NCBI RefSeq assembly: GCF_003997495.1
Contig: NZ_RZRU01000002.1
Coordinates: 248,001-312,000 of the forward strand
Reading direction: 5' to 3'
Source: Mesorhizobium sp. M7A.F.Ca.US.008.03.1.1
Lineage (GTDB): Bacteria; Pseudomonadota; Alphaproteobacteria; Rhizobiales; Rhizobiaceae
DNA: 64,000 bases
Under the pieces are notes generated by a model. It made no database searches. It was not told the origin of the DNA and was given only the letters and a program-made list of their open reading frames with translations. Below, in pieces: positions 1 to 64,000 of the stretch. How positions within the stretch are numbered: position 1 is the first letter of the stretch; each line of letters starts with the position of its first letter. Both the position numbers and the translations under genes were made by a program.

Positions 1-93
1 CTCGCAATGATCTTTTCGCCAATGATGAACGACCCACTTCCTCAGAACCCCCTCTGGTTCTGCAATCGAACGATCAAGCATTGTTTGACTCAT
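1..93 (-). CDS. N-terminus of an unrecognised protein, truncated by the window edge
   Basis: An ATG on the minus strand at 93 opens a frame of 31 codons that stays open to the left edge. A purine-rich AAGGG stretch lies a few bases upstream. The visible residues include several His, Trp and Lys and no recognisable motif. The DNA is AT-rich like the divergent gene at 357. Only the first 31 residues can be read, so this may be chance. Confidence 0.35.
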   Translation of the reverse strand, partial: MSQTMLDRSIAEPEGVLRKWVVHHWRKDHCE

Positions 94-356
94 ATTCCCT
101 TAGTCCACCACGAATAGAAGTGAGTGGCAGGCAGGGACGCCGCCGGTAAAGCCGAACCGACAGATTGAATATACAAAGAGGCGCGAAGCTGCATTATAGG
201 AAGGTGGCCAAAATCGACGTTCGGGAGTCTGGCTTGGGCCACCGGATAGAACGAAGGCCATTCATCATTCGATAATCACTGGATAAATATTAATTTAGTT
301 TGACAAGAAGCCGATGTTAAGTTCACTTTTTCACTTTGTTATTCATTGAGGTATGC

Positions 357-1022
357 ATGTCAGTTCTGGACATTCCGCTCCGCAAAATTCTACAATTATT
401 TTATGCGCCGCCACCGCTACGGCGTTCAATTTTGAAAGAGGACATTAGACTTGACCGCAGAAAGGAAAAAGGAGGAAGTAGAAGCAAAGGCGGCGACTTT
501 TACCTACCTTTTTGGTCCGATGTAAAGAAGCACATTGTGGGGGACGCTGATCTTTCGGAAATGACCGACGACCGCATCCGATCAAATAGGAATTTTACGC
601 GACTATACCCGCTCTTGAAAGACGGAGTAATCGACTTGCTTAGCGCGAAGCTGCGCTGGTCGAATGAACCCGTTGAAATAGTACCTAAGAGCGTCCACGG
701 GAACCTCCAATTTGGGGACATAGGGGGTATCGTTCGTATACGCGACGCCCTGCATGCCCGCGTGAGAGGAGAATATACGCGTGTTGTATACCCTTATTTC
801 AGCGAGGAGCCCGCGCTCCCTGAGGAGGGCGGTAGGTTGGGCTTGTGGGCGATGCAGCAAGCTCTAGCCGAACCTGACCCAAATGACATGCGCGTTATCG
901 ACATTCTTCGTCGGACGTTCTTCTCGCCGCAAACAACTCCATTAAGGGGGAATGAGGGGATAGTGTTCCGAGAAAATTACATTTCAATAATCACCGAATG
1001 GGAGCGCCTGAAGATCGATTAA
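357..1022 (+). CDS. unrecognised 221-residue protein in AT-rich DNA
   Basis: A complete frame with no family I recognise. A TTG 21 bases upstream (336) also opens the frame, but the ATG at 357 has GAGG five bases in front of it and is the better start. The protein is basic near the N-terminus (Arg/Lys-rich, residues about 20-45), has no signal peptide or membrane segment, and is otherwise a mixed soluble sequence. Base composition and codon use are visibly more AT-rich than the genes from 2 kb onward, which suggests recent transfer. A TTGACA hexamer at 299-304 could be its -35 element. Possible partners lie off the left edge, so no function can be inferred. Confidence 0.68.
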   Translation: MSVLDIPLRKILQLFYAPPPLRRSILKEDIRLDRRKEKGGSRSKGGDFYLPFWSDVKKHIVGDADLSEMTDDRIRSNRNFTRLYPLLKDGVIDLLSAKLRWSNEPVEIVPKSVHGNLQFGDIGGIVRIRDALHARVRGEYTRVVYPYFSEEPALPEEGGRLGLWAMQQALAEPDPNDMRVIDILRRTFFSPQTTPLRGNEGIVFRENYISIITEWERLKID

Positions 1023-1177
1023 CACGTTGCCACGGTTCGCATCTATGAACGGCAAAAAGCCGACCTGTACGGCAGAAACGGGCGCATGTGCTGCCTTTGT
1101 ACTTAGTGGAATTAAGGCCAAACCGGTCACGGGGGGCGTGCGATGTATGTCTTCGCAGCCGCCAGCCCCTCGCCCCC

Positions 1178-1327
1178 TCAATGCCGTTTAAAATACTGCA
1201 CCTCCTTCTCGTGCTTCTCCGCCGCCTCGCGCGTGTCGAACGTGCCCAAATTCCGCCTTTTCCCGGTCTTCTCGTCCTTCTTGCGCGAATACAGCCGGTA
1301 TTTGCCGTCCTTGAGTTTCCGGATCAT
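1178..1327 (-). CDS. 49-residue basic protein of a small rhizobial family
   Basis: The frame runs from ATG at 1327 to TGA at 1178 and encodes 49 residues that begin MIRKLKDGKYRLYSRKKD and end in QYFKRH. It has AGGGAG seven bases upstream. The sequence is very rich in Lys/Arg with Tyr-Arg repeats. Short proteins starting with a RKLKxGxYRLYSRKKD pattern are, from memory, frequent in Rhizobiales, with no known function. The start codon overlaps a TGA in the frame where a DUF2934 gene would end, as if the two once formed a translationally coupled pair. The intact DUF2934 partner now lies 0.8 kb away in a second copy of the module. Confidence 0.75.
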   Translation of the reverse strand: MIRKLKDGKYRLYSRKKDEKTGKRRNLGTFDTREAAEKHEKEVQYFKRH

Positions 1328-1354
1328 CTCGCTCTCCCTGGCTAGGATTTGGCT

Positions 1355-1463
1355 CTGATCAAGGTTTGCCCTTGAGGTCCGCGGTGCGGCCCGCCTGCCG
1401 ACCAGCGCCTGCGCTCGTCGCCTGATATGCCGGCGCGCGCCGCCAGCTTCGTTTGCCGCCCAT
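1355..1463 (-). pseudogene. decayed copy of the DUF2934 gene at 2098-2445
   Basis: The stretch around 1398-1445 aligns with 2200-2245 of the intact DUF2934 gene; both encode a GISGDE segment. The flank 1461-1545, holding the start codon and upstream region, aligns with the start and upstream region of the intact gene at about 2443-2530. Most of the coding region between these blocks has been deleted, and the remaining part is frameshifted just after GISGDE. It sits directly upstream of the intact 49-residue gene on the same strand, the place expected for the first gene of a two-gene operon. Confidence 0.6.
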
Positions 1464-1572
1464 GATCATTCCTCCGGTTGCGTCAGGGATGAACGCCGTT
1501 CCAATCCGAATGATCCAAAAATTCCGTGATCGCGCGCACGAGGCGCGACTCGCACTGAGGTGGCCACCCTAC

Positions 1573-1690
1573 GGCGCCCCCTCTGGCCTGCCGGCCTTGG
1601 TCGTTCGGGAAGCCAAGCAATTGGCTTTCCGTCCGCTACGCGGACCACTTCTCAACCCCCGCAAGTGGGGAGATTGGCAGCTTTGGTGCC
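1573..1690. repeat. rhizobial intergenic palindromic repeat, degenerate
   Basis: The segment starts with a CCCCCTCTGGCCTGCCGG block and contains a C-rich/G-rich hairpin near 1657-1675 (CCCCGCAAGTGGGG). The same CCTCTGGCCTGCCGG boundary and a similar hairpin appear in the long inverted repeat at 47322-47475. This is therefore probably a worn copy of the same non-coding element. Confidence 0.45.
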
Positions 1691-1737
1691 GGCGTTTTTC
1701 TCGCAACGTTGAAAATTGGCGAAAGCACCGGCCAAAA

Positions 1738-1786
1738 CGCAAAAACCCGCCTGTGCGGCGGGTCACTGGCGCAAATCAGCACCATA
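1738..1786 (-). ncRNA. putative very short transcript ending in an intrinsic terminator
   Basis: On the minus strand a hairpin with a 7-bp stem (ACCCGCC paired with GGCGGGT, 1745-1762) is followed by TTTTTG, which looks like a Rho-independent terminator. About 25 bases upstream of it begins a good promoter (next entry). The predicted transcript is only some 45-50 nt and is mostly the terminator hairpin. It could be a small RNA, an attenuated leader, or a remnant. No tRNA-like or known RNA fold was recognised. Confidence 0.35.
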
Positions 1787-1792
1787 GCCAGA

Positions 1793-1821
1793 AATGTAGC
1801 ATAACTGCCCTCACGGGTCAA
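1793..1821 (-). promoter_or_regulatory. sigma-70-like promoter driving the short transcript
   Basis: Minus strand: TTGACC at 1816-1821 and TACATT at 1793-1798 are separated by exactly 17 bases. This is one of the clearest -35/-10 pairs in the window, and transcription would point directly into the terminator at 1738-1763. Confidence 0.45.
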
Positions 1822-2063
1822 GAAAAAATTCCTATCGACATCGACACAAGCTGCCCGCCGGACACATGCATTCCCAGGCCAGTGGCGCAATTGCAGTGGA
1901 GGCCGACATTCGAACGAAAGTAGATCCAGCTTAACGGAACATTAGTCATAGCTAATTGTTAACGTGTGCGGCAGGCGGTGCCCTCCATCGCCTGCCGAAG
2001 ATCGGCCGTCCGATCGGCCCGCGTCCTCCGCCAGAGGCGCGGGCTTTCGGGCCGGGTGACAGC

Positions 2064-2116
2064 AATCCAGCCGGTATTTCCGTCCTTCAGCTTTCGATCA
2101 TTTCGCTAGTCCCTCA
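2064..2116 (-). pseudogene. fragment of a second copy of the 49-residue gene
   Basis: The segment aligns with 1289-1340, the 5' third of the intact 49-residue gene plus its ribosome-binding region, with substitutions and a one-base deletion in the coding part. The residual ATG overlaps the TGA stop of the DUF2934 gene, which preserves the ancestral overlap of the two genes. The rest of the copy is missing. Confidence 0.5.
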
Positions 2117-2445
2117 TCGGGGTTTCGCCGCCTTTTGGCCTTGAGGCTGCGGGCAGCTTGCTCCACCGCGGCGCGGTCGTTGCCCAGGCGGTCGATCAGC
2201 GCCTGTGCCTCGTCGCCCGATATGCCGGTGCGCACCGCCAGCGCCTCGACCTCAAGCACGTCGGTGCTGGCGATCTCGCCGGTTTCAGGCAGCGCGTCGT
2301 CCGCCGTCAGCGGCAGGGCCGCCTCGCGGTCGATCTCGGCCTCGGCCTGGTGCCAGTGCCGTTCGGGGTCGCCTTGCATGCGGCCTCCCCGTTCCCAGAT
2401 CTGGTAGGCGCGCTCACGAATTCTGTCGTCCCGGTCGTCGCTCAT
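2098..2445 (-). CDS. DUF2934 domain protein
   Basis: A 115-residue acidic protein. Residues 8-32 carry the DUF2934 signature: IRERAYQIWERGG followed by a Gly-Asp-Pro stretch and HWHQAEAEI. The family is common in Rhizobiales, short and cytoplasmic, of unknown function. The C-terminal half (about 60-105) resembles a small helical domain with the GISGDEAQALIDRLG segment also seen in the decayed copy at 1355-1463. The start has AGGAGGA upstream. The stop codon overlaps the remnant start of a decayed 49-residue gene, so this was once the first gene of a two-gene unit. Confidence 0.85.
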   Translation of the reverse strand: MSDDRDDRIRERAYQIWERGGRMQGDPERHWHQAEAEIDREAALPLTADDALPETGEIASTDVLEVEALAVRTGISGDEAQALIDRLGNDRAAVEQAARSLKAKRRRNPDEGLAK

Positions 2446-2534
2446 GGTCAGTCCTCCTTCGGGTCAGGGTTGAACGCCGCGTCAATGCGAACGCTCCGGA
2501 AATCCGCGTGATCGGATCGTGCGGCGCGCGGGCT

Positions 2535-3146
2535 CTACTGGCATTGCCGTCTCGGCCCGCCGGAGTATGGCTGGTAGGAGTTGTCTTCCGGGCGATAGGA
2601 GCGGTAGCGGCTGAAGCAGGAATCGACATGGTCGGCCGAAAGTGCTTCGCCGCCATCGTCGGCAACGTAGACGCCCAGGCCGGCGCCGTTTTCGTCACCA
2701 TCACCGGCAGCCGGCTGGGCGGGCTGACCGGCGGCTTCGAGATAGGGCGAGATGCAGCGGCGCAGCTGTCCGCTGAAGGAGAGATAGCTGTTGTCGTCCG
2801 GATGGTAGGAGCGATAGCGGCTGGCGCACCAGGCGAGATGCGGAGGCGGCAATTCGGTCGCCTCGGGCGCGATGGCGCCGGTGACCGTCGGGTCGGGCGG
2901 TGTTTCCTGCGGTTTGGCGGGGATGTCGGGCGGCGCGGGCTGGGCGGCCGGCAGGCGCTCGAGCCCTTGCCCCGCTTTGTTCACCGGCAGCGCTTTTTTG
3001 GTCCACAGCTCCGCCACGCTGACAGTGGTCGCCATCGTCTGGCCCGGCGGTTTTGCGGCGAGCAGCCAGGCGGCGAAGCCCAGTCCGCTGCCGAACACCG
3101 CAAGGGTCAGCACGAAGCCGCAGACCAGTCCCAAAACCGCTTTCAC
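2535..3146 (-). CDS. BA14K-family protein with two repeats, membrane-anchored
   Basis: A 203-residue protein. Residues 4-30 form a single hydrophobic segment, either an uncleaved anchor or a signal sequence. A Pro/Ala-rich linker (about 65-100) leads to two BA14K-type repeats. Repeat one has C107, RYRSYHPDDNSY and C131; repeat two has C177, RYRSYRPEDNSY and C202. The RYRSY core flanked by cysteines is the BA14K (Brucella immunoreactive 14-kDa) hallmark. Family members are envelope proteins found through Rhizobiales. Most have one repeat, so the duplication is mildly unusual. It is transcribed away from the NRPS operon. Confidence 0.82.
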   Translation of the reverse strand: MKAVLGLVCGFVLTLAVFGSGLGFAAWLLAAKPPGQTMATTVSVAELWTKKALPVNKAGQGLERLPAAQPAPPDIPAKPQETPPDPTVTGAIAPEATELPPPHLAWCASRYRSYHPDDNSYLSFSGQLRRCISPYLEAAGQPAQPAAGDGDENGAGLGVYVADDGGEALSADHVDSCFSRYRSYRPEDNSYQPYSGGPRRQCQ

Positions 3147-3279
3147 GTCACGCTCCTTAAGTCCCTGCTCATAGAATGCGGGGCCTCAAGGCTGGTTCCA
3201 GAAAAACGCCCAAGCGCACGCGCCGGCGCTGCCGCCGAGCGCGCCCGGCAGTGCCGCCAAGGGAGGCTCAAAGAGCGCC

Positions 3280-3344
3280 CAGACACAGTTCAGAAACAAT
3301 ATTCAACAGTTCGGAAAAACTGGCGAAAAGATCGGATGGCATAA
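3280..3344. repeat. dispersed 65-bp intergenic repeat, copy 1
   Basis: The 65 bases align without gaps to 32481-32545 with 11 mismatches by my count. Both copies start CAGACACA, contain AGAAACAA and ATTCAACA, and end CATAA. Both lie between divergently transcribed genes. Neither copy has a convincing reading frame, so it is a non-coding mobile or regulatory repeat. Confidence 0.6.
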
Positions 3345-3366
3345 GCATCCCACAACAACTGGAAAA

Positions 3367-6300
3367 ATGGCCGTGCCGGGCAATGCCCGGCCTGGACGGG
3401 AAAGTATGGAAATGGATCACGGTGTCGATATCGCCGAACTGGACGCGGACCGACCGGGGCTGGAAAGCGGCCTGGCAGGTGTCGATGCGCCGGTAAAAAC
3501 GGCCCCCGCAACAGCCAGGCCCAGGCAAATCCTGACGGGCGCCGACTTTGCCCGGCAAGGCCTGCCCGGCGAGCGGCTCGACACCGTCTTCGAACAGCTC
3601 GCCGAAATGTTCGCAGCGCTGCCCGCGGTGATCTCCGACGGGCGTGTCTGGACCTATCGTGAACTGGACAGCCGGGCCAACCAGTTCGCCCGCCTGCTGG
3701 TCAAGCGCGGCGTGCGGCCGGGCGACCGCGTCGGGCTCATCCTCGACCGCTCGGCGGAGACCTATGTCGCGCTGCTCGCCGTGATGAAGGCAGGCGCTGC
3801 CTTCGTGCCGCTGGCCACCGCGTTCCCCGAGGAGCGGATGGCGCTCATCATCGAAGACGCCGGCGTCAGCCTGATCGTCACCATCGCCGCCTATGCGTCG
3901 CGCGCCGGCCAGCTGCCGGTTCCGCATCTGCTGATCGACAGCGCTGCCGCCGAAATCTCCAGACAATCCGGCGCGTCGCTGAAGCTGAATGCGAAGGCCG
4001 CTTTATCAGACGACACCTGCTACATCCTCTACACCTCGGGCACGACCGGCAAGCCCAAGGGCGTCGTCATCAAGCACCAGAGTTTTGTCAATTTCATCCG
4101 CGTCGCCGCCGCCTCCTACGGCTACCGGCCGGGCGACCGCGTCTACCAGGGCATGACCATCGCCTTCGACTTTTCCTCCGAGGAGATCTGGGTGCCGTTC
4201 GTCGCCGGCGCGACGGTGGTGCCGGCGCCGGGCCAGATGCCGCTGGTGGGCGAGGAACTGGCCGATTTCCTGCGGCTCCATGACATCACCTGCATCGCCT
4301 GCAGCCCGACGCTGCTGTCGTCGATGACGTCGGATGTGCCCAGCCTGCGCACGCTTCTGGTCGGCGGCGAGGCCTGCCCGCACAATCTGGTGGTGCGCTG
4401 GTCGAAGCCGGGGCGGCAGATCCTCAACACCTATGGCCCGACCGAGGCGACCGTCACCGCCACAATGGGCGCGCTGACGCCTGACAGTCCCGTCACCATC
4501 GGCGCGCCGCTGCCGACCTACTCGATCGTCATTCTCGACGCTTCGCTGCCGCAGCTTGCCGAGCCCGGCGAACTGGGCGAGATCGGCATTGCCGGCATCG
4601 GCCTCGCGGTCGGCTATCTCAACAGGCCGGATCTGACCGAACAGAAATTCATCGCCGATTTCGTCGGCCTGCCGAACAACCCGTCGAAGCGCATCTACCG
4701 GACGGGTGACCTTGGCCGCATCAACGACCAAAGCGAGATCGAGTATGCCGGCCGCATCGACACCCAGGTGAAGATCCGCGGCTACCGCATCGAGCTCGGC
4801 GAGATCGAGGCGGTGCTTCTCGACCAGCCCGAAATCGCGCAGGCCGCCGTTACCACCTGGGAGATCGAGCCCGGCCGCGTCGAACTCGTCGCCTATTACG
4901 CCGCGAAGGCCGGCCAGCCGGCGATCTCACGAGCTGACCTCGCCAGGACGATGAAGCGGCGCCTGCCCGATTACATGGTGCCCTCCTATCTCGAGGAACT
5001 GCCGGCCATCCCGATGACGGTTTCCAACAAGGTGGATTTGCGCCAGCTGCCGAAGCCGACAAGCGTGCGGCTTTCGGGCGATCGCGCCATGGTGGCGCCC
5101 GGCAATGACGACGAGCGTTTCCTGGCCGAAGCATTGGCCGCGGTGCTGAAATTCGACGAAGTGTCCGTCGAGGACAATTTCTTCGACGATCTCGGCGCCA
5201 ACTCCCTGCTGATGGCGCATTTCTGCGCGCGCCTGCGCACCAGGAAGGAATGGGCGACGGCCTCGATGCGCGACATCTACCTGCATCCGACCGTGGCGCG
5301 GCTCGCGCTTCATCTGGGCGTGGCGGACGAGATGACGACGGCCACCAACGAGCCCGTCCTCACCCGCCGAGCCTCGAACTTCGCCTACTGGACCTGCGGC
5401 GCCGCGCAACTGCTGTTCTACGCGCTCTACAGCTACGGCGCCCTGTGGGCGATCAACGGCGGCCTCAACTGGATGTATGACGCGCTCGACGATCCGCTGC
5501 AGCTGTATTTGCGCTGCGTGGGGCTTTCGGCCGCCGTGTTCTTCGGCATGTCGGGCTTTGCCGTCATCGCCAAATGGGTGCTGGTCGGCCGCTGGAAGGC
5601 GGAAGCGTTTCCCATCTGGGGCGTGCGCTACTTCCGCTTCTGGGTGGTCAAGACATTGATCCGCACCGCGCCCGTCGTTCTGTTCCGCGGCAGCCCGCTC
5701 TACAGCATCTACCTGCAGCTTCTCGGCACCAAGCTCGGCAAGAACGCCGTCATCGAATCGAAATCCGTGCCCGTCTGCACGGATCTCATCTCGATCGGCG
5801 CCAACACCATCCTGCGCAAGGAATCGATGATCCTCGGCTTCAGGGCGCAGTCCGGCTATATCCACACCGGGCCGCTGACCATCGGCCGCGATGCCTTCGT
5901 CGGCGTAGGCTCCACGCTCGACATCGACACCAGGATCGGCGACGGCGCGCAGCTCGGCCATTCGTCCTCGCTGCACCGCGGCCAAAGCATCCCCGACGGC
6001 GAACGCTGGCATGGGTCGCCGGCCGTGCCGACCACGGCGGATTATTGCAAGGTGCGCAATGTCGATCCGTCCAACATCCGGCGCTTCCTGTTCGAAGCGG
6101 TGCAGCTGATCGGCCTGTTTGCCATCGTCACCCCCTTGCCGCTGCTATTCCACAGCTACTGGGAAAACGTCGGCGACGACTACCAGGAGACCATCGGCGT
6201 CGTCGCGATCGGCACCACGGTCACGCTGTTCGGCTACCTGGCCGCATCCTTCCTGGCGGCGACGCTGGTGCCGCGCCTGGTCAGCCTGCTGTTGAAGCCC

Positions 6301-7530
6301 GGCCGCACCTACACGCTGTACGGCTTCCGCTACTGGCTGCAGACCGCCGCTGAATTCTCCAGCAACTCGCGCGTGCTCGGCCTGCTGGCCGGCGACAGCT
6401 CGGCCATCGTGCACTACATGCGAGCCATCGGCTGGAACCTCAACAAGGTGGTGCAGACCGGCTCCAACTTCGGCTCCAACCAGCAGCACGAAAACCCGCT
6501 TCTGTGCGAGATCGGCACCGAGACCATGGTGTCGGACGGGCTGTTCATGATCAACATGCACAAATCCGCCGCCGCCTTCAGGCTCGAGCCGACGAGGATC
6601 GGAGAGCGCAACTATCTCGGCAACAACATCTACTATCCGCCGGACGGCCGCACCGGCGACAACGTCCTGCTCGGCACCAAGGTGATGATCCCCATCGACG
6701 GGCCGCTGCGCGAGAATGTCGGGCTTCTCGGTTCGCCGACGTTTGAGATCCCGCGCATGGTGAACCGCGACAAGGAACTCATCGCCGGCATCGACGAGGA
6801 CGACCGGCGCCGGCGCATCCCTTTGAAGAACCGCCACAACCTGGTGACGATCCTGCTGTTCGTGGCCACGCAATGGGTGATGCTGTTCGCCACGCTGGCG
6901 ATCTGGGACCGGGCGCTGAACTACTACACCGAATGGGCGGAGGTTGCGCTGTTCGTCGCCGTGCTTTTGACGTCGGCGATCACCATTCCGTTCTACATCC
7001 TGGTCGAGCGGGCAAGCCTCGGTTTCGGCAGGCTGAAGCCGCAGATGACGACCATCTACGATGTCGCGTTCTGGCGCCATGAACGCCACTGGAAGCTGGC
7101 GGATTCGCCGATCGTGCGCCTGTTCGCCGGCACGCCGTTCCGGCCCATGATCCTGCGCCTGCTGGGCGTCAAGGTCGGCAGCCGTGTCTATGACGGCGGC
7201 AGCAATCTGACCGAACGCTCGCTGGTGGAGATCGGCGACGACGCCACCCTCAACGAGGGTTGCGTCATCCAGGCCCATTCGCTGGAAGAAGGTGCCTTCA
7301 AGTCCGACTTCATCCGCATCGGCAAGGGCTGCACGCTCGGACCCTCCGCCTTTGTCCATTACGGCGTCGTTATGGGTGAAGGCTCGGTGGTCGATGTCGA
7401 CTCCTTCGTCATGAAGGGCGAAGAGCTGGAGCCCAACTCCATATGGCGTGGCAACCCGGCCAAGCTGCACCGCTTCGTCGAGCCGATCACCGACGATGGC
7501 TCCAAGGTATCGGCCAGGGCATCGGCTTGA
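3367..7530 (+). CDS. Pls/PosA-family non-ribosomal peptide synthetase
   Basis: A 1387-residue single-module synthetase. An adenylation domain covers about residues 65-570, with core motifs YTSGTTGKPKG (about 222-232), NTYGPTEATVT and GRIDTQVKIRGYRIELGE. A carrier domain follows at about 580-650, with the phosphopantetheine site LGANSLL near residue 612. The C-terminal half alternates membrane segments (starting near 670, 710, 910, 955, 1160 and 1190) with three soluble repeats rich in left-handed beta-helix (hexapeptide) motifs, the last around 1290-1375. This adenylation-carrier-membrane/hexapeptide layout is the one known for epsilon-poly-lysine synthetase (Pls) and PosA, which polymerise one amino acid. 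The substrate here cannot be read. ATGs at 3406 and 3412 are alternative starts; no strong Shine-Dalgarno picks one. It is followed by a GNAT gene and its likely activating phosphopantetheinyl transferase. Confidence 0.9.
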   Translation: MAVPGNARPGRESMEMDHGVDIAELDADRPGLESGLAGVDAPVKTAPATARPRQILTGADFARQGLPGERLDTVFEQLAEMFAALPAVISDGRVWTYRELDSRANQFARLLVKRGVRPGDRVGLILDRSAETYVALLAVMKAGAAFVPLATAFPEERMALIIEDAGVSLIVTIAAYASRAGQLPVPHLLIDSAAAEISRQSGASLKLNAKAALSDDTCYILYTSGTTGKPKGVVIKHQSFVNFIRVAAASYGYRPGDRVYQGMTIAFDFSSEEIWVPFVAGATVVPAPGQMPLVGEELADFLRLHDITCIACSPTLLSSMTSDVPSLRTLLVGGEACPHNLVVRWSKPGRQILNTYGPTEATVTATMGALTPDSPVTIGAPLPTYSIVILDASLPQLAEPGELGEIGIAGIGLAVGYLNRPDLTEQKFIADFVGLPNNPSKRIYRTGDLGRINDQSEIEYAGRIDTQVKIRGYRIELGEIEAVLLDQPEIAQAAVTTWEIEPGRVELVAYYAAKAGQPAISRADLARTMKRRLPDYMVPSYLEELPAIPMTVSNKVDLRQLPKPTSVRLSGDRAMVAPGNDDERFLAEALAAVLKFDEVSVEDNFFDDLGANSLLMAHFCARLRTRKEWATASMRDIYLHPTVARLALHLGVADEMTTATNEPVLTRRASNFAYWTCGAAQLLFYALYSYGALWAINGGLNWMYDALDDPLQLYLRCVGLSAAVFFGMSGFAVIAKWVLVGRWKAEAFPIWGVRYFRFWVVKTLIRTAPVVLFRGSPLYSIYLQLLGTKLGKNAVIESKSVPVCTDLISIGANTILRKESMILGFRAQSGYIHTGPLTIGRDAFVGVGSTLDIDTRIGDGAQLGHSSSLHRGQSIPDGERWHGSPAVPTTADYCKVRNVDPSNIRRFLFEAVQLIGLFAIVTPLPLLFHSYWENVGDDYQETIGVVAIGTTVTLFGYLAASFLAATLVPRLVSLLLKPGRTYTLYGFRYWLQTAAEFSSNSRVLGLLAGDSSAIVHYMRAIGWNLNKVVQTGSNFGSNQQHENPLLCEIGTETMVSDGLFMINMHKSAAAFRLEPTRIGERNYLGNNIYYPPDGRTGDNVLLGTKVMIPIDGPLRENVGLLGSPTFEIPRMVNRDKELIAGIDEDDRRRRIPLKNRHNLVTILLFVATQWVMLFATLAIWDRALNYYTEWAEVALFVAVLLTSAITIPFYILVERASLGFGRLKPQMTTIYDVAFWRHERHWKLADSPIVRLFAGTPFRPMILRLLGVKVGSRVYDGGSNLTERSLVEIGDDATLNEGCVIQAHSLEEGAFKSDFIRIGKGCTLGPSAFVHYGVVMGEGSVVDVDSFVMKGEELEPNSIWRGNPAKLHRFVEPITDDGSKVSARASA

Positions 7531-7570
7531 AGAAGGGCGTCGGCTTGAAGAGGGGCATGGGCTTGAACAC
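7517..7570 (+). repeat. three tandem 18-bp repeats at the NRPS/GNAT junction
   Basis: Three consecutive 18-bp units of pattern GGGC(A/G)T(C/G)GGCTTGAA are present: 7517-7534, 7535-7552 and 7553-7570. The NRPS stop codon TGA (7528-7530) lies in unit one. The ribosome-binding purines (AAGAGGGG) lie across units two and three, and the GNAT start ATG (7557) is in unit three. The unit is a multiple of three, so copy-number change would keep frames intact while altering spacing. Confidence 0.8.
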
Positions 7571-8030
7571 CGGAGACATCCGTCTCGTTGCCGTGACCGA
7601 GGCCAACCGGGCCCTGGTCACGGCCCTGGAACTCGCCCCGGAGCAGATGGATTTCGTCGCCGGCAATGCGGACTCGCTGGAAGAAGCCGGGACTGACGAA
7701 GACGCGCGGCCACGCGTCGTCATGGCAGGCGATCATGTCGTCGGCTTCCTGATGTACGAGGCTCCACCGGATGACGACGAGGCGCGCATCTACCGCTTCA
7801 TGATCGACCGCGTTTTTCAAGGCAAAGGTTACGGCAAGGCCGCGTTGCGCGAAGTGCTGGGCGAAATCCAGGGGCTCAGCCACATAAGCCACGTCTCGAT
7901 CTGCTACGAACCGGAGAACGATGCGGCGCGAAACCTCTATCGCAGCGCCGGTTTCGTCGAAGAAGGGCTCGACGAGGACGGAGAGATGATAGCCCATCTC
8001 GCTTTGCCGGTCCGGGCGCACAAGCCATGA
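7557..8030 (+). CDS. GNAT-family N-acetyltransferase
   Basis: A 157-residue protein with a GNAT fold. The acetyl-CoA-binding loop QGKGYG is at 88-93 after the beta-strand RIYRFMIDRVF, and the terminal motif NDAARNLYRSAGF is at 121-133. Overall it resembles the spermine/spermidine acetyltransferase (BltD/PaiA-like) subgroup. The frame is open further upstream (to 7443) inside the NRPS gene, but the ATG at 7557 follows an AGAGGGG stretch and a normal-length domain begins there. It lies 26 bases after the NRPS stop and overlaps the next gene by 4 bases (ATGA). It could acetylate the amino-acid polymer or precursor made by the NRPS; this is inferred from position only. Confidence 0.82.
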   Translation: MGLNTGDIRLVAVTEANRALVTALELAPEQMDFVAGNADSLEEAGTDEDARPRVVMAGDHVVGFLMYEAPPDDDEARIYRFMIDRVFQGKGYGKAALREVLGEIQGLSHISHVSICYEPENDAARNLYRSAGFVEEGLDEDGEMIAHLALPVRAHKP

Positions 8031-8671
8031 TGCGGCTGCCCGAGGAAATCGCCTTGGCCGAAGCGATCGCCGCCATCGCACCATCGGGTATCCGGATCGG
8101 ATGCCGGATGATCCGCGACGGCGACGAGGCCCATCTGCTGCCTGGGGAAGCGCATTCCATCCCCGCGCGTCAGCCTGGCATGCGGCGCGCCAGCGGCGCG
8201 GCCCGGTGGATCGCGCACGGACTGCTGGCGGAGCTTGGCGTCGGCAACGTCGCCATCCTGCGCACGCCAGCGGGCGCGCCGGCCTGGCCCGACGGAATAA
8301 TGGGTTCGCTCGCGCACGACGATGACATGGCCGTGGCAGCGATTGCACCGATTGGCGATATCGCCTCGCTCGGCATCGACGTCGAGCCCGCGCGGCCTCT
8401 CCCGGATGACATTTTGGCGCTCGTGACAACACCTGCGGACCGCACGGACGCAGCCGACCGGAATCTTGCCGGCCGCATCCTCTTTGCCGCCAAGGAAGCC
8501 GTCTACAAGGCCGTCTATCCGCTCGATCGCCAGGTGCTGGGTTATGAGGACATCACCGTCGACCTGAACGCAGGCCGCGCGACGACGAAGACGGGCCGCA
8601 AGGCCAGCCTCGCCTACTGCGTTGCCCCGCGCGTGGTCGTGCTGGCATTTGTCGATGGAGATGGGCGCTAG
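8027..8671 (+). CDS. 4'-phosphopantetheinyl transferase (EntD/Sfp type)
   Basis: A 214-residue protein of EntD size. Characteristic motifs are GSLAHDDD (93-100, the substrate-binding His), LGIDVEPARP (115-124, Mg-binding Asp/Glu) and FAAKEAVYKAVYP (153-165, the WxxKEA-like signature). The family transfers phosphopantetheine from CoA to the Ser of carrier proteins. Its start overlaps the GNAT stop, so it is translationally coupled in the NRPS operon. It is almost certainly the dedicated enzyme that primes the carrier domain of the 3367-7530 protein. Confidence 0.87.
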   Translation: MMRLPEEIALAEAIAAIAPSGIRIGCRMIRDGDEAHLLPGEAHSIPARQPGMRRASGAARWIAHGLLAELGVGNVAILRTPAGAPAWPDGIMGSLAHDDDMAVAAIAPIGDIASLGIDVEPARPLPDDILALVTTPADRTDAADRNLAGRILFAAKEAVYKAVYPLDRQVLGYEDITVDLNAGRATTKTGRKASLAYCVAPRVVVLAFVDGDGR

Positions 8672-8673
8672 AG

Positions 8674-9786
8674 CTACTCGCCAACAATCTCCGTATATCC
8701 CTTCACCTCGCCATCCAGCCCGCGCAGCCGCCAGTTCTCGCCGTCCCGTCCCTCGACATGGCAAGGCCCGATCGGCACCTTGCCGCCGCCTTGCGGCAGG
8801 TCGAGCACATAGACGGGGTTGCAGATGCCCGACAGCCGCGCCCGCAGCGCTTCAGTCAGCGCCTGTCCCTGCGCAATCGTGGTGCGGCGGTGCGCCATGC
8901 CGCGCGCGAGGTCGCCATGGTGCAGGTAATAGGGTTTGACGCCGAGGCGGTACATCAGCTCGCGGCAGAGCTCCTCCAGCGCCTCGACGCTGTCATTGAC
9001 ACCCTTGAGCAGAACGCTCTGGTTGAGCAGCACGAAACCGGCCTGGCGCAGTGTGCGGCAGGCCACCTCGGTTGCGTCGGTGATCTCGCGCGCATGATTG
9101 AAATGGGTGACGACGGTGACCATCAGCCGGCCCTGCAGGGCGGCAACCAGTCCCGGCGTGATGCGCGACGGCAGCACCACCGGCACGCGCGTGTGGATGC
9201 GCAGCAGCCGCACATGCGCAATGGCTTCGATGCGCGCGAAGATTTCGGCCAGCGCCTTGTCGGGCAGCGACAGCGGATCGCCGCCGGTCAGGATCACCTC
9301 GCGGATCTCGGGATGGTCCGCGATATAGGCAAGCGCCGGCTCCAGCGCCTCGCGCGTATACCCGCGGCCGATCGCGGTCAGCGACTCCTTGCGAAAGCAG
9401 AACCGGCAATAGACCGCGCATTGATAGGTCGGGAACAACAGCACCCGGTCGGCATGGCGATGCGTCAATCGCGGCACCGGGCTGAAGTCATGGTCGGCGA
9501 TCGGATCGTCGAGTTCGCCTTCCTGTTCCATCAATTCGTCCGGCGACGGAATGACCTGCGCCCGGATCGGGTCGGCGGGGTCGGTCCAGTCGATCAGGTC
9601 GAGATAGGCCTTTGGGATGCGAACCTTGTGGTTCGCCGCCGCGGCCTGGGCGGCTGCGCGCTCGGCTGGGGACAGCGGCAGGGACGCTAGATCGCGGACG
9701 TGGCGCACGCCGGCGCGGACTTCAGCCTGCCAGGCGGCGTCGGGGCCGGCGGTGGGTGCGGCGTGGAGTTTGGTGTCTGAAGTCAT
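8674..9786 (-). CDS. lysine 2,3-aminomutase family radical SAM protein (EpmB-like)
   Basis: A 370-residue protein with the radical-SAM cluster motif C-x3-C-x2-C at C123, C127 and C130 (CAVYCRFC), followed by TGGDPLSL and a PLP-site region toward the C-terminus (HHGDLARGMAH, VYVLDLPQGGGK). The family either converts free L-lysine to beta-lysine (KamA) or modifies elongation factor P (EpmB). The length and lack of a long C-terminal extension favour the EpmB-like branch. Neither epmA nor efp is next to it here. It converges with the phosphopantetheinyl transferase, leaving two bases between stops. A beta-lysine-like product next to a Pls-type synthetase is a suggestive coincidence, not evidence. 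Confidence 0.85.
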   Translation of the reverse strand: MTSDTKLHAAPTAGPDAAWQAEVRAGVRHVRDLASLPLSPAERAAAQAAAANHKVRIPKAYLDLIDWTDPADPIRAQVIPSPDELMEQEGELDDPIADHDFSPVPRLTHRHADRVLLFPTYQCAVYCRFCFRKESLTAIGRGYTREALEPALAYIADHPEIREVILTGGDPLSLPDKALAEIFARIEAIAHVRLLRIHTRVPVVLPSRITPGLVAALQGRLMVTVVTHFNHAREITDATEVACRTLRQAGFVLLNQSVLLKGVNDSVEALEELCRELMYRLGVKPYYLHHGDLARGMAHRRTTIAQGQALTEALRARLSGICNPVYVLDLPQGGGKVPIGPCHVEGRDGENWRLRGLDGEVKGYTEIVGE

Positions 9787-9947
9787 CGGAGTTTCTCGGG
9801 GGCAGTTTCTGGCGGAGCTATCGGCCGGATGGCCAGGCGGGTCAACCTTCTGGGGTGGTCGCCGCCATCAAATCCACCGCCCGCAAATCCGTAGGTATTT
9901 AGCCAAAATGGCACTATTCTGCGCAGTCCGGGCTTCAGGGAAAACGA

Positions 9948-10883
9948 ATGGATTTCAGCACTGGCCATGGTTACCTGCTCATCGGCGGCCTCATCCTCGT
10001 CGGTACTGGGCTGCTCATCCTGTCGCTGATCGTCAATCTGCGCGTCGCCCACAGCGTGCGCGACGACGTGCGTCATCGCGAAAAGCTGCTGGAATATTAC
10101 CGTAACATCTTCTCGCAGTTGGGCGTGATCCTGATCGGCATCGGCGTGTCGCTGTTCATCTTCTTTTTCCAGCAGAATTACCAAGACCAGCGCAGACGCG
10201 AAACGGATCTCCAGCAGGTTCTGGCCAAGCTGGCGGCGCGCATCGCTCGCGGCGCTCCCCTCGTCGAGTCACTTGGCGAATTCGACGGGCTGCTGGACGA
10301 CGGCGGGGCCTACGTTAGTCCCGAACTTGGTGGAACCAACGCCGCCATCGGCGCGCAGGGAGCGGAGCTTGGCAAGCAGATCCGCGAAATCCTGCTGGTT
10401 GAGCGCGACGTCGACATCCGGGACTTCGACATCCTCAACCTGTCGCGCGATTTCGAGTCGTCGTTCGTCGTCAGCGAGCTCGATCCGGCGCTATGGTTCG
10501 ACATCGTGCGCGACGAGAGCGAGATCAAATATGCCATCACCCAACTCACCCTCGATTACAAGGACCTGCAGGATGCGATCGGCGGCGAACCGGTCGAGGT
10601 TGCGATCGCCAATCCTGAAACCGAGCGCAAGATCAAGCACGAGGTGCTCGACATCTTCTATGACGCCGACCTCCTGCGCCAGCGCAGCAGGCGATTTCTC
10701 GGCCGTGCGTGCTGGCTTCTCAACCACGGACGCAGCTTTGTCGGTCTTGCACCGGTCGAAGCGATCGAAGCCGATGCGAGGTCGCACCAGGAATGGATCG
10801 ACCGGGCGAAACCCTTGCTGACGCAGGCGAAGTCGGGCAGCGGCGATTGCTTCAAGCTGCTCCGATACGGCCCGGCATCATGA
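9948..10883 (+). CDS. hypothetical inner-membrane protein with two N-terminal helices
   Basis: A 311-residue protein. Transmembrane segments lie at about 9-29 and 57-75, joined by a charged loop. The remaining 230 residues are hydrophilic and probably cytoplasmic; residues 76-100 could be a short coiled coil (QRRRETDLQQVLAKLAAR). No catalytic motif was recognised. It stands alone, divergent from the aminomutase and convergent with the serine hydrolase. Confidence 0.75.
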   Translation: MDFSTGHGYLLIGGLILVGTGLLILSLIVNLRVAHSVRDDVRHREKLLEYYRNIFSQLGVILIGIGVSLFIFFFQQNYQDQRRRETDLQQVLAKLAARIARGAPLVESLGEFDGLLDDGGAYVSPELGGTNAAIGAQGAELGKQIREILLVERDVDIRDFDILNLSRDFESSFVVSELDPALWFDIVRDESEIKYAITQLTLDYKDLQDAIGGEPVEVAIANPETERKIKHEVLDIFYDADLLRQRSRRFLGRACWLLNHGRSFVGLAPVEAIEADARSHQEWIDRAKPLLTQAKSGSGDCFKLLRYGPAS

Positions 10884-10912
10884 ACTCCCGGCGGCACCGT
10901 TCGATTTGGAAG

Positions 10913-12469
10913 TCAGTCACCCACACGTTGCAGCGTGCCGAGATGATTGTCGTCGAGGAAACCTACGGTCATGGCCGACGCCTTGCCATCGGGGCCGACG
11001 ACAAAACTTACACCCGAGGGGCTGTCCGGCGTCTCCGCGTCGGGGAAGGTCAGGAAAAGGTCACCGTCGAAATGCCTCAATGAATAGGACCGGCCAGCGG
11101 CCGGGCCTACCTTGAGCACAAGGTCGTCTCCCGCTTTCGACACAATCGCGTCGCCGATGAAGTCGTTGGCGTACCGGCCGGCATAGACACTGCCCGGCCC
11201 GGCTCGCCGTGACGGAGACGGCGGCGCGGCATAGGTGGCCTTGGCCGCCGCGACCGCCGGACCGAACAGGCCCGCATAGATATCATTCCACGCCGTGACC
11301 CAGTCCTTCTCGACCCTACCATCGAAGACGAGATCGGCGAAGCTGTCGGACAATCCCTCCGGCAGGCCAGTCGGAAAGGCGTTGGCGACGATGACTATGC
11401 CCAGCTTCTCCTTTGGGAAGACTGTCACCAGGGTACGCGCGCCGACGCTGAAGGCGCCGGCGTGGCCCCAGCTCAGGCCGTGTCGGCCGAATTCGACGTT
11501 CCAGCCGAGGCCGTAGAACGATGCGCCGCCGGAGACGGGATTGTTGCCGCGCGCTATCAGCGGAACATGCGTCTGGCTTAGCGCATCGGCGGCAATCAGT
11601 GTCTTGCCGGCATAAACGCCGTTGCCGAGAATGAGGCGCACCCATTGCGAGAGGTCACGTGCCGTAGAGCTGACGCCGCCGGCGGGCGCCTGCGCATCCG
11701 GATCGCGCTCTATCCTCGCGGCCCAGGCGCCATCGACCTTGACGTGAAGCGCGGCGCGGTTGGTTTGCTTGACGAAGTCTGAATGACGGGAACTGGTCGA
11801 GGCCATGCCAAGCGGACGGTAGAGCTTCTCCTCGGCGACCTCCTCCCAGGGCTTTCCCGTCGGTGTCGCGGCTGCCACGGCACCCTCTGTCAATCCGAAA
11901 TTGCTGTAGGAATACTCGGCGCGAAAGCTCGACGATAGTGGCACGAACCGCAGGCGATGCAGGATCTCGACGCGGTCGTAGCCAATGTCCTCGAGGTCGT
12001 CTCCGGCGGTGCCCGGAAGGCCGCTGCGATGCGAAAACAGGTCACGGATGGTGAGCTGGCTTGCCGGATAAGGATCGGCCAGCCGGAAGGCCGGATCGAG
12101 ATCGGCGATCTTCGAATCCCAGGACACGATCCTGTCGCTGACCAACGCCGCTACGACGGTGGTGGAAACCGGCTTGGAAAGGGAGGCGATCTGAAACACC
12201 GTGTCGGCATCGACGGTCTCAGGCTTGCCGGCCTCGCGATGCCCAAAACCCTTGAGGAAGATCACCTCGTCATCGCGCACGACGCCGATGGCGAGACCGG
12301 GTACGGCACCGTCCGCTACGGCAGCTTCGGCAAGCGCCTCGAGCTTCGACAGGGCAGCAGTGATGCGCTCGGGCGTGAGGGTATCGGCCAGCGCCGCGTG
12401 CGGCCAAAGCGCCGTTGCGGCGATGAAGACCCAAACCCTCCACTGACAGAGATTCCGATTCAGCCGCAT
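10913..12469 (-). CDS. secreted class C beta-lactamase-like serine hydrolase
   Basis: A 518-residue protein with a signal peptide of about 28 residues (hydrophobic core then AALA-D). The serine-hydrolase residues are S96-x-x-K99 (SLSK), Y188-S-N190, and an HAG motif near residue 370 in place of KTG. Known relatives include AmpC, D-aminopeptidases and esterases (EstB). A C-terminal beta-rich extension of about 100 residues resembles the lipocalin-like tail seen in many of these proteins. The frame stays open upstream to 13069, but ATG 12469 has GGGAGGAGG seven bases upstream and begins the signal peptide. The physiological substrate is unknown. Confidence 0.9.
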   Translation of the reverse strand: MRLNRNLCQWRVWVFIAATALWPHAALADTLTPERITAALSKLEALAEAAVADGAVPGLAIGVVRDDEVIFLKGFGHREAGKPETVDADTVFQIASLSKPVSTTVVAALVSDRIVSWDSKIADLDPAFRLADPYPASQLTIRDLFSHRSGLPGTAGDDLEDIGYDRVEILHRLRFVPLSSSFRAEYSYSNFGLTEGAVAAATPTGKPWEEVAEEKLYRPLGMASTSSRHSDFVKQTNRAALHVKVDGAWAARIERDPDAQAPAGGVSSTARDLSQWVRLILGNGVYAGKTLIAADALSQTHVPLIARGNNPVSGGASFYGLGWNVEFGRHGLSWGHAGAFSVGARTLVTVFPKEKLGIVIVANAFPTGLPEGLSDSFADLVFDGRVEKDWVTAWNDIYAGLFGPAVAAAKATYAAPPSPSRRAGPGSVYAGRYANDFIGDAIVSKAGDDLVLKVGPAAGRSYSLRHFDGDLFLTFPDAETPDSPSGVSFVVGPDGKASAMTVGFLDDNHLGTLQRVGD

Positions 12470-12624
12470 GCACAAGCCTCCTCCCAGGAATTCACGTGGC
12501 CATGATACAGACCCGCACGGGTGAGGCCAGCCCTTCTCAGGCCACTCGCGCTGCGAGCCGGATGTTCGATCTCCTTCAACGGCCATGCCGACGACGTCAG
12601 CTTCAGCGACGCGCTCCCCTGATC

Positions 12625-13515
12625 CTACCGCCCAGCGGTGCCCGCCATCGCCACAAAGGCGCTCTCGATGGTCTCGAACGTCAGCTCCGGATAGAGCGCT
12701 CCGGCTTCCGGCGTGGCCGTCTCGAGCGCGGTCTCGCCGCGAATCCAGAACGCCCGCAGCAGTCCGAGCCACGGGGCTGATGCGATCTTCGCCTCCAACT
12801 CCGCCGCACTCTGGGGCACGATGCGCGGCGAGCGGCCGCTCGCCCGGCGCCACAGATCGATCATTTCGTTCTGGGTGATCTTGTTCTGGGCGATCCGGAT
12901 TTCGCTGCGGACAGCATTGGGGTCGTTCAGCGCACGCATGGTGACCGCGGCGATGTCCTTTTCGCTGACGAACGTCGCCGGCACATTGCCGTTGCCATAA
13001 AGCGTCACCTCTTCGGGAGGCAAAGGCGACGAGCCGAAGCGCATCAGATCGCCCAGCGTCGTCACCCATGTCGAGAAGAAACCATTGGTGTAGATCACCG
13101 TATAGGGCAGATCGGCCTCCTTGATCGCGTCGAACACCGCTCGCTTGAGGTCGAGCGGCGGAATCGAGCCCGGTGCGGCGACGGCGAAGTCGAGGCCGAA
13201 GCCGGCGGAAGGCACGTAGCGGGAAACGCCGACATCCCTGAGCGCCCGCACCAGCGTCATCTCGCTGGCCGAATGCACATGCACCGAGGAGATGACGCGG
13301 TCCACCGCACTGGCGGCGCGAACAAGGCTGTCATAGTCGTCGAGATCGCCGACATGGATTTTGGCGCCGAGCTCCTTCAGCGAACGCAGCCGCTCTTCAT
13401 TGCCGGCCGTTGCCGGACGAACCAGAACGTGCAGGCGATCGCCATTGCGGACGCTGGCTTTCGCCATCTCGCTGCCGAGCAGCCCCGTCGCGCCGATGAT
13501 CAGGGTGCTGGTCAT
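12625..13515 (-). CDS. NmrA-like NAD(P)-binding oxidoreductase
   Basis: A 296-residue atypical short-chain dehydrogenase. The N-terminal dinucleotide-binding motif is GATGLLG (residues 8-14), followed by a basic Arg suited to NADP. Later parts (YVPSAGFG, PYTVIYTNGFF) resemble the NmrA/phenylcoumaran-benzylic-ether-reductase group. These proteins either reduce aromatic substrates or sense NADP(H). The start overlaps the stop of the DUF1127 gene by 4 bases, so the two are coupled, and the pair is divergent from a LysR regulator with shared operator-like half-sites. Confidence 0.88.
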   Translation of the reverse strand: MTSTLIIGATGLLGSEMAKASVRNGDRLHVLVRPATAGNEERLRSLKELGAKIHVGDLDDYDSLVRAASAVDRVISSVHVHSASEMTLVRALRDVGVSRYVPSAGFGLDFAVAAPGSIPPLDLKRAVFDAIKEADLPYTVIYTNGFFSTWVTTLGDLMRFGSSPLPPEEVTLYGNGNVPATFVSEKDIAAVTMRALNDPNAVRSEIRIAQNKITQNEMIDLWRRASGRSPRIVPQSAAELEAKIASAPWLGLLRAFWIRGETALETATPEAGALYPELTFETIESAFVAMAGTAGR

Positions 13516-13694
13516 ATCGCCCTCCCGTCGCGCAGGATGGCACCGTCCCAGTCGCGCTCCAGGCCGATGTCATGCAAACGATGGTCCGAGAAGCGTGAAA
13601 CCCGGCGCAACGCACGCCGGCGCTCGACGGCTGCCGAGGTTCTAAGTGCAAGACCGCTCAACGCGGCACTGATGGATTCGAAGGTCGGGTTCAT
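13512..13694 (-). CDS. DUF1127 (YjiS-like) small protein
   Basis: A 60-residue Arg-rich protein. The C-terminal half carries the DUF1127 pattern: RRALRRVSRFSDHRLHDIGLER. The usual family core is L..LsdreLrDIGLsR. Short DUF1127 proteins in alphaproteobacteria affect phosphate uptake and RNA turnover; no specific role can be assigned here. It is the first gene of an overlapping pair with the NmrA-like oxidoreductase and probably shares its LysR-controlled promoter. Confidence 0.82.
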   Translation of the reverse strand: MNPTFESISAALSGLALRTSAAVERRRALRRVSRFSDHRLHDIGLERDWDGAILRDGRAI

Positions 13695-13763
13695 TGTCCG
13701 TCTCCTGTGTTTGCCCCAAGCGCAAGCGTGCCGACGCCGTCCGCAGAGGGACGAGCATGATGA

Positions 13764-13905
13764 TTGCTCACACTTATTTCTGGTCGTTCAGTCCAGCGGC
13801 GAGATGGGAAACCCGATCTGGATGCGCCGCTACGCTTATAGATTGGACATTTCCGGGCTGGACGACAAACGACTCTTTGTGCAGGATTTGTGAGCAACGC
13901 TCACA
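13764..13905. promoter_or_regulatory. LysR-type operator candidates between DUF1127 and LysR genes
   Basis: A perfect 7-3-7 palindrome, TGTGAGCAACGCTCACA, sits at 13889-13905, 8 bases before the likely LysR start at 13914. A half-site TTGCTCACA at 13764-13772 is the exact reverse complement of its first nine bases. Paired sites about 125 bp apart in a divergent promoter suit autoregulation plus control of the DUF1127-NmrA pair. Confidence 0.5.
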
Positions 13906-13913
13906 GATGGATC

Positions 13914-14825
13914 ATGCCGCGCAGACTGCCGCCCCTCACCGCCCTGCCCGCCTTCGAGGCCGCCGCCAGGCATCTGAGTTTTTCGAAGGCGGCGGGTGAA
14001 CTCAACGTCACCCATGGCGCGGTCAGCCGCGCCATCCGCAACATCGAGGACAGGCTGGGCATCCAGCTTTTCGATCGGGGAACGCGGTCCGTGCGCCTGA
14101 CGTCGGTGGGCGCGGCCTATGCATCTGAAGTCAGGACGGCGCTAGACCAGATCGCCGCCGCCACCATCGCCGCCACGCCCGACCGCACGACAGGCATCCT
14201 GAATGTCAGCACATCGGACGGTTTTGCCGGCCGCTGGCTGGTGCCGAGGCTGCATCGCTTCCACCGCGCCAACGCCGACATCGACGTGCGGCTGTCCACG
14301 TCTGGCGTGCTTTCCGATTTCGTCAGTGACGGCATCGACATCGCCATCCGTTATGGCAAGGGCGGTTATGCCGGCGTGACCGCGGAATTTCTCGCCGATG
14401 AGGAGGTTTTCCCCGTCTGCAGCCCCGAACTGCTGCAAGGCGAAAATCCGCTGCGCCTGCCCGGGGATCTCAGGCATCACAAGCTGATCCATGACGCCTT
14501 TCGCATCGACTGGGCGACATGGCTGCAACATGCCGGCGTGGTAGATGTCGATCCGAAGCGCGGCGTGCGCTTCGATTCCGCCACCTTCGCCGTGGAGGCC
14601 GCGGTGCATGGCGAAGGCGTGTTGCTGGGCCGAAGCGCGCTGGTCTCGGCCGACCTCGCCGCGGGGCGGCTGGTGAGGCCCTTCGACCTCGCGCTGAAAT
14701 CCGCCTCGCGCTACTACGTCGTCTACCGCGACGGCGCGCTGCGCCAGAAGAAGATCAGGGCGTTCCGCGACTGGCTGTTTGCCGAAGTGGCGGCCGACTG
14801 GATTGGTGCGACGAAGGGCGATTGA
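13914..14825 (+). CDS. LysR-family transcriptional regulator (GcvA-like)
   Basis: A 303-residue LysR regulator counted from ATG 13914 (MPRRLPPL). The winged HTH spans about 5-62 with FSKAAGELNVTHGAVSRAI as the recognition region. The rest is a periplasmic-binding-like effector domain. The PLTALPAFEAAARHLSFSKAA opening is typical of the GcvA/AmpR-type subgroup. A GTG at 13890 could extend it by 8 residues but would place the palindromic operator inside the gene. Likely target: the divergent DUF1127-NmrA pair. Confidence 0.9.
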   Translation: MPRRLPPLTALPAFEAAARHLSFSKAAGELNVTHGAVSRAIRNIEDRLGIQLFDRGTRSVRLTSVGAAYASEVRTALDQIAAATIAATPDRTTGILNVSTSDGFAGRWLVPRLHRFHRANADIDVRLSTSGVLSDFVSDGIDIAIRYGKGGYAGVTAEFLADEEVFPVCSPELLQGENPLRLPGDLRHHKLIHDAFRIDWATWLQHAGVVDVDPKRGVRFDSATFAVEAAVHGEGVLLGRSALVSADLAAGRLVRPFDLALKSASRYYVVYRDGALRQKKIRAFRDWLFAEVAADWIGATKGD

Positions 14826-14866
14826 GGTAGAAGGGCTGCGCTTGCAACCCAAGCAGCGCCGCGCAG

Positions 14867-15028
14867 ACCCCCACCCCGCTGCTTCGCATCGACCCTCCCC
14901 ACAAGGGGAGGGTGAGGAAGGCGCCCTGCCCGCCTGCCGACAGCGCCTTTTTTTAGAAATGCGGAAAAGCTGGGCTCCCAACCTCCCCTTGTGGGGAGGT
15001 CGGACCGGAGGTCCGGGTGGGGGTTATG
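14867..15028. repeat. long intergenic inverted repeat
   Basis: The outer arms are CCCCCACCC near 14868 and GGGTGGGGG near 15019. Inside each arm lies a smaller palindrome: CCTCCCCACAAGGGGAGG near 14893 and CCTCCCCTTGTGGGGAGG near 14983. The whole could fold into a long stem with two internal hairpins. It lies downstream of the LysR gene and downstream of the tautomerase gene, in the convergent gap, like other rhizobial non-coding palindromic elements. Confidence 0.7.
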
Positions 15029-15090
15029 GCGCAACTTTGCTGGACTGGAGCTCCTCGCCTCACGAAGTCAAAGAGGAGGTCGGCCCGGCA

Positions 15091-15303
15091 CTACTCCTTC
15101 GCGCGATAGGCGTCCGGCACCATGAACACTTCGTCGGCGCGGCCATAGCCGCCATCGGCGACCTCCTCCACCAGGACCATCGTGTAGGGGCGCACCCCCT
15201 CGCCGAAGAAGTCGACGAACATAGCGGTCGTTCGGTGGATGAGGTCTTCCTTCTGCGCCTTGGAGAGAGCGGCCTGCGGCATCTTGATGTTGGCGAATGG
15301 CAT
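15091..15303 (-). CDS. 4-oxalocrotonate tautomerase family protein
   Basis: A 70-residue protein, normal size for the tautomerase superfamily. The initiator Met is followed by Pro, the catalytic N-terminal proline after Met removal (MPFANIKMPQ). The beta-alpha-beta pattern ends in VFMVPDAYRAKE. Such small hexameric or trimeric enzymes tautomerise enol/keto acids, but the substrate is not readable. It lies downstream of an SDR gene on the same strand, 80 bases away, and may be co-transcribed. Confidence 0.85.
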   Translation of the reverse strand: MPFANIKMPQAALSKAQKEDLIHRTTAMFVDFFGEGVRPYTMVLVEEVADGGYGRADEVFMVPDAYRAKE

Positions 15304-15383
15304 GATCGTTTTCCTTCTCTTTGGGGTTGGGTTTCAGGCTTTGGGAGGGAGCCGTTCGGCAAGGCCGATCTGTCATCGTCTCC

Positions 15384-16142
15384 TCAGACCACGCCGCCAT
15401 TGGCGCGGATGATTTGTCCGTTGACCCAGCCACTGTCCGGTCCGGCCAGGAACGAGACCAGCCCGGCAATGTCATCGGGCTGGCCGAGCCGGCCGAGCGG
15501 GATCATCTTGCCGATGGCCTCGATCTGCGCCTCGCTCTTGCCTTCCGTGAACAGCGCGGTCTCGATCGGTCCGGGCGCCACCGCGTTGACGGTGACACGG
15601 CGCGCGCCAAGCTCCTTGGCCAGGATGTGGGTGATCGCCTCGACACCCGCCTTGGTGGCGGCGTAGACGCCGTAGCCCGGCTGGTAGAGACCGACGACGC
15701 TGCTGGAAAAATTGACGATGCGGCCGCCGTCGCGAAGCCGGCGCGCGCCTTCCCGCATGCCGCGGAACACGCCGCCGAGATTGATCGCGATCTGCGTGTC
15801 GAACGCAGCATCGTCGGTCTGCGCGATCGGCGAAATCTTCATGATGCCGGCATTGTTGACGAGGATGTCGATGCCGCCGAACGCTTTCTCGCCGGCGTCA
15901 AACAGTGCGGCGATGCCGTTTGGATCGGCGATATCTGCCTGCACGGCGATCGCCTTGCCGCCGTCGGCCTCGATGCTGCGCACAAGCTCTTCGGCCTCCG
16001 CACGTCCCCGTGCATAGTTGACGACGACAGCGACCCCGTCGCGGGCGAGCCGGCGTGCGATCGCCGCACCAATCCCCTTCGAGGCACCGGTCACGATCGC
16101 CGTTCTGGTTTGGTTGCCCGTATCTGTCTGCTTGGATGTCAT
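15384..16142 (-). CDS. short-chain dehydrogenase/reductase
   Basis: A 252-residue classical SDR from ATG 16142, which has GGAGAG seven bases upstream; an in-frame ATG nine codons earlier is less likely. Motifs are TGASKGIG (cofactor), NNAG, the catalytic Ser in NFSSSVVG, and YAATK (Tyr-x3-Lys). The basic Arg-Gly-Arg after beta-2 suggests NADP preference. It is divergent from a LysR regulator that probably controls it; inverted TTTCCG half-sites lie between them. Confidence 0.9.
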   Translation of the reverse strand: MTSKQTDTGNQTRTAIVTGASKGIGAAIARRLARDGVAVVVNYARGRAEAEELVRSIEADGGKAIAVQADIADPNGIAALFDAGEKAFGGIDILVNNAGIMKISPIAQTDDAAFDTQIAINLGGVFRGMREGARRLRDGGRIVNFSSSVVGLYQPGYGVYAATKAGVEAITHILAKELGARRVTVNAVAPGPIETALFTEGKSEAQIEAIGKMIPLGRLGQPDDIAGLVSFLAGPDSGWVNGQIIRANGGVV

Positions 16143-16187
16143 GGAAGTCTCTCCGTGTGTTGGTGACACGGATATAGGCCGGCCCGC

Positions 16188-16229
16188 TTTCCGGATAATC
16201 AGCCGCCTATTGACATCACTATTCGGAAA
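16188..16229. promoter_or_regulatory. candidate LysR operator between SDR and LysR genes
   Basis: TTTCCGGATAA at 16188-16198 and TATTCGGAAA at 16220-16229 form imperfect inverted half-sites (TTTCCGnATA). TTGACA at 16210-16215 between them could be a -35 element for the LysR gene that starts at 16245. Supported only by symmetry and position. Confidence 0.35.
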
Positions 16230-16244
16230 CTGCGAACAAAAACC

Positions 16245-17138
16245 ATGGATCGACTGGACACGATGCGGCTCTTCGTTCGCGTTCTGGAGCGGCGCAGCTT
16301 CACCGCTGCCGCAGCCGATCTCGGCCTGCCGCGCTCAACCGCGACGGAAGCCATCCGGCGGCTGGAAGAGCATCTCGGCGCGCGCCTGCTGGAACGAACG
16401 ACGCGGCAGGTGAACGCCACGCAGGATGGCGAAGCCTACTATCGGCGCTGCCTGTCGATCCTGGCCGAAATCGAGGATGCCGAAGCCGCCTTCCGCAATG
16501 CCGAACCGTTCGGCCTGCTGCGCATCGACGCCAGCACGCTGCTCACCCGCACCTTCCTGCTGCCGCGCCTGCCGGAGTTTTTGGCCCGCTATGTCAGGAT
16601 CGACCTGCAGATCGGCCAAAGCGACCGGCTGGTCGATCTCGTGCGTGAAGGCATCGACTGTGTGATCCGCGTCGGCGAGCTACCCGACAGCGGCATGATC
16701 ATGCGCCGGCTCGCGATGATCCGCGAGATCACTTGCGCCAGCCCTGCCTATCTCGAGCGCCACGGCACGCCCGCCTCCCCCGATGCGCTCGACGGTCACC
16801 AGGCGGTGGGCTTTGTCTCGTCGCGCACCGGAGAGACCCTTCCGTTCGAATTCACCGTCGCCGGCAATATCCGTGAGGTGCGGCTGCCAAGCCGCGTCGC
16901 CGCCAACAATTCCGATACCGCCGCGGACCTGGCGCGGCTTGGCCTAGGCCTGATCCAGGCGCCGCGCTATCGCTTCGAGAAGGATCTTGCCGACGGGACG
17001 CTCATCGAGGTGCTGGCCGATTACCCGCCCTCGCCGACACCGCTGTCGGCGCTTTACCCGCAGAACAGACAGCTCTCGCCGCGCCTTCGCGTCTTCCTCG
17101 ACTGGGCCTCGCGCATCTTTGCCGAGGCGGATCTCTAG
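16245..17138 (+). CDS. LysR-family transcriptional regulator
   Basis: A 297-residue regulator. The winged HTH is at about 1-60 (MDRLDTMRLFVRVLERRSFTAAAADLGLP, in the style of the DsdC/PecT-like 'MDRL' subgroup), followed by an effector-binding domain. The divergent SDR gene is the expected target. The ATG lies inside the short divergent promoter region. Confidence 0.9.
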   Translation: MDRLDTMRLFVRVLERRSFTAAAADLGLPRSTATEAIRRLEEHLGARLLERTTRQVNATQDGEAYYRRCLSILAEIEDAEAAFRNAEPFGLLRIDASTLLTRTFLLPRLPEFLARYVRIDLQIGQSDRLVDLVREGIDCVIRVGELPDSGMIMRRLAMIREITCASPAYLERHGTPASPDALDGHQAVGFVSSRTGETLPFEFTVAGNIREVRLPSRVAANNSDTAADLARLGLGLIQAPRYRFEKDLADGTLIEVLADYPPSPTPLSALYPQNRQLSPRLRVFLDWASRIFAEADL

Positions 17139-17162
17139 GGCGCAAAAACGCGCCGCTCCCGG

Positions 17163-18395
17163 TCAATTCGGTTTTGCAAACCCGGCCAGGGACGCATAGC
17201 CGCGCACCACGCTCTTGCGTTCTTCGCGCGAAGCGACGGCGTCGATGTCATCAAAGCCATGCGGCGCCCGGGATTCGACCATGTCTATGACTGCTTCCGG
17301 GCCGCCTTGCCGATTGGCCAGTACGATGGCCGATGTGGCCGGCCGCCGCTCCCCATCATATCGCGCGAGCGCGGCTTCGACGGTTGGTCCTGCGGCCAGA
17401 TGCATCGCGAGGCAGGAGGCGTCGAGTATTGCCTGGCTGGCTCCGTTCGACCCCACCGGATACATGGGATGCGCCGCATCGCCGAGCAGCGTCACCCGCC
17501 CGAACGACCATCGCGGCAGCGGGTCGCGGTCGCAGTTCGGATATTCGTAGAAGCCATCCGTTGCCTGGATAATCGAGGCAGGGTCGACAAAATCCAGCTG
17601 AAACCGGTCGCGCACGAAGGGCAGCACATCATCGATCACACCCGGGCGGCTCCAGTCGCCGGGACGCAGCGGTGATGTGCCGCGATCACTGGTATTGGCC
17701 ATCACCGCCCAGTTGGTCAGCCTGGTCTCCGGCTCTTCGCGATCCGGCTCGATCGGATAATAGACGAACTTGGCGAAATTGCCGCCGGCAACCGCCATGG
17801 TGCGCCCGTCGCGCCAGACCGGCCATGGCGTGGCGCCGCGCCATAGCATCGTGCCGTTCCAGATCGGCGGCCCTTCTTCGGGATAGAGCACGGCCCTGAC
17901 GGCGGAATGGATCCCGTCGGCGCCTATGAGCAGGTCGCCATGCGCCTCGCCTCGCGAGCCGTCATGCCGGCGGAAATGCGCCACGACCTCGCCCTCGCTC
18001 TGCTCGAAGGCATCGACAAGGCTTGCCGTGCTGATGACGTCGCCGCCAAGCCTGTTCAACACGGCCCGGTGAATCAGCCCCAGCAGCCTGCCGCGATGGA
18101 TGCTGATTTGCGGAACCTCGTAGCCGGCATCGATGCCACGCAATTCCTGCCATACGATTTGGCCGAAGCGGTTGGTGTAGACAAGCTCGCGTGTCCTCAC
18201 CCCCTCCGCGTCGAGCGCCGGCATCAGCCCAAGCCCGGCCAGCGCCTTGACCGCGTGCGGCAGCATGTTGATGCCGACGCCAAGTTCGCGGATGTCGTCG
18301 GCCCGCTCGAACAGTTCAACCTCGAAGCCTGCCTCATGCAGGAACAGAGCGGTGGTGAGGCCGCCAATTCCGGCCCCGGCGATCAAAGCTTTCAT
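17163..18395 (-). CDS. FAD-dependent aromatic-type monooxygenase
   Basis: A 410-residue class A flavoprotein monooxygenase. The N-terminal Rossmann motif is GAGIGG (7-12), with an acidic end to beta-2 (ELFERAD). The DG motif is GADGIHSAVR near 170, and the second FAD motif GDAAHPMYPVGSNG lies near residue 305. It resembles the salicylate-hydroxylase/PhzS-like 'flavin-dependent oxidoreductase' group, which hydroxylates aromatic acids with NAD(P)H and O2. The substrate is not evident. The gene is divergent from a GlxA-type AraC regulator 391 bases away, a plausible controller. Confidence 0.9.
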   Translation of the reverse strand: MKALIAGAGIGGLTTALFLHEAGFEVELFERADDIRELGVGINMLPHAVKALAGLGLMPALDAEGVRTRELVYTNRFGQIVWQELRGIDAGYEVPQISIHRGRLLGLIHRAVLNRLGGDVISTASLVDAFEQSEGEVVAHFRRHDGSRGEAHGDLLIGADGIHSAVRAVLYPEEGPPIWNGTMLWRGATPWPVWRDGRTMAVAGGNFAKFVYYPIEPDREEPETRLTNWAVMANTSDRGTSPLRPGDWSRPGVIDDVLPFVRDRFQLDFVDPASIIQATDGFYEYPNCDRDPLPRWSFGRVTLLGDAAHPMYPVGSNGASQAILDASCLAMHLAAGPTVEAALARYDGERRPATSAIVLANRQGGPEAVIDMVESRAPHGFDDIDAVASREERKSVVRGYASLAGFAKPN

Positions 18396-18786
18396 CAGTC
18401 ACTCCCTTGCTGTGAAAAATCGGTGTTCGCAGGACGGCCACACACCCGTCGTCGTTTCAGCACGGCATCGTCACGGCGATGCGCATGGCCTGGGATATTC
18501 GAGTTGCATGACGACGAAGTCGGCCGTGCGTGCTCCGTGGCGGCAGCGATGGCGCGCAGCGTTTCGCCCAGTGCTTTTGCCGGCTGCCTGCTGCCGCCTG
18601 GCGCTAGCAAGCTCCCTGTGGGCCAGTTGGCGTGGCAATCCATGCTCCGGCACGACAAGGCCGGTGGCACCGGCACTGCTCCACAAGGCAAGTCCCGGCT
18701 CATGGGGTCCGGTCTCCTATGGCTTGACGACGAGGCTACCGGCGTTAGGGTTCGTCCGAAATGACATAAATCGGGCGAATACTGCC
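18396..18786. other. 391-base non-coding gap between divergent genes
   Basis: No frame with coding character or recognisable domain was found. The sequence is G/C-rich and complex, unlike the palindromic elements elsewhere. It presumably holds the promoters of the FAD monooxygenase and of the GlxA-type regulator, but I see no clear -35/-10 pair or operator. Confidence 0.5.
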
Positions 18787-19803
18787 ATGCCGAGGCACGT
18801 TGCCGTCGTCGTTCATCCTGGTTTCCAGCTTCTCGATGCGGCCGGGCCGACAACCGTCTTCGAGATTGCGGAGCGATACCGCCCGCACAGCTACGAGCTG
18901 ACGCTGCTGGCGCCCGGCGGCGGCGACGTTGAAAGCTCTTCGGGTCTGAAGCTCCTCACCAGGCCTTTGCGCGATGGCCCTTTCGACACCGTTATCGTAT
19001 CGGGCGGCGAAATCATCCGCTCCATGGAGGCGATGGACGAGATCGTCGCCTGGTTGAGGCGCGCCCCGGCGCGGCGCATCAGCAGCGTCTGCACCGGCGC
19101 GTATCTGCTGGCAAAGGCTGGATTGCTCGACGGTCGCCGCGCAACCACCCACTGGGCCAGCAGCGACGACTTCCACCGCCGCTATCCGAAGGTCAGGCTC
19201 GATGCCGAGCGTATTTTCATCAGGGATGGCGACATCTGGACGTCGGCCGGCATCTCGGCCGGAATAGACCTGGCGCTTGCCCTCGTCGAAGACGACCTTG
19301 GCGCTGAGGTGGCGCGCCGCACCGCGCAGCAGATCGTCGTGCACCAGCGCCGGCCGGGCGGCCAGTCGCAATTCTCGGCCTTCGTCGAGCTGGGCGGGCG
19401 AACCGGCCGCTTCGCCGCGCTGATCGAATGGGTGCGGGTAAACCTGGCCGAACCGCTGACCGTCGAATGCCTGGCCGATCACGCGGCCATGAGTCCCCGC
19501 AACTTCGCCCGCGCCTTCACGGCCGAGACCGGCGTCACGCCGGCAAAGGCCGTAGAGCGCATGCGCCTGGAGACGGCTCGCAGGGTGATCGAGACCAGCC
19601 ATCTCCCGCTTGAGCGCATCGCCGAAACCGCCGGTTTTGGCGATCCCGGCCGCATGCGGCGCGCATTCCTGCGTACACTTGGCCAGCCGCCGCAGGCGTT
19701 TCGGGCGGCTGCCGGACACAGGGGGCTTCAACCGGGGCGGCCAAGCAGCGGCCCTGCCCGGCTTAAAGGCAGCTCCGGCCCAAAGGCGGACAAAAGCGAA
19801 TGA
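18787..19803 (+). CDS. GlxA-family (DJ-1/PfpI + AraC HTH) transcriptional regulator
   Basis: A 338-residue protein from ATG 18787. Residues 1-190 form a class I glutamine-amidotransferase/DJ-1-like domain with the nucleophile-elbow sequence SVCTGAYLLAKAG near 100. Residues 215-320 form an AraC-type double HTH (LAEPLTVECLADHAAMSPRNFARAF, then RIAETAGFGDPGRMRRAF). GlxA-type regulators sense small nitrogen compounds or aldehydes. The frame is open far upstream, but codon quality and domain length support this start. The divergent FAD monooxygenase is the likely target. Confidence 0.9.
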   Translation: MPRHVAVVVHPGFQLLDAAGPTTVFEIAERYRPHSYELTLLAPGGGDVESSSGLKLLTRPLRDGPFDTVIVSGGEIIRSMEAMDEIVAWLRRAPARRISSVCTGAYLLAKAGLLDGRRATTHWASSDDFHRRYPKVRLDAERIFIRDGDIWTSAGISAGIDLALALVEDDLGAEVARRTAQQIVVHQRRPGGQSQFSAFVELGGRTGRFAALIEWVRVNLAEPLTVECLADHAAMSPRNFARAFTAETGVTPAKAVERMRLETARRVIETSHLPLERIAETAGFGDPGRMRRAFLRTLGQPPQAFRAAAGHRGLQPGRPSSGPARLKGSSGPKADKSE

Positions 19804-19998
19804 GCGCACTTGATCCATAACCGAAGTTTCACGAAACTCGTCCCAAAGCCGGTTGCTGCCATTCAGTGCGCCCACTTTCCGTCTGTTGGACTGGATATTG
19901 CGGCGCCTGGCCTAATCGCCGCAGATGAGGAACCGGATAGCCATTATGAGGAGACTGTTTATAACGGTCGCTGAAATCGCGATGACCAAGGGGAGACG

Positions 19999-20859
19999 AT
20001 GCGCTACATACGTCCGCTTTCAATAGAAGATGCCGTTGGCCAGTTGGCCGGGTCGGCTGGTACGGCCGCCATCCTCGCGGGAGGCAGCGACCTCCTGGTC
20101 AGAATGAAGGGCGGCTTTGCCGAACCGGAGCTGATCGTCGACATCAAGGCGATCGATGGCTTGAGCGAGATCCGGGAAACGGCTGAAGGCTTCAGCATCG
20201 GCGCCGCGGTTCCCTGCGCCGTCCTGGGGGAGAACACCGCCCTCAAAAAGGCATGGCCCGGTGTCGTCGAGGCGGCCAAGCTGATCGGCTCCAAGCAGGT
20301 GCAGGGACGCTGCACCATCGTGGGCAATCTCTGCAACGCATCGCCGGCAGCCGACAGCGTGCCGGCGCTGGTTGCCGCCGGCGCCAAGGCAGTGGTCGTC
20401 GGGCCGGGGGGCAGGCGCACTGTCCCCGTGCAGAGCGTGCCGACCGCGCCGGGCAAGACGTCGCTGGCCAAAGGCGAGATCATCGAGGCGATCCTGCTCG
20501 ACAAGCGCGCGCCGCGGTCTGGCGATGCCTATCTGCGTTTCATTCCGCGCACCGAGATGGACATCGCGGTGGTCAGCGCCGGGGTGAACCTGACGCTCGA
20601 TGAGCACGGTGTGGTCAAATCGGCACGCGTTGCGCTGGGCGCCGTGGCGGCGACGGTGCTTCTGGTCGAAGAGGCGGCGGAGGTGCTCATCGGCTCCAAG
20701 CTGGACGAGGCGACGCTGGAGCGGCTCGCCAAGGTTTGCGCGGGGGCATGCCGTCCCATCGACGACAAGCGCGGCACCATCGAATTCAGAAGAAAAGTTG
20801 CGGGCGTGCTGGCCAAGCGGGCCGCCACGACCGCCTATGCACGCGCAGGAGGCAAATGA
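19999..20859 (+). CDS. molybdenum hydroxylase, FAD-binding medium subunit
   Basis: A 286-residue CoxM/XdhB-type subunit. FAD-binding motifs are AGGSDLL (about 27-33) and a TIVGNLCNASPAAD segment (about 107-120), followed by a C-terminal CO-dehydrogenase flavoprotein domain. It passes electrons from the 2Fe-2S subunit to the flavin acceptor. AAGGGGAGA precedes the start. It is the first gene of a four-gene operon with overlapping or near-overlapping reading frames; its stop overlaps the next start. Confidence 0.92.
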   Translation: MRYIRPLSIEDAVGQLAGSAGTAAILAGGSDLLVRMKGGFAEPELIVDIKAIDGLSEIRETAEGFSIGAAVPCAVLGENTALKKAWPGVVEAAKLIGSKQVQGRCTIVGNLCNASPAADSVPALVAAGAKAVVVGPGGRRTVPVQSVPTAPGKTSLAKGEIIEAILLDKRAPRSGDAYLRFIPRTEMDIAVVSAGVNLTLDEHGVVKSARVALGAVAATVLLVEEAAEVLIGSKLDEATLERLAKVCAGACRPIDDKRGTIEFRRKVAGVLAKRAATTAYARAGGK

Positions 20860-21335
20860 TGGCTGGTGTAGCAGTTTCAACGACAATCAACGGCGACGCT
20901 GTCGAGTATCTTTGCCAGCCCGACGAGACGCTGCTCGACGTCCTGCGCGATCGGCTGGGGCTGACAGGCGCCAAGGAAGGCTGCGGCACCGGCGACTGCG
21001 GCGCTTGCAGCATCATCCTCGACGACCGGCTGGTGTGCTCATGTCTGGTGCTCGGCGCCGAGGCTGAAGGCCGCCGCGTCGAGACTATCGAGGGCATGGC
21101 GCATGGCGACACGCTGCACCCGCTGCAGCAGAAGTTCCTCGAGCATGCGGCGCTGCAATGCGGCATCTGCACGCCGGGCTTCCTGATCGCGGCCAAGGAC
21201 CTTTTGGCCAAGAACCCCGACCCGACCGAGGAGGAAATACGCTTCGGCCTTGCCGGGAACCTGTGCCGCTGCACCGGCTACGACAAGATCGTGCGCGCCG
21301 TCCAGGACGCGGCCATCGTGATGAAGGGAGCCTGA
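20859..21335 (+). CDS. molybdenum hydroxylase, 2Fe-2S small subunit
   Basis: A 158-residue CoxS/XdhC-type subunit. The plant-type ferredoxin cluster is bound by C42, C47, C50 and C62. The helical second cluster is bound by C101, C104, C136 and C138 (CGICTPG and NLCRCTG). AGGAGG at 20847-20852 is six bases from ATG 20859 and only three from the preceding in-frame ATG 20856, so 20859 is preferred. It is translationally coupled to the FAD subunit and relays electrons from the molybdenum site. Confidence 0.93.
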   Translation: MAGVAVSTTINGDAVEYLCQPDETLLDVLRDRLGLTGAKEGCGTGDCGACSIILDDRLVCSCLVLGAEAEGRRVETIEGMAHGDTLHPLQQKFLEHAALQCGICTPGFLIAAKDLLAKNPDPTEEEIRFGLAGNLCRCTGYDKIVRAVQDAAIVMKGA

Positions 21336-21336
21336 G

Positions 21337-23607
21337 ATGAATTTCGATCCACGTTTTTCCGGACGTAAATTCACTTCTGTCGGCACACGTCCGATCCGTC
21401 CCGACGGCATCGACAAGGTGACGGGCCGCGCGCGCTACGGTGCGGACTTCAACATGGCCGGCCAATTGGTCGGGCGCGTTCTGAGAAGCCCGCACGCCCA
21501 CGCCAGGATCGTCAAGATCGACATTTCGAAGGCGGAGAAGCTCGCCGGCGTCAAGGCGGTGGTCACCGCGGCCGACCTGCCGGACCTCACCGATGGCGAT
21601 GCCGCCATGTACGACGTCCTCGACAATTGCATGGCGCGCACGAAAGCGCTCTATGACGGCCACGCGGTGGCCGCGGTCGCTGCGATCGACGCCCGCACGG
21701 CCAGGCAGGCGCTGAAGCTCATCGAGATCGAGTACGAACTGCTGCCGCACGTCACCGATGTCGACGAGGCGGCGAAGCACACGGCACCCTTGATCAATGA
21801 TGCCATCTTCACCGAGGGTCTTGAGGAAAAGCCGGTAAAACCCTCCAACGTCACCAAGCGCAGCCAGTTTGGCCATGGCGATGTCCATCAGGGTTTCGGC
21901 CACGCCGACTTCATCGTCGAGCGCTCCTTCAAGACCGAGCAGACGCACCAGGGCTATATCGAGCCGCATGCCTGCGTGGCCAATTTCAGCTCCGACGGCA
22001 CCGCCGACCTCTGGGTCTGCACGCAGGGCCATTTCGTCTACCGCCAGCATTGCGCCCAGCTGCTTGGCATGGAAGCCTCGAAACTGCGCGTCACCTCTTC
22101 GGAGATCGGCGGCGGTTTTGGCGGCAAGACCCATGTCTGGGCCGAGCCGGTGGCGCTGGCGCTGTCGCGCAAGGCCGGACGGCCGGTGAAGCTGGTGATG
22201 ACCCGCGACGAAGTGTTCCGCGCCTCGGGCCCGACCAGCGCCACCTCGATCGACGTGAAGATCGGCGCCCGCAAGGACGGTACGATCACCGCCGCCGAAG
22301 CGACGCTGCGCTACAGCTGCGGCCCGTATGCCGGCTCCTGGGCCGAGATCGGCGCCATGACGGCGTTCGCCTGCTACAAGCTCGATAACGTGAAGACGGT
22401 CGGCTACGAAGTGCTGGTCAACCGGCCGAAGACCGCTGCCTACCGCGCGCCCTCGGCGCCGATGGCGGCGTTTGCGGTGGAAAGCGCGGTCGACGAGCTG
22501 GCCAAGAAGATCGGCATGGACCCGGTCGACTTCCGCATCAGGAACGCGGCTCAGGAAGGCACAAGATCCTCCTACGGCCCGGTCTACGGCCCGATCGGCA
22601 TTGGCCCGACGCTGGAGGCGGTGAAGAGCCACCCGCACATGAAGGCGCCGCTGGGCAAGAACCAGGGCCGTGGCATGGCTTGCGGTTTCTGGTTCAACTT
22701 CGGCGGCCAGACCTGCACCGACCTCAACATCGGCATGGACGGTTCGGTCTCGCTGGCCGTCGGCACGGTCGATGTCGGTGGTTCGCGCGCGTCGCTGTCG
22801 CTGGTGGCGGCGGAGGAACTCGGCATCGACTATTCCCAGGTCAAGGCGATCGTCGCCGACACCTCCAGCCTCGGCTACAACGACATGACGGACGGCAGCC
22901 GCGGCACCTTCTCGTCGTCCATGGCGACGATCTCGGCCGCCCGCAACGCCATCAAGATCCTGCGCGAGCGCGCCGCGCAGATGTGGGACATTGCCGTCGA
23001 CGACGTGGTCTGGGAAAAGGGCCACGCGATTGCCAAGGGCGAGAAGCACGGCAATCTCGGCAAGCTGTCGCTCAAGGAGATCGCGGTCGAGTCGGGCAAG
23101 ACCGGCGGACCGATCGCCGGCCACAGCGAACTCGTCGCCGATGGCGCCGGCGTCTCCTTCGCCACCCATATCTGCGACATCGAGGTCGATCCCGAGACCG
23201 GCGCCGCCAGGGTCATCCGCTACACGGTCGTGCAGGACGCCGGCAAGGCGGTGCACCCGACCTATGTCGAGGGACAGTACCAGGGCGGTGCGGCGCAAGG
23301 CATCGGCTGGGCGCTCAACGAGGAGTATATCTACGGCAAGGATGGGCGGCTGCAGAACGCCGGCTTCCTCGACTACCGCATCCCGGTCTGTTCGGACCTG
23401 CCGATGATCGACACGCAGATCCTCGAGATCCCCAACCCCAACCATCCCTACGGAGTGCGCGGTGTCGGCGAGACGTCGATCGTGCCGCCGCTGGCGGCGA
23501 TCGCCAACGCGGTGTCGAACGCCGCGGGCGTGCGCATGACGCACATCCCGATGTCGCCGCCGCGCATCCTGGCGGCGATCGAGGCGGAACGGGAATGGTC
23601 GAAGTAA
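21337..23607 (+). CDS. molybdenum hydroxylase, molybdopterin-binding large subunit
   Basis: A 756-residue XdhA/CoxL-family catalytic subunit. The N-terminal aldehyde-oxidase a/b hammerhead domain covers about 20-130. Molybdopterin-contact motifs are GGGFGGKT (about 257-264), AYRAPSAP (about 368-375) and GVGETSIVPP (about 709-718), the last holding the catalytic Glu. The AYRAPSAP loop differs from the Cys-containing AYRCSFR loop of true CO dehydrogenase, so CO oxidation is unlikely. The subunit layout and MSPPRIL ending resemble hydroxylases of aromatic or N-heterocyclic compounds. The substrate is unknown. Confidence 0.92.
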   Translation: MNFDPRFSGRKFTSVGTRPIRPDGIDKVTGRARYGADFNMAGQLVGRVLRSPHAHARIVKIDISKAEKLAGVKAVVTAADLPDLTDGDAAMYDVLDNCMARTKALYDGHAVAAVAAIDARTARQALKLIEIEYELLPHVTDVDEAAKHTAPLINDAIFTEGLEEKPVKPSNVTKRSQFGHGDVHQGFGHADFIVERSFKTEQTHQGYIEPHACVANFSSDGTADLWVCTQGHFVYRQHCAQLLGMEASKLRVTSSEIGGGFGGKTHVWAEPVALALSRKAGRPVKLVMTRDEVFRASGPTSATSIDVKIGARKDGTITAAEATLRYSCGPYAGSWAEIGAMTAFACYKLDNVKTVGYEVLVNRPKTAAYRAPSAPMAAFAVESAVDELAKKIGMDPVDFRIRNAAQEGTRSSYGPVYGPIGIGPTLEAVKSHPHMKAPLGKNQGRGMACGFWFNFGGQTCTDLNIGMDGSVSLAVGTVDVGGSRASLSLVAAEELGIDYSQVKAIVADTSSLGYNDMTDGSRGTFSSSMATISAARNAIKILRERAAQMWDIAVDDVVWEKGHAIAKGEKHGNLGKLSLKEIAVESGKTGGPIAGHSELVADGAGVSFATHICDIEVDPETGAARVIRYTVVQDAGKAVHPTYVEGQYQGGAAQGIGWALNEEYIYGKDGRLQNAGFLDYRIPVCSDLPMIDTQILEIPNPNHPYGVRGVGETSIVPPLAAIANAVSNAAGVRMTHIPMSPPRILAAIEAEREWSK

Positions 23608-23840
23608 CGCTCTGGGGCTCGCTCGCCGCGACCGCCGGAGGCAACAGCAAGGTCGAGATCGAGGCCAAGGACATAAGGGAGCTGTTCAGGAAGCTGGCTG
23701 AACAGTATCCCGGGATTGAGCCCTGGATCGATCGTGGGATCGCGGTTGCGATCGACGGGACGATCTATCGCGATACCTGGTCGAAGGAGTTGCCGGAGGG
23801 GGCGGAGATTTTCCTGTTGCCGCGGCTGGCGGGGGGGTAG
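23595..23840 (+). CDS. MoaD/ThiS-like sulfur carrier
   Basis: An 81-residue beta-grasp-like protein starting MVEVTLWGSLAATAGG and ending LLPRLAGG. The C-terminal Gly-Gly is the hallmark of MoaD/ThiS carriers, which are activated as thiocarboxylates. The start lies inside the last codons of the molybdopterin subunit (13-base overlap), so it is translationally coupled. Such a carrier could supply sulfur for the molybdopterin dithiolene or for the Mo-bound sulfido ligand. The dedicated role is inferred from the operon. Confidence 0.78.
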   Translation: MVEVTLWGSLAATAGGNSKVEIEAKDIRELFRKLAEQYPGIEPWIDRGIAVAIDGTIYRDTWSKELPEGAEIFLLPRLAGG

Positions 23841-23920
23841 TGAGGTTGCGCTATCGACCCGGGGCAGGTGTCCGCAACTGGCGTCTGGAATGGCACTTCG
23901 CGCTTTGTACTAACGGATGG

Positions 23921-25102
23921 CTATTTGAGCGTCTGCCCGTCTTGAGCCAAGATTAGCGGAATAAGTTGGACCGCTACACGGCTGGCGACAATGGCTCCGT
24001 GGCGCTGATATCTGTCCTCTTTGTGCTCATTCGCGTAATCCACTGCTACTTTGACTCCGAAGAAATCGACGTGATCCACAGAACGCTTTGCCGCGCGATA
24101 AACACCAAACATTTCCATATCTAGGCCGAGCACCCGCTTGTGCGCCTCTGCGATCATTGCTGCCATGTCCTTTGATGCGATTACAGCAGAGCCACTAACC
24201 ATCGGTGCCACCATAGCCTTGCTTTCAAAAAACTCAGGGTCGTTGAGCGATTTCAGGTCCTCCTTAATATCCTTAAAGTGATTGCTCCGCTCGATCTCTT
24301 GCTTGATTATAGTATCTAGGCGATCTGGAATTGGCTCTTGATACATCTCCAACGTGAATTCGTTCCCGAACCACTTGCCGGCTTGGTGCTCCCATACTGG
24401 GCTGCCAATGAGAATGTCGCCAAGCTTTGCGCGTCCCTCGAACGCTGCACATATTCCGACGATCAAAACGAGCTTGGGGCGGAAAGTTTCAATAGCCTTA
24501 TCCGTCGCAATACTGGCTTCAACCAAGCCCATCCGAGGGAGCACCACTGCGACTCCAGTGTGCTTCTCGATGTCTATTTCGAGACAATTCAGTCCGTTTC
24601 GAAAGAAGAGCTTTCCAATCTCCGCTTTCGTGCTTTGCAGCACTTGACGTTCAAGAGGCAATCCGCAAATGATTACAAAGTCATGCTCTTGAAATCGAAA
24701 TGCACGTTGCAAGCTCACTTCTAGTGCTGGAATCCAGTGCGCCCCGTCAGAGTACTCAACAGTCGCTATTCCGAGCCCGGCAAGCTCCCTACTACGAGCT
24801 ACCACCAGATCGTCGTGTTGCGTTATCGCGACATAGGCTGCCTTCGCATTTAGGTTACTCGCCCGTATGAGTTCGATGACGTGATCCGTGATGTCAAATG
24901 GAACATCGCCGTCCCTCATAGGCACCATAAGATCAAGTATAACAAGATCAAACCTTGAAATAGATAATATCGCTGTGAACTTCGAAAAACTTACAACGCG
25001 GTCTATCTCAACGTCATCGATATCGATGTATTTATTTATTACACCTATTATTGCCTCTGCCTTTTCATCTTCATCTTCAAGTAAAAGTATCTTAGTCATC
25101 AA
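23921..25102 (-). CDS. dtcC: receiver domain fused to nucleoside phosphorylase: Detocs effector DtcC-like
   Basis: A 393-residue protein in two parts. Residues 1-135 form a CheY-like receiver with an acidic cluster E9-D10-E11-D12, phospho-acceptor D57 (LVILDLMVP) and T94. Residues 140-390 form a PNP/UDP phosphorylase-type domain with the glycine-rich VGICAAFEG (215-223), VSGSAVIAS (302-310), the nucleoside-binding LDMEMFGV (327-334) and a candidate catalytic Asp in VAVDYANEH (352-360). Exactly this fusion is the DtcC effector of Detocs, which on phosphorylation cleaves the glycosidic bond of ATP to abort infection. The usual conserved Lys of the receiver is not seen near 115-120. It is the last gene of a four-gene AT-rich operon and overlaps the preceding gene by 4 bases. 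Confidence 0.8.
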   Translation of the reverse strand: MMTKILLLEDEDEKAEAIIGVINKYIDIDDVEIDRVVSFSKFTAILSISRFDLVILDLMVPMRDGDVPFDITDHVIELIRASNLNAKAAYVAITQHDDLVVARSRELAGLGIATVEYSDGAHWIPALEVSLQRAFRFQEHDFVIICGLPLERQVLQSTKAEIGKLFFRNGLNCLEIDIEKHTGVAVVLPRMGLVEASIATDKAIETFRPKLVLIVGICAAFEGRAKLGDILIGSPVWEHQAGKWFGNEFTLEMYQEPIPDRLDTIIKQEIERSNHFKDIKEDLKSLNDPEFFESKAMVAPMVSGSAVIASKDMAAMIAEAHKRVLGLDMEMFGVYRAAKRSVDHVDFFGVKVAVDYANEHKEDRYQRHGAIVASRVAVQLIPLILAQDGQTLK

Positions 25103-25554
25103 AGCTCCCCGATAAATCGAGCAAAATTAAGTCGCCAGTTCGTGCTCGACTGATCGAAGTGAATGATTCCAATCAGATTTACACTGACTTCCTCAGACAA
25201 GCGGCTAATCACCTCAGGTAATCTAACCAACTCGCCCCAGATTTCCACCTCTGGGTATTGCGTAACAATCAAAACGGCGTCGCTACGCCTCAGTCGGTTC
25301 AACTCCAATAGCACTTCAACTCCGCCAGATGGCATGGACTTTGGATTCCCCACGCCCAGCGCACGATCATGACTGGGCAAAGCGATATCCAGGATTATCA
25401 AATCATACGAGGCGGCGCAGACGCTCTCGACAGCCGTTTGAACAGCTCGTGCGCACGCGATATGATCAACTACAATGATTTCGTTGAGTGCAACGCTAAT
25501 GGCTTCTTCCTTGAACGGGTCGTCCTCAACCAGCAGAACGTTCATTGGCTTCAA
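25099..25554 (-). CDS. dtcB: stand-alone response-regulator receiver: DtcB-like
   Basis: A 151-residue single receiver domain without output domain. The acidic pocket is E10-D11-D12, the phospho-acceptor D56 (DLIILDIALP), and T98 lies in VLIVTQYPE. An insertion of about 15 residues follows D56 (HDRALGVGNPKSMPSGG). The position normally held by the invariant Lys seems to be occupied by H132 (IGIIHFD). In Detocs, DtcB is a lone receiver that drains phosphate from the kinase and so sets the threshold for activation. The start overlaps the kinase stop, and the stop overlaps the effector start, 4 bases each, implying fixed stoichiometry. Confidence 0.78.
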   Translation of the reverse strand: MKPMNVLLVEDDPFKEEAISVALNEIIVVDHIACARAVQTAVESVCAASYDLIILDIALPSHDRALGVGNPKSMPSGGVEVLLELNRLRRSDAVLIVTQYPEVEIWGELVRLPEVISRLSEEVSVNLIGIIHFDQSSTNWRLNFARFIGEL

Positions 25555-27740
25555 AGCGTTGTCAGGGTCAGTCTGAATGTGAAGGCGACGCCGTTTGGAG
25601 AGAACGACACCGAAACATCTGAGATATCGGTTTTCGCTGATGTTAGCGCCCTCAACTTGCGAATCCCTGTTGATCCTTCTGTCACAAGCGCGTCGTCCAT
25701 AGGGGCTGTCATCTCGTGCTCAATTCTTTCGCGTGAATAGCTTTCACGCCCGGCTTCAAACTGCGACACCACAGTTACATAGATCGTCGTGACAGGGCCG
25801 TCGACCTTTTCGCTGACGCTCAGTTCAAGGGCCCCACCAATCTGACCATGTCGAGCAGCATTATGCACCAGAATGTACAAACCGTCGTATACGTATTGAT
25901 ATCGGTGGCCAACAATTCGGGTACCCGACTCTTCGGGTTCAGACACCTCAGGAGCAAAACCTGCGACCTGCTCGGCTACCTCCATTCGTACTACCTGAAA
26001 TAGCTCCTGTAACGTAGCAGAGGGCGTCGTTTCCTTTGGAGCAGCAAACCATGCACTAATTTGCTGGAGTGTCTCCGCGACTTTCTCATTCACCCTTCGC
26101 ACAATTGCTCTTGCTTGGTCATCGTCAGCGCCGGGCTCTGGCATTCGCCGGAGATCCTCCTTCTTTAGCAGAAGCTTTTCACCGCGCCATCTCTCTAACT
26201 CTCGCTGAATCTCGGTGAGGTTAGGCTGCAACAGTAACCAACACGACTGAAAAATTATATCAATTGCCTCAGGTATCGAATTATTGCTCAATAACGACTC
26301 GCAGACCTGCCGCACGGAGAATTCAAGCATATTATACTCTGCGCCTCGTACGTGAGGCACAAGTAACCCTCTGGGTTTTTTGTCAGATTTCACCTGGAGT
26401 CGTTCTCGAGGAAACAGTTTCACCTCGTCGCCGAATCGCGCCAACCAAAATCGCAAACCATGCTCATAGTTCACGCGATCAGTGCCGCATTGATTTAGTA
26501 GTTCTTCGACCAAGTCAGATGCGCTTTTTATTAGAGTTCCGTGAAATGTCCCATGCCTTATTCGGCGCCCTATGTATGAATCAACACCATAGGCTTTGTT
26601 GCAACAAAACTCATTGTAAGCCGCATCAATTATGCTAGCTACCTGAAGAGATGGGTCGATAAGGATCTCTATCTGGTCGTCGATCTTGACCTCTTGGGCA
26701 GGAATACTCTGATCTACGGTGGTAAGGTCGGCCTGCCTAAGCGGCCCCGCCAGCTTTTCAAACATCCATTGCTTGAAGCGAACCGAATCGACGTACAATC
26801 TCTGAGAATCTATATCATGTCGAATCAAAACTAACTTATTTTCTAGAGCAAGAGACCTCGCTCTCTCCAGCAATACCTTATCGTCCGTTTGATGGCCATA
26901 CCAATCCAGTATCGACGTGGAGGCCACGTTAACTTCATAGGCTGACTTGTATAACTTATAGCATTGGATAAGGAAGGATTCGTTCCACATTGCCATGTAG
27001 AATTTTGCGACCTGAGGCGCCGTTTTGTAAATAAATTTAAGTAATGACAATATGCTGCCACCAAAATTTGCGATCACTATTCGCTCGGTTGCGCTTCGCA
27101 TATTGAATTCCGTGCTTATTTTTGGCGCCGACTCAAACTTTAGACTCGCTCTGATTAACTCATACAGGTTGTCCTCCGGCTTTGACGGCAGTGCCGCATC
27201 AAGCTCCGCCTCGCTCAATAGCTGTGGAACGTTCTGCGTGACGTTCATAAGGGTCACGAGTTCAAGGCCATTGCAGCTACCCAATGAATATCCATGCTCA
27301 ACGAGATGAACGAGCCGCAGTGTTCGCTGGAACTCGTCGTCAGGAATTATCGCCGCATCAGCCGCCTTCGGTGGCTGAATACCCTGTTGCGCCATTACCG
27401 AGCGAACCAATGAGTCATGGTCAGCGCTTTCAAGAAACGGCCGCTCGACTCCAAAGACGCCGTCAAATCGAGGGCCAGCATATCTTTCGATTGGTCCGTA
27501 GAACGACGCCAGCCGCTCGTCTGAAAGCCATGCACTTGCCATACAGAATGCACCTTGCCCGTCGAGAAGGTCACCAGTTGCCGCAAGGTTCAGAGCGTCA
27601 AATACGCCTGTCGTTCTTGCTGCGAGATAGGCTTCGCTCAACTCCGCTGGAAGATTTATTTTTTGCGCGGCATCATTTGTCAAAACAAGCGTACTACCAA
27701 GAGTACGACTCTCAAGAATAAACATCAGTGTATCGGGCAA
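25551..27740 (-). CDS. dtcA: histidine-kinase-like sensor: DtcA-like
   Basis: A 729-residue soluble protein. The C-terminal 150 residues look like a GHKL ATPase: an N-box-like LYILVHNAARHG (621-632, N627) and a G-box-like EGSTGIRKLRAL (688-699). No textbook H-box is present. H463 in LLVPHVRGAEYNMLEFSVRQ (459-478), at the start of a long helical stretch, is the best phospho-acceptor candidate. The N-terminal 450 residues have no recognised sensor domain and no membrane segment. A conspicuous RRIRHGTFHG motif lies at 392-401. The placement before a lone receiver and a receiver-phosphorylase fusion identifies it as the DtcA-type kinase of Detocs. It overlaps dtcB by 4 bases. Confidence 0.75.
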   Translation of the reverse strand: MPDTLMFILESRTLGSTLVLTNDAAQKINLPAELSEAYLAARTTGVFDALNLAATGDLLDGQGAFCMASAWLSDERLASFYGPIERYAGPRFDGVFGVERPFLESADHDSLVRSVMAQQGIQPPKAADAAIIPDDEFQRTLRLVHLVEHGYSLGSCNGLELVTLMNVTQNVPQLLSEAELDAALPSKPEDNLYELIRASLKFESAPKISTEFNMRSATERIVIANFGGSILSLLKFIYKTAPQVAKFYMAMWNESFLIQCYKLYKSAYEVNVASTSILDWYGHQTDDKVLLERARSLALENKLVLIRHDIDSQRLYVDSVRFKQWMFEKLAGPLRQADLTTVDQSIPAQEVKIDDQIEILIDPSLQVASIIDAAYNEFCCNKAYGVDSYIGRRIRHGTFHGTLIKSASDLVEELLNQCGTDRVNYEHGLRFWLARFGDEVKLFPRERLQVKSDKKPRGLLVPHVRGAEYNMLEFSVRQVCESLLSNNSIPEAIDIIFQSCWLLLQPNLTEIQRELERWRGEKLLLKKEDLRRMPEPGADDDQARAIVRRVNEKVAETLQQISAWFAAPKETTPSATLQELFQVVRMEVAEQVAGFAPEVSEPEESGTRIVGHRYQYVYDGLYILVHNAARHGQIGGALELSVSEKVDGPVTTIYVTVVSQFEAGRESYSRERIEHEMTAPMDDALVTEGSTGIRKLRALTSAKTDISDVSVSFSPNGVAFTFRLTLTTL

Positions 27741-27773
27741 AGAATAGGAGGAAAGTGCCCTTAGATGCTGAAC

Positions 27774-28457
27774 TCAGCTCTCGTCGCCTCCTCCCAACGG
27801 AGATAAATGGTAGTGGAGCAGTCGTCTTGAAATTAATGACAGCCTCTTGTCGTTCGCTAGTCGAAGAAACATTCTTCGAGAATCAATATAGTCCCGGTCC
27901 AAGGCGTAGGACTCACCCACGGCTCTGTGAACGGCATCGCGATTATCTCTTACAGAGTCGATGTAAGGGCGTATTGCAGAAATAACTGAATTGTCATTTT
28001 CAAACCGTCTCGAAAGGCAAAGGTATTTTCTATTAACGTGAAATGAGTAGCCGATTTCGTTAGTAAAAATCGCTGTTACCTCTTGGAGTGATTTGGTATC
28101 TCGTTCTTGCACAGATCGATTCAAATCAGCCACAGCGGTCAGATATGTCTGAAGTTGTCGGGAGTGTCGGGTGATGCGCCGCACCAGTAGCGAAGTAAGC
28201 GCGGACTGACTCAGATGGTCTAGCGGAGTCAGGTGCCCTATACGAGGAGGTCTTGTCGGAAACGGCAGCGAGACAATAACTCGGCCGTCAGCTTGGGATT
28301 CCGTGATAACGGCGAGCGCGATTTCTAAATCGCCTCCAGTACAAATCGAGTATAAGCGATCTATAACGTCTGCTGAGACAGCTTCGTCGCGAGAGGCTAT
28401 GATGCCGCGCACGAGGTTTCGTGCCTCGGTGGAACTCATTTCCATCAGTTTTTGCAT
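27774..28457 (-). CDS. unrecognised 227-residue protein, first gene of the Detocs-like operon
   Basis: No family recognised. The protein is soluble, helical and basic in its C-terminal half (RRFEN..., SRRMFLRLANDKRLSLISRRLLHYH). A proline-rich turn lies near residues 62-75 (LPFPTRPPRIGHLTPLDH). Starts at codons 1, 5 and 7 are possible; none has a strong Shine-Dalgarno sequence. It ends 33 bases before the kinase start on the same strand and shares the island's AT-rich composition, so it is probably co-transcribed. As I recall the original description, Detocs needs three genes, so this is an accessory candidate such as a trigger sensor or modulator. Confidence 0.7.
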   Translation of the reverse strand: MQKLMEMSSTEARNLVRGIIASRDEAVSADVIDRLYSICTGGDLEIALAVITESQADGRVIVSLPFPTRPPRIGHLTPLDHLSQSALTSLLVRRITRHSRQLQTYLTAVADLNRSVQERDTKSLQEVTAIFTNEIGYSFHVNRKYLCLSRRFENDNSVISAIRPYIDSVRDNRDAVHRAVGESYALDRDYIDSRRMFLRLANDKRLSLISRRLLHYHLSPLGGGDES

Positions 28458-28663
28458 TACTTACAACGCTCGCCCGAGTCATGCCCGAGTCGCTTTTCGC
28501 ACGAAGGATCTTTGCAGGCAAACTTGTCGTTCGGGTGTGCTCCTCGAAGCCTACACCGAAACATACTCAATTGCAGCGTGGCCCCACGATGATGTGGGCC
28601 TTCTCGGCGAGAAGTATCCGCGCGCGTTTGACCGACCGGCGAAGGTGACCGGCGCCGATTCGC

Positions 28664-29104
28664 CTACGCCCCCAGCGTCGGCTCCGTATTCACTTCCAGC
28701 GCCTCTTCCGCCTCGTCGTCCTCGCCAAGGCTGTCGCCATGCACGGCCAGCGGGCGGCCGATCCAGATCGGGTCGACCAGATGGTCGCGTTTGGGGTTGG
28801 TGGTGTTGGGGTGGATGAGGATACTCAGGCCGCGGTGGTTCAGCATCAGCCACGGCACCAGCGAAGCAAAGATCCCGGTGGCGAAGGAGACCTGGTACAT
28901 GGCCTGTCCGTGCGGACCGACCTGTCTGTCGTGCCAAGCGCCCAGGCGCACGCGGAAACGTTCGCCGATGCGCAGGCGCAGCCATTCGGCATGCCGCCGC
29001 TCGGCCTGCCCGTCATAGTAGACATGGGCGTGATAGCTGGCGATCTCGGCGAGTTGTCTGGGATTGGACGGATCGGGCGATCTCGCGGCGGCGTCTTCGT
29101 TCAA
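28664..29104 (-). CDS. DOPA 4,5-dioxygenase family protein
   Basis: A 146-residue protein if translation starts at the TTG at 29104, which has GAAGGGGAG seven bases upstream. No ATG is available in front of the conserved domain. The family signature YHAHVYYDG opens the domain (about residue 23), and [12 protein letters not shown] lies near 104-115; the histidines are the likely metal ligands. The family is the small vicinal-oxygen-chelate-like DODA dioxygenases. The reading frame is open upstream into the remains of a sugar permease, which gives an artificial fusion of 291 residues. Confidence 0.75.
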
Positions 29105-29236
29105 TTCGATGCTCCCCTTCGATGACAAGCGGCGGCGAGCCGCTGGGCGCGCAGGGCAGGGTCGGCCTTTGACCGCTGCGCTCAATTTTACCAACCTCTC
29201 GATCGGGTCGCCAGCCGCCCGGCGCGATCCGCTACT

Positions 29237-29560
29237 CTCCTCCACAATCCGCAAATAAGCCGACGTCACGAACAGCACGATCAGCCCGAACAAGATCCGC
29301 CTTGCCCCCTCCGGCATCTGCAGGATGGTCAAGAGCGTCGTCAGCACGATCAGGATCAGCGCGCCGATGATGGTGCCGGTGTAACCGCCGCGGCCGCCGA
29401 AGATCGAGGTGCCGCCGACCACAGCGGGCAACCGAGGGCAGCACCAGCGGTTCGGCGAGCGACAGCGATGGCGTCTGATCAGGCGATATGGAGCAGGCCG
29501 GTGATGCCGGCGAGCATGCTGGAGATCACTAAGGCCCAACGGTGGCTCTCCATCACTCGC
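29237..29560 (-). pseudogene. decayed C-terminal part of a sugar ABC-transporter permease (RbsC-like)
   Basis: Minus-strand translation gives [20 protein letters not shown] followed by two hydrophobic stretches and [20 protein letters not shown], the typical C-terminal end of ribose/xylose-type permeases. The immediately preceding permease segments ([14 protein letters not shown], and [16 protein letters not shown] in another frame) are present but split by frameshifts and a stop. The N-terminal two thirds are absent. No ATPase or binding-protein gene is near. It is a relic. Confidence 0.62.
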
Positions 29561-29606
29561 GCCGCTTCGCTGCCCCGGCGCCTTCTGCTTGGAAGGCGCC
29601 GCAGGG

Positions 29607-29963
29607 CTATGGATACTTCGTTGGCGGCACCCCAGGGTTCAAATCGCCCTGCAGTTCCTTCGGCAGCGGCAGGCTTGAGCATTGCAGGTGCACTTCCCGG
29701 GCGAACAGCTTTCGTTGCTTCTGCTCATGCTCCTTGATGGCTGCGACGAGCCCCATCGAGTATGGACCAAGCAGGACGCCGAAACCCCACCCCGGATGCT
29801 CTTTCTCGCGAGCCTCGTAATCCGAAGCCGCCATGCGGGCCTGCTGGCATGCCGGCGAAGCCCATTTCTGGTCGGTCTGCGAAAGCGACGCCTCATAGTC
29901 GACCGGGGAGGTCGCGCATCCGGCCACTGCCGCAGTCAATGCGAGGCAGATTGCGATTCTCAT
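29607..29963 (-). CDS. putative small lipoprotein
   Basis: A 118-residue protein with an N-terminal signal ending in the lipobox VAGC (C16), so it is probably an acylated envelope lipoprotein. The mature part has a pair of further cysteines (in SPACQQAR and LQCSS) and a hydrophobic segment, [19 protein letters not shown], near 58-76. No family recognised. Confidence 0.7.
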
Positions 29964-30218
29964 CCGAAGCCTCTCCTAAGCCTTGTAAAGGGCCTGCATA
30001 GACCTCTTCATCCCACAAGGCGATAGCCGCGGTCGGGCGCCTTCCCCCCTCCGCAACCCGCCGCCCTCTCCCCGGCTTTCCCGCAGCCGGATTCGAACCC
30101 ATACTGGAACCAAATCGCGGGACCTGGAACCAAATCACGGGCGAGACTGTTCAGTTGTAACTTTGACCCCACGCTGACATCCCGGCCGGCAAAGCGGCGA
30201 CATTGAGGAGTTCTCACC

Positions 30219-30659
30219 ATGAAGATTTCATCCGGATTTCGTTCCATCGCGGTTGCCGCCATCGCCACCGCGAGCATCGGCTTTGCCAGCGCCGCGCATG
30301 CCGACAGCGGCACGATCCGCTTCTCCGTCTACAAGGCGGCCTTCTTCGTCGGTGGTTCCGGAGGCAAGGGCACCTTCACATTCCATGGCAAGAGCTACCC
30401 GATCTCGATCGGCGCCGTGTCCGGAGGCCTGGCCTTCGGCGTGTCCAAGACATATTTCCGCGGCACCGTGCGTCACATCAGACGCGCCCGCGACGTGACC
30501 GGGGTCTACGGAGCGGCCGGCGGCGGCGGCACGATCGGCAAGGGCGCCCAGGTGATCCTCATGACCAACGACAAGGGTGCCCAACTCGAACTCTCGGGCA
30601 AGCAGGTCGGTCTGCAGGTCAACGCCGACCTCAGTGGCATGGCCATCTCGTTCGAGTAA
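30219..30659 (+). CDS. secreted hypothetical protein of a rhizobial family
   Basis: A 146-residue protein with a signal peptide (cleavage after about residue 28, SAAHA-DS). The mature part is Gly-rich and beta-strand-like: FFVGGSGGKGTFTF, a YRGTV-like region, and GAAGGGGTIGKGAQ. It resembles the periplasmic EipA/DUF1134 style, but I cannot assign the family with certainty. AGGAG-like purines precede the start. Two GGAACCAAATC direct repeats lie about 90-110 bases upstream. Confidence 0.78.
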   Translation: MKISSGFRSIAVAAIATASIGFASAAHADSGTIRFSVYKAAFFVGGSGGKGTFTFHGKSYPISIGAVSGGLAFGVSKTYFRGTVRHIRRARDVTGVYGAAGGGGTIGKGAQVILMTNDKGAQLELSGKQVGLQVNADLSGMAISFE

Positions 30660-30690
30660 GGCGGTCATTCCCACACGGACGATATCCAAG

Positions 30691-30721
30691 GGGCGGTGCC
30701 GGCTTCGACCCGGCACCGCCC
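30691..30721. terminator. strong hairpin between convergent genes
   Basis: A 12-bp stem, GGGCGGTGCCGG at 30691-30702, pairs with CCGGCACCGCCC ending at 30721 around a 7-base loop, followed by TCTT. It lies between the stop of the secreted protein and the stop of the ABC-F gene and probably acts as a bidirectional terminator. Confidence 0.65.
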
Positions 30722-30731
30722 TCTTGTCAGT

Positions 30732-32354
30732 TCAGCTCCTAAGCCCCGGCGCTTCCTGCCCGGTGCGCTCGACATATTCCGTATAGCCGCCGCCATAGGT
30801 GTGGATGCCTTCGGGCGTCAGCTCCAGCACGCGGTTGGAAAGCGCCGCCAGAAAATGCCGGTCGTGCGACACGAACAGCATGGTGCCCTCGTACTGCGAC
30901 AGTGCCGTGATCAGCATCTCCTTGGTGGCGATGTCGAGATGGTTGGTCGGCTCGTCCAGCACCAAAAGGTTGGGCGGGTCGAACAGCATCAGCGCCATCA
31001 CCAGCCGCGCCTTCTCGCCGCCTGACAGCACACGGCATTTCTTCTCGATCTCGTCGCCGGAAAAGCCGAAGCAGCCGGCGAGTGCCCGCAGCGGCGCCTG
31101 GCCGGCCTGCGGGAACGCATCTTCCAGCGTCTGGAACACGGTGCGCTCGCCTTCCAGCACTTCCATAGCGTGCTGGGCGAAGTAGCCCATTTTCACACTT
31201 GGCCCACGCGCGACCGTGCCGGTGTCGGGCTCGGAAGCGCCGGCGACCAGCTTCAAGAGCGTCGACTTGCCGGCGCCGTTGACGCCCATGATGCACCAGC
31301 GCTCGCGGCGGCGGACCTGGAAGTCGAGCCCCTCATAGATGGTGCGGCTGCCATAGCCCTTGTGGACGTTCTTCAGCGTCACGACATCCTCGCCGCAGCG
31401 CGGCGCCGGCAGGAAATCGAAGGACACGGTCTGGCGGCGCTTCGGCGGCTCGACGCGGTCGATCTTGTCCAGCTTCTTCACCCGGCTCTGCACCTGTGCG
31501 GCATGCGAGGCGCGCGCCTTGAAGCGCTCGATGAAGGCGATCTCCTTGGCCAGCATCGCCTGCTGGCGCTCGAACTGTGCCTGCTGCTGCTTGTCGGCGA
31601 TCGCCCGCTGCTGCTGGTAGAATTCGTAGTTTCCGGAATAAGCGGTCAGCGAACCGGCGTCGATCTCGACCACCTTGTTGACGATGCGGTTCATGAACTC
31701 GCGGTCGTGCGAGGTCATCAACAGCGCGCCATCATAATTCTTCAGGAAGGACTCCAGCCAGATCAGGCTTTCCAGGTCGAGATGGTTGCTTGGCTCATCG
31801 AGCAACATGGCGTCGGGCCGCATCAGCAGGATGCGGGCCAGCGCCACGCGCATCTTCCAGCCGCCGGACAGCTTTCCGACATCGCCGTCCATCATCTCCT
31901 GCGAAAAGCCGAGACCGTCCAGCACTTCGCGGGCGCGGCCATCCAGCGCATAGCCGTCGAGTTCCTCGAAGCGGTGCTGAGCCTCGCCATATTTTTCGAT
32001 GATCTCGTCCATCTGGTCGGCCTGGTCGGGATCGGCCATGGCCGCCTCGAGCGCTGCCATCTCGGCCGCGACTTCGGACACCGGCCCGGCGCCGTTCATC
32101 ACTTCGGCCACGGCGCTGTGGCCTTCCATGTCGCCGACATCCTGGCTGAAATAGCCGATGGTGACGCCGCGATCGACCTGCACCTGGCCTTCATCAGGCT
32201 GCTCCTGGCCGGTGATCATGCGAAACAGCGTCGTCTTGCCGGCGCCGTTCGGCCCGACGAGGCCGACCTTCTCGCCCTTCTGCAGGGACGCCGACGCTTC
32301 GATGAAGACAAGCTGACGGCCGTTCTGCTTGCTGATGCTTTCAAGTCTGATCAT
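30732..32354 (-). CDS. ABC-F family ATP-binding protein (Uup/YbiT-like)
   Basis: A 540-residue protein with two ABC ATPase domains and no membrane part. Domain one has Walker A GPNGAGKTT (34-42) and signature LSGGWKMR; domain two has GVNGAGKST and LSGGEKARL. A Gln/Lys-rich linker with a coiled coil (YQQQRAIADKQQQAQFERQQ) separates them, as in ribosome-associated ABC-F factors (EttA, Uup, YbiT). The usual role is resolving translation or replication problems on the ribosome. The frame is open upstream to 32564, but ATG 32354 gives the canonical start MIRLESISK. Confidence 0.92.
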   Translation of the reverse strand: MIRLESISKQNGRQLVFIEASASLQKGEKVGLVGPNGAGKTTLFRMITGQEQPDEGQVQVDRGVTIGYFSQDVGDMEGHSAVAEVMNGAGPVSEVAAEMAALEAAMADPDQADQMDEIIEKYGEAQHRFEELDGYALDGRAREVLDGLGFSQEMMDGDVGKLSGGWKMRVALARILLMRPDAMLLDEPSNHLDLESLIWLESFLKNYDGALLMTSHDREFMNRIVNKVVEIDAGSLTAYSGNYEFYQQQRAIADKQQQAQFERQQAMLAKEIAFIERFKARASHAAQVQSRVKKLDKIDRVEPPKRRQTVSFDFLPAPRCGEDVVTLKNVHKGYGSRTIYEGLDFQVRRRERWCIMGVNGAGKSTLLKLVAGASEPDTGTVARGPSVKMGYFAQHAMEVLEGERTVFQTLEDAFPQAGQAPLRALAGCFGFSGDEIEKKCRVLSGGEKARLVMALMLFDPPNLLVLDEPTNHLDIATKEMLITALSQYEGTMLFVSHDRHFLAALSNRVLELTPEGIHTYGGGYTEYVERTGQEAPGLRS

Positions 32355-32447
32355 GCGTTGTCCGGGGAATTGGAATTGGGAGGATTTTCCCCGGGCCATA
32401 CGCGATGACTGGCGTAAGAGAAAGAGGCGCAAGCGCCGCAGCGCTTC

Positions 32448-32470
32448 ACCCTCCCCCTTGTGGGGAGGGT
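32448..32470. repeat. short palindromic repeat
   Basis: CACCCTCCCCCTTGTGGGGAGGGT forms a near-perfect hairpin and matches the inner palindromes of the element at 14867-15028. It sits immediately beside the 65-bp dispersed repeat, between the ABC-F gene and the small secreted-protein gene. Confidence 0.55.
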
Positions 32471-32480
32471 CGGCGCACCT

Positions 32481-32545
32481 CAGACACACTCCAGAAACAA
32501 GATTCAACATCCGGGAAAAACTCGCGAAAACATCGCCTGTCATAA
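32481..32545. repeat. dispersed 65-bp intergenic repeat, copy 2
   Basis: Gap-free match over 65 bases to 3280-3344 with 11 mismatches by my count. Like copy 1 it lies between divergently transcribed genes and ends about 60 bases before a start codon. Confidence 0.6.
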
Positions 32546-32602
32546 CCACCCTCGCGGCGGTCAAGCGGCCTGCGGCACAACGCGAAGAAATGGTCCCGAA
32601 AC

Positions 32603-32914
32603 ATGCAACGACGTTCGACCGGATGGATGGGTGCCCTGACAGGCATTTCGCTCGCCATGGTGGCGGTCGCGCAATCGGGTGCGGATGCGACGGTCACCCG
32701 GAGCGAATATTGCAGCCGGCTCGGCCTTCAACTCGACGGAGCCATCCAAACGAAGGCCACCCCAGGCGCCAGCGCAAGCCAGATCGCCGAGGCAACCGCG
32801 CTCCAGGACAAGGCGAACCGGTTTTGTGCCGAGCGCAAACAGGCCCAAGGCATCAGGACCTACGCCAACGCCCTGAAACTCCTTGGCGTGACACCGGTCG
32901 ACCTGAACCAGTGA
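32603..32914 (+). CDS. small secreted hypothetical protein
   Basis: A 103-residue protein. A basic N-terminus and hydrophobic core (residues 9-23) form a probable signal peptide ending near GADA. The mature part is helical with two cysteines, C37 and C75, that could form one disulfide. No family recognised. The start ATG has only weak purines upstream. Confidence 0.62.
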   Translation: MQRRSTGWMGALTGISLAMVAVAQSGADATVTRSEYCSRLGLQLDGAIQTKATPGASASQIAEATALQDKANRFCAERKQAQGIRTYANALKLLGVTPVDLNQ

Positions 32915-33076
32915 CATCCGCCGTCTATGCCTATGGCCATAGCGCCGAGGATTGCAGCATCTATTTCTCAGAACACCCGGCTTCGTCATACGGACCCACC
33001 GCGTGCACGACGCCATCCGTCAGGGTTACCCGGTCCATCCTCACAGCATTCATCCGCACTCGGACGCCTGAGGGGC

Positions 33077-33676
33077 TCACTTCCTGCCTTGCGGATGGAT
33101 CGTCTCGCCGCGCTTCAGCATTGCCACAAACGCCTCGATCTTCTTCTTGCGCCCGGCCTCGGTCTTCATGTTGTGGGTGCGGAAGGCGAGCGCGAAGCGG
33201 TTTTGCGCGCTGAGTTTTTCAAACATGGCCTTCGCAGCGGGTTCGGCGTCTATGGCTGCTTGCAAATCATCGGGAATTTTCATCTGCTTGCCGCTGCCAT
33301 AGGCGCGCGCCCAGCGCCCGTCGGCCTTGGCCGCCTCGACCTGTTTGAGCCCATGCTCGGTCATACGGCCCTCCTCGACCAGCCGCGCCACATTGTCGAT
33401 GTTGATCAGGCTCCAGATACTCTTCCTGCCGCGCGGCGTGTAGCGCTGCAGGAAGCTCTTGTCGTCCAACCCCTTGCGCACCGCATCGATCCAGCCAAAG
33501 CACAGCACCACGTCGATGGCTTGCTTGGGGGTGATCGACTTCAGTCCCGACCCTGCCTTGTGAACCTTGATCCACACTTCGGTTTCCGTGGCGTGGTGCT
33601 TGCCGAGCCACGCGTGGAAACTGCCCGGATCCGGGAATTCATGAACCTTGTCGGGATCAACCTTGATCGGCGCCAC
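33077..33676 (-). CDS. YdeI/OmpD-associated family protein
   Basis: A 199-residue protein of the YdeI/OmdA group. The N-terminal domain has the WIKVHKAGSG and VVLCFGWIDAVRKGLDD segments. The C-terminal region (AFRTHNMKTEAGRKKKIEAFVAMLKRGE) is the bacteriocin-protection/OmdA part. Relatives in enterobacteria are linked to antimicrobial-peptide resistance; many others are uncharacterised. It is a single gene with no operon partner. Confidence 0.86.
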   Translation of the reverse strand: MAPIKVDPDKVHEFPDPGSFHAWLGKHHATETEVWIKVHKAGSGLKSITPKQAIDVVLCFGWIDAVRKGLDDKSFLQRYTPRGRKSIWSLINIDNVARLVEEGRMTEHGLKQVEAAKADGRWARAYGSGKQMKIPDDLQAAIDAEPAAKAMFEKLSAQNRFALAFRTHNMKTEAGRKKKIEAFVAMLKRGETIHPQGRK

Positions 33677-33940
33677 TAGTTGGCCTGCCTGTTCGGTGTC
33701 GCTCGCGCCATCATGTCCTCTGTTTTCACTGCCATCCTGCCTCCGGCATCATGCCCATCGTCATCGACCAGAATGGCACGAGTCGCTGTCAGTTTCCGGC
33801 AGCAAACTTGGCGGGCAGGTACGGCGTTCCTTCACGCCCCTCGACCTGAACATTTTTCTCCCGGCCCCGCTGTATAAAATCCCGGAATACCTGCCATGCT
33901 CGCGCTCGGGCACGCCATCTCGCTCCCGGGGGAATACGCC

Positions 33941-34552
33941 ATGAAATCTCTGTTGCTCGCCTTTGCGTTGTTTCTCCCCACGGTCGCCCGCGCCGAGCCG
34001 ATCGAAACCCGGAAAATCATCACGGCTGTGACTGGCGACTTCAACGGCGACGGCGCCGTCGATCTTGCCATGGTGGTGGAGACCGAGCCCGGCCATCCGA
34101 TGGACGTCCACTTCTTCCTCAGGGACAAGGAGCACAATTACCTCAAACCCGTCGAGATCGTGCACGAGCAGATCCACGGGGAATGGAACGGCTACGACCG
34201 GCCGGGTTACAACAACTCCGACACCGAGCCAGAACTGACGATGCTGCCCAACGGTTCGATCAAATTCTACCTGCCTGCGATGGAGATCGGCAGCGAACGG
34301 ACCGACATGACGCTGACCATCGCCTGGCGCAATGATGCCTTCATCGTCGCCGGCTTTGCCTATGACCACTATGACTATTTGAAGGAGAATGCCGAAAGCG
34401 CCTGCGCGTACAATGTGCTGACCGGCAAAGGCACCAGCAGCGAAAAGCAGCCGGACGGCAGCACGAAGCACAAGACCGTCTCGGTCGAAGGCCAGACCAT
34501 CGCCTTCAAGTACTGGAACCCGGGCACCACCTTCACCGCTTGCGGCGAGTGA
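33941..34552 (+). CDS. secreted protein with an FG-GAP/VCBS-like calcium motif
   Basis: A 203-residue protein from ATG 33941 (GGGGGAA upstream), with a signal peptide ending ARA-EP near residue 18. Directly after it comes TGDFNGDGAVDLAMVVE, the D-x-N-x-D-G-x-x-D calcium-binding loop of FG-GAP/VCBS repeats. Only one such repeat is clear. Two cysteines (in SACAYN and FTACGE) near the C-terminus may form a disulfide. No function is assigned. A TATAAAAT stretch about 65 bases upstream could be the -10 region. Confidence 0.76.
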   Translation: MKSLLLAFALFLPTVARAEPIETRKIITAVTGDFNGDGAVDLAMVVETEPGHPMDVHFFLRDKEHNYLKPVEIVHEQIHGEWNGYDRPGYNNSDTEPELTMLPNGSIKFYLPAMEIGSERTDMTLTIAWRNDAFIVAGFAYDHYDYLKENAESACAYNVLTGKGTSSEKQPDGSTKHKTVSVEGQTIAFKYWNPGTTFTACGE

Positions 34553-34574
34553 CCGGCGCCCTCTTCGACCGACT

Positions 34575-35048
34575 TCAGGTTGGCGGCGGCGCAGCAGGCG
34601 TCAGCCCGTGGCGGCGCATGATCTCCATCATCCTGGCCTTGTCCGGCGGACCGCCGGCGGCGGCGTTGAGCAAGCCGAAAGCCTTGCGGAAATAGTCCGG
34701 GCCGATCGCCGCCGGCGAGATGACGCACAGCGCCTTCGCATCCATGCTGCCATTGTTGTCGAAGCGGTGGACAGCGCCACGCGGAATGCACAGCGCCTCT
34801 CCCGGTCCGACCTCGATCGGCCTGCCATCGACGGTCCAGGTCAGTACGCCGTCAATGCCATAGATCGTCTCTTCATAGTGGTCATGGCTGTGCGCCGGCG
34901 CCGGCAGCCGCTGCGCGCCGGGCACCATCAGCTCGAAGGCAGCAACGCTGCCGTTCGAATTGTCGCCCGTCACCAGGAAGCGAACCGACAGACCGGTGGT
35001 GCCGATGATTTCGTTGGCTGGATTGACCTGAAGATTCATGACCGACAT
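34575..35048 (-). CDS. cupin-domain protein
   Basis: A 157-residue single-domain cupin. The first motif is HSHDHYEETIYGIDG (metal ligands H53, H55 or H57, and E60). The second is IPRGAVHRF with H94. Such small cupins bind a metal and either act as dioxygenases/isomerases or sense ligands. It is divergent from a MarR regulator, with a shared symmetrical operator between the genes. Confidence 0.86.
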   Translation of the reverse strand: MSVMNLQVNPANEIIGTTGLSVRFLVTGDNSNGSVAAFELMVPGAQRLPAPAHSHDHYEETIYGIDGVLTWTVDGRPIEVGPGEALCIPRGAVHRFDNNGSMDAKALCVISPAAIGPDYFRKAFGLLNAAAGGPPDKARMMEIMRRHGLTPAAPPPT

Positions 35049-35061
35049 TGCGCAAACCCCT

Positions 35062-35106
35062 CCGGTAAACTACATTTACTAGTCATCAGTAAACTTAATT
35101 TACCGG
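35062..35106. promoter_or_regulatory. 45-bp symmetrical operator between cupin and MarR genes
   Basis: The ends CCGGTAAA and TTTACCGG are perfect inverse repeats. Inside, TTTACT and AGTAAA are also inverted, so the 45-bp element contains two nested dyads. It lies eight bases before the MarR start and 13 before the cupin start, ideal for repression of both by the MarR protein. Confidence 0.62.
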
Positions 35107-35113
35107 ATCGTCA

Positions 35114-35575
35114 ATGACCACCTCAACGGAAGTTCTGAAGACCAAGACCGAGAACCTGTTGATCGGCGCCCTGCTGCGCGTGCCGGCACAAGCGATCCAG
35201 CGGCGGCTGATCAAGGAGCTCAACGCTGCCGGTTTCGACGAATTGCGCCTGCCCCATATGGCGGTGTTGCAGTTTCCCGGACCGGACGGCGCGCGGCCCG
35301 GCACCATCGCCGATCGTGCCGGTATGAGCAAACAGGCCATCAACCAACTGCTCAGCAGCCTCGAAGGATACGGCTATCTCGTCCGCTCAGACATTCCCGG
35401 CGACGGCAGTGCGCGCGTGGTGCGATCCACAGAACGCGGCCATGCCGCCTTCTGGAAAATGGTCGATATCCTGCGCGACATAGAGGAGGAGTGGCGCATC
35501 GAACTTGGGCCGGAGCGCTTTGCCCAGCTGAAAGCTTTGCTGTTTGTCGTCTGGGAAAGTCCGCTGGTGCGCTGA
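35114..35575 (+). CDS. MarR-family transcriptional regulator
   Basis: A 153-residue winged-helix regulator. The recognition region is TIADRAGMSKQAINQLLSSLEGYGYLVRS (about 64-92), followed by the wing (DGSARVVRSTERG). MarR proteins are dimeric repressors released by small phenolic or oxidising ligands. It is divergent from the cupin gene and followed by an SDR gene on the same strand; either could be its target. Confidence 0.88.
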   Translation: MTTSTEVLKTKTENLLIGALLRVPAQAIQRRLIKELNAAGFDELRLPHMAVLQFPGPDGARPGTIADRAGMSKQAINQLLSSLEGYGYLVRSDIPGDGSARVVRSTERGHAAFWKMVDILRDIEEEWRIELGPERFAQLKALLFVVWESPLVR

Positions 35576-35697
35576 ACCAGAGACGGCGTCCCTGCGCGGC
35601 TGACACGATCGGTATTTCCGATGGTGCCATCGGTTCCCTTGACCCACGCCGAACTGCCAATCCCTGCCCTTGTCCATCCAAGCAAAGGCAGAGCGAA

Positions 35698-36426
35698 ATG
35701 AGCATTTCAAATCAAAAAATCCTGATCGTCGGCGGCGGCTCCGGCATGGGTCTGGCTCTGGCCAGACGCTGCGTCGAGGCCGGCGCCGAGCTGATCATCG
35801 CCGGGCGCGGCGAGGACCGGTTGCAACAGGCGCGCAAGGCGCTGGGCAACCCCGCCGACCTGGAGGTGGCGGCCGTCGACGTCACCCGGGAAGACCAGGT
35901 CGCCGCACTTTTCGCGCGTATCGGCGGGCTCGACCACATCGTCAGCACCGCCGCCGACATCGAAGGCGCCTACCAGCTATTGCCGGAGCTTGACCTGAAG
36001 GCGGCGCAAAAGGTGGTTGAGAGCAAGCTGTATGGCCCGCTGCTGCTCGCCAAGCACGGCGCACCGCGGCTGGCAGCGACCGGCTCGATGACCTTCGTTT
36101 CCGGCATTGCCGCCTACCGGCCGGCCGCACGCGGCTCCGTCGTTGCATCGGTCAATGCGGCGCTCGAAGGGCTGGTGCGGGCGCTGGCCGTGGAACTCGC
36201 GCCGATCCGCGTCAATGCCGTGTCACCCGGCTGGGTCGACACCACGATCTGGGCGCAGGTGGCCGGCGATCGCAAGGACGAGACGCTGGCCGCGATGGCC
36301 GAGCGGCTGCCGGTCGGGCGGATCGGCCAACCCGACGACATCGCCGACGCCATCGCCTTCCTGATCGGCAATGGCTTTACGACGGGAACGACGCTGCATG
36401 TCGAGGGCGGCCATCGCCTGATCTAG
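35698..36426 (+). CDS. SDR-family protein lacking the catalytic Tyr and Lys
   Basis: A 242-residue protein from ATG 35698. The cofactor motif VGGGSGMG (11-18) and the Ser region FVSGIAAY (133-140, S135) are recognisable. Where classical SDRs have Y-x3-K the sequence reads GSVVASVNAALEGL: the Tyr position holds Val and the Lys position N153. The C-terminal SPGWVDT and PDDIADAIAFL segments are typical. It may therefore bind NAD(P) without classical catalysis, or act as a sensor. The upstream MarR gene lies 122 bases away on the same strand. Confidence 0.86.
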   Translation: MSISNQKILIVGGGSGMGLALARRCVEAGAELIIAGRGEDRLQQARKALGNPADLEVAAVDVTREDQVAALFARIGGLDHIVSTAADIEGAYQLLPELDLKAAQKVVESKLYGPLLLAKHGAPRLAATGSMTFVSGIAAYRPAARGSVVASVNAALEGLVRALAVELAPIRVNAVSPGWVDTTIWAQVAGDRKDETLAAMAERLPVGRIGQPDDIADAIAFLIGNGFTTGTTLHVEGGHRLI

Positions 36427-36442
36427 ATCGCCGCCGCTTCCG

Positions 36443-37417
36443 TCAGGAGTTGTTTGCAAACAAGGCCTTGGAGCGGTTCGCCGATTCAAGTCCTGAACCA
36501 GCCTTGGCGGGCGACGGGACTGGCACCAGCGTGTCGCGCGCGGCAGTGAGCAATTGCTTGAGCGCCGGCGGCTGGACGCGCCGGCGGCGCCAGATCATCG
36601 CCAGCGGCGCCGTCTGTGCCTGGCCGGGCCATGGCAGTTCGACGACGTCGCCACGCGCGAGCGCGTCGCTAACGGCAAGGCGTGGAACGAGACCGAGCCC
36701 CGCGCCGGCCGCCACCAGCCGCGCAATGGCGCCGATGCTGCCGACCTCAGTGGCAAGTCTGGGAGCGGCAACGCCCGCCTCGGCAAAGGCCGTGTCGAAC
36801 ATGTGCCGGTAGATGCATCCGGGCTCCGTTGCCACGAAGCGCAGTGTGGCAAGGGTGGCCAGGTCATGCTCTGCGCCGCCTTGCCCCGGAGCCGCGACCA
36901 GCACCAGCGGTTCGGCTGCTATCGTGCGCTTGGCAAAGTGTTCATCGGACTTGTCCTTCGCGAAATCACGGCGGTCGAAGCAGAAGGCGACATCGATCTC
37001 GCCGTCCTCCAACTGGCGCAGCAGCGCGCCGCTGCCCGCCACCTTCATCCGCAGGGTGATGTCGGGATGGTCGGCCTGGAACCCGGGCAGCCAACGCGCC
37101 AGCCGGGCGGACGCGATCGTCTCCAGCGCGCCGATGGTCAGCTGCCCACTTGTCGAACCTGCCGCCGCCTGCACGGCCGCGCGCGCCTCGCCATCGAGCC
37201 GCAACAAATCTTCGGCGATCGGCTTCAGCGCCAGCCCAGCCGGCGTCAGCTCGAGGCCTGACTTCACGCGCGTGAACAGGGCTGCGCCAAGCTCCGCTTC
37301 AAGCGCCTGGATCTGGTCGCTGACGCTCGATTGCGCAAGGTGGACCACTTCTGCGGCGCGCGTGATGTTGCGGCTCCGAGCCACCGCCAGGAAGGTTTTG
37401 AGCAGTCTTGGGTGCAT
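36443..37417 (-). CDS. LysR-family transcriptional regulator
   Basis: A 324-residue regulator. The HTH is at about 2-60 (LLKTFLAVARSRNITRAAEVVHLAQSSVSDQIQALE), followed by an effector domain ending in a basic tail. It is convergent with the SDR gene (16 bases between stops). The nearest same-strand upstream gene is the HtrA-like protein, whose stop is 16 bases before this start, so the two may be co-transcribed. Confidence 0.9.
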   Translation of the reverse strand: MHPRLLKTFLAVARSRNITRAAEVVHLAQSSVSDQIQALEAELGAALFTRVKSGLELTPAGLALKPIAEDLLRLDGEARAAVQAAAGSTSGQLTIGALETIASARLARWLPGFQADHPDITLRMKVAGSGALLRQLEDGEIDVAFCFDRRDFAKDKSDEHFAKRTIAAEPLVLVAAPGQGGAEHDLATLATLRFVATEPGCIYRHMFDTAFAEAGVAAPRLATEVGSIGAIARLVAAGAGLGLVPRLAVSDALARGDVVELPWPGQAQTAPLAMIWRRRRVQPPALKQLLTAARDTLVPVPSPAKAGSGLESANRSKALFANNS

Positions 37418-37433
37418 CGCGTGGCTGACTCGC

Positions 37434-38339
37434 CTACTGCAGCTGCGGCTTCTTCAGGAAACTGCCGCGATCGGCGGACTTGACGCGCAGCCAGGTTTCG
37501 CGGCCGTCGCGCAACACGCGCATCGGGATCTCTGCACCGGCCGAGCCGCTCTCCCACAGCTTGCGATAGAAATCGGCCAGCCCATCGACCGCGCCATCGC
37601 GGATGTCCGAGATGATGTCGCCCTGGCGCAGGCCGGCCTTGGCCGCCGGACCACCTTCGGTCACGCTCATCACCACCACCCTGCCGTCGCTTTCGGCCGA
37701 CAGGGCGCCGAGCCACGGGCGCGGCGGCTTGGCCACCTGGCCGCGCGTCAGGAGATCGTCGAGAATTGGCGGCAACAGATCGATCGGCACGACCATGTTG
37801 ATATCGGCGACCTCGCCGTTGCGGCTCATCTGCAGGCGCAGGGAACCAATGCCGAGCAGCGAGCCGTCAGCGCCGAACAGCCCGGCACCGCCCCAGGACG
37901 GGTGCGCCGGCGCAATGAAGATCGCCTCGTCCAGCAGATACTCCCAATAGCCGGCGAATTCCTGCTTGGTGACGATCCTGGCCTGCACCGACTGGCCGAT
38001 GCCGTCGGCCAGCACCACGGCGTCGCCGATCCTGGCCTTGCCGGCATCGCCCAGCGCCACGGCCGGCAGGCCGAGCGGCGCCAGCGCCTGCACCAGCCCA
38101 AAACCCGATTCCTGGTCATAGGCCAGCGCGTGCGCGGGGATGACGCGGCCGTCATGGCTGGTCAGCCAGACTTCTTCCGCCTCGGTGATGAGATAGCCGA
38201 TGGTCAGCACCAGCCCGTCATTGCGAATGACGACGCCACTGCCTTCCCTGAGCGTGCCGAGCGCCCCGGCCGTAAAGGCATCTTCGGGAACAGTGGCCCG
38301 CACGGCAACGACCGAGCGCGGATTGGGATTGATGGTCAT
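37434..38339 (-). CDS. HtrA/DegP-like protein with degenerate active site
   Basis: A 301-residue protein from ATG 38339. A trypsin-like fold (GSGVVIRNDGLVLT, 33-46) is followed by a PDZ domain (about 205-290; VTEGGPAAKAGLRQGDIISDI). The expected triad is missing: the His position is Y49 (LTIGYLI), the Asp region reads ESGFGLVQ, and the Ser position is W149 (PSWGGAG instead of GNSGGP). There is no signal peptide, unlike periplasmic DegP. It is most likely a non-proteolytic scaffold or chaperone. Confidence 0.8.
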   Translation of the reverse strand: MTINPNPRSVVAVRATVPEDAFTAGALGTLREGSGVVIRNDGLVLTIGYLITEAEEVWLTSHDGRVIPAHALAYDQESGFGLVQALAPLGLPAVALGDAGKARIGDAVVLADGIGQSVQARIVTKQEFAGYWEYLLDEAIFIAPAHPSWGGAGLFGADGSLLGIGSLRLQMSRNGEVADINMVVPIDLLPPILDDLLTRGQVAKPPRPWLGALSAESDGRVVVMSVTEGGPAAKAGLRQGDIISDIRDGAVDGLADFYRKLWESGSAGAEIPMRVLRDGRETWLRVKSADRGSFLKKPQLQ

Positions 38340-38453
38340 GCTTTTGTCCTGGGTGGGCTTTGGTGACATCTTCTATAGGTATGCCACGCAGGAGAAGGCG
38401 CAAGGGTGAGGAAGAGCCCAATTGCCGATGTTGGCACTCCGGGCATCGATAGT

Positions 38454-38473
38454 AGTTCAACGCAAGTTGAACT
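38454..38473. promoter_or_regulatory. perfect 20-bp palindrome upstream of yghU
   Basis: AGTTCAAC-GCAA-GTTGAACT is an exact 8-4-8 inverted repeat centred about 70 bases before the yghU start. Its symmetry and location suit an operator of a dimeric regulator. No U-run follows, so it is unlikely to be a terminator. Confidence 0.5.
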
Positions 38474-38534
38474 TACACATCCGCAGCCCTAGTTTATGGC
38501 GACCTGCCATCCTTCCCCGACACGAGGCCACGAA

Positions 38535-39401
38535 ATGACCGACTACACACCGCCGAAAGTATGGACCTGGAACAAGCCGAGCGGCGGAGCCTTTGCCAGC
38601 ATCAACCGGCCGATCGCCGGGCCGACGCATGACAAGGAACTGCCGGTCGGCAAGCATCCGTTGCAGCTCTATTCGCTGGCGACGCCGAACGGCGTCAAGG
38701 TCACCGTCATGCTGGAAGAGCTTCTGGCGCGCGGCCACAAGGGTGCCGAATACGATGCCTGGCTCATCCGGATCAACGATGGCGACCAGTTCGGCAGCGG
38801 CTTCGTCGAGGTCAATCCAAACTCCAAGATTCCGGCCCTGATGGACCGCAGTGGCACCACACCTGTGCGCATCTTCGAATCCGGCTCGATCCTGGTCTAT
38901 CTCGCCGAAAAATTCGGCGAATTCCTTCCGACCGAACAGCCGGCCCGCGCCGAGGTGCTGTCCTGGCTGTTCTGGCAGATGGGCTCGGCGCCGTATCTGG
39001 GCGGCGGCTTCGGCCACTTTTATGCCTATGCGCCGGAAAAGTTCGAATACGCCATCGATCGCTTCTCGATGGAGGTGAAACGCCAGATGGATGTGCTCGA
39101 CCGCCGGCTGGCCGAGGTTGAATATCTCGGCGGCAAGGACTACTCCATTGCCGACATGGCCGTGTGGCCGTGGTATGGCGGGCTGGCGCTCGGCCGCATG
39201 TACAATGACTCCGGCGAGTTCCTGTCGGTGCAGGAGTACAAGCATGTGCAGCGTTGGGCCAAGGCGATCGACGCCCGCCCGGCGGTCAAGCGCGGCCGCA
39301 TGGTCAACCGTGCTTTCGGCGAGCCTGCCATGCAACTGCATGAACGCCACGACGCCGGCGATTTCGAGACGAAGACGCAGGATAGACTGGCCGCCGAATA
39401 G
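38535..39401 (+). CDS. yghU: glutathione S-transferase family disulfide-bond oxidoreductase
   Basis: A 288-residue protein, the same length as E. coli YghU. The opening is YTPPKVWTWNKPSGGAFASINRP, with LYSLATPNGVKVTVMLEELL (thioredoxin-like domain, Thr-Pro-Asn glutathione site), NSKIPALMD and ESGSILVYLAEKF. The C-terminal helical GST domain contains DYSIADMAVWPWYGGL. YghU binds two glutathiones and reduces disulfides and organic peroxides. It is a single gene with its own palindromic operator candidate and a terminator after the stop. Confidence 0.93.
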   Translation: MTDYTPPKVWTWNKPSGGAFASINRPIAGPTHDKELPVGKHPLQLYSLATPNGVKVTVMLEELLARGHKGAEYDAWLIRINDGDQFGSGFVEVNPNSKIPALMDRSGTTPVRIFESGSILVYLAEKFGEFLPTEQPARAEVLSWLFWQMGSAPYLGGGFGHFYAYAPEKFEYAIDRFSMEVKRQMDVLDRRLAEVEYLGGKDYSIADMAVWPWYGGLALGRMYNDSGEFLSVQEYKHVQRWAKAIDARPAVKRGRMVNRAFGEPAMQLHERHDAGDFETKTQDRLAAE

Positions 39402-39424
39402 GGCATCGCGGGTCGCGGCAAAGG

Positions 39425-39461
39425 AAACCCGCCACCGACGCGACGTCGGGGCGGGTTTTTT
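39425..39461 (+). terminator. Rho-independent terminator of yghU
   Basis: AAACCCGCC at 39425-39433 pairs with GGCGGGTTT ending near 39458, with an inner CCGACG/CGTCGG stem, followed by a run of six T. It lies 24 bases after the yghU stop. Confidence 0.8.
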
Positions 39462-39488
39462 CCAAGGCCCAGTGCTGCGGGAACCCTC

Positions 39489-39791
39489 TTAGTGCAGCAC
39501 TTCCACGATCTGGCGGGTCTCCGGATCGACAAGGACCGTGCGGTCATTGATCACCGCGACGCGGTATTTGACGTCCGGCACCTCACGCAGTTCGACAGTG
39601 TCCGGCACCGAAGATCCGAGCTTGAGTTCGACTCCCAGAAGGTTCACCGAGGCAAGCGGTTCCCTCTTGATGTATTCGCGAACGACCGTCTCCTGCTCCG
39701 GCTGGACGACGACGACGTTTTCCGCCAGCGCCGCACCAATGCCGCCCATCAGGGCGACGGCGGCCGCCGCACTCGTAAGATAAAGCTTCAT
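39489..39791 (-). CDS. DUF1236 periplasmic protein, paralog 1
   Basis: A 100-residue protein. The second of two close ATGs (39791) is chosen because AGGAGA then lies seven bases upstream; the ATG at 39797 would be directly on it. The signal peptide ends AALA-EN. The mature part has the DUF1236 pattern: VVQPEQETVVREYI, VELKLGSSVPDTVELREVP and YRVAVINDRTVLVDPETRQIVEVL. The family is common and of unknown function in Rhizobiales. A close paralog lies at 42429-42728. Both have an EcfG-like promoter. Confidence 0.86.
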   Translation of the reverse strand: MKLYLTSAAAAVALMGGIGAALAENVVVVQPEQETVVREYIKREPLASVNLLGVELKLGSSVPDTVELREVPDVKYRVAVINDRTVLVDPETRQIVEVLH

Positions 39792-39831
39792 GACCATTCT
39801 CCTGGTGATAATTAAATTCCGCCCTCATTGG

Positions 39832-39857
39832 AAACTCCACCGCTGCCGTGCGGTTCC
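39832..39857 (-). promoter_or_regulatory. EcfG-type promoter of DUF1236 paralog 1
   Basis: Minus strand: GGAAC (39853-39857), 17 bases, GTTT (39832-39835). It lies about 40 bases before the start codon. The alphaproteobacterial general-stress sigma factor EcfG recognises GGAAC-N16/17-GTT. Confidence 0.6.
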
Positions 39858-40414
39858 ATCGTAACTTCAGAATTGAAGATATTGCGATTTCGGTCCGGAT
39901 ATTGATTTGTTGCTGATCAGACGTTCGGCAGGCAACACGGAAAAGCATGAAAACTTGCACAAATATGTATGGATATTTAGGGGCGAAAAATTCTATCTGA
40001 AGCCGGATTGGCGAGCCAATCGGCCTCGCATCCCCTCATCTGGACGATGTGAACGGCTCCGGCACGAAAAAGGCTCGCCCCGCCGGGAGAAGAGCGAACC
40101 ATGACGGTATCGATGGAGGTGGCAACCTCATCGGTACTGCCAGAGAACGCGAAGCATCAGCACTTGTTCCCCACCTGTCGGCCTGAGCAAGATGCGAAGC
40201 CGGTCGCGCATGCATCATGTTCCCATGATTGGCGCTGTGCCGAAATCTCCAGCAGGGATATGCTTAGACCTGGCAGTGTCTCAGTGACCAGATACCTTGC
40301 CGTCGGTCGTGATCGCGCTGGCGGCGACGTTCCCCGAGTTTGCCCCGGCGCACGCGCGCGAGTGGACAGCCTGGTATGGAAACGCCATTCCTGATCGGTC
40401 TCGGTTACCCGGTC
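39858..40414. other. non-coding stretch between two minus-strand genes
   Basis: No frame here resembles a protein family. The part 39870-40010 is AT-rich. On the minus strand a hairpin, GGTTCGC...GCGAGCC (40074-40100), is followed by TTTTT (40067-40073) and may terminate the SyrA-like transcript. A plus-strand frame at 40101-40394 has poor composition and is not called. Confidence 0.45.
40067..40100 (-). terminator. possible terminator downstream of the SyrA-like gene
   Basis: Minus strand: a 7-bp stem GGTTCGC/GCGAGCC (one G-U pair) around a 16-base loop, followed by five T. It lies about 310 bases past the SyrA-like stop, so it may belong to an unannotated transcript instead. Confidence 0.4.
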
Positions 40415-40660
40415 TCAAAGCTGGACACCGTCGCGATGCAATGGCGGGAAGACGTCTACCGGATCCTGGCTCGGCACGATATCGTGTGTGCGCCTGAAGA
40501 TCAGCCTCACGATGAGCACGAAGTAGCCGACCTGCAGGACAAGCAGCGTCGCTATCGTCCAGGCAAATGCCTCCCAGAAGGAGCCGGTGGCCATATACGT
40601 CCAGACCGCGACAATGATGGCCGTGGCTGACATTCCTACGAGAAACTGTCCAAAATACAT
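40415..40660 (-). CDS. SyrA-like small membrane protein (exopolysaccharide regulation family)
   Basis: An 81-residue protein with two transmembrane helices (about 5-27 and 33-55; GMSATAIIVAVWTYMATGSFW, then AFAWTIATLLVLQVGYFVLIV) and a short charged tail. The MYFGQFLVGMSATAII opening matches the SyrA/'exopolysaccharide production repressor' family of rhizobia. SyrA in Sinorhizobium acts through the ExoS/ChvI system on exopolysaccharide genes. It is a single gene with an EcfG-like promoter directly upstream. The large exopolysaccharide locus at 52.7-64 kb is a possible downstream target, by inference only. Confidence 0.76.
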   Translation of the reverse strand: MYFGQFLVGMSATAIIVAVWTYMATGSFWEAFAWTIATLLVLQVGYFVLIVRLIFRRTHDIVPSQDPVDVFPPLHRDGVQL

Positions 40661-40670
40661 GTTTTCCCAA

Positions 40671-40694
40671 AACCATCGAAACCGCGCCTGTTCC
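40671..40694 (-). promoter_or_regulatory. EcfG-type promoter of the SyrA-like gene
   Basis: Minus strand: GGAAC (40690-40694), 16 bases, GTT (40671-40673). It lies only about 10 bases before the start codon, which implies a very short leader. Confidence 0.5.
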
Positions 40695-40893
40695 GATCAG
40701 TCCCTGCCTCATTCCCATTTCCCGCGGACAATATTTCACTATTTTAGCAACTTCGCAAGTAAGCGGCCGGTCGCCGCTACGCGCTCTCCCTTGCGCGACT
40801 TGGCAACGGTGGCGATCCGGAGCGCGGCGGGGGCTGGGCTGATGCGCCAGCCGTCGACAATCCAGAAGCACGCGGCTTTGCACTTCGAGCATG

Positions 40894-40919
40894 GGAACAA
40901 ACGCAGGCACGCCGAGTTT
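40894..40919 (+). promoter_or_regulatory. EcfG-type promoter of the acidic-protein gene
   Basis: GGAAC (40894-40898), exactly 17 bases, GTTT (40916-40919). It lies about 33 bases before the ATG at 40953. Confidence 0.6.
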
Positions 40920-40952
40920 CGCCTCCAGTTTTTTCAAGGACAGGAGGCCAGC

Positions 40953-41240
40953 ATGGCACCGCGCAACAAACCAAGCGCCGACATCGAAGATGACGCACCG
41001 CAGGCGGATGGGCCTACCATCGAGCAGCAGGATTGGGATGCGATCAAGGGCGGCGAGATCCTGCCAGAGTCCGTGCCGGAAAACGGCGACATGCGTTACG
41101 GCACCGAAAAAGACGGCGATCTGCCCGACGAGAACGACGACAACGCGTACCAGGACAGCGACGACGCCCTCCCCGATGATGAGGAAGAAGCCGCAATCAC
41201 GCGCGATCAGACCCGCGAGGGCCGATTCGACGAGACGTGA
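40953..41240 (+). CDS. small acidic hydrophilic protein
   Basis: A 95-residue protein from ATG 40953 with AGGAGG eight bases upstream. It is dominated by Asp/Glu with scattered Gly and Pro (DGDLPDENDDNAYQDSDD) and has no hydrophobic core, so it is probably intrinsically disordered. No family recognised. The promoter with the general-stress consensus suggests a stress-induced role, for example as a hydrophilin-like protectant; this is inference. Confidence 0.72.
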   Translation: MAPRNKPSADIEDDAPQADGPTIEQQDWDAIKGGEILPESVPENGDMRYGTEKDGDLPDENDDNAYQDSDDALPDDEEEAAITRDQTREGRFDET

Positions 41241-41500
41241 GCCATTCGTCGCCCAGACATGACTGCCTGTTGTTGAACTTGCCAAAGCCACATTTTCCAT
41301 GCCCGGTTTGCGGGCAAATGTGCTTGGCCGGCTAAGTTTTCCGCCTAGGCATATATCAGATTTACCTAAAATAGCGGAACATCCAAGGGACATTATCGGA
41401 ACTGAACAAGGCCCCTTGGACTTTTGCGCACGACGGATAAGACCTTGGTCCTACAGGAAAAAGCAAAAGCCCGGCGTGACCGATTGAAGCTTCCAACGAG

Positions 41501-41526
41501 GGAACATCGGGCCTCGCTTGTCGTTT
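41501..41526 (+). promoter_or_regulatory. EcfG-type promoter of the small membrane-protein gene at 41575
   Basis: GGAAC (41501-41505), exactly 17 bases, GTTT (41523-41526). It lies about 48 bases before the start codon. The rest of the 41241-41500 gap shows no gene. Confidence 0.6.
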
Positions 41527-41574
41527 GTCGCAAAGGCTCGGCACGCCGGGTGCCATGCCTTGGAGAACAGGGCG

Positions 41575-41781
41575 ATGCCCCACCGATCCACCATCATCAG
41601 GACAGGCCATGGCCCAGGAACGGCGATCGCCGTGCTCATGGTTGGATTGACGGCGGTGGGCATCGTGTTCCTCGTCCTCGGCAGTTCGCTCTACTTCAGT
41701 GAGCAGCCTGCGGATCAACGTGCCCTGTCTTCGCCGCCCGCTCGATCGATACACGTGACCGACAGCAAAGCGGCAAACTGA
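41575..41781 (+). CDS. small single-pass membrane protein
   Basis: A 68-residue protein. One transmembrane helix lies at about 16-38 (TAIAVLMVGLTAVGIVFLVLG), followed by a short polar tail. A purine-rich stretch (GGAGAACAGGG) precedes the ATG at 41575. No family recognised. The EcfG-like promoter upstream supports a real, stress-induced gene. Its DNA overlaps an opposite-strand frame that is a weaker candidate. Confidence 0.66.
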   Translation: MPHRSTIIRTGHGPGTAIAVLMVGLTAVGIVFLVLGSSLYFSEQPADQRALSSPPARSIHVTDSKAAN

Positions 41782-42133
41782 ACGAGCAACTGCTGAGCGA
41801 TAGCGAGGTTGACGCCGCACGGCTCTCCAGGCTTCGGCCAGGAAGAACCGCCATTGCCGCTGCTGCGACGCGGCGGCCGTACTGGGGATGGTGCCAGCGG
41901 AGCGGACGGCTTCGGACGGTGTTTTGTCCACCGGAGATGCAATGCCAAACATCGCCGTCAAGAAGGATCGCCGATCCATAGTAACCTCCGATGTTGCATA
42001 AGCTGACGAAGCGCTCGCTTGCCAAATGAGCAGGCCGGCGCATGGTGAAAAATAGAGGATTCGCCAGCCGCCGGAGCGGCTTGCGAATCCTATCAGCGCA
42101 GGAAGGGACGTTGCTGCGCCGATCGACGACATG

Positions 42134-42226
42134 TCAGACCAGGACTATCCCTATCACCAGAAAGGTGACGGCCGTCGCGAAAATCGGTGCGAGCAACCAG
42201 CGCGCTTGGCCAACACTTTTGTCCAT
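42134..42226 (-). CDS. 30-residue single-helix membrane peptide
   Basis: ATG 42226 to TGA 42134 encodes MDKSVGQARW followed by a hydrophobic helix ending VIGIVLV. CGGAG lies six bases upstream of the start. A GGAAC (42273-42277) and GTT (42252-42254) with an 18-base spacer lie upstream, one base longer than the EcfG consensus. Too short to recognise. It looks like the small membrane peptides typical of stress regulons. Confidence 0.48.
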   Translation of the reverse strand: MDKSVGQARWLLAPIFATAVTFLVIGIVLV

Positions 42227-42348
42227 CTGTTTCTCCGAATTCCGGGAGACAAACAGCCGTAAACAGAGAGCCGTTCCCGTCGGTAAGACCAATGCGCTCG
42301 CGGACCAGACTTAAGTCGCAGGTCCTATCCGACCGAAGCCCCAGCGGG

Positions 42349-42374
42349 GGAACATTTTCATTTGGCTCAAGTTC
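42349..42374 (+). promoter_or_regulatory. EcfG-type promoter of DUF1236 paralog 2
   Basis: GGAAC (42349-42353), exactly 17 bases, GTTC (42371-42374), 54 bases before the start codon. Confidence 0.62.
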
Positions 42375-42428
42375 AGTTGCCGTCAGCGTTGGACGATTCT
42401 GTCATGCTGAGTCGCAAGGAGAAACGGT

Positions 42429-42728
42429 ATGAAAATGCACCTAACGGGCGCCGCAGCGGCGCTATTGCTATTGGCCGGAGTCGGCGCCGTTGCCGCTCAG
42501 GACGTTGTCATTCAGCCTGAACAGGACACGGTCATCCGCGAGTATGTGAAGAAGCAGCCCCTCGCTTCGGTCAAGGTTCCCGGTGTGGAACTGAATATTG
42601 GTAGCGCGTTGCCGGACACGGTCGAGCTTCATGAGATTCCCAATGTCAAATACCGCTACGTGGTGGTCGACAACCGCACCGTCCTGGTGGATCCGGGCAC
42701 CCGCAAGATCATCAAGGTCTACGACTGA
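42429..42728 (+). CDS. DUF1236 periplasmic protein, paralog 2
   Basis: A 99-residue protein with AAGGAGA upstream and a signal peptide ending AVAA-QD. The mature part shares most motifs with paralog 1: VVIQPEQDTVIREYV, LPDTVELHEIP, YVVVDNRTVLVDPGTRKIIKVY. Function unknown. The two genes are 2.6 kb apart and face opposite directions, with matching EcfG-like promoters, so they arose by duplication or were co-recruited into one regulon. A hairpin separates it from the next small gene. Confidence 0.87.
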   Translation: MKMHLTGAAAALLLLAGVGAVAAQDVVIQPEQDTVIREYVKKQPLASVKVPGVELNIGSALPDTVELHEIPNVKYRYVVVDNRTVLVDPGTRKIIKVYD

Positions 42729-42743
42729 ATCTCGAACTGACCC

Positions 42744-42771
42744 AACCCGCCGCCAGCCGTGGCGGCGGGTT
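42744..42771 (+). terminator. hairpin after DUF1236 paralog 2
   Basis: An 11-bp perfect stem, AACCCGCCGCC (42744-42754) with GGCGGCGGGTT (42761-42771), and a 6-base loop. No T-run follows, so it may be a weak or Rho-assisted terminator, or an RNA-stability element between two co-transcribed genes. Confidence 0.5.
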
Positions 42772-42799
42772 GCCCAGCTTCCAATCAGGACGAGTGAAG

Positions 42800-43012
42800 A
42801 TGATAAGCAAAGCTGTGACATCCACCGCGTTGGGCGTTCGCCTGGCCGATCTCCAGGCCAGGATGCATGATGCGCGGGTGACGGATGCCGACATGAAAAC
42901 CTTTCAAAAGGTCGCGGCCATCATGGAAGATCGTCACGGCCGGATCGATGGCGACGACCTGATTGCGGCGTCGTTCCTCGCCGATCCGATGCGGGACTGG
43001 CAAACGCCCTGA
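42800..43012 (+). CDS. small hypothetical protein
   Basis: A 70-residue soluble helical protein from ATG 42800 (GTGAAG upstream) that opens MISKAVTSTALGVRLADLQARM. No family recognised. It lies 71 bases after the DUF1236 gene on the same strand and may share its stress promoter by read-through. Confidence 0.55.
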   Translation: MISKAVTSTALGVRLADLQARMHDARVTDADMKTFQKVAAIMEDRHGRIDGDDLIAASFLADPMRDWQTP

Positions 43013-43316
43013 GCGGCATGCCGACAACCAGCAGACTTTTTGATTCCCTGTACCGGGAAAGCGCGCCGAAAGTCTCAGCCGAATCCGCACTTTTGCTCCG
43101 GCCTATTCCGCTTTCGCGGAAGTTTCGAGCCGCCTGCAATGTGCAATGTTGCTAATGCGGCGGTACGAGCCGCCCTGGTTGACGCGGGCGCCCGAGCCAT
43201 CCCAACAATGCGCCCCCCCGTCCGCGTCGACCACGGCAGCCGTTTGGCGCTGTCTTCCCTCGCGAAGTCCTCAAGCCGGCCCGCCTGATAACGCGGCCTG
43301 CGGCGACGTTCGGGCT
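43013..43316. other. 304-base gap between convergent genes, nothing recognised
   Basis: No frame of coding character, no clear terminator and no repeat of the families seen elsewhere. Confidence 0.45.
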
Positions 43317-43868
43317 TCAGCCGCCGACAAGCGCCTTTGTGGTCACCAGATTGACGCCGGCCTCGGCGAATTCGCCATTGTGCCTGATGATGACCTGCTC
43401 GGCACTCTCGCCGGCATTGTCCAGCGTGCTGTGCGCATCGGATACCACTGTCACGCCGAGCCCTCTGGCGATCGCGCCCTTGACCGTCGCGGCCACGCAA
43501 AAATCGGTCTGTGCACCCAGGAGCACGACAGCACCCGCACTCTGCCCGGCAACCCAGTCGCCGAAGGCGGGATTGCTGAAAGCATCGCGCACGGATTTGG
43601 CAAAGGTCGGCTCGTCCGCCGCTTGGCCAAGTGCGGGCCAAACCGGCCAGCCCGGTTCATCCGGTGCCAACGGATCGCCTTCGGGTCCGTCATGCCTGAT
43701 AAAAGCGACCTTGCGCCCGCCGCGCCGCGCCCAGTCGATCACCGCCTTGGTGCGCTCGACAATATCAGGCGCATCATGGATCGGCGGTTCGTGCACGCCG
43801 TCGAACATACCGGTCTGGAGATCGATGACGATGAGCGGGGCGTTGTCTGGAAGGCTGGGTGCTGGCAT
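43317..43868 (-). CDS. isochorismatase-like cysteine hydrolase
   Basis: A 183-residue protein with the catalytic triad of the family: D16 (LIVIDLQTG), K91 (TFAKSV) and C124 (GAQTDFCVAA). The cis-peptide region VVLLGAQTDFC is intact. Relatives hydrolyse amides such as nicotinamide, N-carbamoyl compounds or isochorismate; the substrate is not evident. Single gene. Confidence 0.88.
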   Translation of the reverse strand: MPAPSLPDNAPLIVIDLQTGMFDGVHEPPIHDAPDIVERTKAVIDWARRGGRKVAFIRHDGPEGDPLAPDEPGWPVWPALGQAADEPTFAKSVRDAFSNPAFGDWVAGQSAGAVVLLGAQTDFCVAATVKGAIARGLGVTVVSDAHSTLDNAGESAEQVIIRHNGEFAEAGVNLVTTKALVGG

Positions 43869-44036
43869 GGGCTTTACATAACACGGCGGACAAGGTGATC
43901 AAGATTTCGCTCATTCCGGCGCGCCGGCAAAAAACACCACGCCGTCGCCGCTGGTGGGCGGCCAGTCGCGGATGGTGCGGTCGTTGCCGCCGGTGTCGCA
44001 TCTGCCATTCTCGCCTGGGGATGAGGAGAAATCACA

Positions 44037-44126
44037 ATGAAGAAGACTTACGCGAAGCCGACCTTCGTCAAGAAGGGCAAGCTTTCAGCCATCACGGCAA
44101 ACGGCTCAAGTAGCCCCATACTATAG
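44037..44126 (+). CDS. leader-like peptide 1, putative RiPP precursor
   Basis: A 29-residue peptide with GAGGAGA nine bases upstream. Residues 1-21 (MKKTYAKPTF, VKKGKLSAITA) are nearly identical to the peptide at 44343, whereas the tail NGSSSPIL differs. A conserved basic leader with a short variable tail is the layout of putative RiPP precursors annotated in Rhizobiales. No cyclase, protease or radical-SAM maturase lies nearby. The tail has no Asp/Glu, so a canonical lasso macrolactam is excluded. Confidence 0.68.
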   Translation: MKKTYAKPTFVKKGKLSAITANGSSSPIL

Positions 44127-44342
44127 TCCCGGCGCATCTTTGGCCGGATTGCGCCGATGCTGTAGAAATCCTGGAAAGGTGGCAACGGTTTTCCGGCAGG
44201 AATTGCATTAAACAACGACTTGGAGAGAGGGCGCCTTGTCGCTCGCCATTGGATTTATTATAGATTTATTACTTTCAGCCCGCGTGGTTGACAGACGGTG
44301 GCAGTCTGGCATCATCAGGGTGGGATTTTAGGAGAGTCTGAA

Positions 44343-44438
44343 ATGAAGAAGACCTATGCAAAGCCGACATTTTTGAAAAAAGGGCGTCTTTCCGCGATCA
44401 CGGCGTTAAACGGCGCCTCGAATCCGACGCCGCAATAA
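44343..44438 (+). CDS. leader-like peptide 2, putative RiPP precursor
   Basis: A 31-residue peptide with AGGAG about eight bases upstream. The leader MKKTYAKPTF, LKKGRLSAITA differs from peptide 1 only by conservative changes (V to L, K to R); the tail is LNGASNPTPQ. It has its own TTGACA at 44289-44294, so it is probably transcribed separately. The two genes are 216 bases apart on the same strand. The conservation of the leader at the protein level argues for a shared processing or binding partner encoded elsewhere. Confidence 0.68.
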   Translation: MKKTYAKPTFLKKGRLSAITALNGASNPTPQ

Positions 44439-44472
44439 TTCCAGCGCCGCCTGATCCTGACGCTTCCAAGCC

Positions 44473-45669
44473 TCAACGCGTCAAGACAAGGTCGTCCAGG
44501 ACCATTTGCCAATAGTGTTTCGTCGACAGGCGAACACGCGTTACTGATTTGAGCATCGGGGCGTAATGGAGCGGTGTGAGCGCTGACAGCGTGATCTGAT
44601 CGCTTGAGATCAGTTGCTCGCCAAGCCAGCTTTCGATCAGCGCCACCTCGCCCTCCGACGCCAGCCAGGCGGCGCTCAGCATGACCGAGTGAAAGCCGAA
44701 CGGCCGTTCGCAGCTGAATTCGGCCGGCAGCCCGCTGCTGGTGTAGAGCACGAAGTCGCCGGATACATTGCCATTGACATAACCTTGGCTGTCCTTGGTG
44801 TAGTCGCGCGCCATCGCATTCAGGTTGCGCCACGCCAATCCGGCATGACCGCCAGGAATTTTCCTGAAGGTGCGCGACGTCACATCGTCGAAACCGATCG
44901 TTTCGAGAGCGGCCTCAGTGGCGATGCCGGCGCGTTGCGGCGACAGCAGGCCGAGATCCGCCGGATAGGGCGACAGCGTCAGCCGCCGCTCCAGGCCGCC
45001 GCCACTGACGCTGACCGTGTCGGCGCCATCGGTCAGGTCGAAGCTGAAGACCGCACCCGGCGCCAGTGCCCGCGTCTCCAGGACATGCCCATTCCCCGAC
45101 ACGGAGAGGGTCGCTGGTCCATCGCCGGCAACGCGCCCGCTGACGCGGCGCGGCGGTGCCAGACCGACCGGCAGCAGCATCTCCTGCGATACCATCCCGG
45201 CCGGCGAACCCGGCAGCGGCTGGAAGTGTCGGGACTGAATGTCATTTTCGCTTTTCGCCTGCCAGCCGGGCGGCACCGAAACCACAAAGCGCCAGTTGCC
45301 CGGCTTGCGGATCACGGCCTTTCTGCTTTTCACCGACATGGGGAAATTGGCAAAGCCGGCATTGTTGGTGCGCGCGGACGCGGCGAGCTTGCCGGCTTCG
45401 TCATACAGCCGCACCATGATCCCGGCCATCGGCCGGTCTCCGGCGCCGTATTTGCCGTCGCGATCGACATCGAAATAGACGAAGGACGAGTAATTGAGCA
45501 TACCCCCGCGGGCGTTCCAATCGGTACGGACGGCATAGTCGGCAGCCGGATTGGTCTGCCGCCGTCCCTTGCGGCGGCTGCGCTTCCGCCACAGCAGCCA
45601 GGAAACGACAGCAGCCGCAAGCAGCAAAATGGCGGCGGACAGTATCTCGACAGCGCCTAAGTCAGGCAT
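44473..45669 (-). CDS. membrane-anchored protein with an SdrD B-like domain
   Basis: A 398-residue protein from ATG 45669 (GAGG upstream); a GTG five codons earlier is also possible. One N-terminal transmembrane helix (about 7-27) is followed by a basic RRKGRR stretch. Residues 60-110 resemble a Cna-B/SdrD B-type repeat: FVYFDVDRDGKYGAGDRPMAGIMVRLYDEAGKLAAS, with an Asp-rich calcium-like loop. The C-terminal region (about 260-398) is unrecognised. It is convergent with the leader-like peptide 2 gene. No function is assigned. Confidence 0.75.
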   Translation of the reverse strand: MPDLGAVEILSAAILLLAAAVVSWLLWRKRSRRKGRRQTNPAADYAVRTDWNARGGMLNYSSFVYFDVDRDGKYGAGDRPMAGIMVRLYDEAGKLAASARTNNAGFANFPMSVKSRKAVIRKPGNWRFVVSVPPGWQAKSENDIQSRHFQPLPGSPAGMVSQEMLLPVGLAPPRRVSGRVAGDGPATLSVSGNGHVLETRALAPGAVFSFDLTDGADTVSVSGGGLERRLTLSPYPADLGLLSPQRAGIATEAALETIGFDDVTSRTFRKIPGGHAGLAWRNLNAMARDYTKDSQGYVNGNVSGDFVLYTSSGLPAEFSCERPFGFHSVMLSAAWLASEGEVALIESWLGEQLISSDQITLSALTPLHYAPMLKSVTRVRLSTKHYWQMVLDDLVLTR

Positions 45670-45863
45670 GAAGCCTCGATTCACGAATCTTGTGGGTGAT
45701 TGCGTTCATGGGCGATCCGGCTGCGTTGGAGTACTTTGCCGACAGGTTATTTGCATGTCGCCAAAAAGCGAACCCGGATTTGGGACAGCGACATGCATCA
45801 AGACAAAAGACTTAGAGCGCGTTGCATGGATCCGTTCAAGCGCGACGCATGAAAGCAGTCGCC

Positions 45864-46634
45864 TTACTTCAATTCCACCCACACCGGCGCATGGTCGCTG
45901 GCGCCGTCCTCGCCGCGCACGTCGCGGTCGATGCCGGCGGCGGTCAGGCGACGTGCCAGTTTCTTCGACAGCAGGATGTGATCGAGCCGGAGGCCCGCAT
46001 CGCGCGGCCAGCGGTTGCGGCGATAGTCCCAGAATGTGTAAAGTGTTTCCTTCGGATGCTTCTTGCGCAGGGCATCAAGCCAACCCTGGTCGAGCAGGCG
46101 CTGGAACGACGCCCGGCTTTCCGGCTGCACCAGCGCGTTGTCGTCATAGGAGCGGGTGGCGTAGATGTCGCGCGGCTCGGGCACGATGTTGTAGTCGCCG
46201 GCCAGCACCACCGGCAGGCCGGTGTCGAGCAGCTGTTCGGCATGCACCTCCAACCGTTCGTGCCAGGCAAGCTTGTAGGCAAATTTCGGACCGGGCTGCG
46301 GATTGCCATTCGGCGCATAAAGGCAAGCGACGATAATGCCATCCACCGCCGCCTCGATATAGCGGCTCTGCCTGTCGGCATCGTCGCCGGGCAAGGCATC
46401 GCGGGTCAGCACCGGTTCCGAACCCCGCGCGAGGATGGCGACGCCGTTCCAGGTCGGCTCGCCCTTCCACACCGCGCCATAGCCGGCCGCCGCCAATGCC
46501 GAGCGCGGAAACTGCATGTCGCGTGCCTTCAGTTCCTGCAGGCAGACGACATCGGGCTTTGCTACAGCCAGCCATGCCAGCAAATTTTCGAGGCGACTGT
46601 TGACGTTGTTGATGTTGAAGGTGGCGATCTTCAT
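45864..46634 (-). CDS. xth: exodeoxyribonuclease III
   Basis: A 256-residue Xth-type AP endonuclease/3'-5' exonuclease. Motifs are MKIATFNINNVNSR, CLQELKA (metal-binding Glu), the GDYNIVPEPRDIY region with catalytic Asp and Asn, LRLDHILLS and the terminal SDHAPVWVEL with the catalytic His. It repairs abasic sites and 3'-blocked ends. The start lies six bases downstream of the alpha/beta-hydrolase stop on the same strand, so the two are probably co-transcribed. Confidence 0.93.
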   Translation of the reverse strand: MKIATFNINNVNSRLENLLAWLAVAKPDVVCLQELKARDMQFPRSALAAAGYGAVWKGEPTWNGVAILARGSEPVLTRDALPGDDADRQSRYIEAAVDGIIVACLYAPNGNPQPGPKFAYKLAWHERLEVHAEQLLDTGLPVVLAGDYNIVPEPRDIYATRSYDDNALVQPESRASFQRLLDQGWLDALRKKHPKETLYTFWDYRRNRWPRDAGLRLDHILLSKKLARRLTAAGIDRDVRGEDGASDHAPVWVELK

Positions 46635-46640
46635 CGAAGG

Positions 46641-47285
46641 TCAGGAAACGATCCGACCCGACCACGCCTTCACCGTCTCGGCCAGTGTCTTCAGATGGTC
46701 GGCCGCCGAAAATCCCGAGATGCTCTTGCGTGGCTTCAGATCATGATCGCCATCCTCCAGCCAGATAACCTCGATGCGGTCGGAAAGGTCGTAAGTCGCA
46801 ACCTCGTCCCTGGTGCCGAACTCGTCGCGCGTGCCCTGGAAGATCAGCGTCGGCGTCTTCAGATCGGCGAGGTGTTTGGTGCGCAATTGCTCGGGCTTGG
46901 CCGGCGGATGGAAGGGATAGCCGAGGCAGACCAGCCCTGAAATCTCGCCCTTGCCAAACATCTCGTCGGCAACCATCGAGGCGACGCGCCCGCCCATCGA
47001 CTTGCCGCCGATGATGAGCGGACCGGTCACGCCCTTGGCCCTGAGATCGGCGATCGCCTTGACATATTCCGGGTTCACCGTCTCGGCCCGCGGCGGCGGC
47101 TTGCGGTGGCCGTAGCGGCGGGCGGCCATGTAGTGGAATTCGAAGCGCGCGACCTGGAAGCCGGCTGCGGCCAGCGCTTTGGCGGTAGCGGTCATCGAGG
47201 GGGAATCCATCGACGCGCCGGCGCCATGGGCGAGCAGGATGGTGACGGGGGCGTTGTCGTCGCCGTCGAAGAGGAAGGTGGTCAT
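46641..47285 (-). CDS. alpha/beta-hydrolase (KANL3/Tex30-like)
   Basis: A 214-residue hydrolase. The oxyanion region is [13 protein letters not shown], the nucleophile elbow [11 protein letters not shown] (Ser in G-x-S-x-G), and the late residues are Asp in GTRDEFG and His in DGDHDLKP. This matches the small KANL3/Tex30 group of dienelactone-hydrolase-like proteins, whose substrate is unknown. It lies immediately upstream of xth on the same strand. Confidence 0.86.
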
Positions 47286-47321
47286 GGGGAAGCCTTTCCA
47301 TAAAGGCCGAGTTCATTGGCG

Positions 47322-47475
47322 CCCCCCTCTGGCCTGCCGGACATCTCCCCCTCAAGGGGGGAGATCGGATGTCGCCATCGCTTTCGCAAATCGCCAAAGT
47401 AGCAAAGCGAGCGAGACAGCAAAGCAGCCGATCTCCCCCCTTGAGGGGGAGATGGCCGGCAGGCCAGAGGGGGGT
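47322..47475. repeat. long intergenic inverted repeat
   Basis: Left arm 47322-47367 and right arm about 47430-47475 are nearly perfect reverse complements of about 46 bases. Each begins or ends with CCCCCTCTGGCCTGCCGG or its complement and contains an inner palindrome ATCTCCCCCTCAAGGGG. About 60 bases separate the arms. It lies between the alpha/beta hydrolase start and the stop of the TPR gene. The same boundary sequence is seen at 1573. Confidence 0.75.
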
Positions 47476-47494
47476 GTTCAAGCGCCAGCATCAC

Positions 47495-48616
47495 TCACCC
47501 CGCCGTCCGCGCCAGCTGCATATCCACGAACTGCACCCCCTTGGCCGCCACCCGCGCCCATTCCGAATCCGCGTCGAGCTCCAGATAGCGCGCCCACAGC
47601 CGCCGCGCCTCCGGCAGATCGCCGGCGTCGAATTCCAGCCTCGCCAGGTTGAACACCGGATCGGCATAGGTCTTGTCGAGCGCGATCGCCTTCTGCAGGT
47701 GCCTCCGCGCCGAGGCTTCGCGACCTTGCTCGCTCATCAGCCCGGCCAGGTTGAACCAGGCCTCGACGAAGGCCGGGTCGAGTTTTATCGCATTGATATA
47801 GGCGTGTGCGGCGTCCGCCGCATGGCCGCCGGCGCGCAGGCAGTTGGCGCGGTTGAAGGCGGCGATCGCATCGCTCGGGTCGATGGCAAGACAGCGCTGG
47901 TAGAGTGCGGCGGCCCCATCATGGTCGCCGCCCTCCTCCGCTGCTTCCGCCTCGGCAAACAACTCTTCCAGCGTGTCGTCGGCTGCCGAACCGGCGTTGC
48001 CCAAATCGAACAGCAACTGCCCGTCGAGTTCGCTCTGGCCGCCTTCGAGATAGATCGCGTCGGCGCGCCCATGCTGCGAGCCGACATTGAGCGACTTGGC
48101 GGTCAGCGACGCCACCGGGCCGGAGCGGTGGACGGAGCGCGCGATCGCCCCCCAAGTCGCGCCGCTGGCGATGAGCCCGGCATATTTGCGCGCCAGGATC
48201 AGGTCGCGGAAGGAATAGGGTTCAGCGCCATGCTCGAACGCATCGAACAGGCTGAGCAGGTCGAGGTCGGAGCCTGATAGCCGCGATTGCTCGATCAGCG
48301 ATTGCCGCAACAGCGAAGACGTCTCCGGTGTCTTCATCAGTCCGAGAACGCGCAGGAACCCGTTCTCGCTGATCAGCGTTCGCCCGGCCGCGCGCTCGGC
48401 CGCGACACGGCGCTCGATCTCGGCATCGCCGTTCCTGGAGAGCCCGGCCTTGGCGAGCAGAGTGCGGCCGAAGACAACATGCGTGGTGCGCCTGGTGACG
48501 CCGCGCCGCAGCTGACCGTACTGACGCTCGACCTCACGCGCTGCCAGCCTGAGCGGAAACGCCGCCAGCGCGCCGATGGTGCCGAAGACAGCCCCCGGGA
48601 CCGCTTGTGCCGTCAT
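47495..48616 (-). CDS. TPR protein with a BRCT-like N-terminus in the NHEJ operon
   Basis: A 373-residue protein. Residues 35-95 resemble a BRCT domain ([15 protein letters not shown] and a downstream [17 protein letters not shown]; a THVVxG-type strand is typical). Residues 135-215 may contain a MerR-like helix-turn-helix ([19 protein letters not shown]). Residues 230-350 form about three tetratricopeptide repeats ([26 protein letters not shown] and similar). Its start overlaps the ku stop by 4 bases, so it is translationally coupled to ku and is likely an end-joining or damage-response partner. The BRCT call is by eye only. Confidence 0.8.
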
Positions 48617-49518
48617 TTCTTGCTCTTGCCGACCGCCTTCAGCAGATTGGCCTTCAGCGGATTTTCAGCAGCACCACCCGCTGCCACCTTCTTCGCGGCT
48701 GGTTTGGCGACCTCGTCGGCCTTGCTCTTCGACTTGGCCGGCGGCTTCGATTGCGACAGGCTCGCCTTGAGCGCATCCATCAGGTTGATGACATTGCCCC
48801 GCTCCGGTGCCGCCGCGATGATCGGCTTGTGGCCTTTCAGCTTCTCGCGAATCATCGTCATGAGTGCCGCCTCGTAGCGGTCCTCGTAATTCTTCGGATC
48901 GAAGGTGGTTTCCTTCTGTTTGATCAGCGCTTCGGCGAGCTGCAGCATTTCCGCGTCGGGCTTGCCGGCCGGAATGTTGCCAAAATATTCAGCTGTACCG
49001 CGCACTTCGTTCGGGTTCCTCAACGTGCACACGAACATGCCGTTCTCGCGCGCGCCGATCGTCACCACGCGTTCCCTGCTGGACAGCACAAGGCGTGCGA
49101 TCGCCAGCTTGCCGGATTTGCGCATCGCTTCGCGCAGCACGGCGAAGGTCTCCTCCGCCATCGCGCCGTCGGGCGCCATGTAGTAGGGCGCATCCTGATA
49201 GATGACATCGACCTCGTCCTCATCGACGAAGGCCTCGATGTTCATCGTGTGATTGGATTCGATGCGCACCGCGTCGAGATCGGCATCATCGATGATGATG
49301 TACTGCTTGTCCTCGTATTCGTAGCCTTTGACCAGATCAGCACGCTCGACGAGCCCCAATTCGGGGTCGACCGGTTTCATGTTGATGCGGTTGTGGGTCT
49401 TCTTGTGCAGCTGGTTGAAGCTGATGCGCTCGCTGGCGCTGGTGGCGGGATACAGCCGCACCGGACAGCTGACCAGACTGAGTTTGAGGTAACCTTTCCA
49501 ACTTGCCCTGGGCGCCAT
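48613..49518 (-). CDS. ku: Ku, DNA end-binding protein
   Basis: A 301-residue bacterial Ku: MAPRASWKGYLKLSLVSCPVRLYPATS opening, the bridge and core region (FNQLHKKTHNRINMKPVDPELG, VKGYEYEDKQYIIIDDADLDAV), and a Lys/Ala-rich C-terminal tail of about 50 residues (SQSKPPAKSKSKADE) of the type that binds DNA and recruits LigD. It forms a ring homodimer on double-strand breaks. It lies downstream of ligD on the same strand (about 220 bases) and is coupled to the TPR gene. Confidence 0.95.
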   Translation of the reverse strand: MAPRASWKGYLKLSLVSCPVRLYPATSASERISFNQLHKKTHNRINMKPVDPELGLVERADLVKGYEYEDKQYIIIDDADLDAVRIESNHTMNIEAFVDEDEVDVIYQDAPYYMAPDGAMAEETFAVLREAMRKSGKLAIARLVLSSRERVVTIGARENGMFVCTLRNPNEVRGTAEYFGNIPAGKPDAEMLQLAEALIKQKETTFDPKNYEDRYEAALMTMIREKLKGHKPIIAAAPERGNVINLMDALKASLSQSKPPAKSKSKADEVAKPAAKKVAAGGAAENPLKANLLKAVGKSKK

Positions 49519-49705
49519 GAAACACTCCTACGCGGCCATGCACTGACATTTGCTGCAGCACTTTCGTCCGAAGGACGATTGGCGCCGCGCAAATCCTACA
49601 CCGACCCCACACGATACAGGCAAATCCCTGACGAAATCTTCCGCCACGTTTTTGAGGTCGTGGCGGAGAGAATAATTCAAATTGTCGGAAGCGTCGATGG
49701 CGTTG

Positions 49706-49740
49706 GGTTCCTCGCCCCCGCAACGCGGGGGAGAGGAACC
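49706..49740. repeat. hairpin abutting the ligD stop codon
   Basis: GGTTCCTC and GAGGAACC flank CGCCCCCGCAACGCGGGGGA, giving a long perfect-looking stem. The hairpin ends in the ligD stop codon. No T-run follows on the minus strand. It may act as a transcriptional or stability element between ligD and ku; the 49519-49705 gap holds nothing else recognisable. Confidence 0.55.
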
Positions 49741-52223
49741 TAGTTCTTCAAGGCCGGCAAATCCCGCGCGAACTCATCGATCTCGGCCCACGGATCGCCC
49801 GAGGTCGCCAGCAGCCCCGGCAGGGAGGAATAGTTCAGATCCTGCGGCGCATCGATGGATTCGAGGTCGCTCCAGCTGACCGGCGTCGAGGCCGGCAGAT
49901 TGGTGCGGGCGCGCAAGGAATAAGGGGCTGCGGAGGTGTGGCCGCGCGCATTGCGGTGGTAGTCGATGAAGATGCGCTTCTTGCGGTTGTCCTTGCCCAT
50001 GGTGGTGGTGAAAGTATCAGGCGCCGTTGTCGCCAGATGCGTGGCGATCGCGCTGGTCGCATGGTGCAGTTTCTTCCAGTCCTGCTTGCCCGTCACCGGC
50101 ACGGTGATGTGGATGCCGCTGCCGCCAGAGGTCTTAGCGAACGGCACCAGCCCCAGGCGCTCCAATTCGCCCTTGATATGCACGGCGGCCTCGACCACCT
50201 CGCGCCAGGTGATCCCTTCTCCCGGATCGAGGTCGAGGACGATCTGGTCGGGTCTGTCGAGGCTGGTGCGGTGGCTGCCCCAGGTGTGGAACTCGACGAC
50301 GCCGAACTGTGCCAGCGCCAGATACCCTTTCGCGCCTTCGACCGAGAGATAGGATTTGGTCTCGCCCTCGGAATTTGTCGCCTCGAACGTCACCACCGAG
50401 GGCGGCATGCCGGTGAAGGCGTGGCGCTGGAAGAAGCAATCCTTCGGCAGGCCGGTCGGGCAGCGCACCAGCGACACCGGCCGGCCGAGGATGTGCGGCA
50501 GCATGAAGTCGCCGACCAGCGCGTAATAGACCGCGATGTCGAGCTTGGTCGGGCCGGTCTTGCCGAACAGCCGGCGCGTCGGGTTGGTCACCCAGATGGT
50601 GGCAAGGTCGGCCTCGGCGATCAGCCGCTTGCGTTTGAACGAGACCGGCGTCGACAGGCCGACATCCCTCAAACCACGGAAGACGCCATGGCGCAGCGCA
50701 TTGTCCGAGGTGCGGTTGGCGTAGTGGATCCGCGCCGACAGCAGCGGCCGCACCCAGTTCATCTCGCGCATGATTTCGCGCGGGACACCCTCGGGCGCGG
50801 TGGCGCCTTCCCGCAGCGGCTCCAGCCTGGCGAGCAACTCACCGGCGGTGGCGGCATCGAAACCGGTGCCGACCTTGCCGCGATAGTGCAATTCACCATC
50901 CTCGAACTCTGCCATACCGAGCGCCGCCAACCCTTCGGCCGCATCGGAGATGGTGAAGCCGGCGATGACGAAGTCTTCCGACAGCAGCGCCTTGGTCTTG
51001 GTCCAGCTTTTGCTTCGGCCGCTCTGATAGATGGCCGTGGCGCGCTTTGAGACGACACCCTCCAGCCCAAGTTCCGACGCCTGGTCGTAGAGCCCCTGCC
51101 CCGAGCCCTCGACATGGTCGGAGAACTGGATGGCGGAATTGGCGCCGAGGCCCGACAGCATCTGCGCCAGCAGCGCCTTGCGCCGGACCAGCGGCACCTT
51201 GGTGAGGTCCCAGCCGTCGAGATGGAGAAGATCGAAGGCGTAGAAATGGAGCTTGCTGCCAGCGCCCTCGGCCAGCGCATCCTGCAGCAGCGCGAAGCGG
51301 CTGATGCCCTGGGCGTCGAGCACGACGATCTCGCCGTCGATGATGGCATCGCGGCAGGGCAGCTTCGCGAACGCATGCGGCAGGTCGCCATAGCGCTTCG
51401 TCCAGTCGATGCCGCCACGGGTGATCAGTCTGATCACGCCGTCAGTGAGATGCGCCATGGTGCGGTAGCCGTCGAATTTGATTTCGTGCAGCCAGACTTG
51501 TTTGGTGTCTTCGCCATCGGGTGGTTTTGGCACCTGCGTCGCCAGTTGCGGCTCGATACGGGCAAGCATGGGGGCCTTGAACGCGCCCGGCAGCGTGCCG
51601 GGCTTCAGCGATCCCTGTCTGGGCGCGGGTTTGGCGGCGGGCTTTGCCGGCGCCGCCAGTTCCTCGATGCGTAATCCGGATTTGACGCTTTCCGGCCGGA
51701 CCGTGAGTATGTCAAGCGCGGTGTCGGCGGCGAGGTCACGCTCCTTGAACAGCAGCCAGATCTTCTTGTTTTCGTCTTCGCCGGGTTTCGGCTTCAGCCG
51801 GGTCAGCATCCAGCCGCCATTGAGCTTGTTGCCGGCCAGCCGGAACTTGAAGGCGCCTGTGCGCAAGCTCTTTTCGACATCGTCCATCGGCGCCCAGCTG
51901 CCGGTGTCCCAGACGATCATCGGCCCGCCGCCATATTCGCCCTCGGGAATGACGCCCTCGAAGTCGATATACTCGAGCGGATGATCCTCGGTCTCGACCG
52001 CCAGCCTTTTGTCGGCCGGATTGAGCGAAGGCCCACGCGGCACAGCCCAGCTCTTCAAGACATCGCCGACCTGCAGTCGCAGATCATAATGGTCTGCGGT
52101 GGCGTGGTGCTTGTGCACGACGAAGCGGTTGCCGTCGCTGCTGACGAGCCCGCCAACCGGTTCCGGCGTCTTGGCGAATTCGCGTTTGGCGCGATAGGCT
52201 TTGAGCTTTGGTGGAGTCGTCAT
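49740..52223 (-). CDS. ligD: ATP-dependent DNA ligase D
   Basis: An 827-residue multi-domain LigD in the order phosphoesterase, ligase, polymerase. The phosphoesterase (about 10-165) has HKHHATADHYDLRL (37-50). The ligase (about 215-525) has catalytic K249 in EIKFDGYR, then DGEIVVLD and a C-terminal OB part (KVGTGFDAATAG). The polymerase/primase (about 540-827) has LDLDPGEGITW and KTSGGSGIHITVP. All three activities appear intact. It works with the adjacent Ku to process and seal double-strand breaks. Confidence 0.96.
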   Translation of the reverse strand: MTTPPKLKAYRAKREFAKTPEPVGGLVSSDGNRFVVHKHHATADHYDLRLQVGDVLKSWAVPRGPSLNPADKRLAVETEDHPLEYIDFEGVIPEGEYGGGPMIVWDTGSWAPMDDVEKSLRTGAFKFRLAGNKLNGGWMLTRLKPKPGEDENKKIWLLFKERDLAADTALDILTVRPESVKSGLRIEELAAPAKPAAKPAPRQGSLKPGTLPGAFKAPMLARIEPQLATQVPKPPDGEDTKQVWLHEIKFDGYRTMAHLTDGVIRLITRGGIDWTKRYGDLPHAFAKLPCRDAIIDGEIVVLDAQGISRFALLQDALAEGAGSKLHFYAFDLLHLDGWDLTKVPLVRRKALLAQMLSGLGANSAIQFSDHVEGSGQGLYDQASELGLEGVVSKRATAIYQSGRSKSWTKTKALLSEDFVIAGFTISDAAEGLAALGMAEFEDGELHYRGKVGTGFDAATAGELLARLEPLREGATAPEGVPREIMREMNWVRPLLSARIHYANRTSDNALRHGVFRGLRDVGLSTPVSFKRKRLIAEADLATIWVTNPTRRLFGKTGPTKLDIAVYYALVGDFMLPHILGRPVSLVRCPTGLPKDCFFQRHAFTGMPPSVVTFEATNSEGETKSYLSVEGAKGYLALAQFGVVEFHTWGSHRTSLDRPDQIVLDLDPGEGITWREVVEAAVHIKGELERLGLVPFAKTSGGSGIHITVPVTGKQDWKKLHHATSAIATHLATTAPDTFTTTMGKDNRKKRIFIDYHRNARGHTSAAPYSLRARTNLPASTPVSWSDLESIDAPQDLNYSSLPGLLATSGDPWAEIDEFARDLPALKN

Positions 52224-52268
52224 CGCAAGGATCGAAGCACGGCGGCCAGGAACAAGCCAGTCACGCTC

Positions 52269-52493
52269 TCAATCGTCGGCGGCCGGCGTCAACTCGAGCT
52301 CCGCCGGCGACAGCCCTTGCTGCAACTGGCTTAGCCGGAATTCATCGACCCAATAGGCCTCGCCGTCGACCAGAACCCGGGCCTGGTAGGTGCCCGCCGA
52401 AAAACGCCGCGCGGTGATGTAGACCTTGTGACGATCGAGCGCCTTGCGCACCGCGGAGCGCTTGGAATTCTGACCTGTGACGGGACTGAACAT
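52269..52493 (-). CDS. small basic hypothetical protein
   Basis: A 74-residue protein from ATG 52493 (GAGGGCA eight bases upstream). The N-terminal half is basic and helical (NSKRSAVRKALDRHK), followed by strands (YQARVLVDGEAYWVDEF). No family recognised. It lies 45 bases upstream of ligD on the same strand, so it may be the first gene of the end-joining transcript. Confidence 0.6.
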   Translation of the reverse strand: MFSPVTGQNSKRSAVRKALDRHKVYITARRFSAGTYQARVLVDGEAYWVDEFRLSQLQQGLSPAELELTPAADD

Positions 52494-52713
52494 AACACTG
52501 CCCTCGGTCGCCCTGACACGCAACGCGGCGGCTGTCCGCAGCCTGGCGACTGGCCTCAAGGATGACGGAGACGAGGTGTCCTGTCAATTTCGCGGACGGC
52601 GCAGGGTACAGTCCGGCTAAATTTTACCAATCTTTTGACGGTCCTTGGGCCCTTGGCCTGAATCAAGAGGTGAAGCACACGAGTGATAAACTGTGCACGA
52701 CCGCGCCGCCAAA

Positions 52714-53853
52714 CTATCGTCCGTCGCTGCCGCTCTGCTGCGCGGCTGATATGCCCGAATGAGTAGATTTTTGAACTTCCGTGCCGATGAGATCGAGTGT
52801 CGCCGCCGCGACGTCGGCAACCTGAAGCCGCTGGACGCAATAGACCCCACCGGCGTTGTTTTCTTTACACAAACCTGGTGCGATGCATGGACAAGGCATG
52901 GACGGCTGGAGCGTTCGGCTGGGGACACCGAACGGTCCCCATTGCTCAGGCCACGTCAGACCGTACAGCCCCACCGCTGGAGTCCCGACAGATGCCGCGA
53001 TGTGCATCGGCCCGCTCTCATTGCCAAGAAAGATTGAGGCTTCGGCCAACAATGCCGTCAGAACCTCAAGCGAGGCTTTTCCGACGACACTTGCGACCGG
53101 CGACGCTGCCATTTCAAGGATCCTTTGCGCGGCAAGCCCTTCATCCGGCCCACCAACGAGCAGAGATCGCAGCCCGGTTTTGGCGTATACCTCATCGATG
53201 ACGGCGGCAAAATGTTGCGGCGGCCAGCAGCGCCCTTCAAACCTCGCGCCGGCATGAACGGCCACATATGACTTCTTAGCCAAAGCGTTTTCCGCAAGAA
53301 GCCTGGCACACTCTTCCTCGGCAGTCCTGGTCGGCTGCAGCCGAGGCGTCGGGTCCTGACAATCCAACCCGAGGGCGCGGAGTGGAGACAGGTTCCTGTA
53401 GAGATAATGGGGTCCGCCATGTCCGAAGGTCGCGGCGAGAACGTTTGCAAGCTGGATTTCCCAGAACTTCATCGGATGCTCGGAAGGATCGAAGCCGACG
53501 CGAAGTGGAGCCCCGATCAAACGATGCATGATCCGCGAGGTTTTCGAATCGGTAAGGTCGATGCTAAGATCGAATCTTCGACGCCGCAGATCAGAGATGA
53601 CGCCACGATAGTCGCTCAAACGCTTGAGCAGAGTCCTTCCTCTGCCACGGGATTCAAAGCCAACGGCAACATCGGCGATCCCTTGCGCGACAATGAACTG
53701 CTTGAGACCCGGCGCACAAAGCATGGTTACCGATGCTTGTGGATAAGCAAGACGCAGATTGCGAACCAAAGCAGATGTCAGAACGACATCTCCAATGTAC
53801 TTAGTTTGAATAATGAGGATGGAACGAATCCCATCTCCTAGACTTGCATTCAT
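52714..53853 (-). CDS. glycosyltransferase family 9 (heptosyltransferase-like)
   Basis: A 379-residue GT-B fold transferase from ATG 53853. The N-terminal ILIIQTKYIGDVVLTSALVRNLR and C-terminal GNESGPMHIAASVGTPAVGLYG are the WaaC/WaaF-type signatures (nucleotide-sugar site near the latter). It transfers a heptose or similar sugar to a lipid-linked or polysaccharide acceptor. A TTG start at 53919 with a longer N-terminus is possible. It is the last minus-strand gene of the exopolysaccharide locus, 172 bases after the acyltransferase-like genes, and may be transcribed separately. Confidence 0.88.
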   Translation of the reverse strand: MNASLGDGIRSILIIQTKYIGDVVLTSALVRNLRLAYPQASVTMLCAPGLKQFIVAQGIADVAVGFESRGRGRTLLKRLSDYRGVISDLRRRRFDLSIDLTDSKTSRIMHRLIGAPLRVGFDPSEHPMKFWEIQLANVLAATFGHGGPHYLYRNLSPLRALGLDCQDPTPRLQPTRTAEEECARLLAENALAKKSYVAVHAGARFEGRCWPPQHFAAVIDEVYAKTGLRSLLVGGPDEGLAAQRILEMAASPVASVVGKASLEVLTALLAEASIFLGNESGPMHIAASVGTPAVGLYGLTWPEQWGPFGVPSRTLQPSMPCPCIAPGLCKENNAGGVYCVQRLQVADVAAATLDLIGTEVQKSTHSGISAAQQSGSDGR

Positions 53854-54025
53854 CAAGATGATCTGCCGAAAACGCCAACTTAAAAAAATCCGCTGGGGAC
53901 ACTCATTTCTGAACGTCAAGCGGCGCTTTCAAATATAGAGCTAACCAACCCTGTCAACAAGCTTGCCGTGCCGGCCTTGGTGCCTCTTTGCATCGGTCGT
54001 CGGCAGAACCGGCAAACGCTCGTCC

Positions 54026-55249
54026 TCAATCCTTCAATCGCCGCAAGCGGCGCGTCAGGCCCTGGACGGCCTTGAGCAGCCGGGGACGCGACCGCGTCAT
54101 GCCTTCGACCCGGCTGCGCAGCAAAATGGCTGCGTTCGCAGCCCTGCCCCGCACCGTCACCGGTTCGCAGATCTCGGCCAGAACCGAGCTTGAGGCGCCG
54201 ATATGTTGCTTGTAGCCCTGACCGCCGACCGACAGGTCGAAATAGTCGAAGCCCCGCTCACATCCCCACATCATCAGCTTGCCCATCGTCGTCAGGCCGG
54301 GTGAGACATTGGCGACCGCATCCTGGTCGATGCCGAGCAGGAGGGCGTGAAGTGTGCCTTTTCTGACCAGCACATAGATGGAGGCGAGCCAGGCTTCACC
54401 GACGCGTAGCCCGAAGAGCCGCACCGATCCGTTGGACAGGCCTTGCAGCGCCGCGGCGCGGTAGAAATCGACGACCGGGGTCTGCGTCAGGAGGTCGAAA
54501 CGCCCGAGTTCACGAAAACGCTTCAGCCTCAGTTCCAGCAGCACATCCAGGAGTTCCTCGGTCAGATCAGGCGTGTCGGCCTCGACCAGAGCGAGGCCAC
54601 CAAGCTGTTCGAAGCCGCGACAATGCTTGCGGAAGGCCTTGGCGAAGGACGGCTTGCAGATCCGCTTGATGAGCGTCTCCGGGTCGCCATGCAGGACGAG
54701 GCCGGAAGTGACCTGGATGGAATCGCGCGCCACCGAAAGCAATGCCAGCGGATTGACAACGCCGTGGATCTGCTGCGGGATACCCGCGATATGGATGCGA
54801 TCCGCCGGTGGCAGCACGGCACGGACCGCCGCCCACATGGCGTCGGCACTCTGCCTGGTCCACACTCTCCCCTCCGCCAGGAGCGGCACCGAGTAGTCGC
54901 ACACGCGGCAGCTCAGCCATTCGATCACGTGGTGGCCGAGGGCCCGGCGCCGCATCAGCGGCAGCAGCATGGCCGGCGCGCCGGTCACGGCGTCACTCAC
55001 CTCGACGAAGACCAGGTCTGCGTCTTTGGGCATCAGCCGTGCGGCGATTCCTTCGACCCAGGCATAGTGCTGATGGGCAGTGCAGACGCCGTGCGCCTCA
55101 AGGAGCAGCCATAGCAGCCTTACGGTGTCGAAACTGGTGTGCAGCCGAGCCGTGAAGCGCGCGGTTGCATCAGCGTTGGCGACAGCCGGGGAAAACAGCC
55201 CACCGGGCAAATCCGTTGTCGGAGTCGTTCCCGTCGCGTAGCTTGCCAC
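54026..55249 (-). CDS. FemAB/CelD-like GNAT-fold transferase, paralog A
   Basis: A 407-residue protein of the CelD/BcsL-type acetyltransferase group. Typical segments are a divergent first GNAT half (WVEGIAARLMPKDADLVFVEV), the hydrophobic strand AWLASIYVLVRKGTLHALLLGID and the C-terminal GFDYFDLSVGGQGYKQHIGAS, where the acyl-CoA or donor site is expected. A basic C-terminal tail (RSRPRLLKAVQGLTRRLRRL) may contact membrane or polymer. It is a close paralog of the next gene and probably decorates the exopolysaccharide. Confidence 0.82.
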   Translation of the reverse strand: MASYATGTTPTTDLPGGLFSPAVANADATARFTARLHTSFDTVRLLWLLLEAHGVCTAHQHYAWVEGIAARLMPKDADLVFVEVSDAVTGAPAMLLPLMRRRALGHHVIEWLSCRVCDYSVPLLAEGRVWTRQSADAMWAAVRAVLPPADRIHIAGIPQQIHGVVNPLALLSVARDSIQVTSGLVLHGDPETLIKRICKPSFAKAFRKHCRGFEQLGGLALVEADTPDLTEELLDVLLELRLKRFRELGRFDLLTQTPVVDFYRAAALQGLSNGSVRLFGLRVGEAWLASIYVLVRKGTLHALLLGIDQDAVANVSPGLTTMGKLMMWGCERGFDYFDLSVGGQGYKQHIGASSSVLAEICEPVTVRGRAANAAILLRSRVEGMTRSRPRLLKAVQGLTRRLRRLKD

Positions 55250-55261
55250 ATGCTTCTCCCG

Positions 55262-56491
55262 TCATTCTGATCCCCCACGCAGGCGCCGCAAATCCCGCAT
55301 CAGTCCCTGGAGCCTCTTCAGCAGCCGAGGTTTGGAGCGCACGAACACCTCGGTCCGGTTGCGGACCTCGATGGCTGCGCTCACGGCGCTGCCTCGCACC
55401 GTAATCCCGTGGCAAAGCTCGCGCAGGCCCGAACCCACGGCACCCATATGTTCCTTATAACTCTGGTTGCCTACCGACAGGTCGAAATAATCGAAACGGC
55501 GACCGCGCGCCCAGCTCATCAACTTGCCCATGATCAGAAGTCCCGGCGAGACATTGGGCACCGCGCCCTGATCGATTGAGATCAGCAGAGCATGAACGGT
55601 GACTTGATGGATCAGCAGGTATTGTACCGCGATCAGAGCTTCACCAACACGCAACCCGAAGAGCCGTACCGACCCATCCGACAGGCCCTCGAGAGCAGCG
55701 TTTCGATAGAAGTCGACAACTGTCGCCTGCGTCAGCAGGTCGAAGCGGCCCAGTTCGCGAAAGCGGCTGAGCCGCATCCGGACCAGGCCGCCGAAGATGA
55801 CCTCCACCAGGGCCGGCGTGTTGGCTTCGACCAGTTCCACGTCGCCAAGCCGTTCGAGGCGGCGCCAGTCCTTGTTGAAGGCCTTGACGAAGGATGGCCT
55901 GCATAAGCGCTTGAGGACGGTTTCCGGGTCGCCATCAATGGCGAGGCCGAAGCTGGTATGCAGGGAATCGCGCGTGGCCGCGAGCAAGGCCAGCGGATTG
56001 GCGACGCCGCTGATCGATTGCGGAATTCCCGTGATCTGGATGCGATCCGCGGGCGGCAGCACGGAACGCACCGCGGCCCACGCGGCCTGCGCCGATTGCG
56101 TCGTCCACGGGCTGTCATCGGCCAGCAGCGGTGCCGAATAGTCGCAAACGCCACAGCTCAGCCATTCGATCACCCGATGGCGGAAGGCCGGTCGCCGTAT
56201 CAACGGCACCAGCATTCGCGGCGCGCCCGTCACGGCATCGTTTACCTCCACGATGAGCAGTTCCGCACCTTGCGGCATCAGCCGCGCGACGATCCCCTCG
56301 GCCCAGGCATAATTCTGGTGGGCGGTGCACACACCGTCCGCCTGGAGGCGCAGCCAGAGCGGCCTCACCGCTTCCAGGCTGGTGTGGAGCCGCGCCGTGT
56401 AGGCATCGTCGGCGACGACGGTGGCCGGATGGGGGGACTGGCCATCGGGCGAGCCGGTCACCGCAGGAATTTGCACCGCCTGGACTGCCAT
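55262..56491 (-). CDS. FemAB/CelD-like GNAT-fold transferase, paralog B
   Basis: A 409-residue protein from ATG 56491 (AGGA seven bases upstream). It aligns with paralog A over its whole length: AWAEGIVARLMPQGAELLIVEV, VCDYSAPLL, RFDYFDLSVGNQSYKEHMGA and the basic tail. It lies 12 bases before paralog A and seven after the flippase stop, so all three are co-transcribed. Two copies may act on different sugars or positions of one repeat unit. Confidence 0.83.
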   Translation of the reverse strand: MAVQAVQIPAVTGSPDGQSPHPATVVADDAYTARLHTSLEAVRPLWLRLQADGVCTAHQNYAWAEGIVARLMPQGAELLIVEVNDAVTGAPRMLVPLIRRPAFRHRVIEWLSCGVCDYSAPLLADDSPWTTQSAQAAWAAVRSVLPPADRIQITGIPQSISGVANPLALLAATRDSLHTSFGLAIDGDPETVLKRLCRPSFVKAFNKDWRRLERLGDVELVEANTPALVEVIFGGLVRMRLSRFRELGRFDLLTQATVVDFYRNAALEGLSDGSVRLFGLRVGEALIAVQYLLIHQVTVHALLISIDQGAVPNVSPGLLIMGKLMSWARGRRFDYFDLSVGNQSYKEHMGAVGSGLRELCHGITVRGSAVSAAIEVRNRTEVFVRSKPRLLKRLQGLMRDLRRLRGGSE

Positions 56492-56498
56492 GTTTTTC

Positions 56499-57806
56499 CT
56501 ATCGCTTTGCCGTAGCGAACGGCAGCGTCCGCCGCCATGCGCCCAACCGGCTGTCGCGCGCCTCATCGGGATGCTCGATATTCCACATGCGGTGATGCGC
56601 GAAATACCACGATGCCACGAGCACGAACATCTCCGAGACGGCGGAACCCAACAACGCCCACGGCGGAGAGGCGATTGCCAGCAGGGCCGCGATCAGCGCC
56701 AGCCCGACGACCGCGCCGCCCGTCGTGATGAACGCGACGATCCGAAAATCGCCGAGTATCTCAAGCACGATGCGGGGCATGATATAGAGCATGATCGGGA
56801 CAAAATTCGCGATCACGAAAAGTCCGATGAACCAGATCGAAGCGTCCTGGAGAGCCTGGGATTTTATCATCGGCAGGACGAACATGATCGCACATCCATA
56901 AGCAAGGCCGCCGAGCCCCATGACGAGCGCCCAGATCTTGGCCTGCATCCACACACGGCCTGTTTCATTGTTCCGCATCAGCCTGGCGAGATCCGGCTGC
57001 GTCATGTTGACGAACGCAAGGCTGATGATGCGCAGCGGAGCAAACAGCACCAGAACAGCCGCCAGCGGAGCGTAGGCGGCTGGCCCGGCAATGCCGGCGA
57101 CCAGCAGCGCCAGACATTGACCCTGGATATTGGTGGTGGTCGCGCTGAATGCCGACCAGCGCAGCTGGGGCCAGAGTCTGACATAGCGTCGCCGCGTCGG
57201 CGTGCGGAAGCTGATGCGAAGTGAGCGCCGAGCCAGCCGGACCAGGACGAAAATGCCAAACACATTTGCCGCGGCGAGTGCATAGAACACGGTCTGCAGC
57301 GGGTCTTGGACCAACCAGATCGACAGCCCGGTCAGGACACAGCCGGCGACTGTAAAAGCGCCATCGCTGATGGAGACGACCACTTGCTGACGCCGTGCGA
57401 AGAAAGCCGTGCGCATATGGCTGCGCAACGACCAGGCACCGACGAAGCAGCCTGCGGCAATTCCGCTTGGATCGCCAAGGACATGCATCAGAACAGCCGT
57501 GCCGACGGCCATCAGCAACGCCACGATCAGCGCCGCCGTTCCGAACGCCACGTCATAGGTGTCGACGCCGGCGCTGTTGGTGCTCTTGCTCATCCAGATG
57601 CTGGCGGGAACGGCGGTGAGCGACCTGATATAGGAAAGGCCGACACCGCCCATCACCATGCCGATGGCGAAGAGGCCGTAGCCCTGCGCCGACAGCATGT
57701 GCAACAGCATGATGTTGAGGGCAAAATGAAAGCCGCTCTGCATCGCCTCGCCACCGATCATCAGCACGAGGCGTCGAACCAGATGGCTCGGAAACGCTAA
57801 CTTCAC
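56499..57806 (-). CDS. polysaccharide flippase (Wzx/MATE-like)
   Basis: A 435-residue membrane protein with about 12 predicted helices and few charged loops, the layout of oligosaccharide flippases. It begins MKLAFPSHLVRRLVLMIGGEAMQSGFHFALNIMLLHMLSAQGYGLFAIG, which matches the N-terminal half-repeat of the Wzx family. It would flip the lipid-linked repeat unit across the inner membrane. Its start overlaps the upstream glycosyltransferase stop by 4 bases. Confidence 0.86.
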   Translation of the reverse strand: MKLAFPSHLVRRLVLMIGGEAMQSGFHFALNIMLLHMLSAQGYGLFAIGMVMGGVGLSYIRSLTAVPASIWMSKSTNSAGVDTYDVAFGTAALIVALLMAVGTAVLMHVLGDPSGIAAGCFVGAWSLRSHMRTAFFARRQQVVVSISDGAFTVAGCVLTGLSIWLVQDPLQTVFYALAAANVFGIFVLVRLARRSLRISFRTPTRRRYVRLWPQLRWSAFSATTTNIQGQCLALLVAGIAGPAAYAPLAAVLVLFAPLRIISLAFVNMTQPDLARLMRNNETGRVWMQAKIWALVMGLGGLAYGCAIMFVLPMIKSQALQDASIWFIGLFVIANFVPIMLYIMPRIVLEILGDFRIVAFITTGGAVVGLALIAALLAIASPPWALLGSAVSEMFVLVASWYFAHHRMWNIEHPDEARDSRLGAWRRTLPFATAKR

Positions 57807-58972
57807 GGCCGTGTCTCCGCTTCGCGGGCAGCAGGCTCCCTGCCCGGCCGCGCGATGGCCGTCCTCAGCTTGTCGGAGGCGATCGCGATGATCGCCGCGG
57901 CCGCGACCGGCTCGCTGAAGATCGCTTCGTAGCGCGCACGCCCGGCAGCGACAAACCCGCGCCAGGCCTCAGGGGCGAGGATGATCTCCTGCAATTTCGC
58001 GCCAAGAGCCGCTGCGTCGCCGGGCGGAACATGCCAGCCGGTCTCCCCGTCGCTGACCACTTCCACCAGCCCGCCGATCGCCGACACAAGCGGCGGCCGG
58101 CCATAAGCCATCGCCTCGATGGCGACGCGGCCCAGCGATTCCGGACGCCGCGACGGCACGGTGACGATGTCGGCCCAGCGATAATGCTCCGAGGGGTCGG
58201 GAATGAAAGGCAGGACGCTGACGCGCCCGGTAAGCGCCATGGTTTCGACCAGTTCGGCAAGCGCACGCTCGCGCTCGGTGCTTTCGAAGGCGCCGCCGAC
58301 CAGCCGCACCTCGACCCTCGCCTGGAGTGCTGCCGGCATCGAGGCGATCGCCTCCAGCAGGACCTCCTGCCCCTTGATCCGGTTGATACGGCCGAGCAGC
58401 AGCACCCGCAATGGGCGCGTGCCGTCATACGTCATCGGTTCGACCGCCGCCGGCCCGGCAACGCCGTTGTAGACGACATATGCGCGCGCCGACTTGGGAT
58501 CGCCAAACGCGGCGCGTGTCGCGCGTGAATTGAAGATCAGATCCGCATGGCTCCAGCGCATCAGGCCGACAAGTACCCTGCGCATGGCGCCTTCGGGGAT
58601 TTCGTGGATGTGCAGGACGGCCTTGTGAGGCAGCAAGCGCGCGGCCAGGGCATAGTCGGCCACGATCGATGTGTTGACATAGACGAGGTCGCAAGATTTG
58701 AGGCGCCGCCACGCCCTGAACACGGCAACCGGCAATCGCGCCATCTCGACTGTCGCAAGGCGCGCAATGGCCTGGCGCCTCAGCACCCAGAGCGGTTCGA
58801 AGACGATCCGGCTGGCATGCGCTTCCAGAATCTGCACGATCGGCCCGCTGCGCGGCAAGACCACTTCGATGTCGGCCGACGGAAATGCGGCGCGCAGCGC
58901 GGCAACGCTCTCCGCGAAGCTGCGGTCGGAACCATAGAGTTCATAACCCTGATGAACGCAGGCAATCCGCAT
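57803..58972 (-). CDS. glycosyltransferase family 4
   Basis: A 389-residue GT-B enzyme from ATG 58972. The N-terminal acceptor half begins MRIACVHQGYELYGSDRSFAES; the donor half has LLGRINRIKGQEVLLEAI and the E-x7-E-type segment ESLGRVAIEAMAYGRP (E at both ends), then GETGWHVPPGD. The family transfers nucleotide-activated sugars with retention. The frame remains open upstream to 59821 but only over the tandem repeat region and the opposite gene. It is the first gene of the minus-strand unit. Confidence 0.9.
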   Translation of the reverse strand: MRIACVHQGYELYGSDRSFAESVAALRAAFPSADIEVVLPRSGPIVQILEAHASRIVFEPLWVLRRQAIARLATVEMARLPVAVFRAWRRLKSCDLVYVNTSIVADYALAARLLPHKAVLHIHEIPEGAMRRVLVGLMRWSHADLIFNSRATRAAFGDPKSARAYVVYNGVAGPAAVEPMTYDGTRPLRVLLLGRINRIKGQEVLLEAIASMPAALQARVEVRLVGGAFESTERERALAELVETMALTGRVSVLPFIPDPSEHYRWADIVTVPSRRPESLGRVAIEAMAYGRPPLVSAIGGLVEVVSDGETGWHVPPGDAAALGAKLQEIILAPEAWRGFVAAGRARYEAIFSEPVAAAAIIAIASDKLRTAIARPGREPAAREAETRP

Positions 58973-59049
58973 CTTTATATCCCGCCGGGTGCTACCACCA
59001 TCGCGCTGGGCGATTGTGGCAGAAGCCCGTCCGCAAGAATCATGCCCGG
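58973..59049. other. divergent promoter region of the exopolysaccharide locus, left part
   Basis: No gene. With 59113-59311 it forms a 340-base divergent intergenic region that surrounds the tandem repeats. The right part contains an AT-rich segment (TATAAATTAAGC, near 59277-59288) that could hold the promoter of the plus-strand glycosyltransferase gene. Confidence 0.45.
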
Positions 59050-59112
59050 TTCGATATGTCCGACTATCGGTTCGATATGTCCGACTATCGCCTCGACACG
59101 TCCGACTCCCAG
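59050..59112. repeat. three 21-bp tandem repeats in the divergent promoter region
   Basis: Units 59050-59070 and 59071-59091 are identical except for the last base (TTCGATATGTCCGACTATCG plus G or C). The third unit, 59092-59112, is diverged (CTCGACACGTCCGACTCCCA plus G). A 21-bp period is two helical turns, so a regulator could bind each unit on the same face of DNA. Confidence 0.85.
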
Positions 59113-59311
59113 CCGTACGCCCCTGGCATTGCTTCGTTTCGATACAGCTACGCACAGAAGGGTTGACCGAGAATGAAACAACCACCGGGTTCAACACCGT
59201 TTTTTTACAACCCAGCGCGATGATCCCCTCCCAGGATACCGAAATCGGGAGATGGCACGGAAGTTGCCGTCTCTTCCTATAAATTAAGCTATATCTAATA
59301 TACAGAGACAT

Positions 59312-60499
59312 GTGAAAGTGCCGCCGGCCATGAAACCAGAAACGCCCGCCATTCTGATCCTGGGGACCCGCGGCATACCCGCGGCCCATGGCGGCTTTGA
59401 AACCTTTGCCGAAAAACTGGCGCTGTTTCTTGTCGGGCGCGGTTGGAAGGTCGGCGTCTATTGCCAGGATGAGGTCGAGCGGATCGACCAGAGGGTGCGC
59501 AGCGAAACCTGGCGCGGCATCGAGCTTATTCACGTCCAGGTCGCCTCCAAGGGACCGCGCGCGACCCTGGAATTCGACTGGCAATGCGCACGCGACGCCG
59601 CCAGGCGACCGGGCGTCTGCCTGGTGCTCGGCTACAATGGCGCGGTCTTCCTGACCTGGCTCAGGCTGAAGCGGCGCAAGATCTTCACCAACATGGACGG
59701 CATCGAGTGGCGTCGCCCCAAATGGGGGATGGCGGCGCGAACCTGGTTCTGGCTCAACGAATGGATCGGCGCCTGGGCCTCGCACCGGCTGGTCGCCGAT
59801 CATCCCGCCATCGCCGATCACCTGGCGACGCGCCGGCCGCGCAGCGCCATCGCCACCATCGCCTATGGCGCCGATCCGGTGGCATCAGCGCCCGAGGCGC
59901 CGGTCCGGGCGCTCGGCCTTGAGCCCGGGCGCTATCTGGTCTCGATCGCGCGCATCGAACCCGACAACAACATCCTGCCGATCGTCGAAGCCTTTTGCTC
60001 CGCCAAGCGCGACATGAAGCTGGTGGTGCTGGGAACGCTGTCCGACGACATTCCCTACCATGCCGCCATCCGCAAGGCGGCGAACGGCTCGGTGGTCCTG
60101 CCGGGCGCCATTTACGACCAGGCAACGGTGAAGGCACTGCGCTTCCACGCCCGCGCCTATCTGCACGGCCACACCGTGGGCGGCACCAACCCGTCGCTGG
60201 TCGAGGCGCTGGCGGCCGGCAACATGGTGATCGCGCACGACAATCCCTACAACAGGTGGACCGCGGGAGCGGCGGCGATCTACTTCACCGACAAGGACAG
60301 TTGCGCCGAGCGGATGCAGCAGGCGCTGGACGATGATGTCCTGGTCAAGGCCTGCGGCGTTGCCGCCAGGGCGCGCGCCCACGAAGCCTTTCGCTGGGAC
60401 GATGTCCTGCTCGCCTATGAAAACGAGGCCTATCATTTGCTCGGCGTGACCATCGCCAAGACCACCGCGATGGACCACGCATCGCCAGGAACCATATGA
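59312..60499 (+). CDS. DUF1972-type glycosyltransferase (family 4)
   Basis: A 395-residue protein starting at GTG 59312 or ATG 59330; neither has a good Shine-Dalgarno. The opening ILGTRGIPAAHGGFETFAEKLA is the DUF1972 signature seen in rhamnosyl- and other glycosyltransferases of EPS loci. The C-terminal half has YLHGHTVGGTNPSLVEALAAGN, the GT4 donor-site region. It is coupled to the GH5 gene by a 4-base overlap and is divergent from the minus-strand EPS unit. Confidence 0.9.
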   Translation: MKVPPAMKPETPAILILGTRGIPAAHGGFETFAEKLALFLVGRGWKVGVYCQDEVERIDQRVRSETWRGIELIHVQVASKGPRATLEFDWQCARDAARRPGVCLVLGYNGAVFLTWLRLKRRKIFTNMDGIEWRRPKWGMAARTWFWLNEWIGAWASHRLVADHPAIADHLATRRPRSAIATIAYGADPVASAPEAPVRALGLEPGRYLVSIARIEPDNNILPIVEAFCSAKRDMKLVVLGTLSDDIPYHAAIRKAANGSVVLPGAIYDQATVKALRFHARAYLHGHTVGGTNPSLVEALAAGNMVIAHDNPYNRWTAGAAAIYFTDKDSCAERMQQALDDDVLVKACGVAARARAHEAFRWDDVLLAYENEAYHLLGVTIAKTTAMDHASPGTI

Positions 60500-61758
60500 C
60501 AGGCTGGTCGCGCCGGCGGGTGCTGCGGACGGCGCTTTCCACTGCGGCGGCTCTAGGCTCGCTCCCGGTCGCACCAATCGCTCGCGCCGCCGCTGGGCCG
60601 CGGTTTCGGCGCGGCGTCAACGCCTGGCCCTGGTTCTCGCTGACGCGCGAATTTCCCGCCCCCCGTACCGACTATGGCTGGCCGCCCTTCCAGTCGCAAC
60701 GGCCGGTGCCGACCCCAGACGACCTGCGTCGGCTGCGCGAGACCGGGCTCGATTTTATCCGTCTGCCCGTCGATCCCGGCCCTTTCCTGGCCGCCGATGC
60801 CAAGACGCGCGGCAAGTTGCTCGACATGCTGGACGCGGCTGTCACGGCCACCCTCGACGCCGGTCTCGGCATCATCGTCAACATCCAGGCCAATGCCGCC
60901 ACCCATTACTGGAACCCCGACCGCATGGTCTCCAGCACCGTGGCACCCGCCTTCGATCTCTATCGCGGGCTGGTCGGCGAGCTTGCCGGCAGGCTGGCGC
61001 GGTTCCAGCCCGGCAGGGTGGCGCTCGAGCCGGTCAACGAACCGGCGCAGGCTTGCGCGTCGAACGTCTGGTTGCAAATTCAGCTCGCGCTTCTGACCGC
61101 GGCAAGGGCATCGGCAGCGAGCCTGCCGCTGGTCGTCACCGGAGGCTGCGGCTCGATGGTGAGCGGACTGACCGCGCTCGATCCGGCACCGCTGTCGCCC
61201 TTCGAGCCGATCCTGTTCACCTTCCACTTCTATGAGCCCTATCTGTTCAGCCATCAGGGCGCGCCCTGGATGCGCGAGCCCGTCTACCGGTCGCTCAACA
61301 ATGTGCCGTGGCCGGCATCCGCCGGCTCGCTGGAACAGACGCTGGCATCGGTCAGGGCGCGTATGGCGCAGGACACCGAAACCCCTGAAGATGCCAAGCA
61401 AGCAGCCTATGCCGAGACCGAGCGTGTGCTGAAAGTCTATTTCGACGCCCAGCCCGACCGCTGGTTTGTCGACAAGTATCTTCGCCAGGTTCGCGACTGG
61501 GGAGATGTCCATGGCCTTGCGCCGGAACGCATCATCATGGGCGAGTTCGGCGCGCTGCGCACCGACGCCCGCTATGTCGCCGCGCCCAACCCGGATCGCG
61601 GGCGCTACATCGCCGATGTCAGGCGGAGCGCCGAGGAACTCGGCTTCGCTTGGGCACTGTGGGATCTCTTCGATGGCATGGGCATGATGGACGACACCAC
61701 CCGGGCGCTGGACCCCGATATCATCGCGGCGCTTGGCCTGACCATGCCGGCGGACTGA
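60496..61758 (+). CDS. Tat-exported glycoside hydrolase family 5 (cellulase-like)
   Basis: A 420-residue protein. The N-terminal RRRVLRTALSTAAALGS (6-22) is a twin-arginine signal with cleavage near AAA-GP (about 33). The (beta/alpha)8 GH5 core has the general acid E182 in EPVNEPA and the nucleophile E350 in IIMGEFG. It would cleave beta-linked glucan or the EPS itself in the periplasm, for chain-length control, release or turnover. Its 3' end overlaps the 3' end of the polymerase gene by 38 bases on the opposite strand. Confidence 0.88.
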   Translation: MTGWSRRRVLRTALSTAAALGSLPVAPIARAAAGPRFRRGVNAWPWFSLTREFPAPRTDYGWPPFQSQRPVPTPDDLRRLRETGLDFIRLPVDPGPFLAADAKTRGKLLDMLDAAVTATLDAGLGIIVNIQANAATHYWNPDRMVSSTVAPAFDLYRGLVGELAGRLARFQPGRVALEPVNEPAQACASNVWLQIQLALLTAARASAASLPLVVTGGCGSMVSGLTALDPAPLSPFEPILFTFHFYEPYLFSHQGAPWMREPVYRSLNNVPWPASAGSLEQTLASVRARMAQDTETPEDAKQAAYAETERVLKVYFDAQPDRWFVDKYLRQVRDWGDVHGLAPERIIMGEFGALRTDARYVAAPNPDRGRYIADVRRSAEELGFAWALWDLFDGMGMMDDTTRALDPDIIAALGLTMPAD

Positions 61759-63052
61759 CCGGCCTGAACGCTGCCCGCGCCGGCCGGTAGAGCACCAATG
61801 CCAGCACCACGAACTTGGTCAGCAGCGTCGTCTTCGATGCGACGCTTTCCGAGGTGTTGATCAGGATGACCCAGCCCAGCATCGGCAGCCAGATGCCGGG
61901 ATGGCAGCGGCGCGCCACCTCGAACAGGAACAGCACGAAGCCGAACGTCAGCAAAAGGGTGAAGAAGGCGCCCTGATAGAGGACCGTGCGGATGATCGGG
62001 TTCTCGATGCCCTGTTCGAGACCGTTGATGCGGCGCAGACTGTCGATCAGCTCGACATCCGGTCCGACGATCAGATCGCGCAATTCCAGGTGCTTGAAGA
62101 GTTCGAACATCTCGACGCGGGCATTGGCGCTGCCGCTGTCCGACACAAAGCGCTCCAGCAGCGCGTCGAAGAAGCCCAGATATGCCGCCACTATGATGAC
62201 GACCGGCAGTAGCGCGGCAAGCATGAAGCCGAGTGCCGCACCCAAGAGATTGACGCGGCCTTGGCGCAATTTGGTGGTGCCCTGAAAAAGCAGGTAGCAG
62301 CCGCCGAGCACCACCGTCGTCACCATCGCGGTGCGGCCGCCGAAGGCGACGAGTGCCGCGCATTGCAGTCCGATCAACCCTATCCGCACCGGCATCGACA
62401 GGGATCTGGCACCGGAGAGCAGCGCAAGCACATAGATCGACGTCACCATGGCATTGGCAAGCGGATGCCCCTGCAGCGCGCTCGAGCGCAGATCGGTGGT
62501 AAACGCCACGCCGTCTAGGCGATAGGGGAAGATAAGCGTCTTGGTGGCGAACTCGAAAAGGGCAAGCAGCGCATTCGCCGTCATGACCACGTGAACGACG
62601 GTCTGCAGCCCGGCGAAGGTCCTTTCGTCGTCCTCGCTGAGCATCAGCACCAGAAGTGCCGCGGCCACGAACGTATCGATCATGCCGGCCATGCCGGGCC
62701 GCTGCCTTGCGATGACGACGAACAGAAGCACGATCGATATGGCGGCCATCAGCGCGCTGGCCGGCCGCCTGTCGGCGAGATGGGCGATATGGCCGACCGG
62801 ATTGCCTGATGCGCAGGAGCGCCAGACAAACAGGAGGACGATGAGATAGGTGGACGGATGGATCTTGGTCGCCGGGTTGCCGAACAGACCATCATAATTG
62901 TAGCCGACCAGCCACAGCATGCCGCCCGAGATGCTGAACAGCACCGCTACCGCCGCGATCAGTCCGAAGCGCGTCAGCGCATCGACCGATGTGCCGGCGC
63001 GGGGTGCGGCAGCACCATGGTTCGAAGCGCTTGCGCTCCAGCTGGCCGCCAT
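61721..63052 (-). CDS. VpsF/Wzy-like polysaccharide polymerase
   Basis: A 443-residue membrane protein with about 10-11 helices and one longer loop near residues 285-345 (RFVSDSGSANARVEMFELFKHLELRDLIVGPD). In O-antigen polymerases the large periplasmic loop holds the catalytic site. The family is annotated as VpsF-type polysaccharide biosynthesis protein. It would polymerise repeat units flipped by the Wzx-like protein. It begins two bases after the stop of the Wzc-like gene on the same strand. Confidence 0.86.
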   Translation of the reverse strand: MAASWSASASNHGAAAPRAGTSVDALTRFGLIAAVAVLFSISGGMLWLVGYNYDGLFGNPATKIHPSTYLIVLLFVWRSCASGNPVGHIAHLADRRPASALMAAISIVLLFVVIARQRPGMAGMIDTFVAAALLVLMLSEDDERTFAGLQTVVHVVMTANALLALFEFATKTLIFPYRLDGVAFTTDLRSSALQGHPLANAMVTSIYVLALLSGARSLSMPVRIGLIGLQCAALVAFGGRTAMVTTVVLGGCYLLFQGTTKLRQGRVNLLGAALGFMLAALLPVVIIVAAYLGFFDALLERFVSDSGSANARVEMFELFKHLELRDLIVGPDVELIDSLRRINGLEQGIENPIIRTVLYQGAFFTLLLTFGFVLFLFEVARRCHPGIWLPMLGWVILINTSESVASKTTLLTKFVVLALVLYRPARAAFRPVSPPAWSGQAPR

Positions 63053-63053
63053 A

Positions 63054-64000
63054 TCAGGCGGCCTCGTCGACCAGCAAGGCGGCTGTCGGCAGGCGCCCCA
63101 TGACGGAGACCGCCTGCGACGTCGTCGTGACGTCGCGCATCGGGGTGGCGTTCAGCGTGGCGACGAGCACGATCTCGTCGGCCATGGCGACCAGCGGCGA
63201 GGCATTGAGATTGTCGGCCAGCGCGCCGCCGTCGATGACGACGAGCTCGAAGCTCCGGCTGGCCCGCGCCAGCATCTGCTGCGCAAAATAGATGCCATGC
63301 GCTTCCTGGAAGACCGCCTTTGAGCGGCCCCTGCCCAGCACGGCAACGTTGCTGCCGGCGGCGTAATGGCTGACGGCCTCGAAGGCGTACTCGCCGCGCA
63401 GCACATCGAGGATTCCCGGCTGCGGATCCTTCTGGTCGCCGCCGCCGGCATTGGCATCGATGAACAGCACACGGCTGCCCCTGGACGCCGCGGCATTGGC
63501 CAGCAGCCGCGCCACCCGGCTGCGCTGCGCCCCCTCGCCCGGCGACGACGTCACCAGGATGGAAGGCACCAGCGGCCAGTCCGCCGGACGCTGGCCCGAA
63601 CTGAACATGCGCCTCAGCGCAAGGCCGACGACGGCATCGGTCTTCTGGCTGGAGGCGGCGGCGCGCGCCCCGCCGAAAGGCCACCAGCGCGCGCCGGTGT
63701 CTGACTTTGCCGGCACCACGCCCAGCACCGGCGCGTCGATGGCCGACTGCATCTGGGCGCTGGAAAGCACTGTCGGCGAGGAATATTCGGCGATCAGCGC
63801 CAGACCGGTGCCGAGCCCAAGGCCGCCGAATATCGCACCCAGCAACAGCAGCGGCAAAGGCGGCCAGCTCTTCTTCAAGGCGGGCATGGCGTTGGAAATG
63901 ATGCGCGCATTGGTGCTGTCGACATTGATCTGCTCGCGCGTCTCCTGGGCGCGCTGGAGATAGTTCGAGTAGACGGAGCGCAGCGCCTCGAGATCGCGCT
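63054..64000 (-). CDS. Wzc/ExoP-like chain-length/BY-kinase protein, C-terminal part, truncated by the window
   Basis: The frame is open to the right edge, so the N-terminal part is missing. The visible 314 residues contain a helical segment (RSVYSNYLQRAQETREQIN), a transmembrane helix (LPLLLLGAIFGGLGLGTGLALIAEY) and a kinase-like ATPase domain. Walker A should read GEGKT/S but is SSPGEGAQRSR. Walker A' is retained as VLFIDANAG, and Walker B-like ELVVIDGGAL is present. No Tyr-rich C-terminal cluster follows; the protein ends LLVDEAA. It is probably a catalytically weak or inactive bacterial tyrosine-kinase homologue that regulates polymer length. Confidence 0.88.
   Translation of the reverse strand, partial: RDLEALRSVYSNYLQRAQETREQINVDSTNARIISNAMPALKKSWPPLPLLLLGAIFGGLGLGTGLALIAEYSSPTVLSSAQMQSAIDAPVLGVVPAKSDTGARWWPFGGARAAASSQKTDAVVGLALRRMFSSGQRPADWPLVPSILVTSSPGEGAQRSRVARLLANAAASRGSRVLFIDANAGGGDQKDPQPGILDVLRGEYAFEAVSHYAAGSNVAVLGRGRSKAVFQEAHGIYFAQQMLARASRSFELVVIDGGALADNLNASPLVAMADEIVLVATLNATPMRDVTTTSQAVSVMGRLPTAALLVDEAA

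Follow-up and report, generated by a model that had tools for sequence, protein, structure and literature searches.

The block of DNA described here raises the question of whether a Detocs-like defence operon has gained an additional gene. In the literature drawn upon here, Detocs is described as a set of three genes, encoding the kinase DtcA, the lone receiver or 'buffer' DtcB, and DtcC, a response-regulator effector with a PNP domain (PMC11249213, PMC11728103). A preliminary description of the window, by which we mean the whole stretch of 64,000 nucleotides of Mesorhizobium DNA that was analysed, had proposed that a 227-residue ORF preceding such a set was an additional gene, and with it a new component of the system. 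The four minus-strand ORFs that it reported are all present:

28457-27774, minus strand: ORF 1, 227 aa
27740-25551, minus strand: ORF 2, 729 aa
25554-25099, minus strand: ORF 3, 151 aa
25102-23921, minus strand: ORF 4, 393 aa

Their arrangement differs in part from the tight spacing first proposed. The 4-base overlaps (25551/25554 and 25099/25102) arise only with TTG starts, and alignments favour ATG starts, which place the beginning of the lone receiver at ATG 25545, 5 bases past the kinase stop, and that of the receiver-PNP protein at ATG 25099, with a 1-base overlap with the receiver stop. The presumed 33-base spacer between the first two ORFs (27740/27774) is actually open reading frame, with ORFs 1 and 2 in one frame, and translation of 28457-25551 as a single frame yields a sole internal stop, the TGA at 27776-27774. 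We consider it quite probable that the three genes of the block form a Detocs-type anti-phage operon, which was acquired at a defence hotspot and in which the DtcA-like kinase has been interrupted by one nonsense codon. The features of the block can be redrawn as follows:

23841..28662: inserted block between conserved flanks, from alignments to three relatives (G311, G312 and G307)
27777..28457, minus strand: N-terminal 227 codons of a DtcA-like sensor kinase, predicted all-helical
27774..27776, minus strand: in-frame TGA, codon 228 of the kinase frame, from the translation of 28457-25551
25551..27773, minus strand: remainder of the DtcA-like kinase, with a helical region, H-box and HATPase-type catalytic domain
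25099..25545, minus strand: DtcB-like lone receiver, 148 aa from ATG 25545 (PADLOC PDC-M60B, 1.2e-22)
23921..25099, minus strand: DtcC-like receiver plus PNP-type nucleosidase domain, 392 aa from ATG 25099 (PADLOC PDC-M60C, 5e-56)

The block and its insertion site

The AT-richness attributed to the block is confirmed by its G+C content (49.8% for 23841-28662, against 63.5% elsewhere in the window), and GC3 is also lower, at 0.47-0.55 for the block genes against 0.83-0.87 for two window genes outside it. The neighbours, taken at first for housekeeping operons, are more accurately a ThiS-family gene on the left, itself following a molybdopterin-binding large subunit, and a DOPA-dioxygenase-family gene with a putative permease remnant on the right. 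The ORF at 28664-29539 joins a putative permease C-terminal stretch to a DOPA-dioxygenase domain; window positions 29237-29529 match DNA located elsewhere in relatives, at 84-91% identity, and from these matches the ORF looks like a gene remnant.

The site was surveyed in 41 genomes, including the window's own, and four relatives were fetched (loci L085, L087, L088 and L089). In G311, G312 and G307 the left flank alignment ends at window positions 23838-23846 and the right one resumes at 28663, with other genes in between. At this position G311 encodes a Dsr1-like SIR2 protein (E 2.7e-97), G312 has a product resembling HNH-type effectors (PDC-M68A, 3.7e-25) together with a second ORF lacking a match, and G307 has three ORFs, all without a match. 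The left flank of G309 is 96% identical to the window, and this genome presents an ion-channel-domain protein and a PDC-S28 helicase at the site, with a different right junction. A search for the block DNA in 146 genomes of the genus found it in one, that of the window itself. The proposal of a transferred island is hence sustained by three relatives of the genus with other genes between the same flanks, alongside a fourth in which the right junction differs, and the site between the ThiS-family and DOPA-dioxygenase genes is likely to be a hotspot for defence cassettes.

The kinase frame and its partner genes

Relatives of the kinase were drawn from 33 matching plasmid records, of which 11 were opened, 44 genome-contig loci and 2 viral-contig loci (L006 and L056 are one and the same plasmid), while a single-protein scan of genome contigs gave no matches. 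In the resulting 56 loci, the kinase is a single ORF of at least 952 aa in 51, is cut at or near a contig end in two (L032 and L055) and is broken in three (L003, L045 and L059). A set of 48 intact kinases was obtained from the 51 single-ORF loci by leaving aside L008 and L061, which are distant, and L063, a near copy of L047. Read through the TGA, the window kinase frame comprises 968 codons, compared with 952-1074 residues (median 980) in these 48 relatives.

An N-terminal profile made from the 48 intact kinases, with the window excluded and the N/C division of the set taken from an alignment that included it, matches the 227-aa piece with an E-value of 5.6e-22 (75.3 bits), the top score among 2000 shuffles being 12.6 bits. 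Run against 294 window frames, each taken from stop to stop, the same profile gave a comparable match to this same frame alone. The piece on its own, used as a phmmer query, matched the kinase N-terminus in 14 of the 56 loci with E-values up to 0.01, the match in L059 being to a detached N-terminal kinase piece. When the family profile was used to search the genome, it aligned to the locus in a single continuous match that spans profile positions 13-983 of 984 and includes one TGA. The alignment crosses the stop without gaps, at a mostly hydrophobic column where 41 of the 48 relatives have L, F, I or V (L18 F13 I6 V4 A3 C2 R1 Y1), and the stop codon falls within helix 225-238 of the predicted structure model.

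Searches with ORF 1 yielded zero matches in plasmids, only its own genome among 297 genomes of the order, and nothing above cut-off in Pfam, NCBIfam or PADLOC, where two Pfam matches fell far below it (E 0.22 and 0.28). Frame continuity and the profile match (5.6e-22) led us to reject a separate fourth gene: the 227-residue ORF corresponds to the N-terminal part of the kinase, severed by one in-frame TGA, and it is only the stop codon that makes it look like a new component.

In the rest of the kinase, the H-box (motif SYxGRRIRH) is located at His396 of the 729-aa ORF, and the fold matches listed for the kinase concern its C-terminal part, with a catalytic-domain fold. DtcA is an intracellular histidine kinase with a large N-terminal sensor part; the window kinase presents an H-box and a catalytic-domain fold, but matches zero Pfam families and has its frame broken by the TGA at codon 228. 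Its match to PADLOC PDC-M60A (8.7e-20) is restricted to the C-terminal portion of that model (positions 701-1122 of 1161). The first start codon downstream of the stop is TTG 27740.

The lone receiver exceeds the cut-off of Pfam Response_reg (31.7 bits against 30.2) and retains Asp53 and the acidic pair E7 D8. The receiver-PNP protein exceeds that of Pfam PNP_UDP_1 (43.8 bits against 25.1); its receiver alone scores 16.1 bits, below the cut-off of 30.2, but the family profile matches solved receivers. Asp56, E150, E329 and D354 are invariant and are retained in the window. The predicted model of the effector (pLDDT 87.2) matches MTA/SAH nucleosidases, with a best PDB fold E-value of 5.6e-16, and its Glu150, Glu329 and Asp354 align with a Glu, Glu and Asp of a solved nucleosidase, which we take to be the catalytic residues of that enzyme. 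The succession of kinase, receiver and receiver-PNP was found in 53 of the 56 related loci, the available DNA ending too early in the other three. In these 53 loci both partners lie downstream of the kinase, L045 having an insertion between them.

Nature and consequences of the stop codon

In an intact system of this type, the helical sensor part would detect infection and the kinase would autophosphorylate, passing phosphate to the lone receiver, acting as a buffer, and to the receiver-PNP effector, which, once phosphorylated, would cleave ATP according to the Detocs literature. In the window, translation should mostly halt partway through a helix, once 227 residues have been joined. A whole sensor is therefore probably not produced, and the genes for the receiver and effector, which are still open, would probably lack their switch. 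We infer that sensing has been lost and that the stop arose by mutation, rather than through recoding or assembly error; a recent nonsense mutation is the simplest account, and the operon is probably off.

Signs of decay beyond the stop were sought in each gene. Binned by C-part identity, the identity of the N-terminal piece to its relatives and the expectation from intact kinases were 0.134 and 0.138, 0.145 and 0.146, 0.164 and 0.164, and 0.155 and 0.164; in the closest bin, which holds 2 window pairs only, they were 0.173 and 0.206. The piece also retains six of six conserved columns, so that excess divergence is not clear, and the lesion would therefore be recent, unreal or tolerated. The C part of the kinase misses 3 of 47 highly conserved columns (rank 47 of 49) and DtcB misses 0 of 11 (29 rows). 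DtcC misses 8 of 41, the most among 28 rows, in a test comprising the window and 27 chosen relatives, with L008 left out as too distant. Its replacements were judged mostly conservative and its catalytic residues are retained; these departures may speak for some relaxation. The terminal branches of the window are long, and the longest in four of six trees, from which no conclusion was drawn because the locus is without a near relative.

Broken operons were also identified among the relatives. In the same genus, G322 harbours a related Detocs-like operon (L086, 1064-7134) that adjoins a MinD/ParA-type gene and in which the kinase is interrupted by a DDE transposase gene, with the receiver and receiver-PNP still open. 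On a plasmid of Paraburkholderia sprentiae (L003, 4035-7019) the kinase, annotated there as two hypothetical proteins, is interrupted in frame by a TGA at its conserved H-box, and in L059 the kinase lies in pieces with transposase-type insertions between them, one of the two recognised by eye only. In Acidovorax soli (L045, 5368-7536) the kinase, of 722 aa, begins some 15 residues beyond the position of the window stop; its N-terminal part was not found in 13.5 kb, and unrelated sequence lies upstream. The DtcC of L060 is shortened and followed by putative transposase-like sequence, and the DtcB of L061 is apparently frameshifted. Breakage is thus recurrent in the family and not confined to the kinase; preferential breakage of the kinase is unsupported in this sample, since DtcC in L060 and, apparently, DtcB in L061 are damaged as well.

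Against this background, several other accounts of the stop can be weighed. It is scarcely credible that the 227-residue ORF represents a fourth, independent gene of a Detocs variant: it has its own ATG and stop and the family databases Pfam, NCBIfam and PADLOC offer no match above cut-off, but it matches the kinase N-terminus in frame with the remainder, and 51 single-ORF kinases are long enough to include the region, over which 48 of them align. A sequencing or assembly error, under which the real strain would have an uninterrupted kinase in an ordinary working operon, is unlikely. It would fit a single lesion in reading frames that are otherwise unbroken; the genome assembly, in 74 contigs, nevertheless scored 100% for completeness and 0% for contamination, assemblies of this kind seldom contain single-base errors, and comparable breaks are present in relatives.

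The stop could instead be functional or tolerated, with a two-part kinase produced by restart at TTG 27740 or ATG 27725, or a whole one by read-through of the TGA, able to sense phage, perhaps at a low, self-limiting dose. We regard this as rather unlikely, and as very unlikely the more specific notion that the TGA is a working feature, with the sensor part made separately or through occasional read-through or restart, that throttles the dose of an ATP-destroying switch at translation. Several observations point in this direction: the N-terminal piece is roughly as conserved as expected of an intact kinase, the operon frames have no second stop, in-frame start codons occur shortly past the TGA, and the kinase that L045 retains, of 722 aa, begins close to the position of the stop, so that a kinase piece of similar extent stands elsewhere too. 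The openness of DtcB and DtcC, with phospho-acceptor and catalytic residues retained, would likewise count against the reading of the operon as interrupted. However, zero two-ORF kinases divided here were found in the 56 loci, 51 of which have single ORFs, and L045 is disrupted in other ways besides lacking the N-terminal part within its 13.5 kb. The break also cuts a predicted helix, and a purine-rich ribosome-binding stretch is not evident, by eye, before the downstream starts. A selenocysteine reading is without support because no SelB scored above the family cut-off in the genome, and structured recoding fares likewise, as a search of Rfam around the stop with E-values up to 10 gave two chance-level matches only. 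Were the stop functional, it would constitute a new mode of regulating suicidal defence.

With interruption by a nonsense codon as the preferred reading, the operon is a member of a known system with an interrupted sensor, and little in it is new. The analysis removes a supposed new Detocs component as a false lead, exemplifies how a nonsense codon can give an N-terminal fragment the look of an orphan gene, and documents a site of apparent exchange of defence cassettes in the genus. The several separately broken operons of the family bear on the cost of keeping such systems.

Relation to Detocs and PDC-M60

DNA searches were also made for the published E. coli Detocs island at yjcB-ssb. One query gave matches in 6 of 5426 E. 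coli genomes, and the two of these loci that were viewed are both situated away from yjcB-ssb; three more DNA queries gave no match. A DUF4231 gene directly follows the receiver-PNP gene in loci from Comamonas, Klebsiella and E. coli (L007 8403-8855, L010 8399-8881, L090 17831-18313 and L091 17831-18313), and in L010, L090 and L091 the kinase is immediately preceded by a TIR-domain gene. It is possible that these are true accessory genes; neither was seen in the window.

The effector shares the PNP fold with MTA/SAH nucleosidases and is additionally fused to a receiver, and it reaches 38.6 bits with the NCBIfam nucleosidase model, whose cut-off is 169. Its assignment to DtcC, as opposed to such nucleosidases, is upheld by kinase-linked receiver-PNP proteins that match it with E-values down to 5e-81 (L018), NCBIfam nucleosidase models remaining far under cut-off; a PNP tree including the paralogues of the same genome had long outgroup branches and was uninformative.

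Among intact relatives, Rhizobium rhizogenes OV677 (L018) and Antarcticirhabdus aurantiaca R10 (L019) present the same gene order, with kinases of 984 aa and 971 aa that are 32% and 34% identical, respectively, to the window kinase in the best segment. In both, unlike in the window, the kinase is a single unbroken ORF. The A, B and C models of the PADLOC candidate system PDC-M60 are matched in order by the window operon (8.7e-20, 1.2e-22 and 5e-56), and PDC-M60 is presumably an early PADLOC name for Detocs. These matches, the nucleosidase-fold model of the effector and the same succession in 53 of the 56 loci substantiate the identification of ORFs 2-4 as a Detocs-like set. Compared with Detocs as described above, the window operon has the gene set and order of Detocs in common, and differs from it in a kinase frame broken by a TGA.
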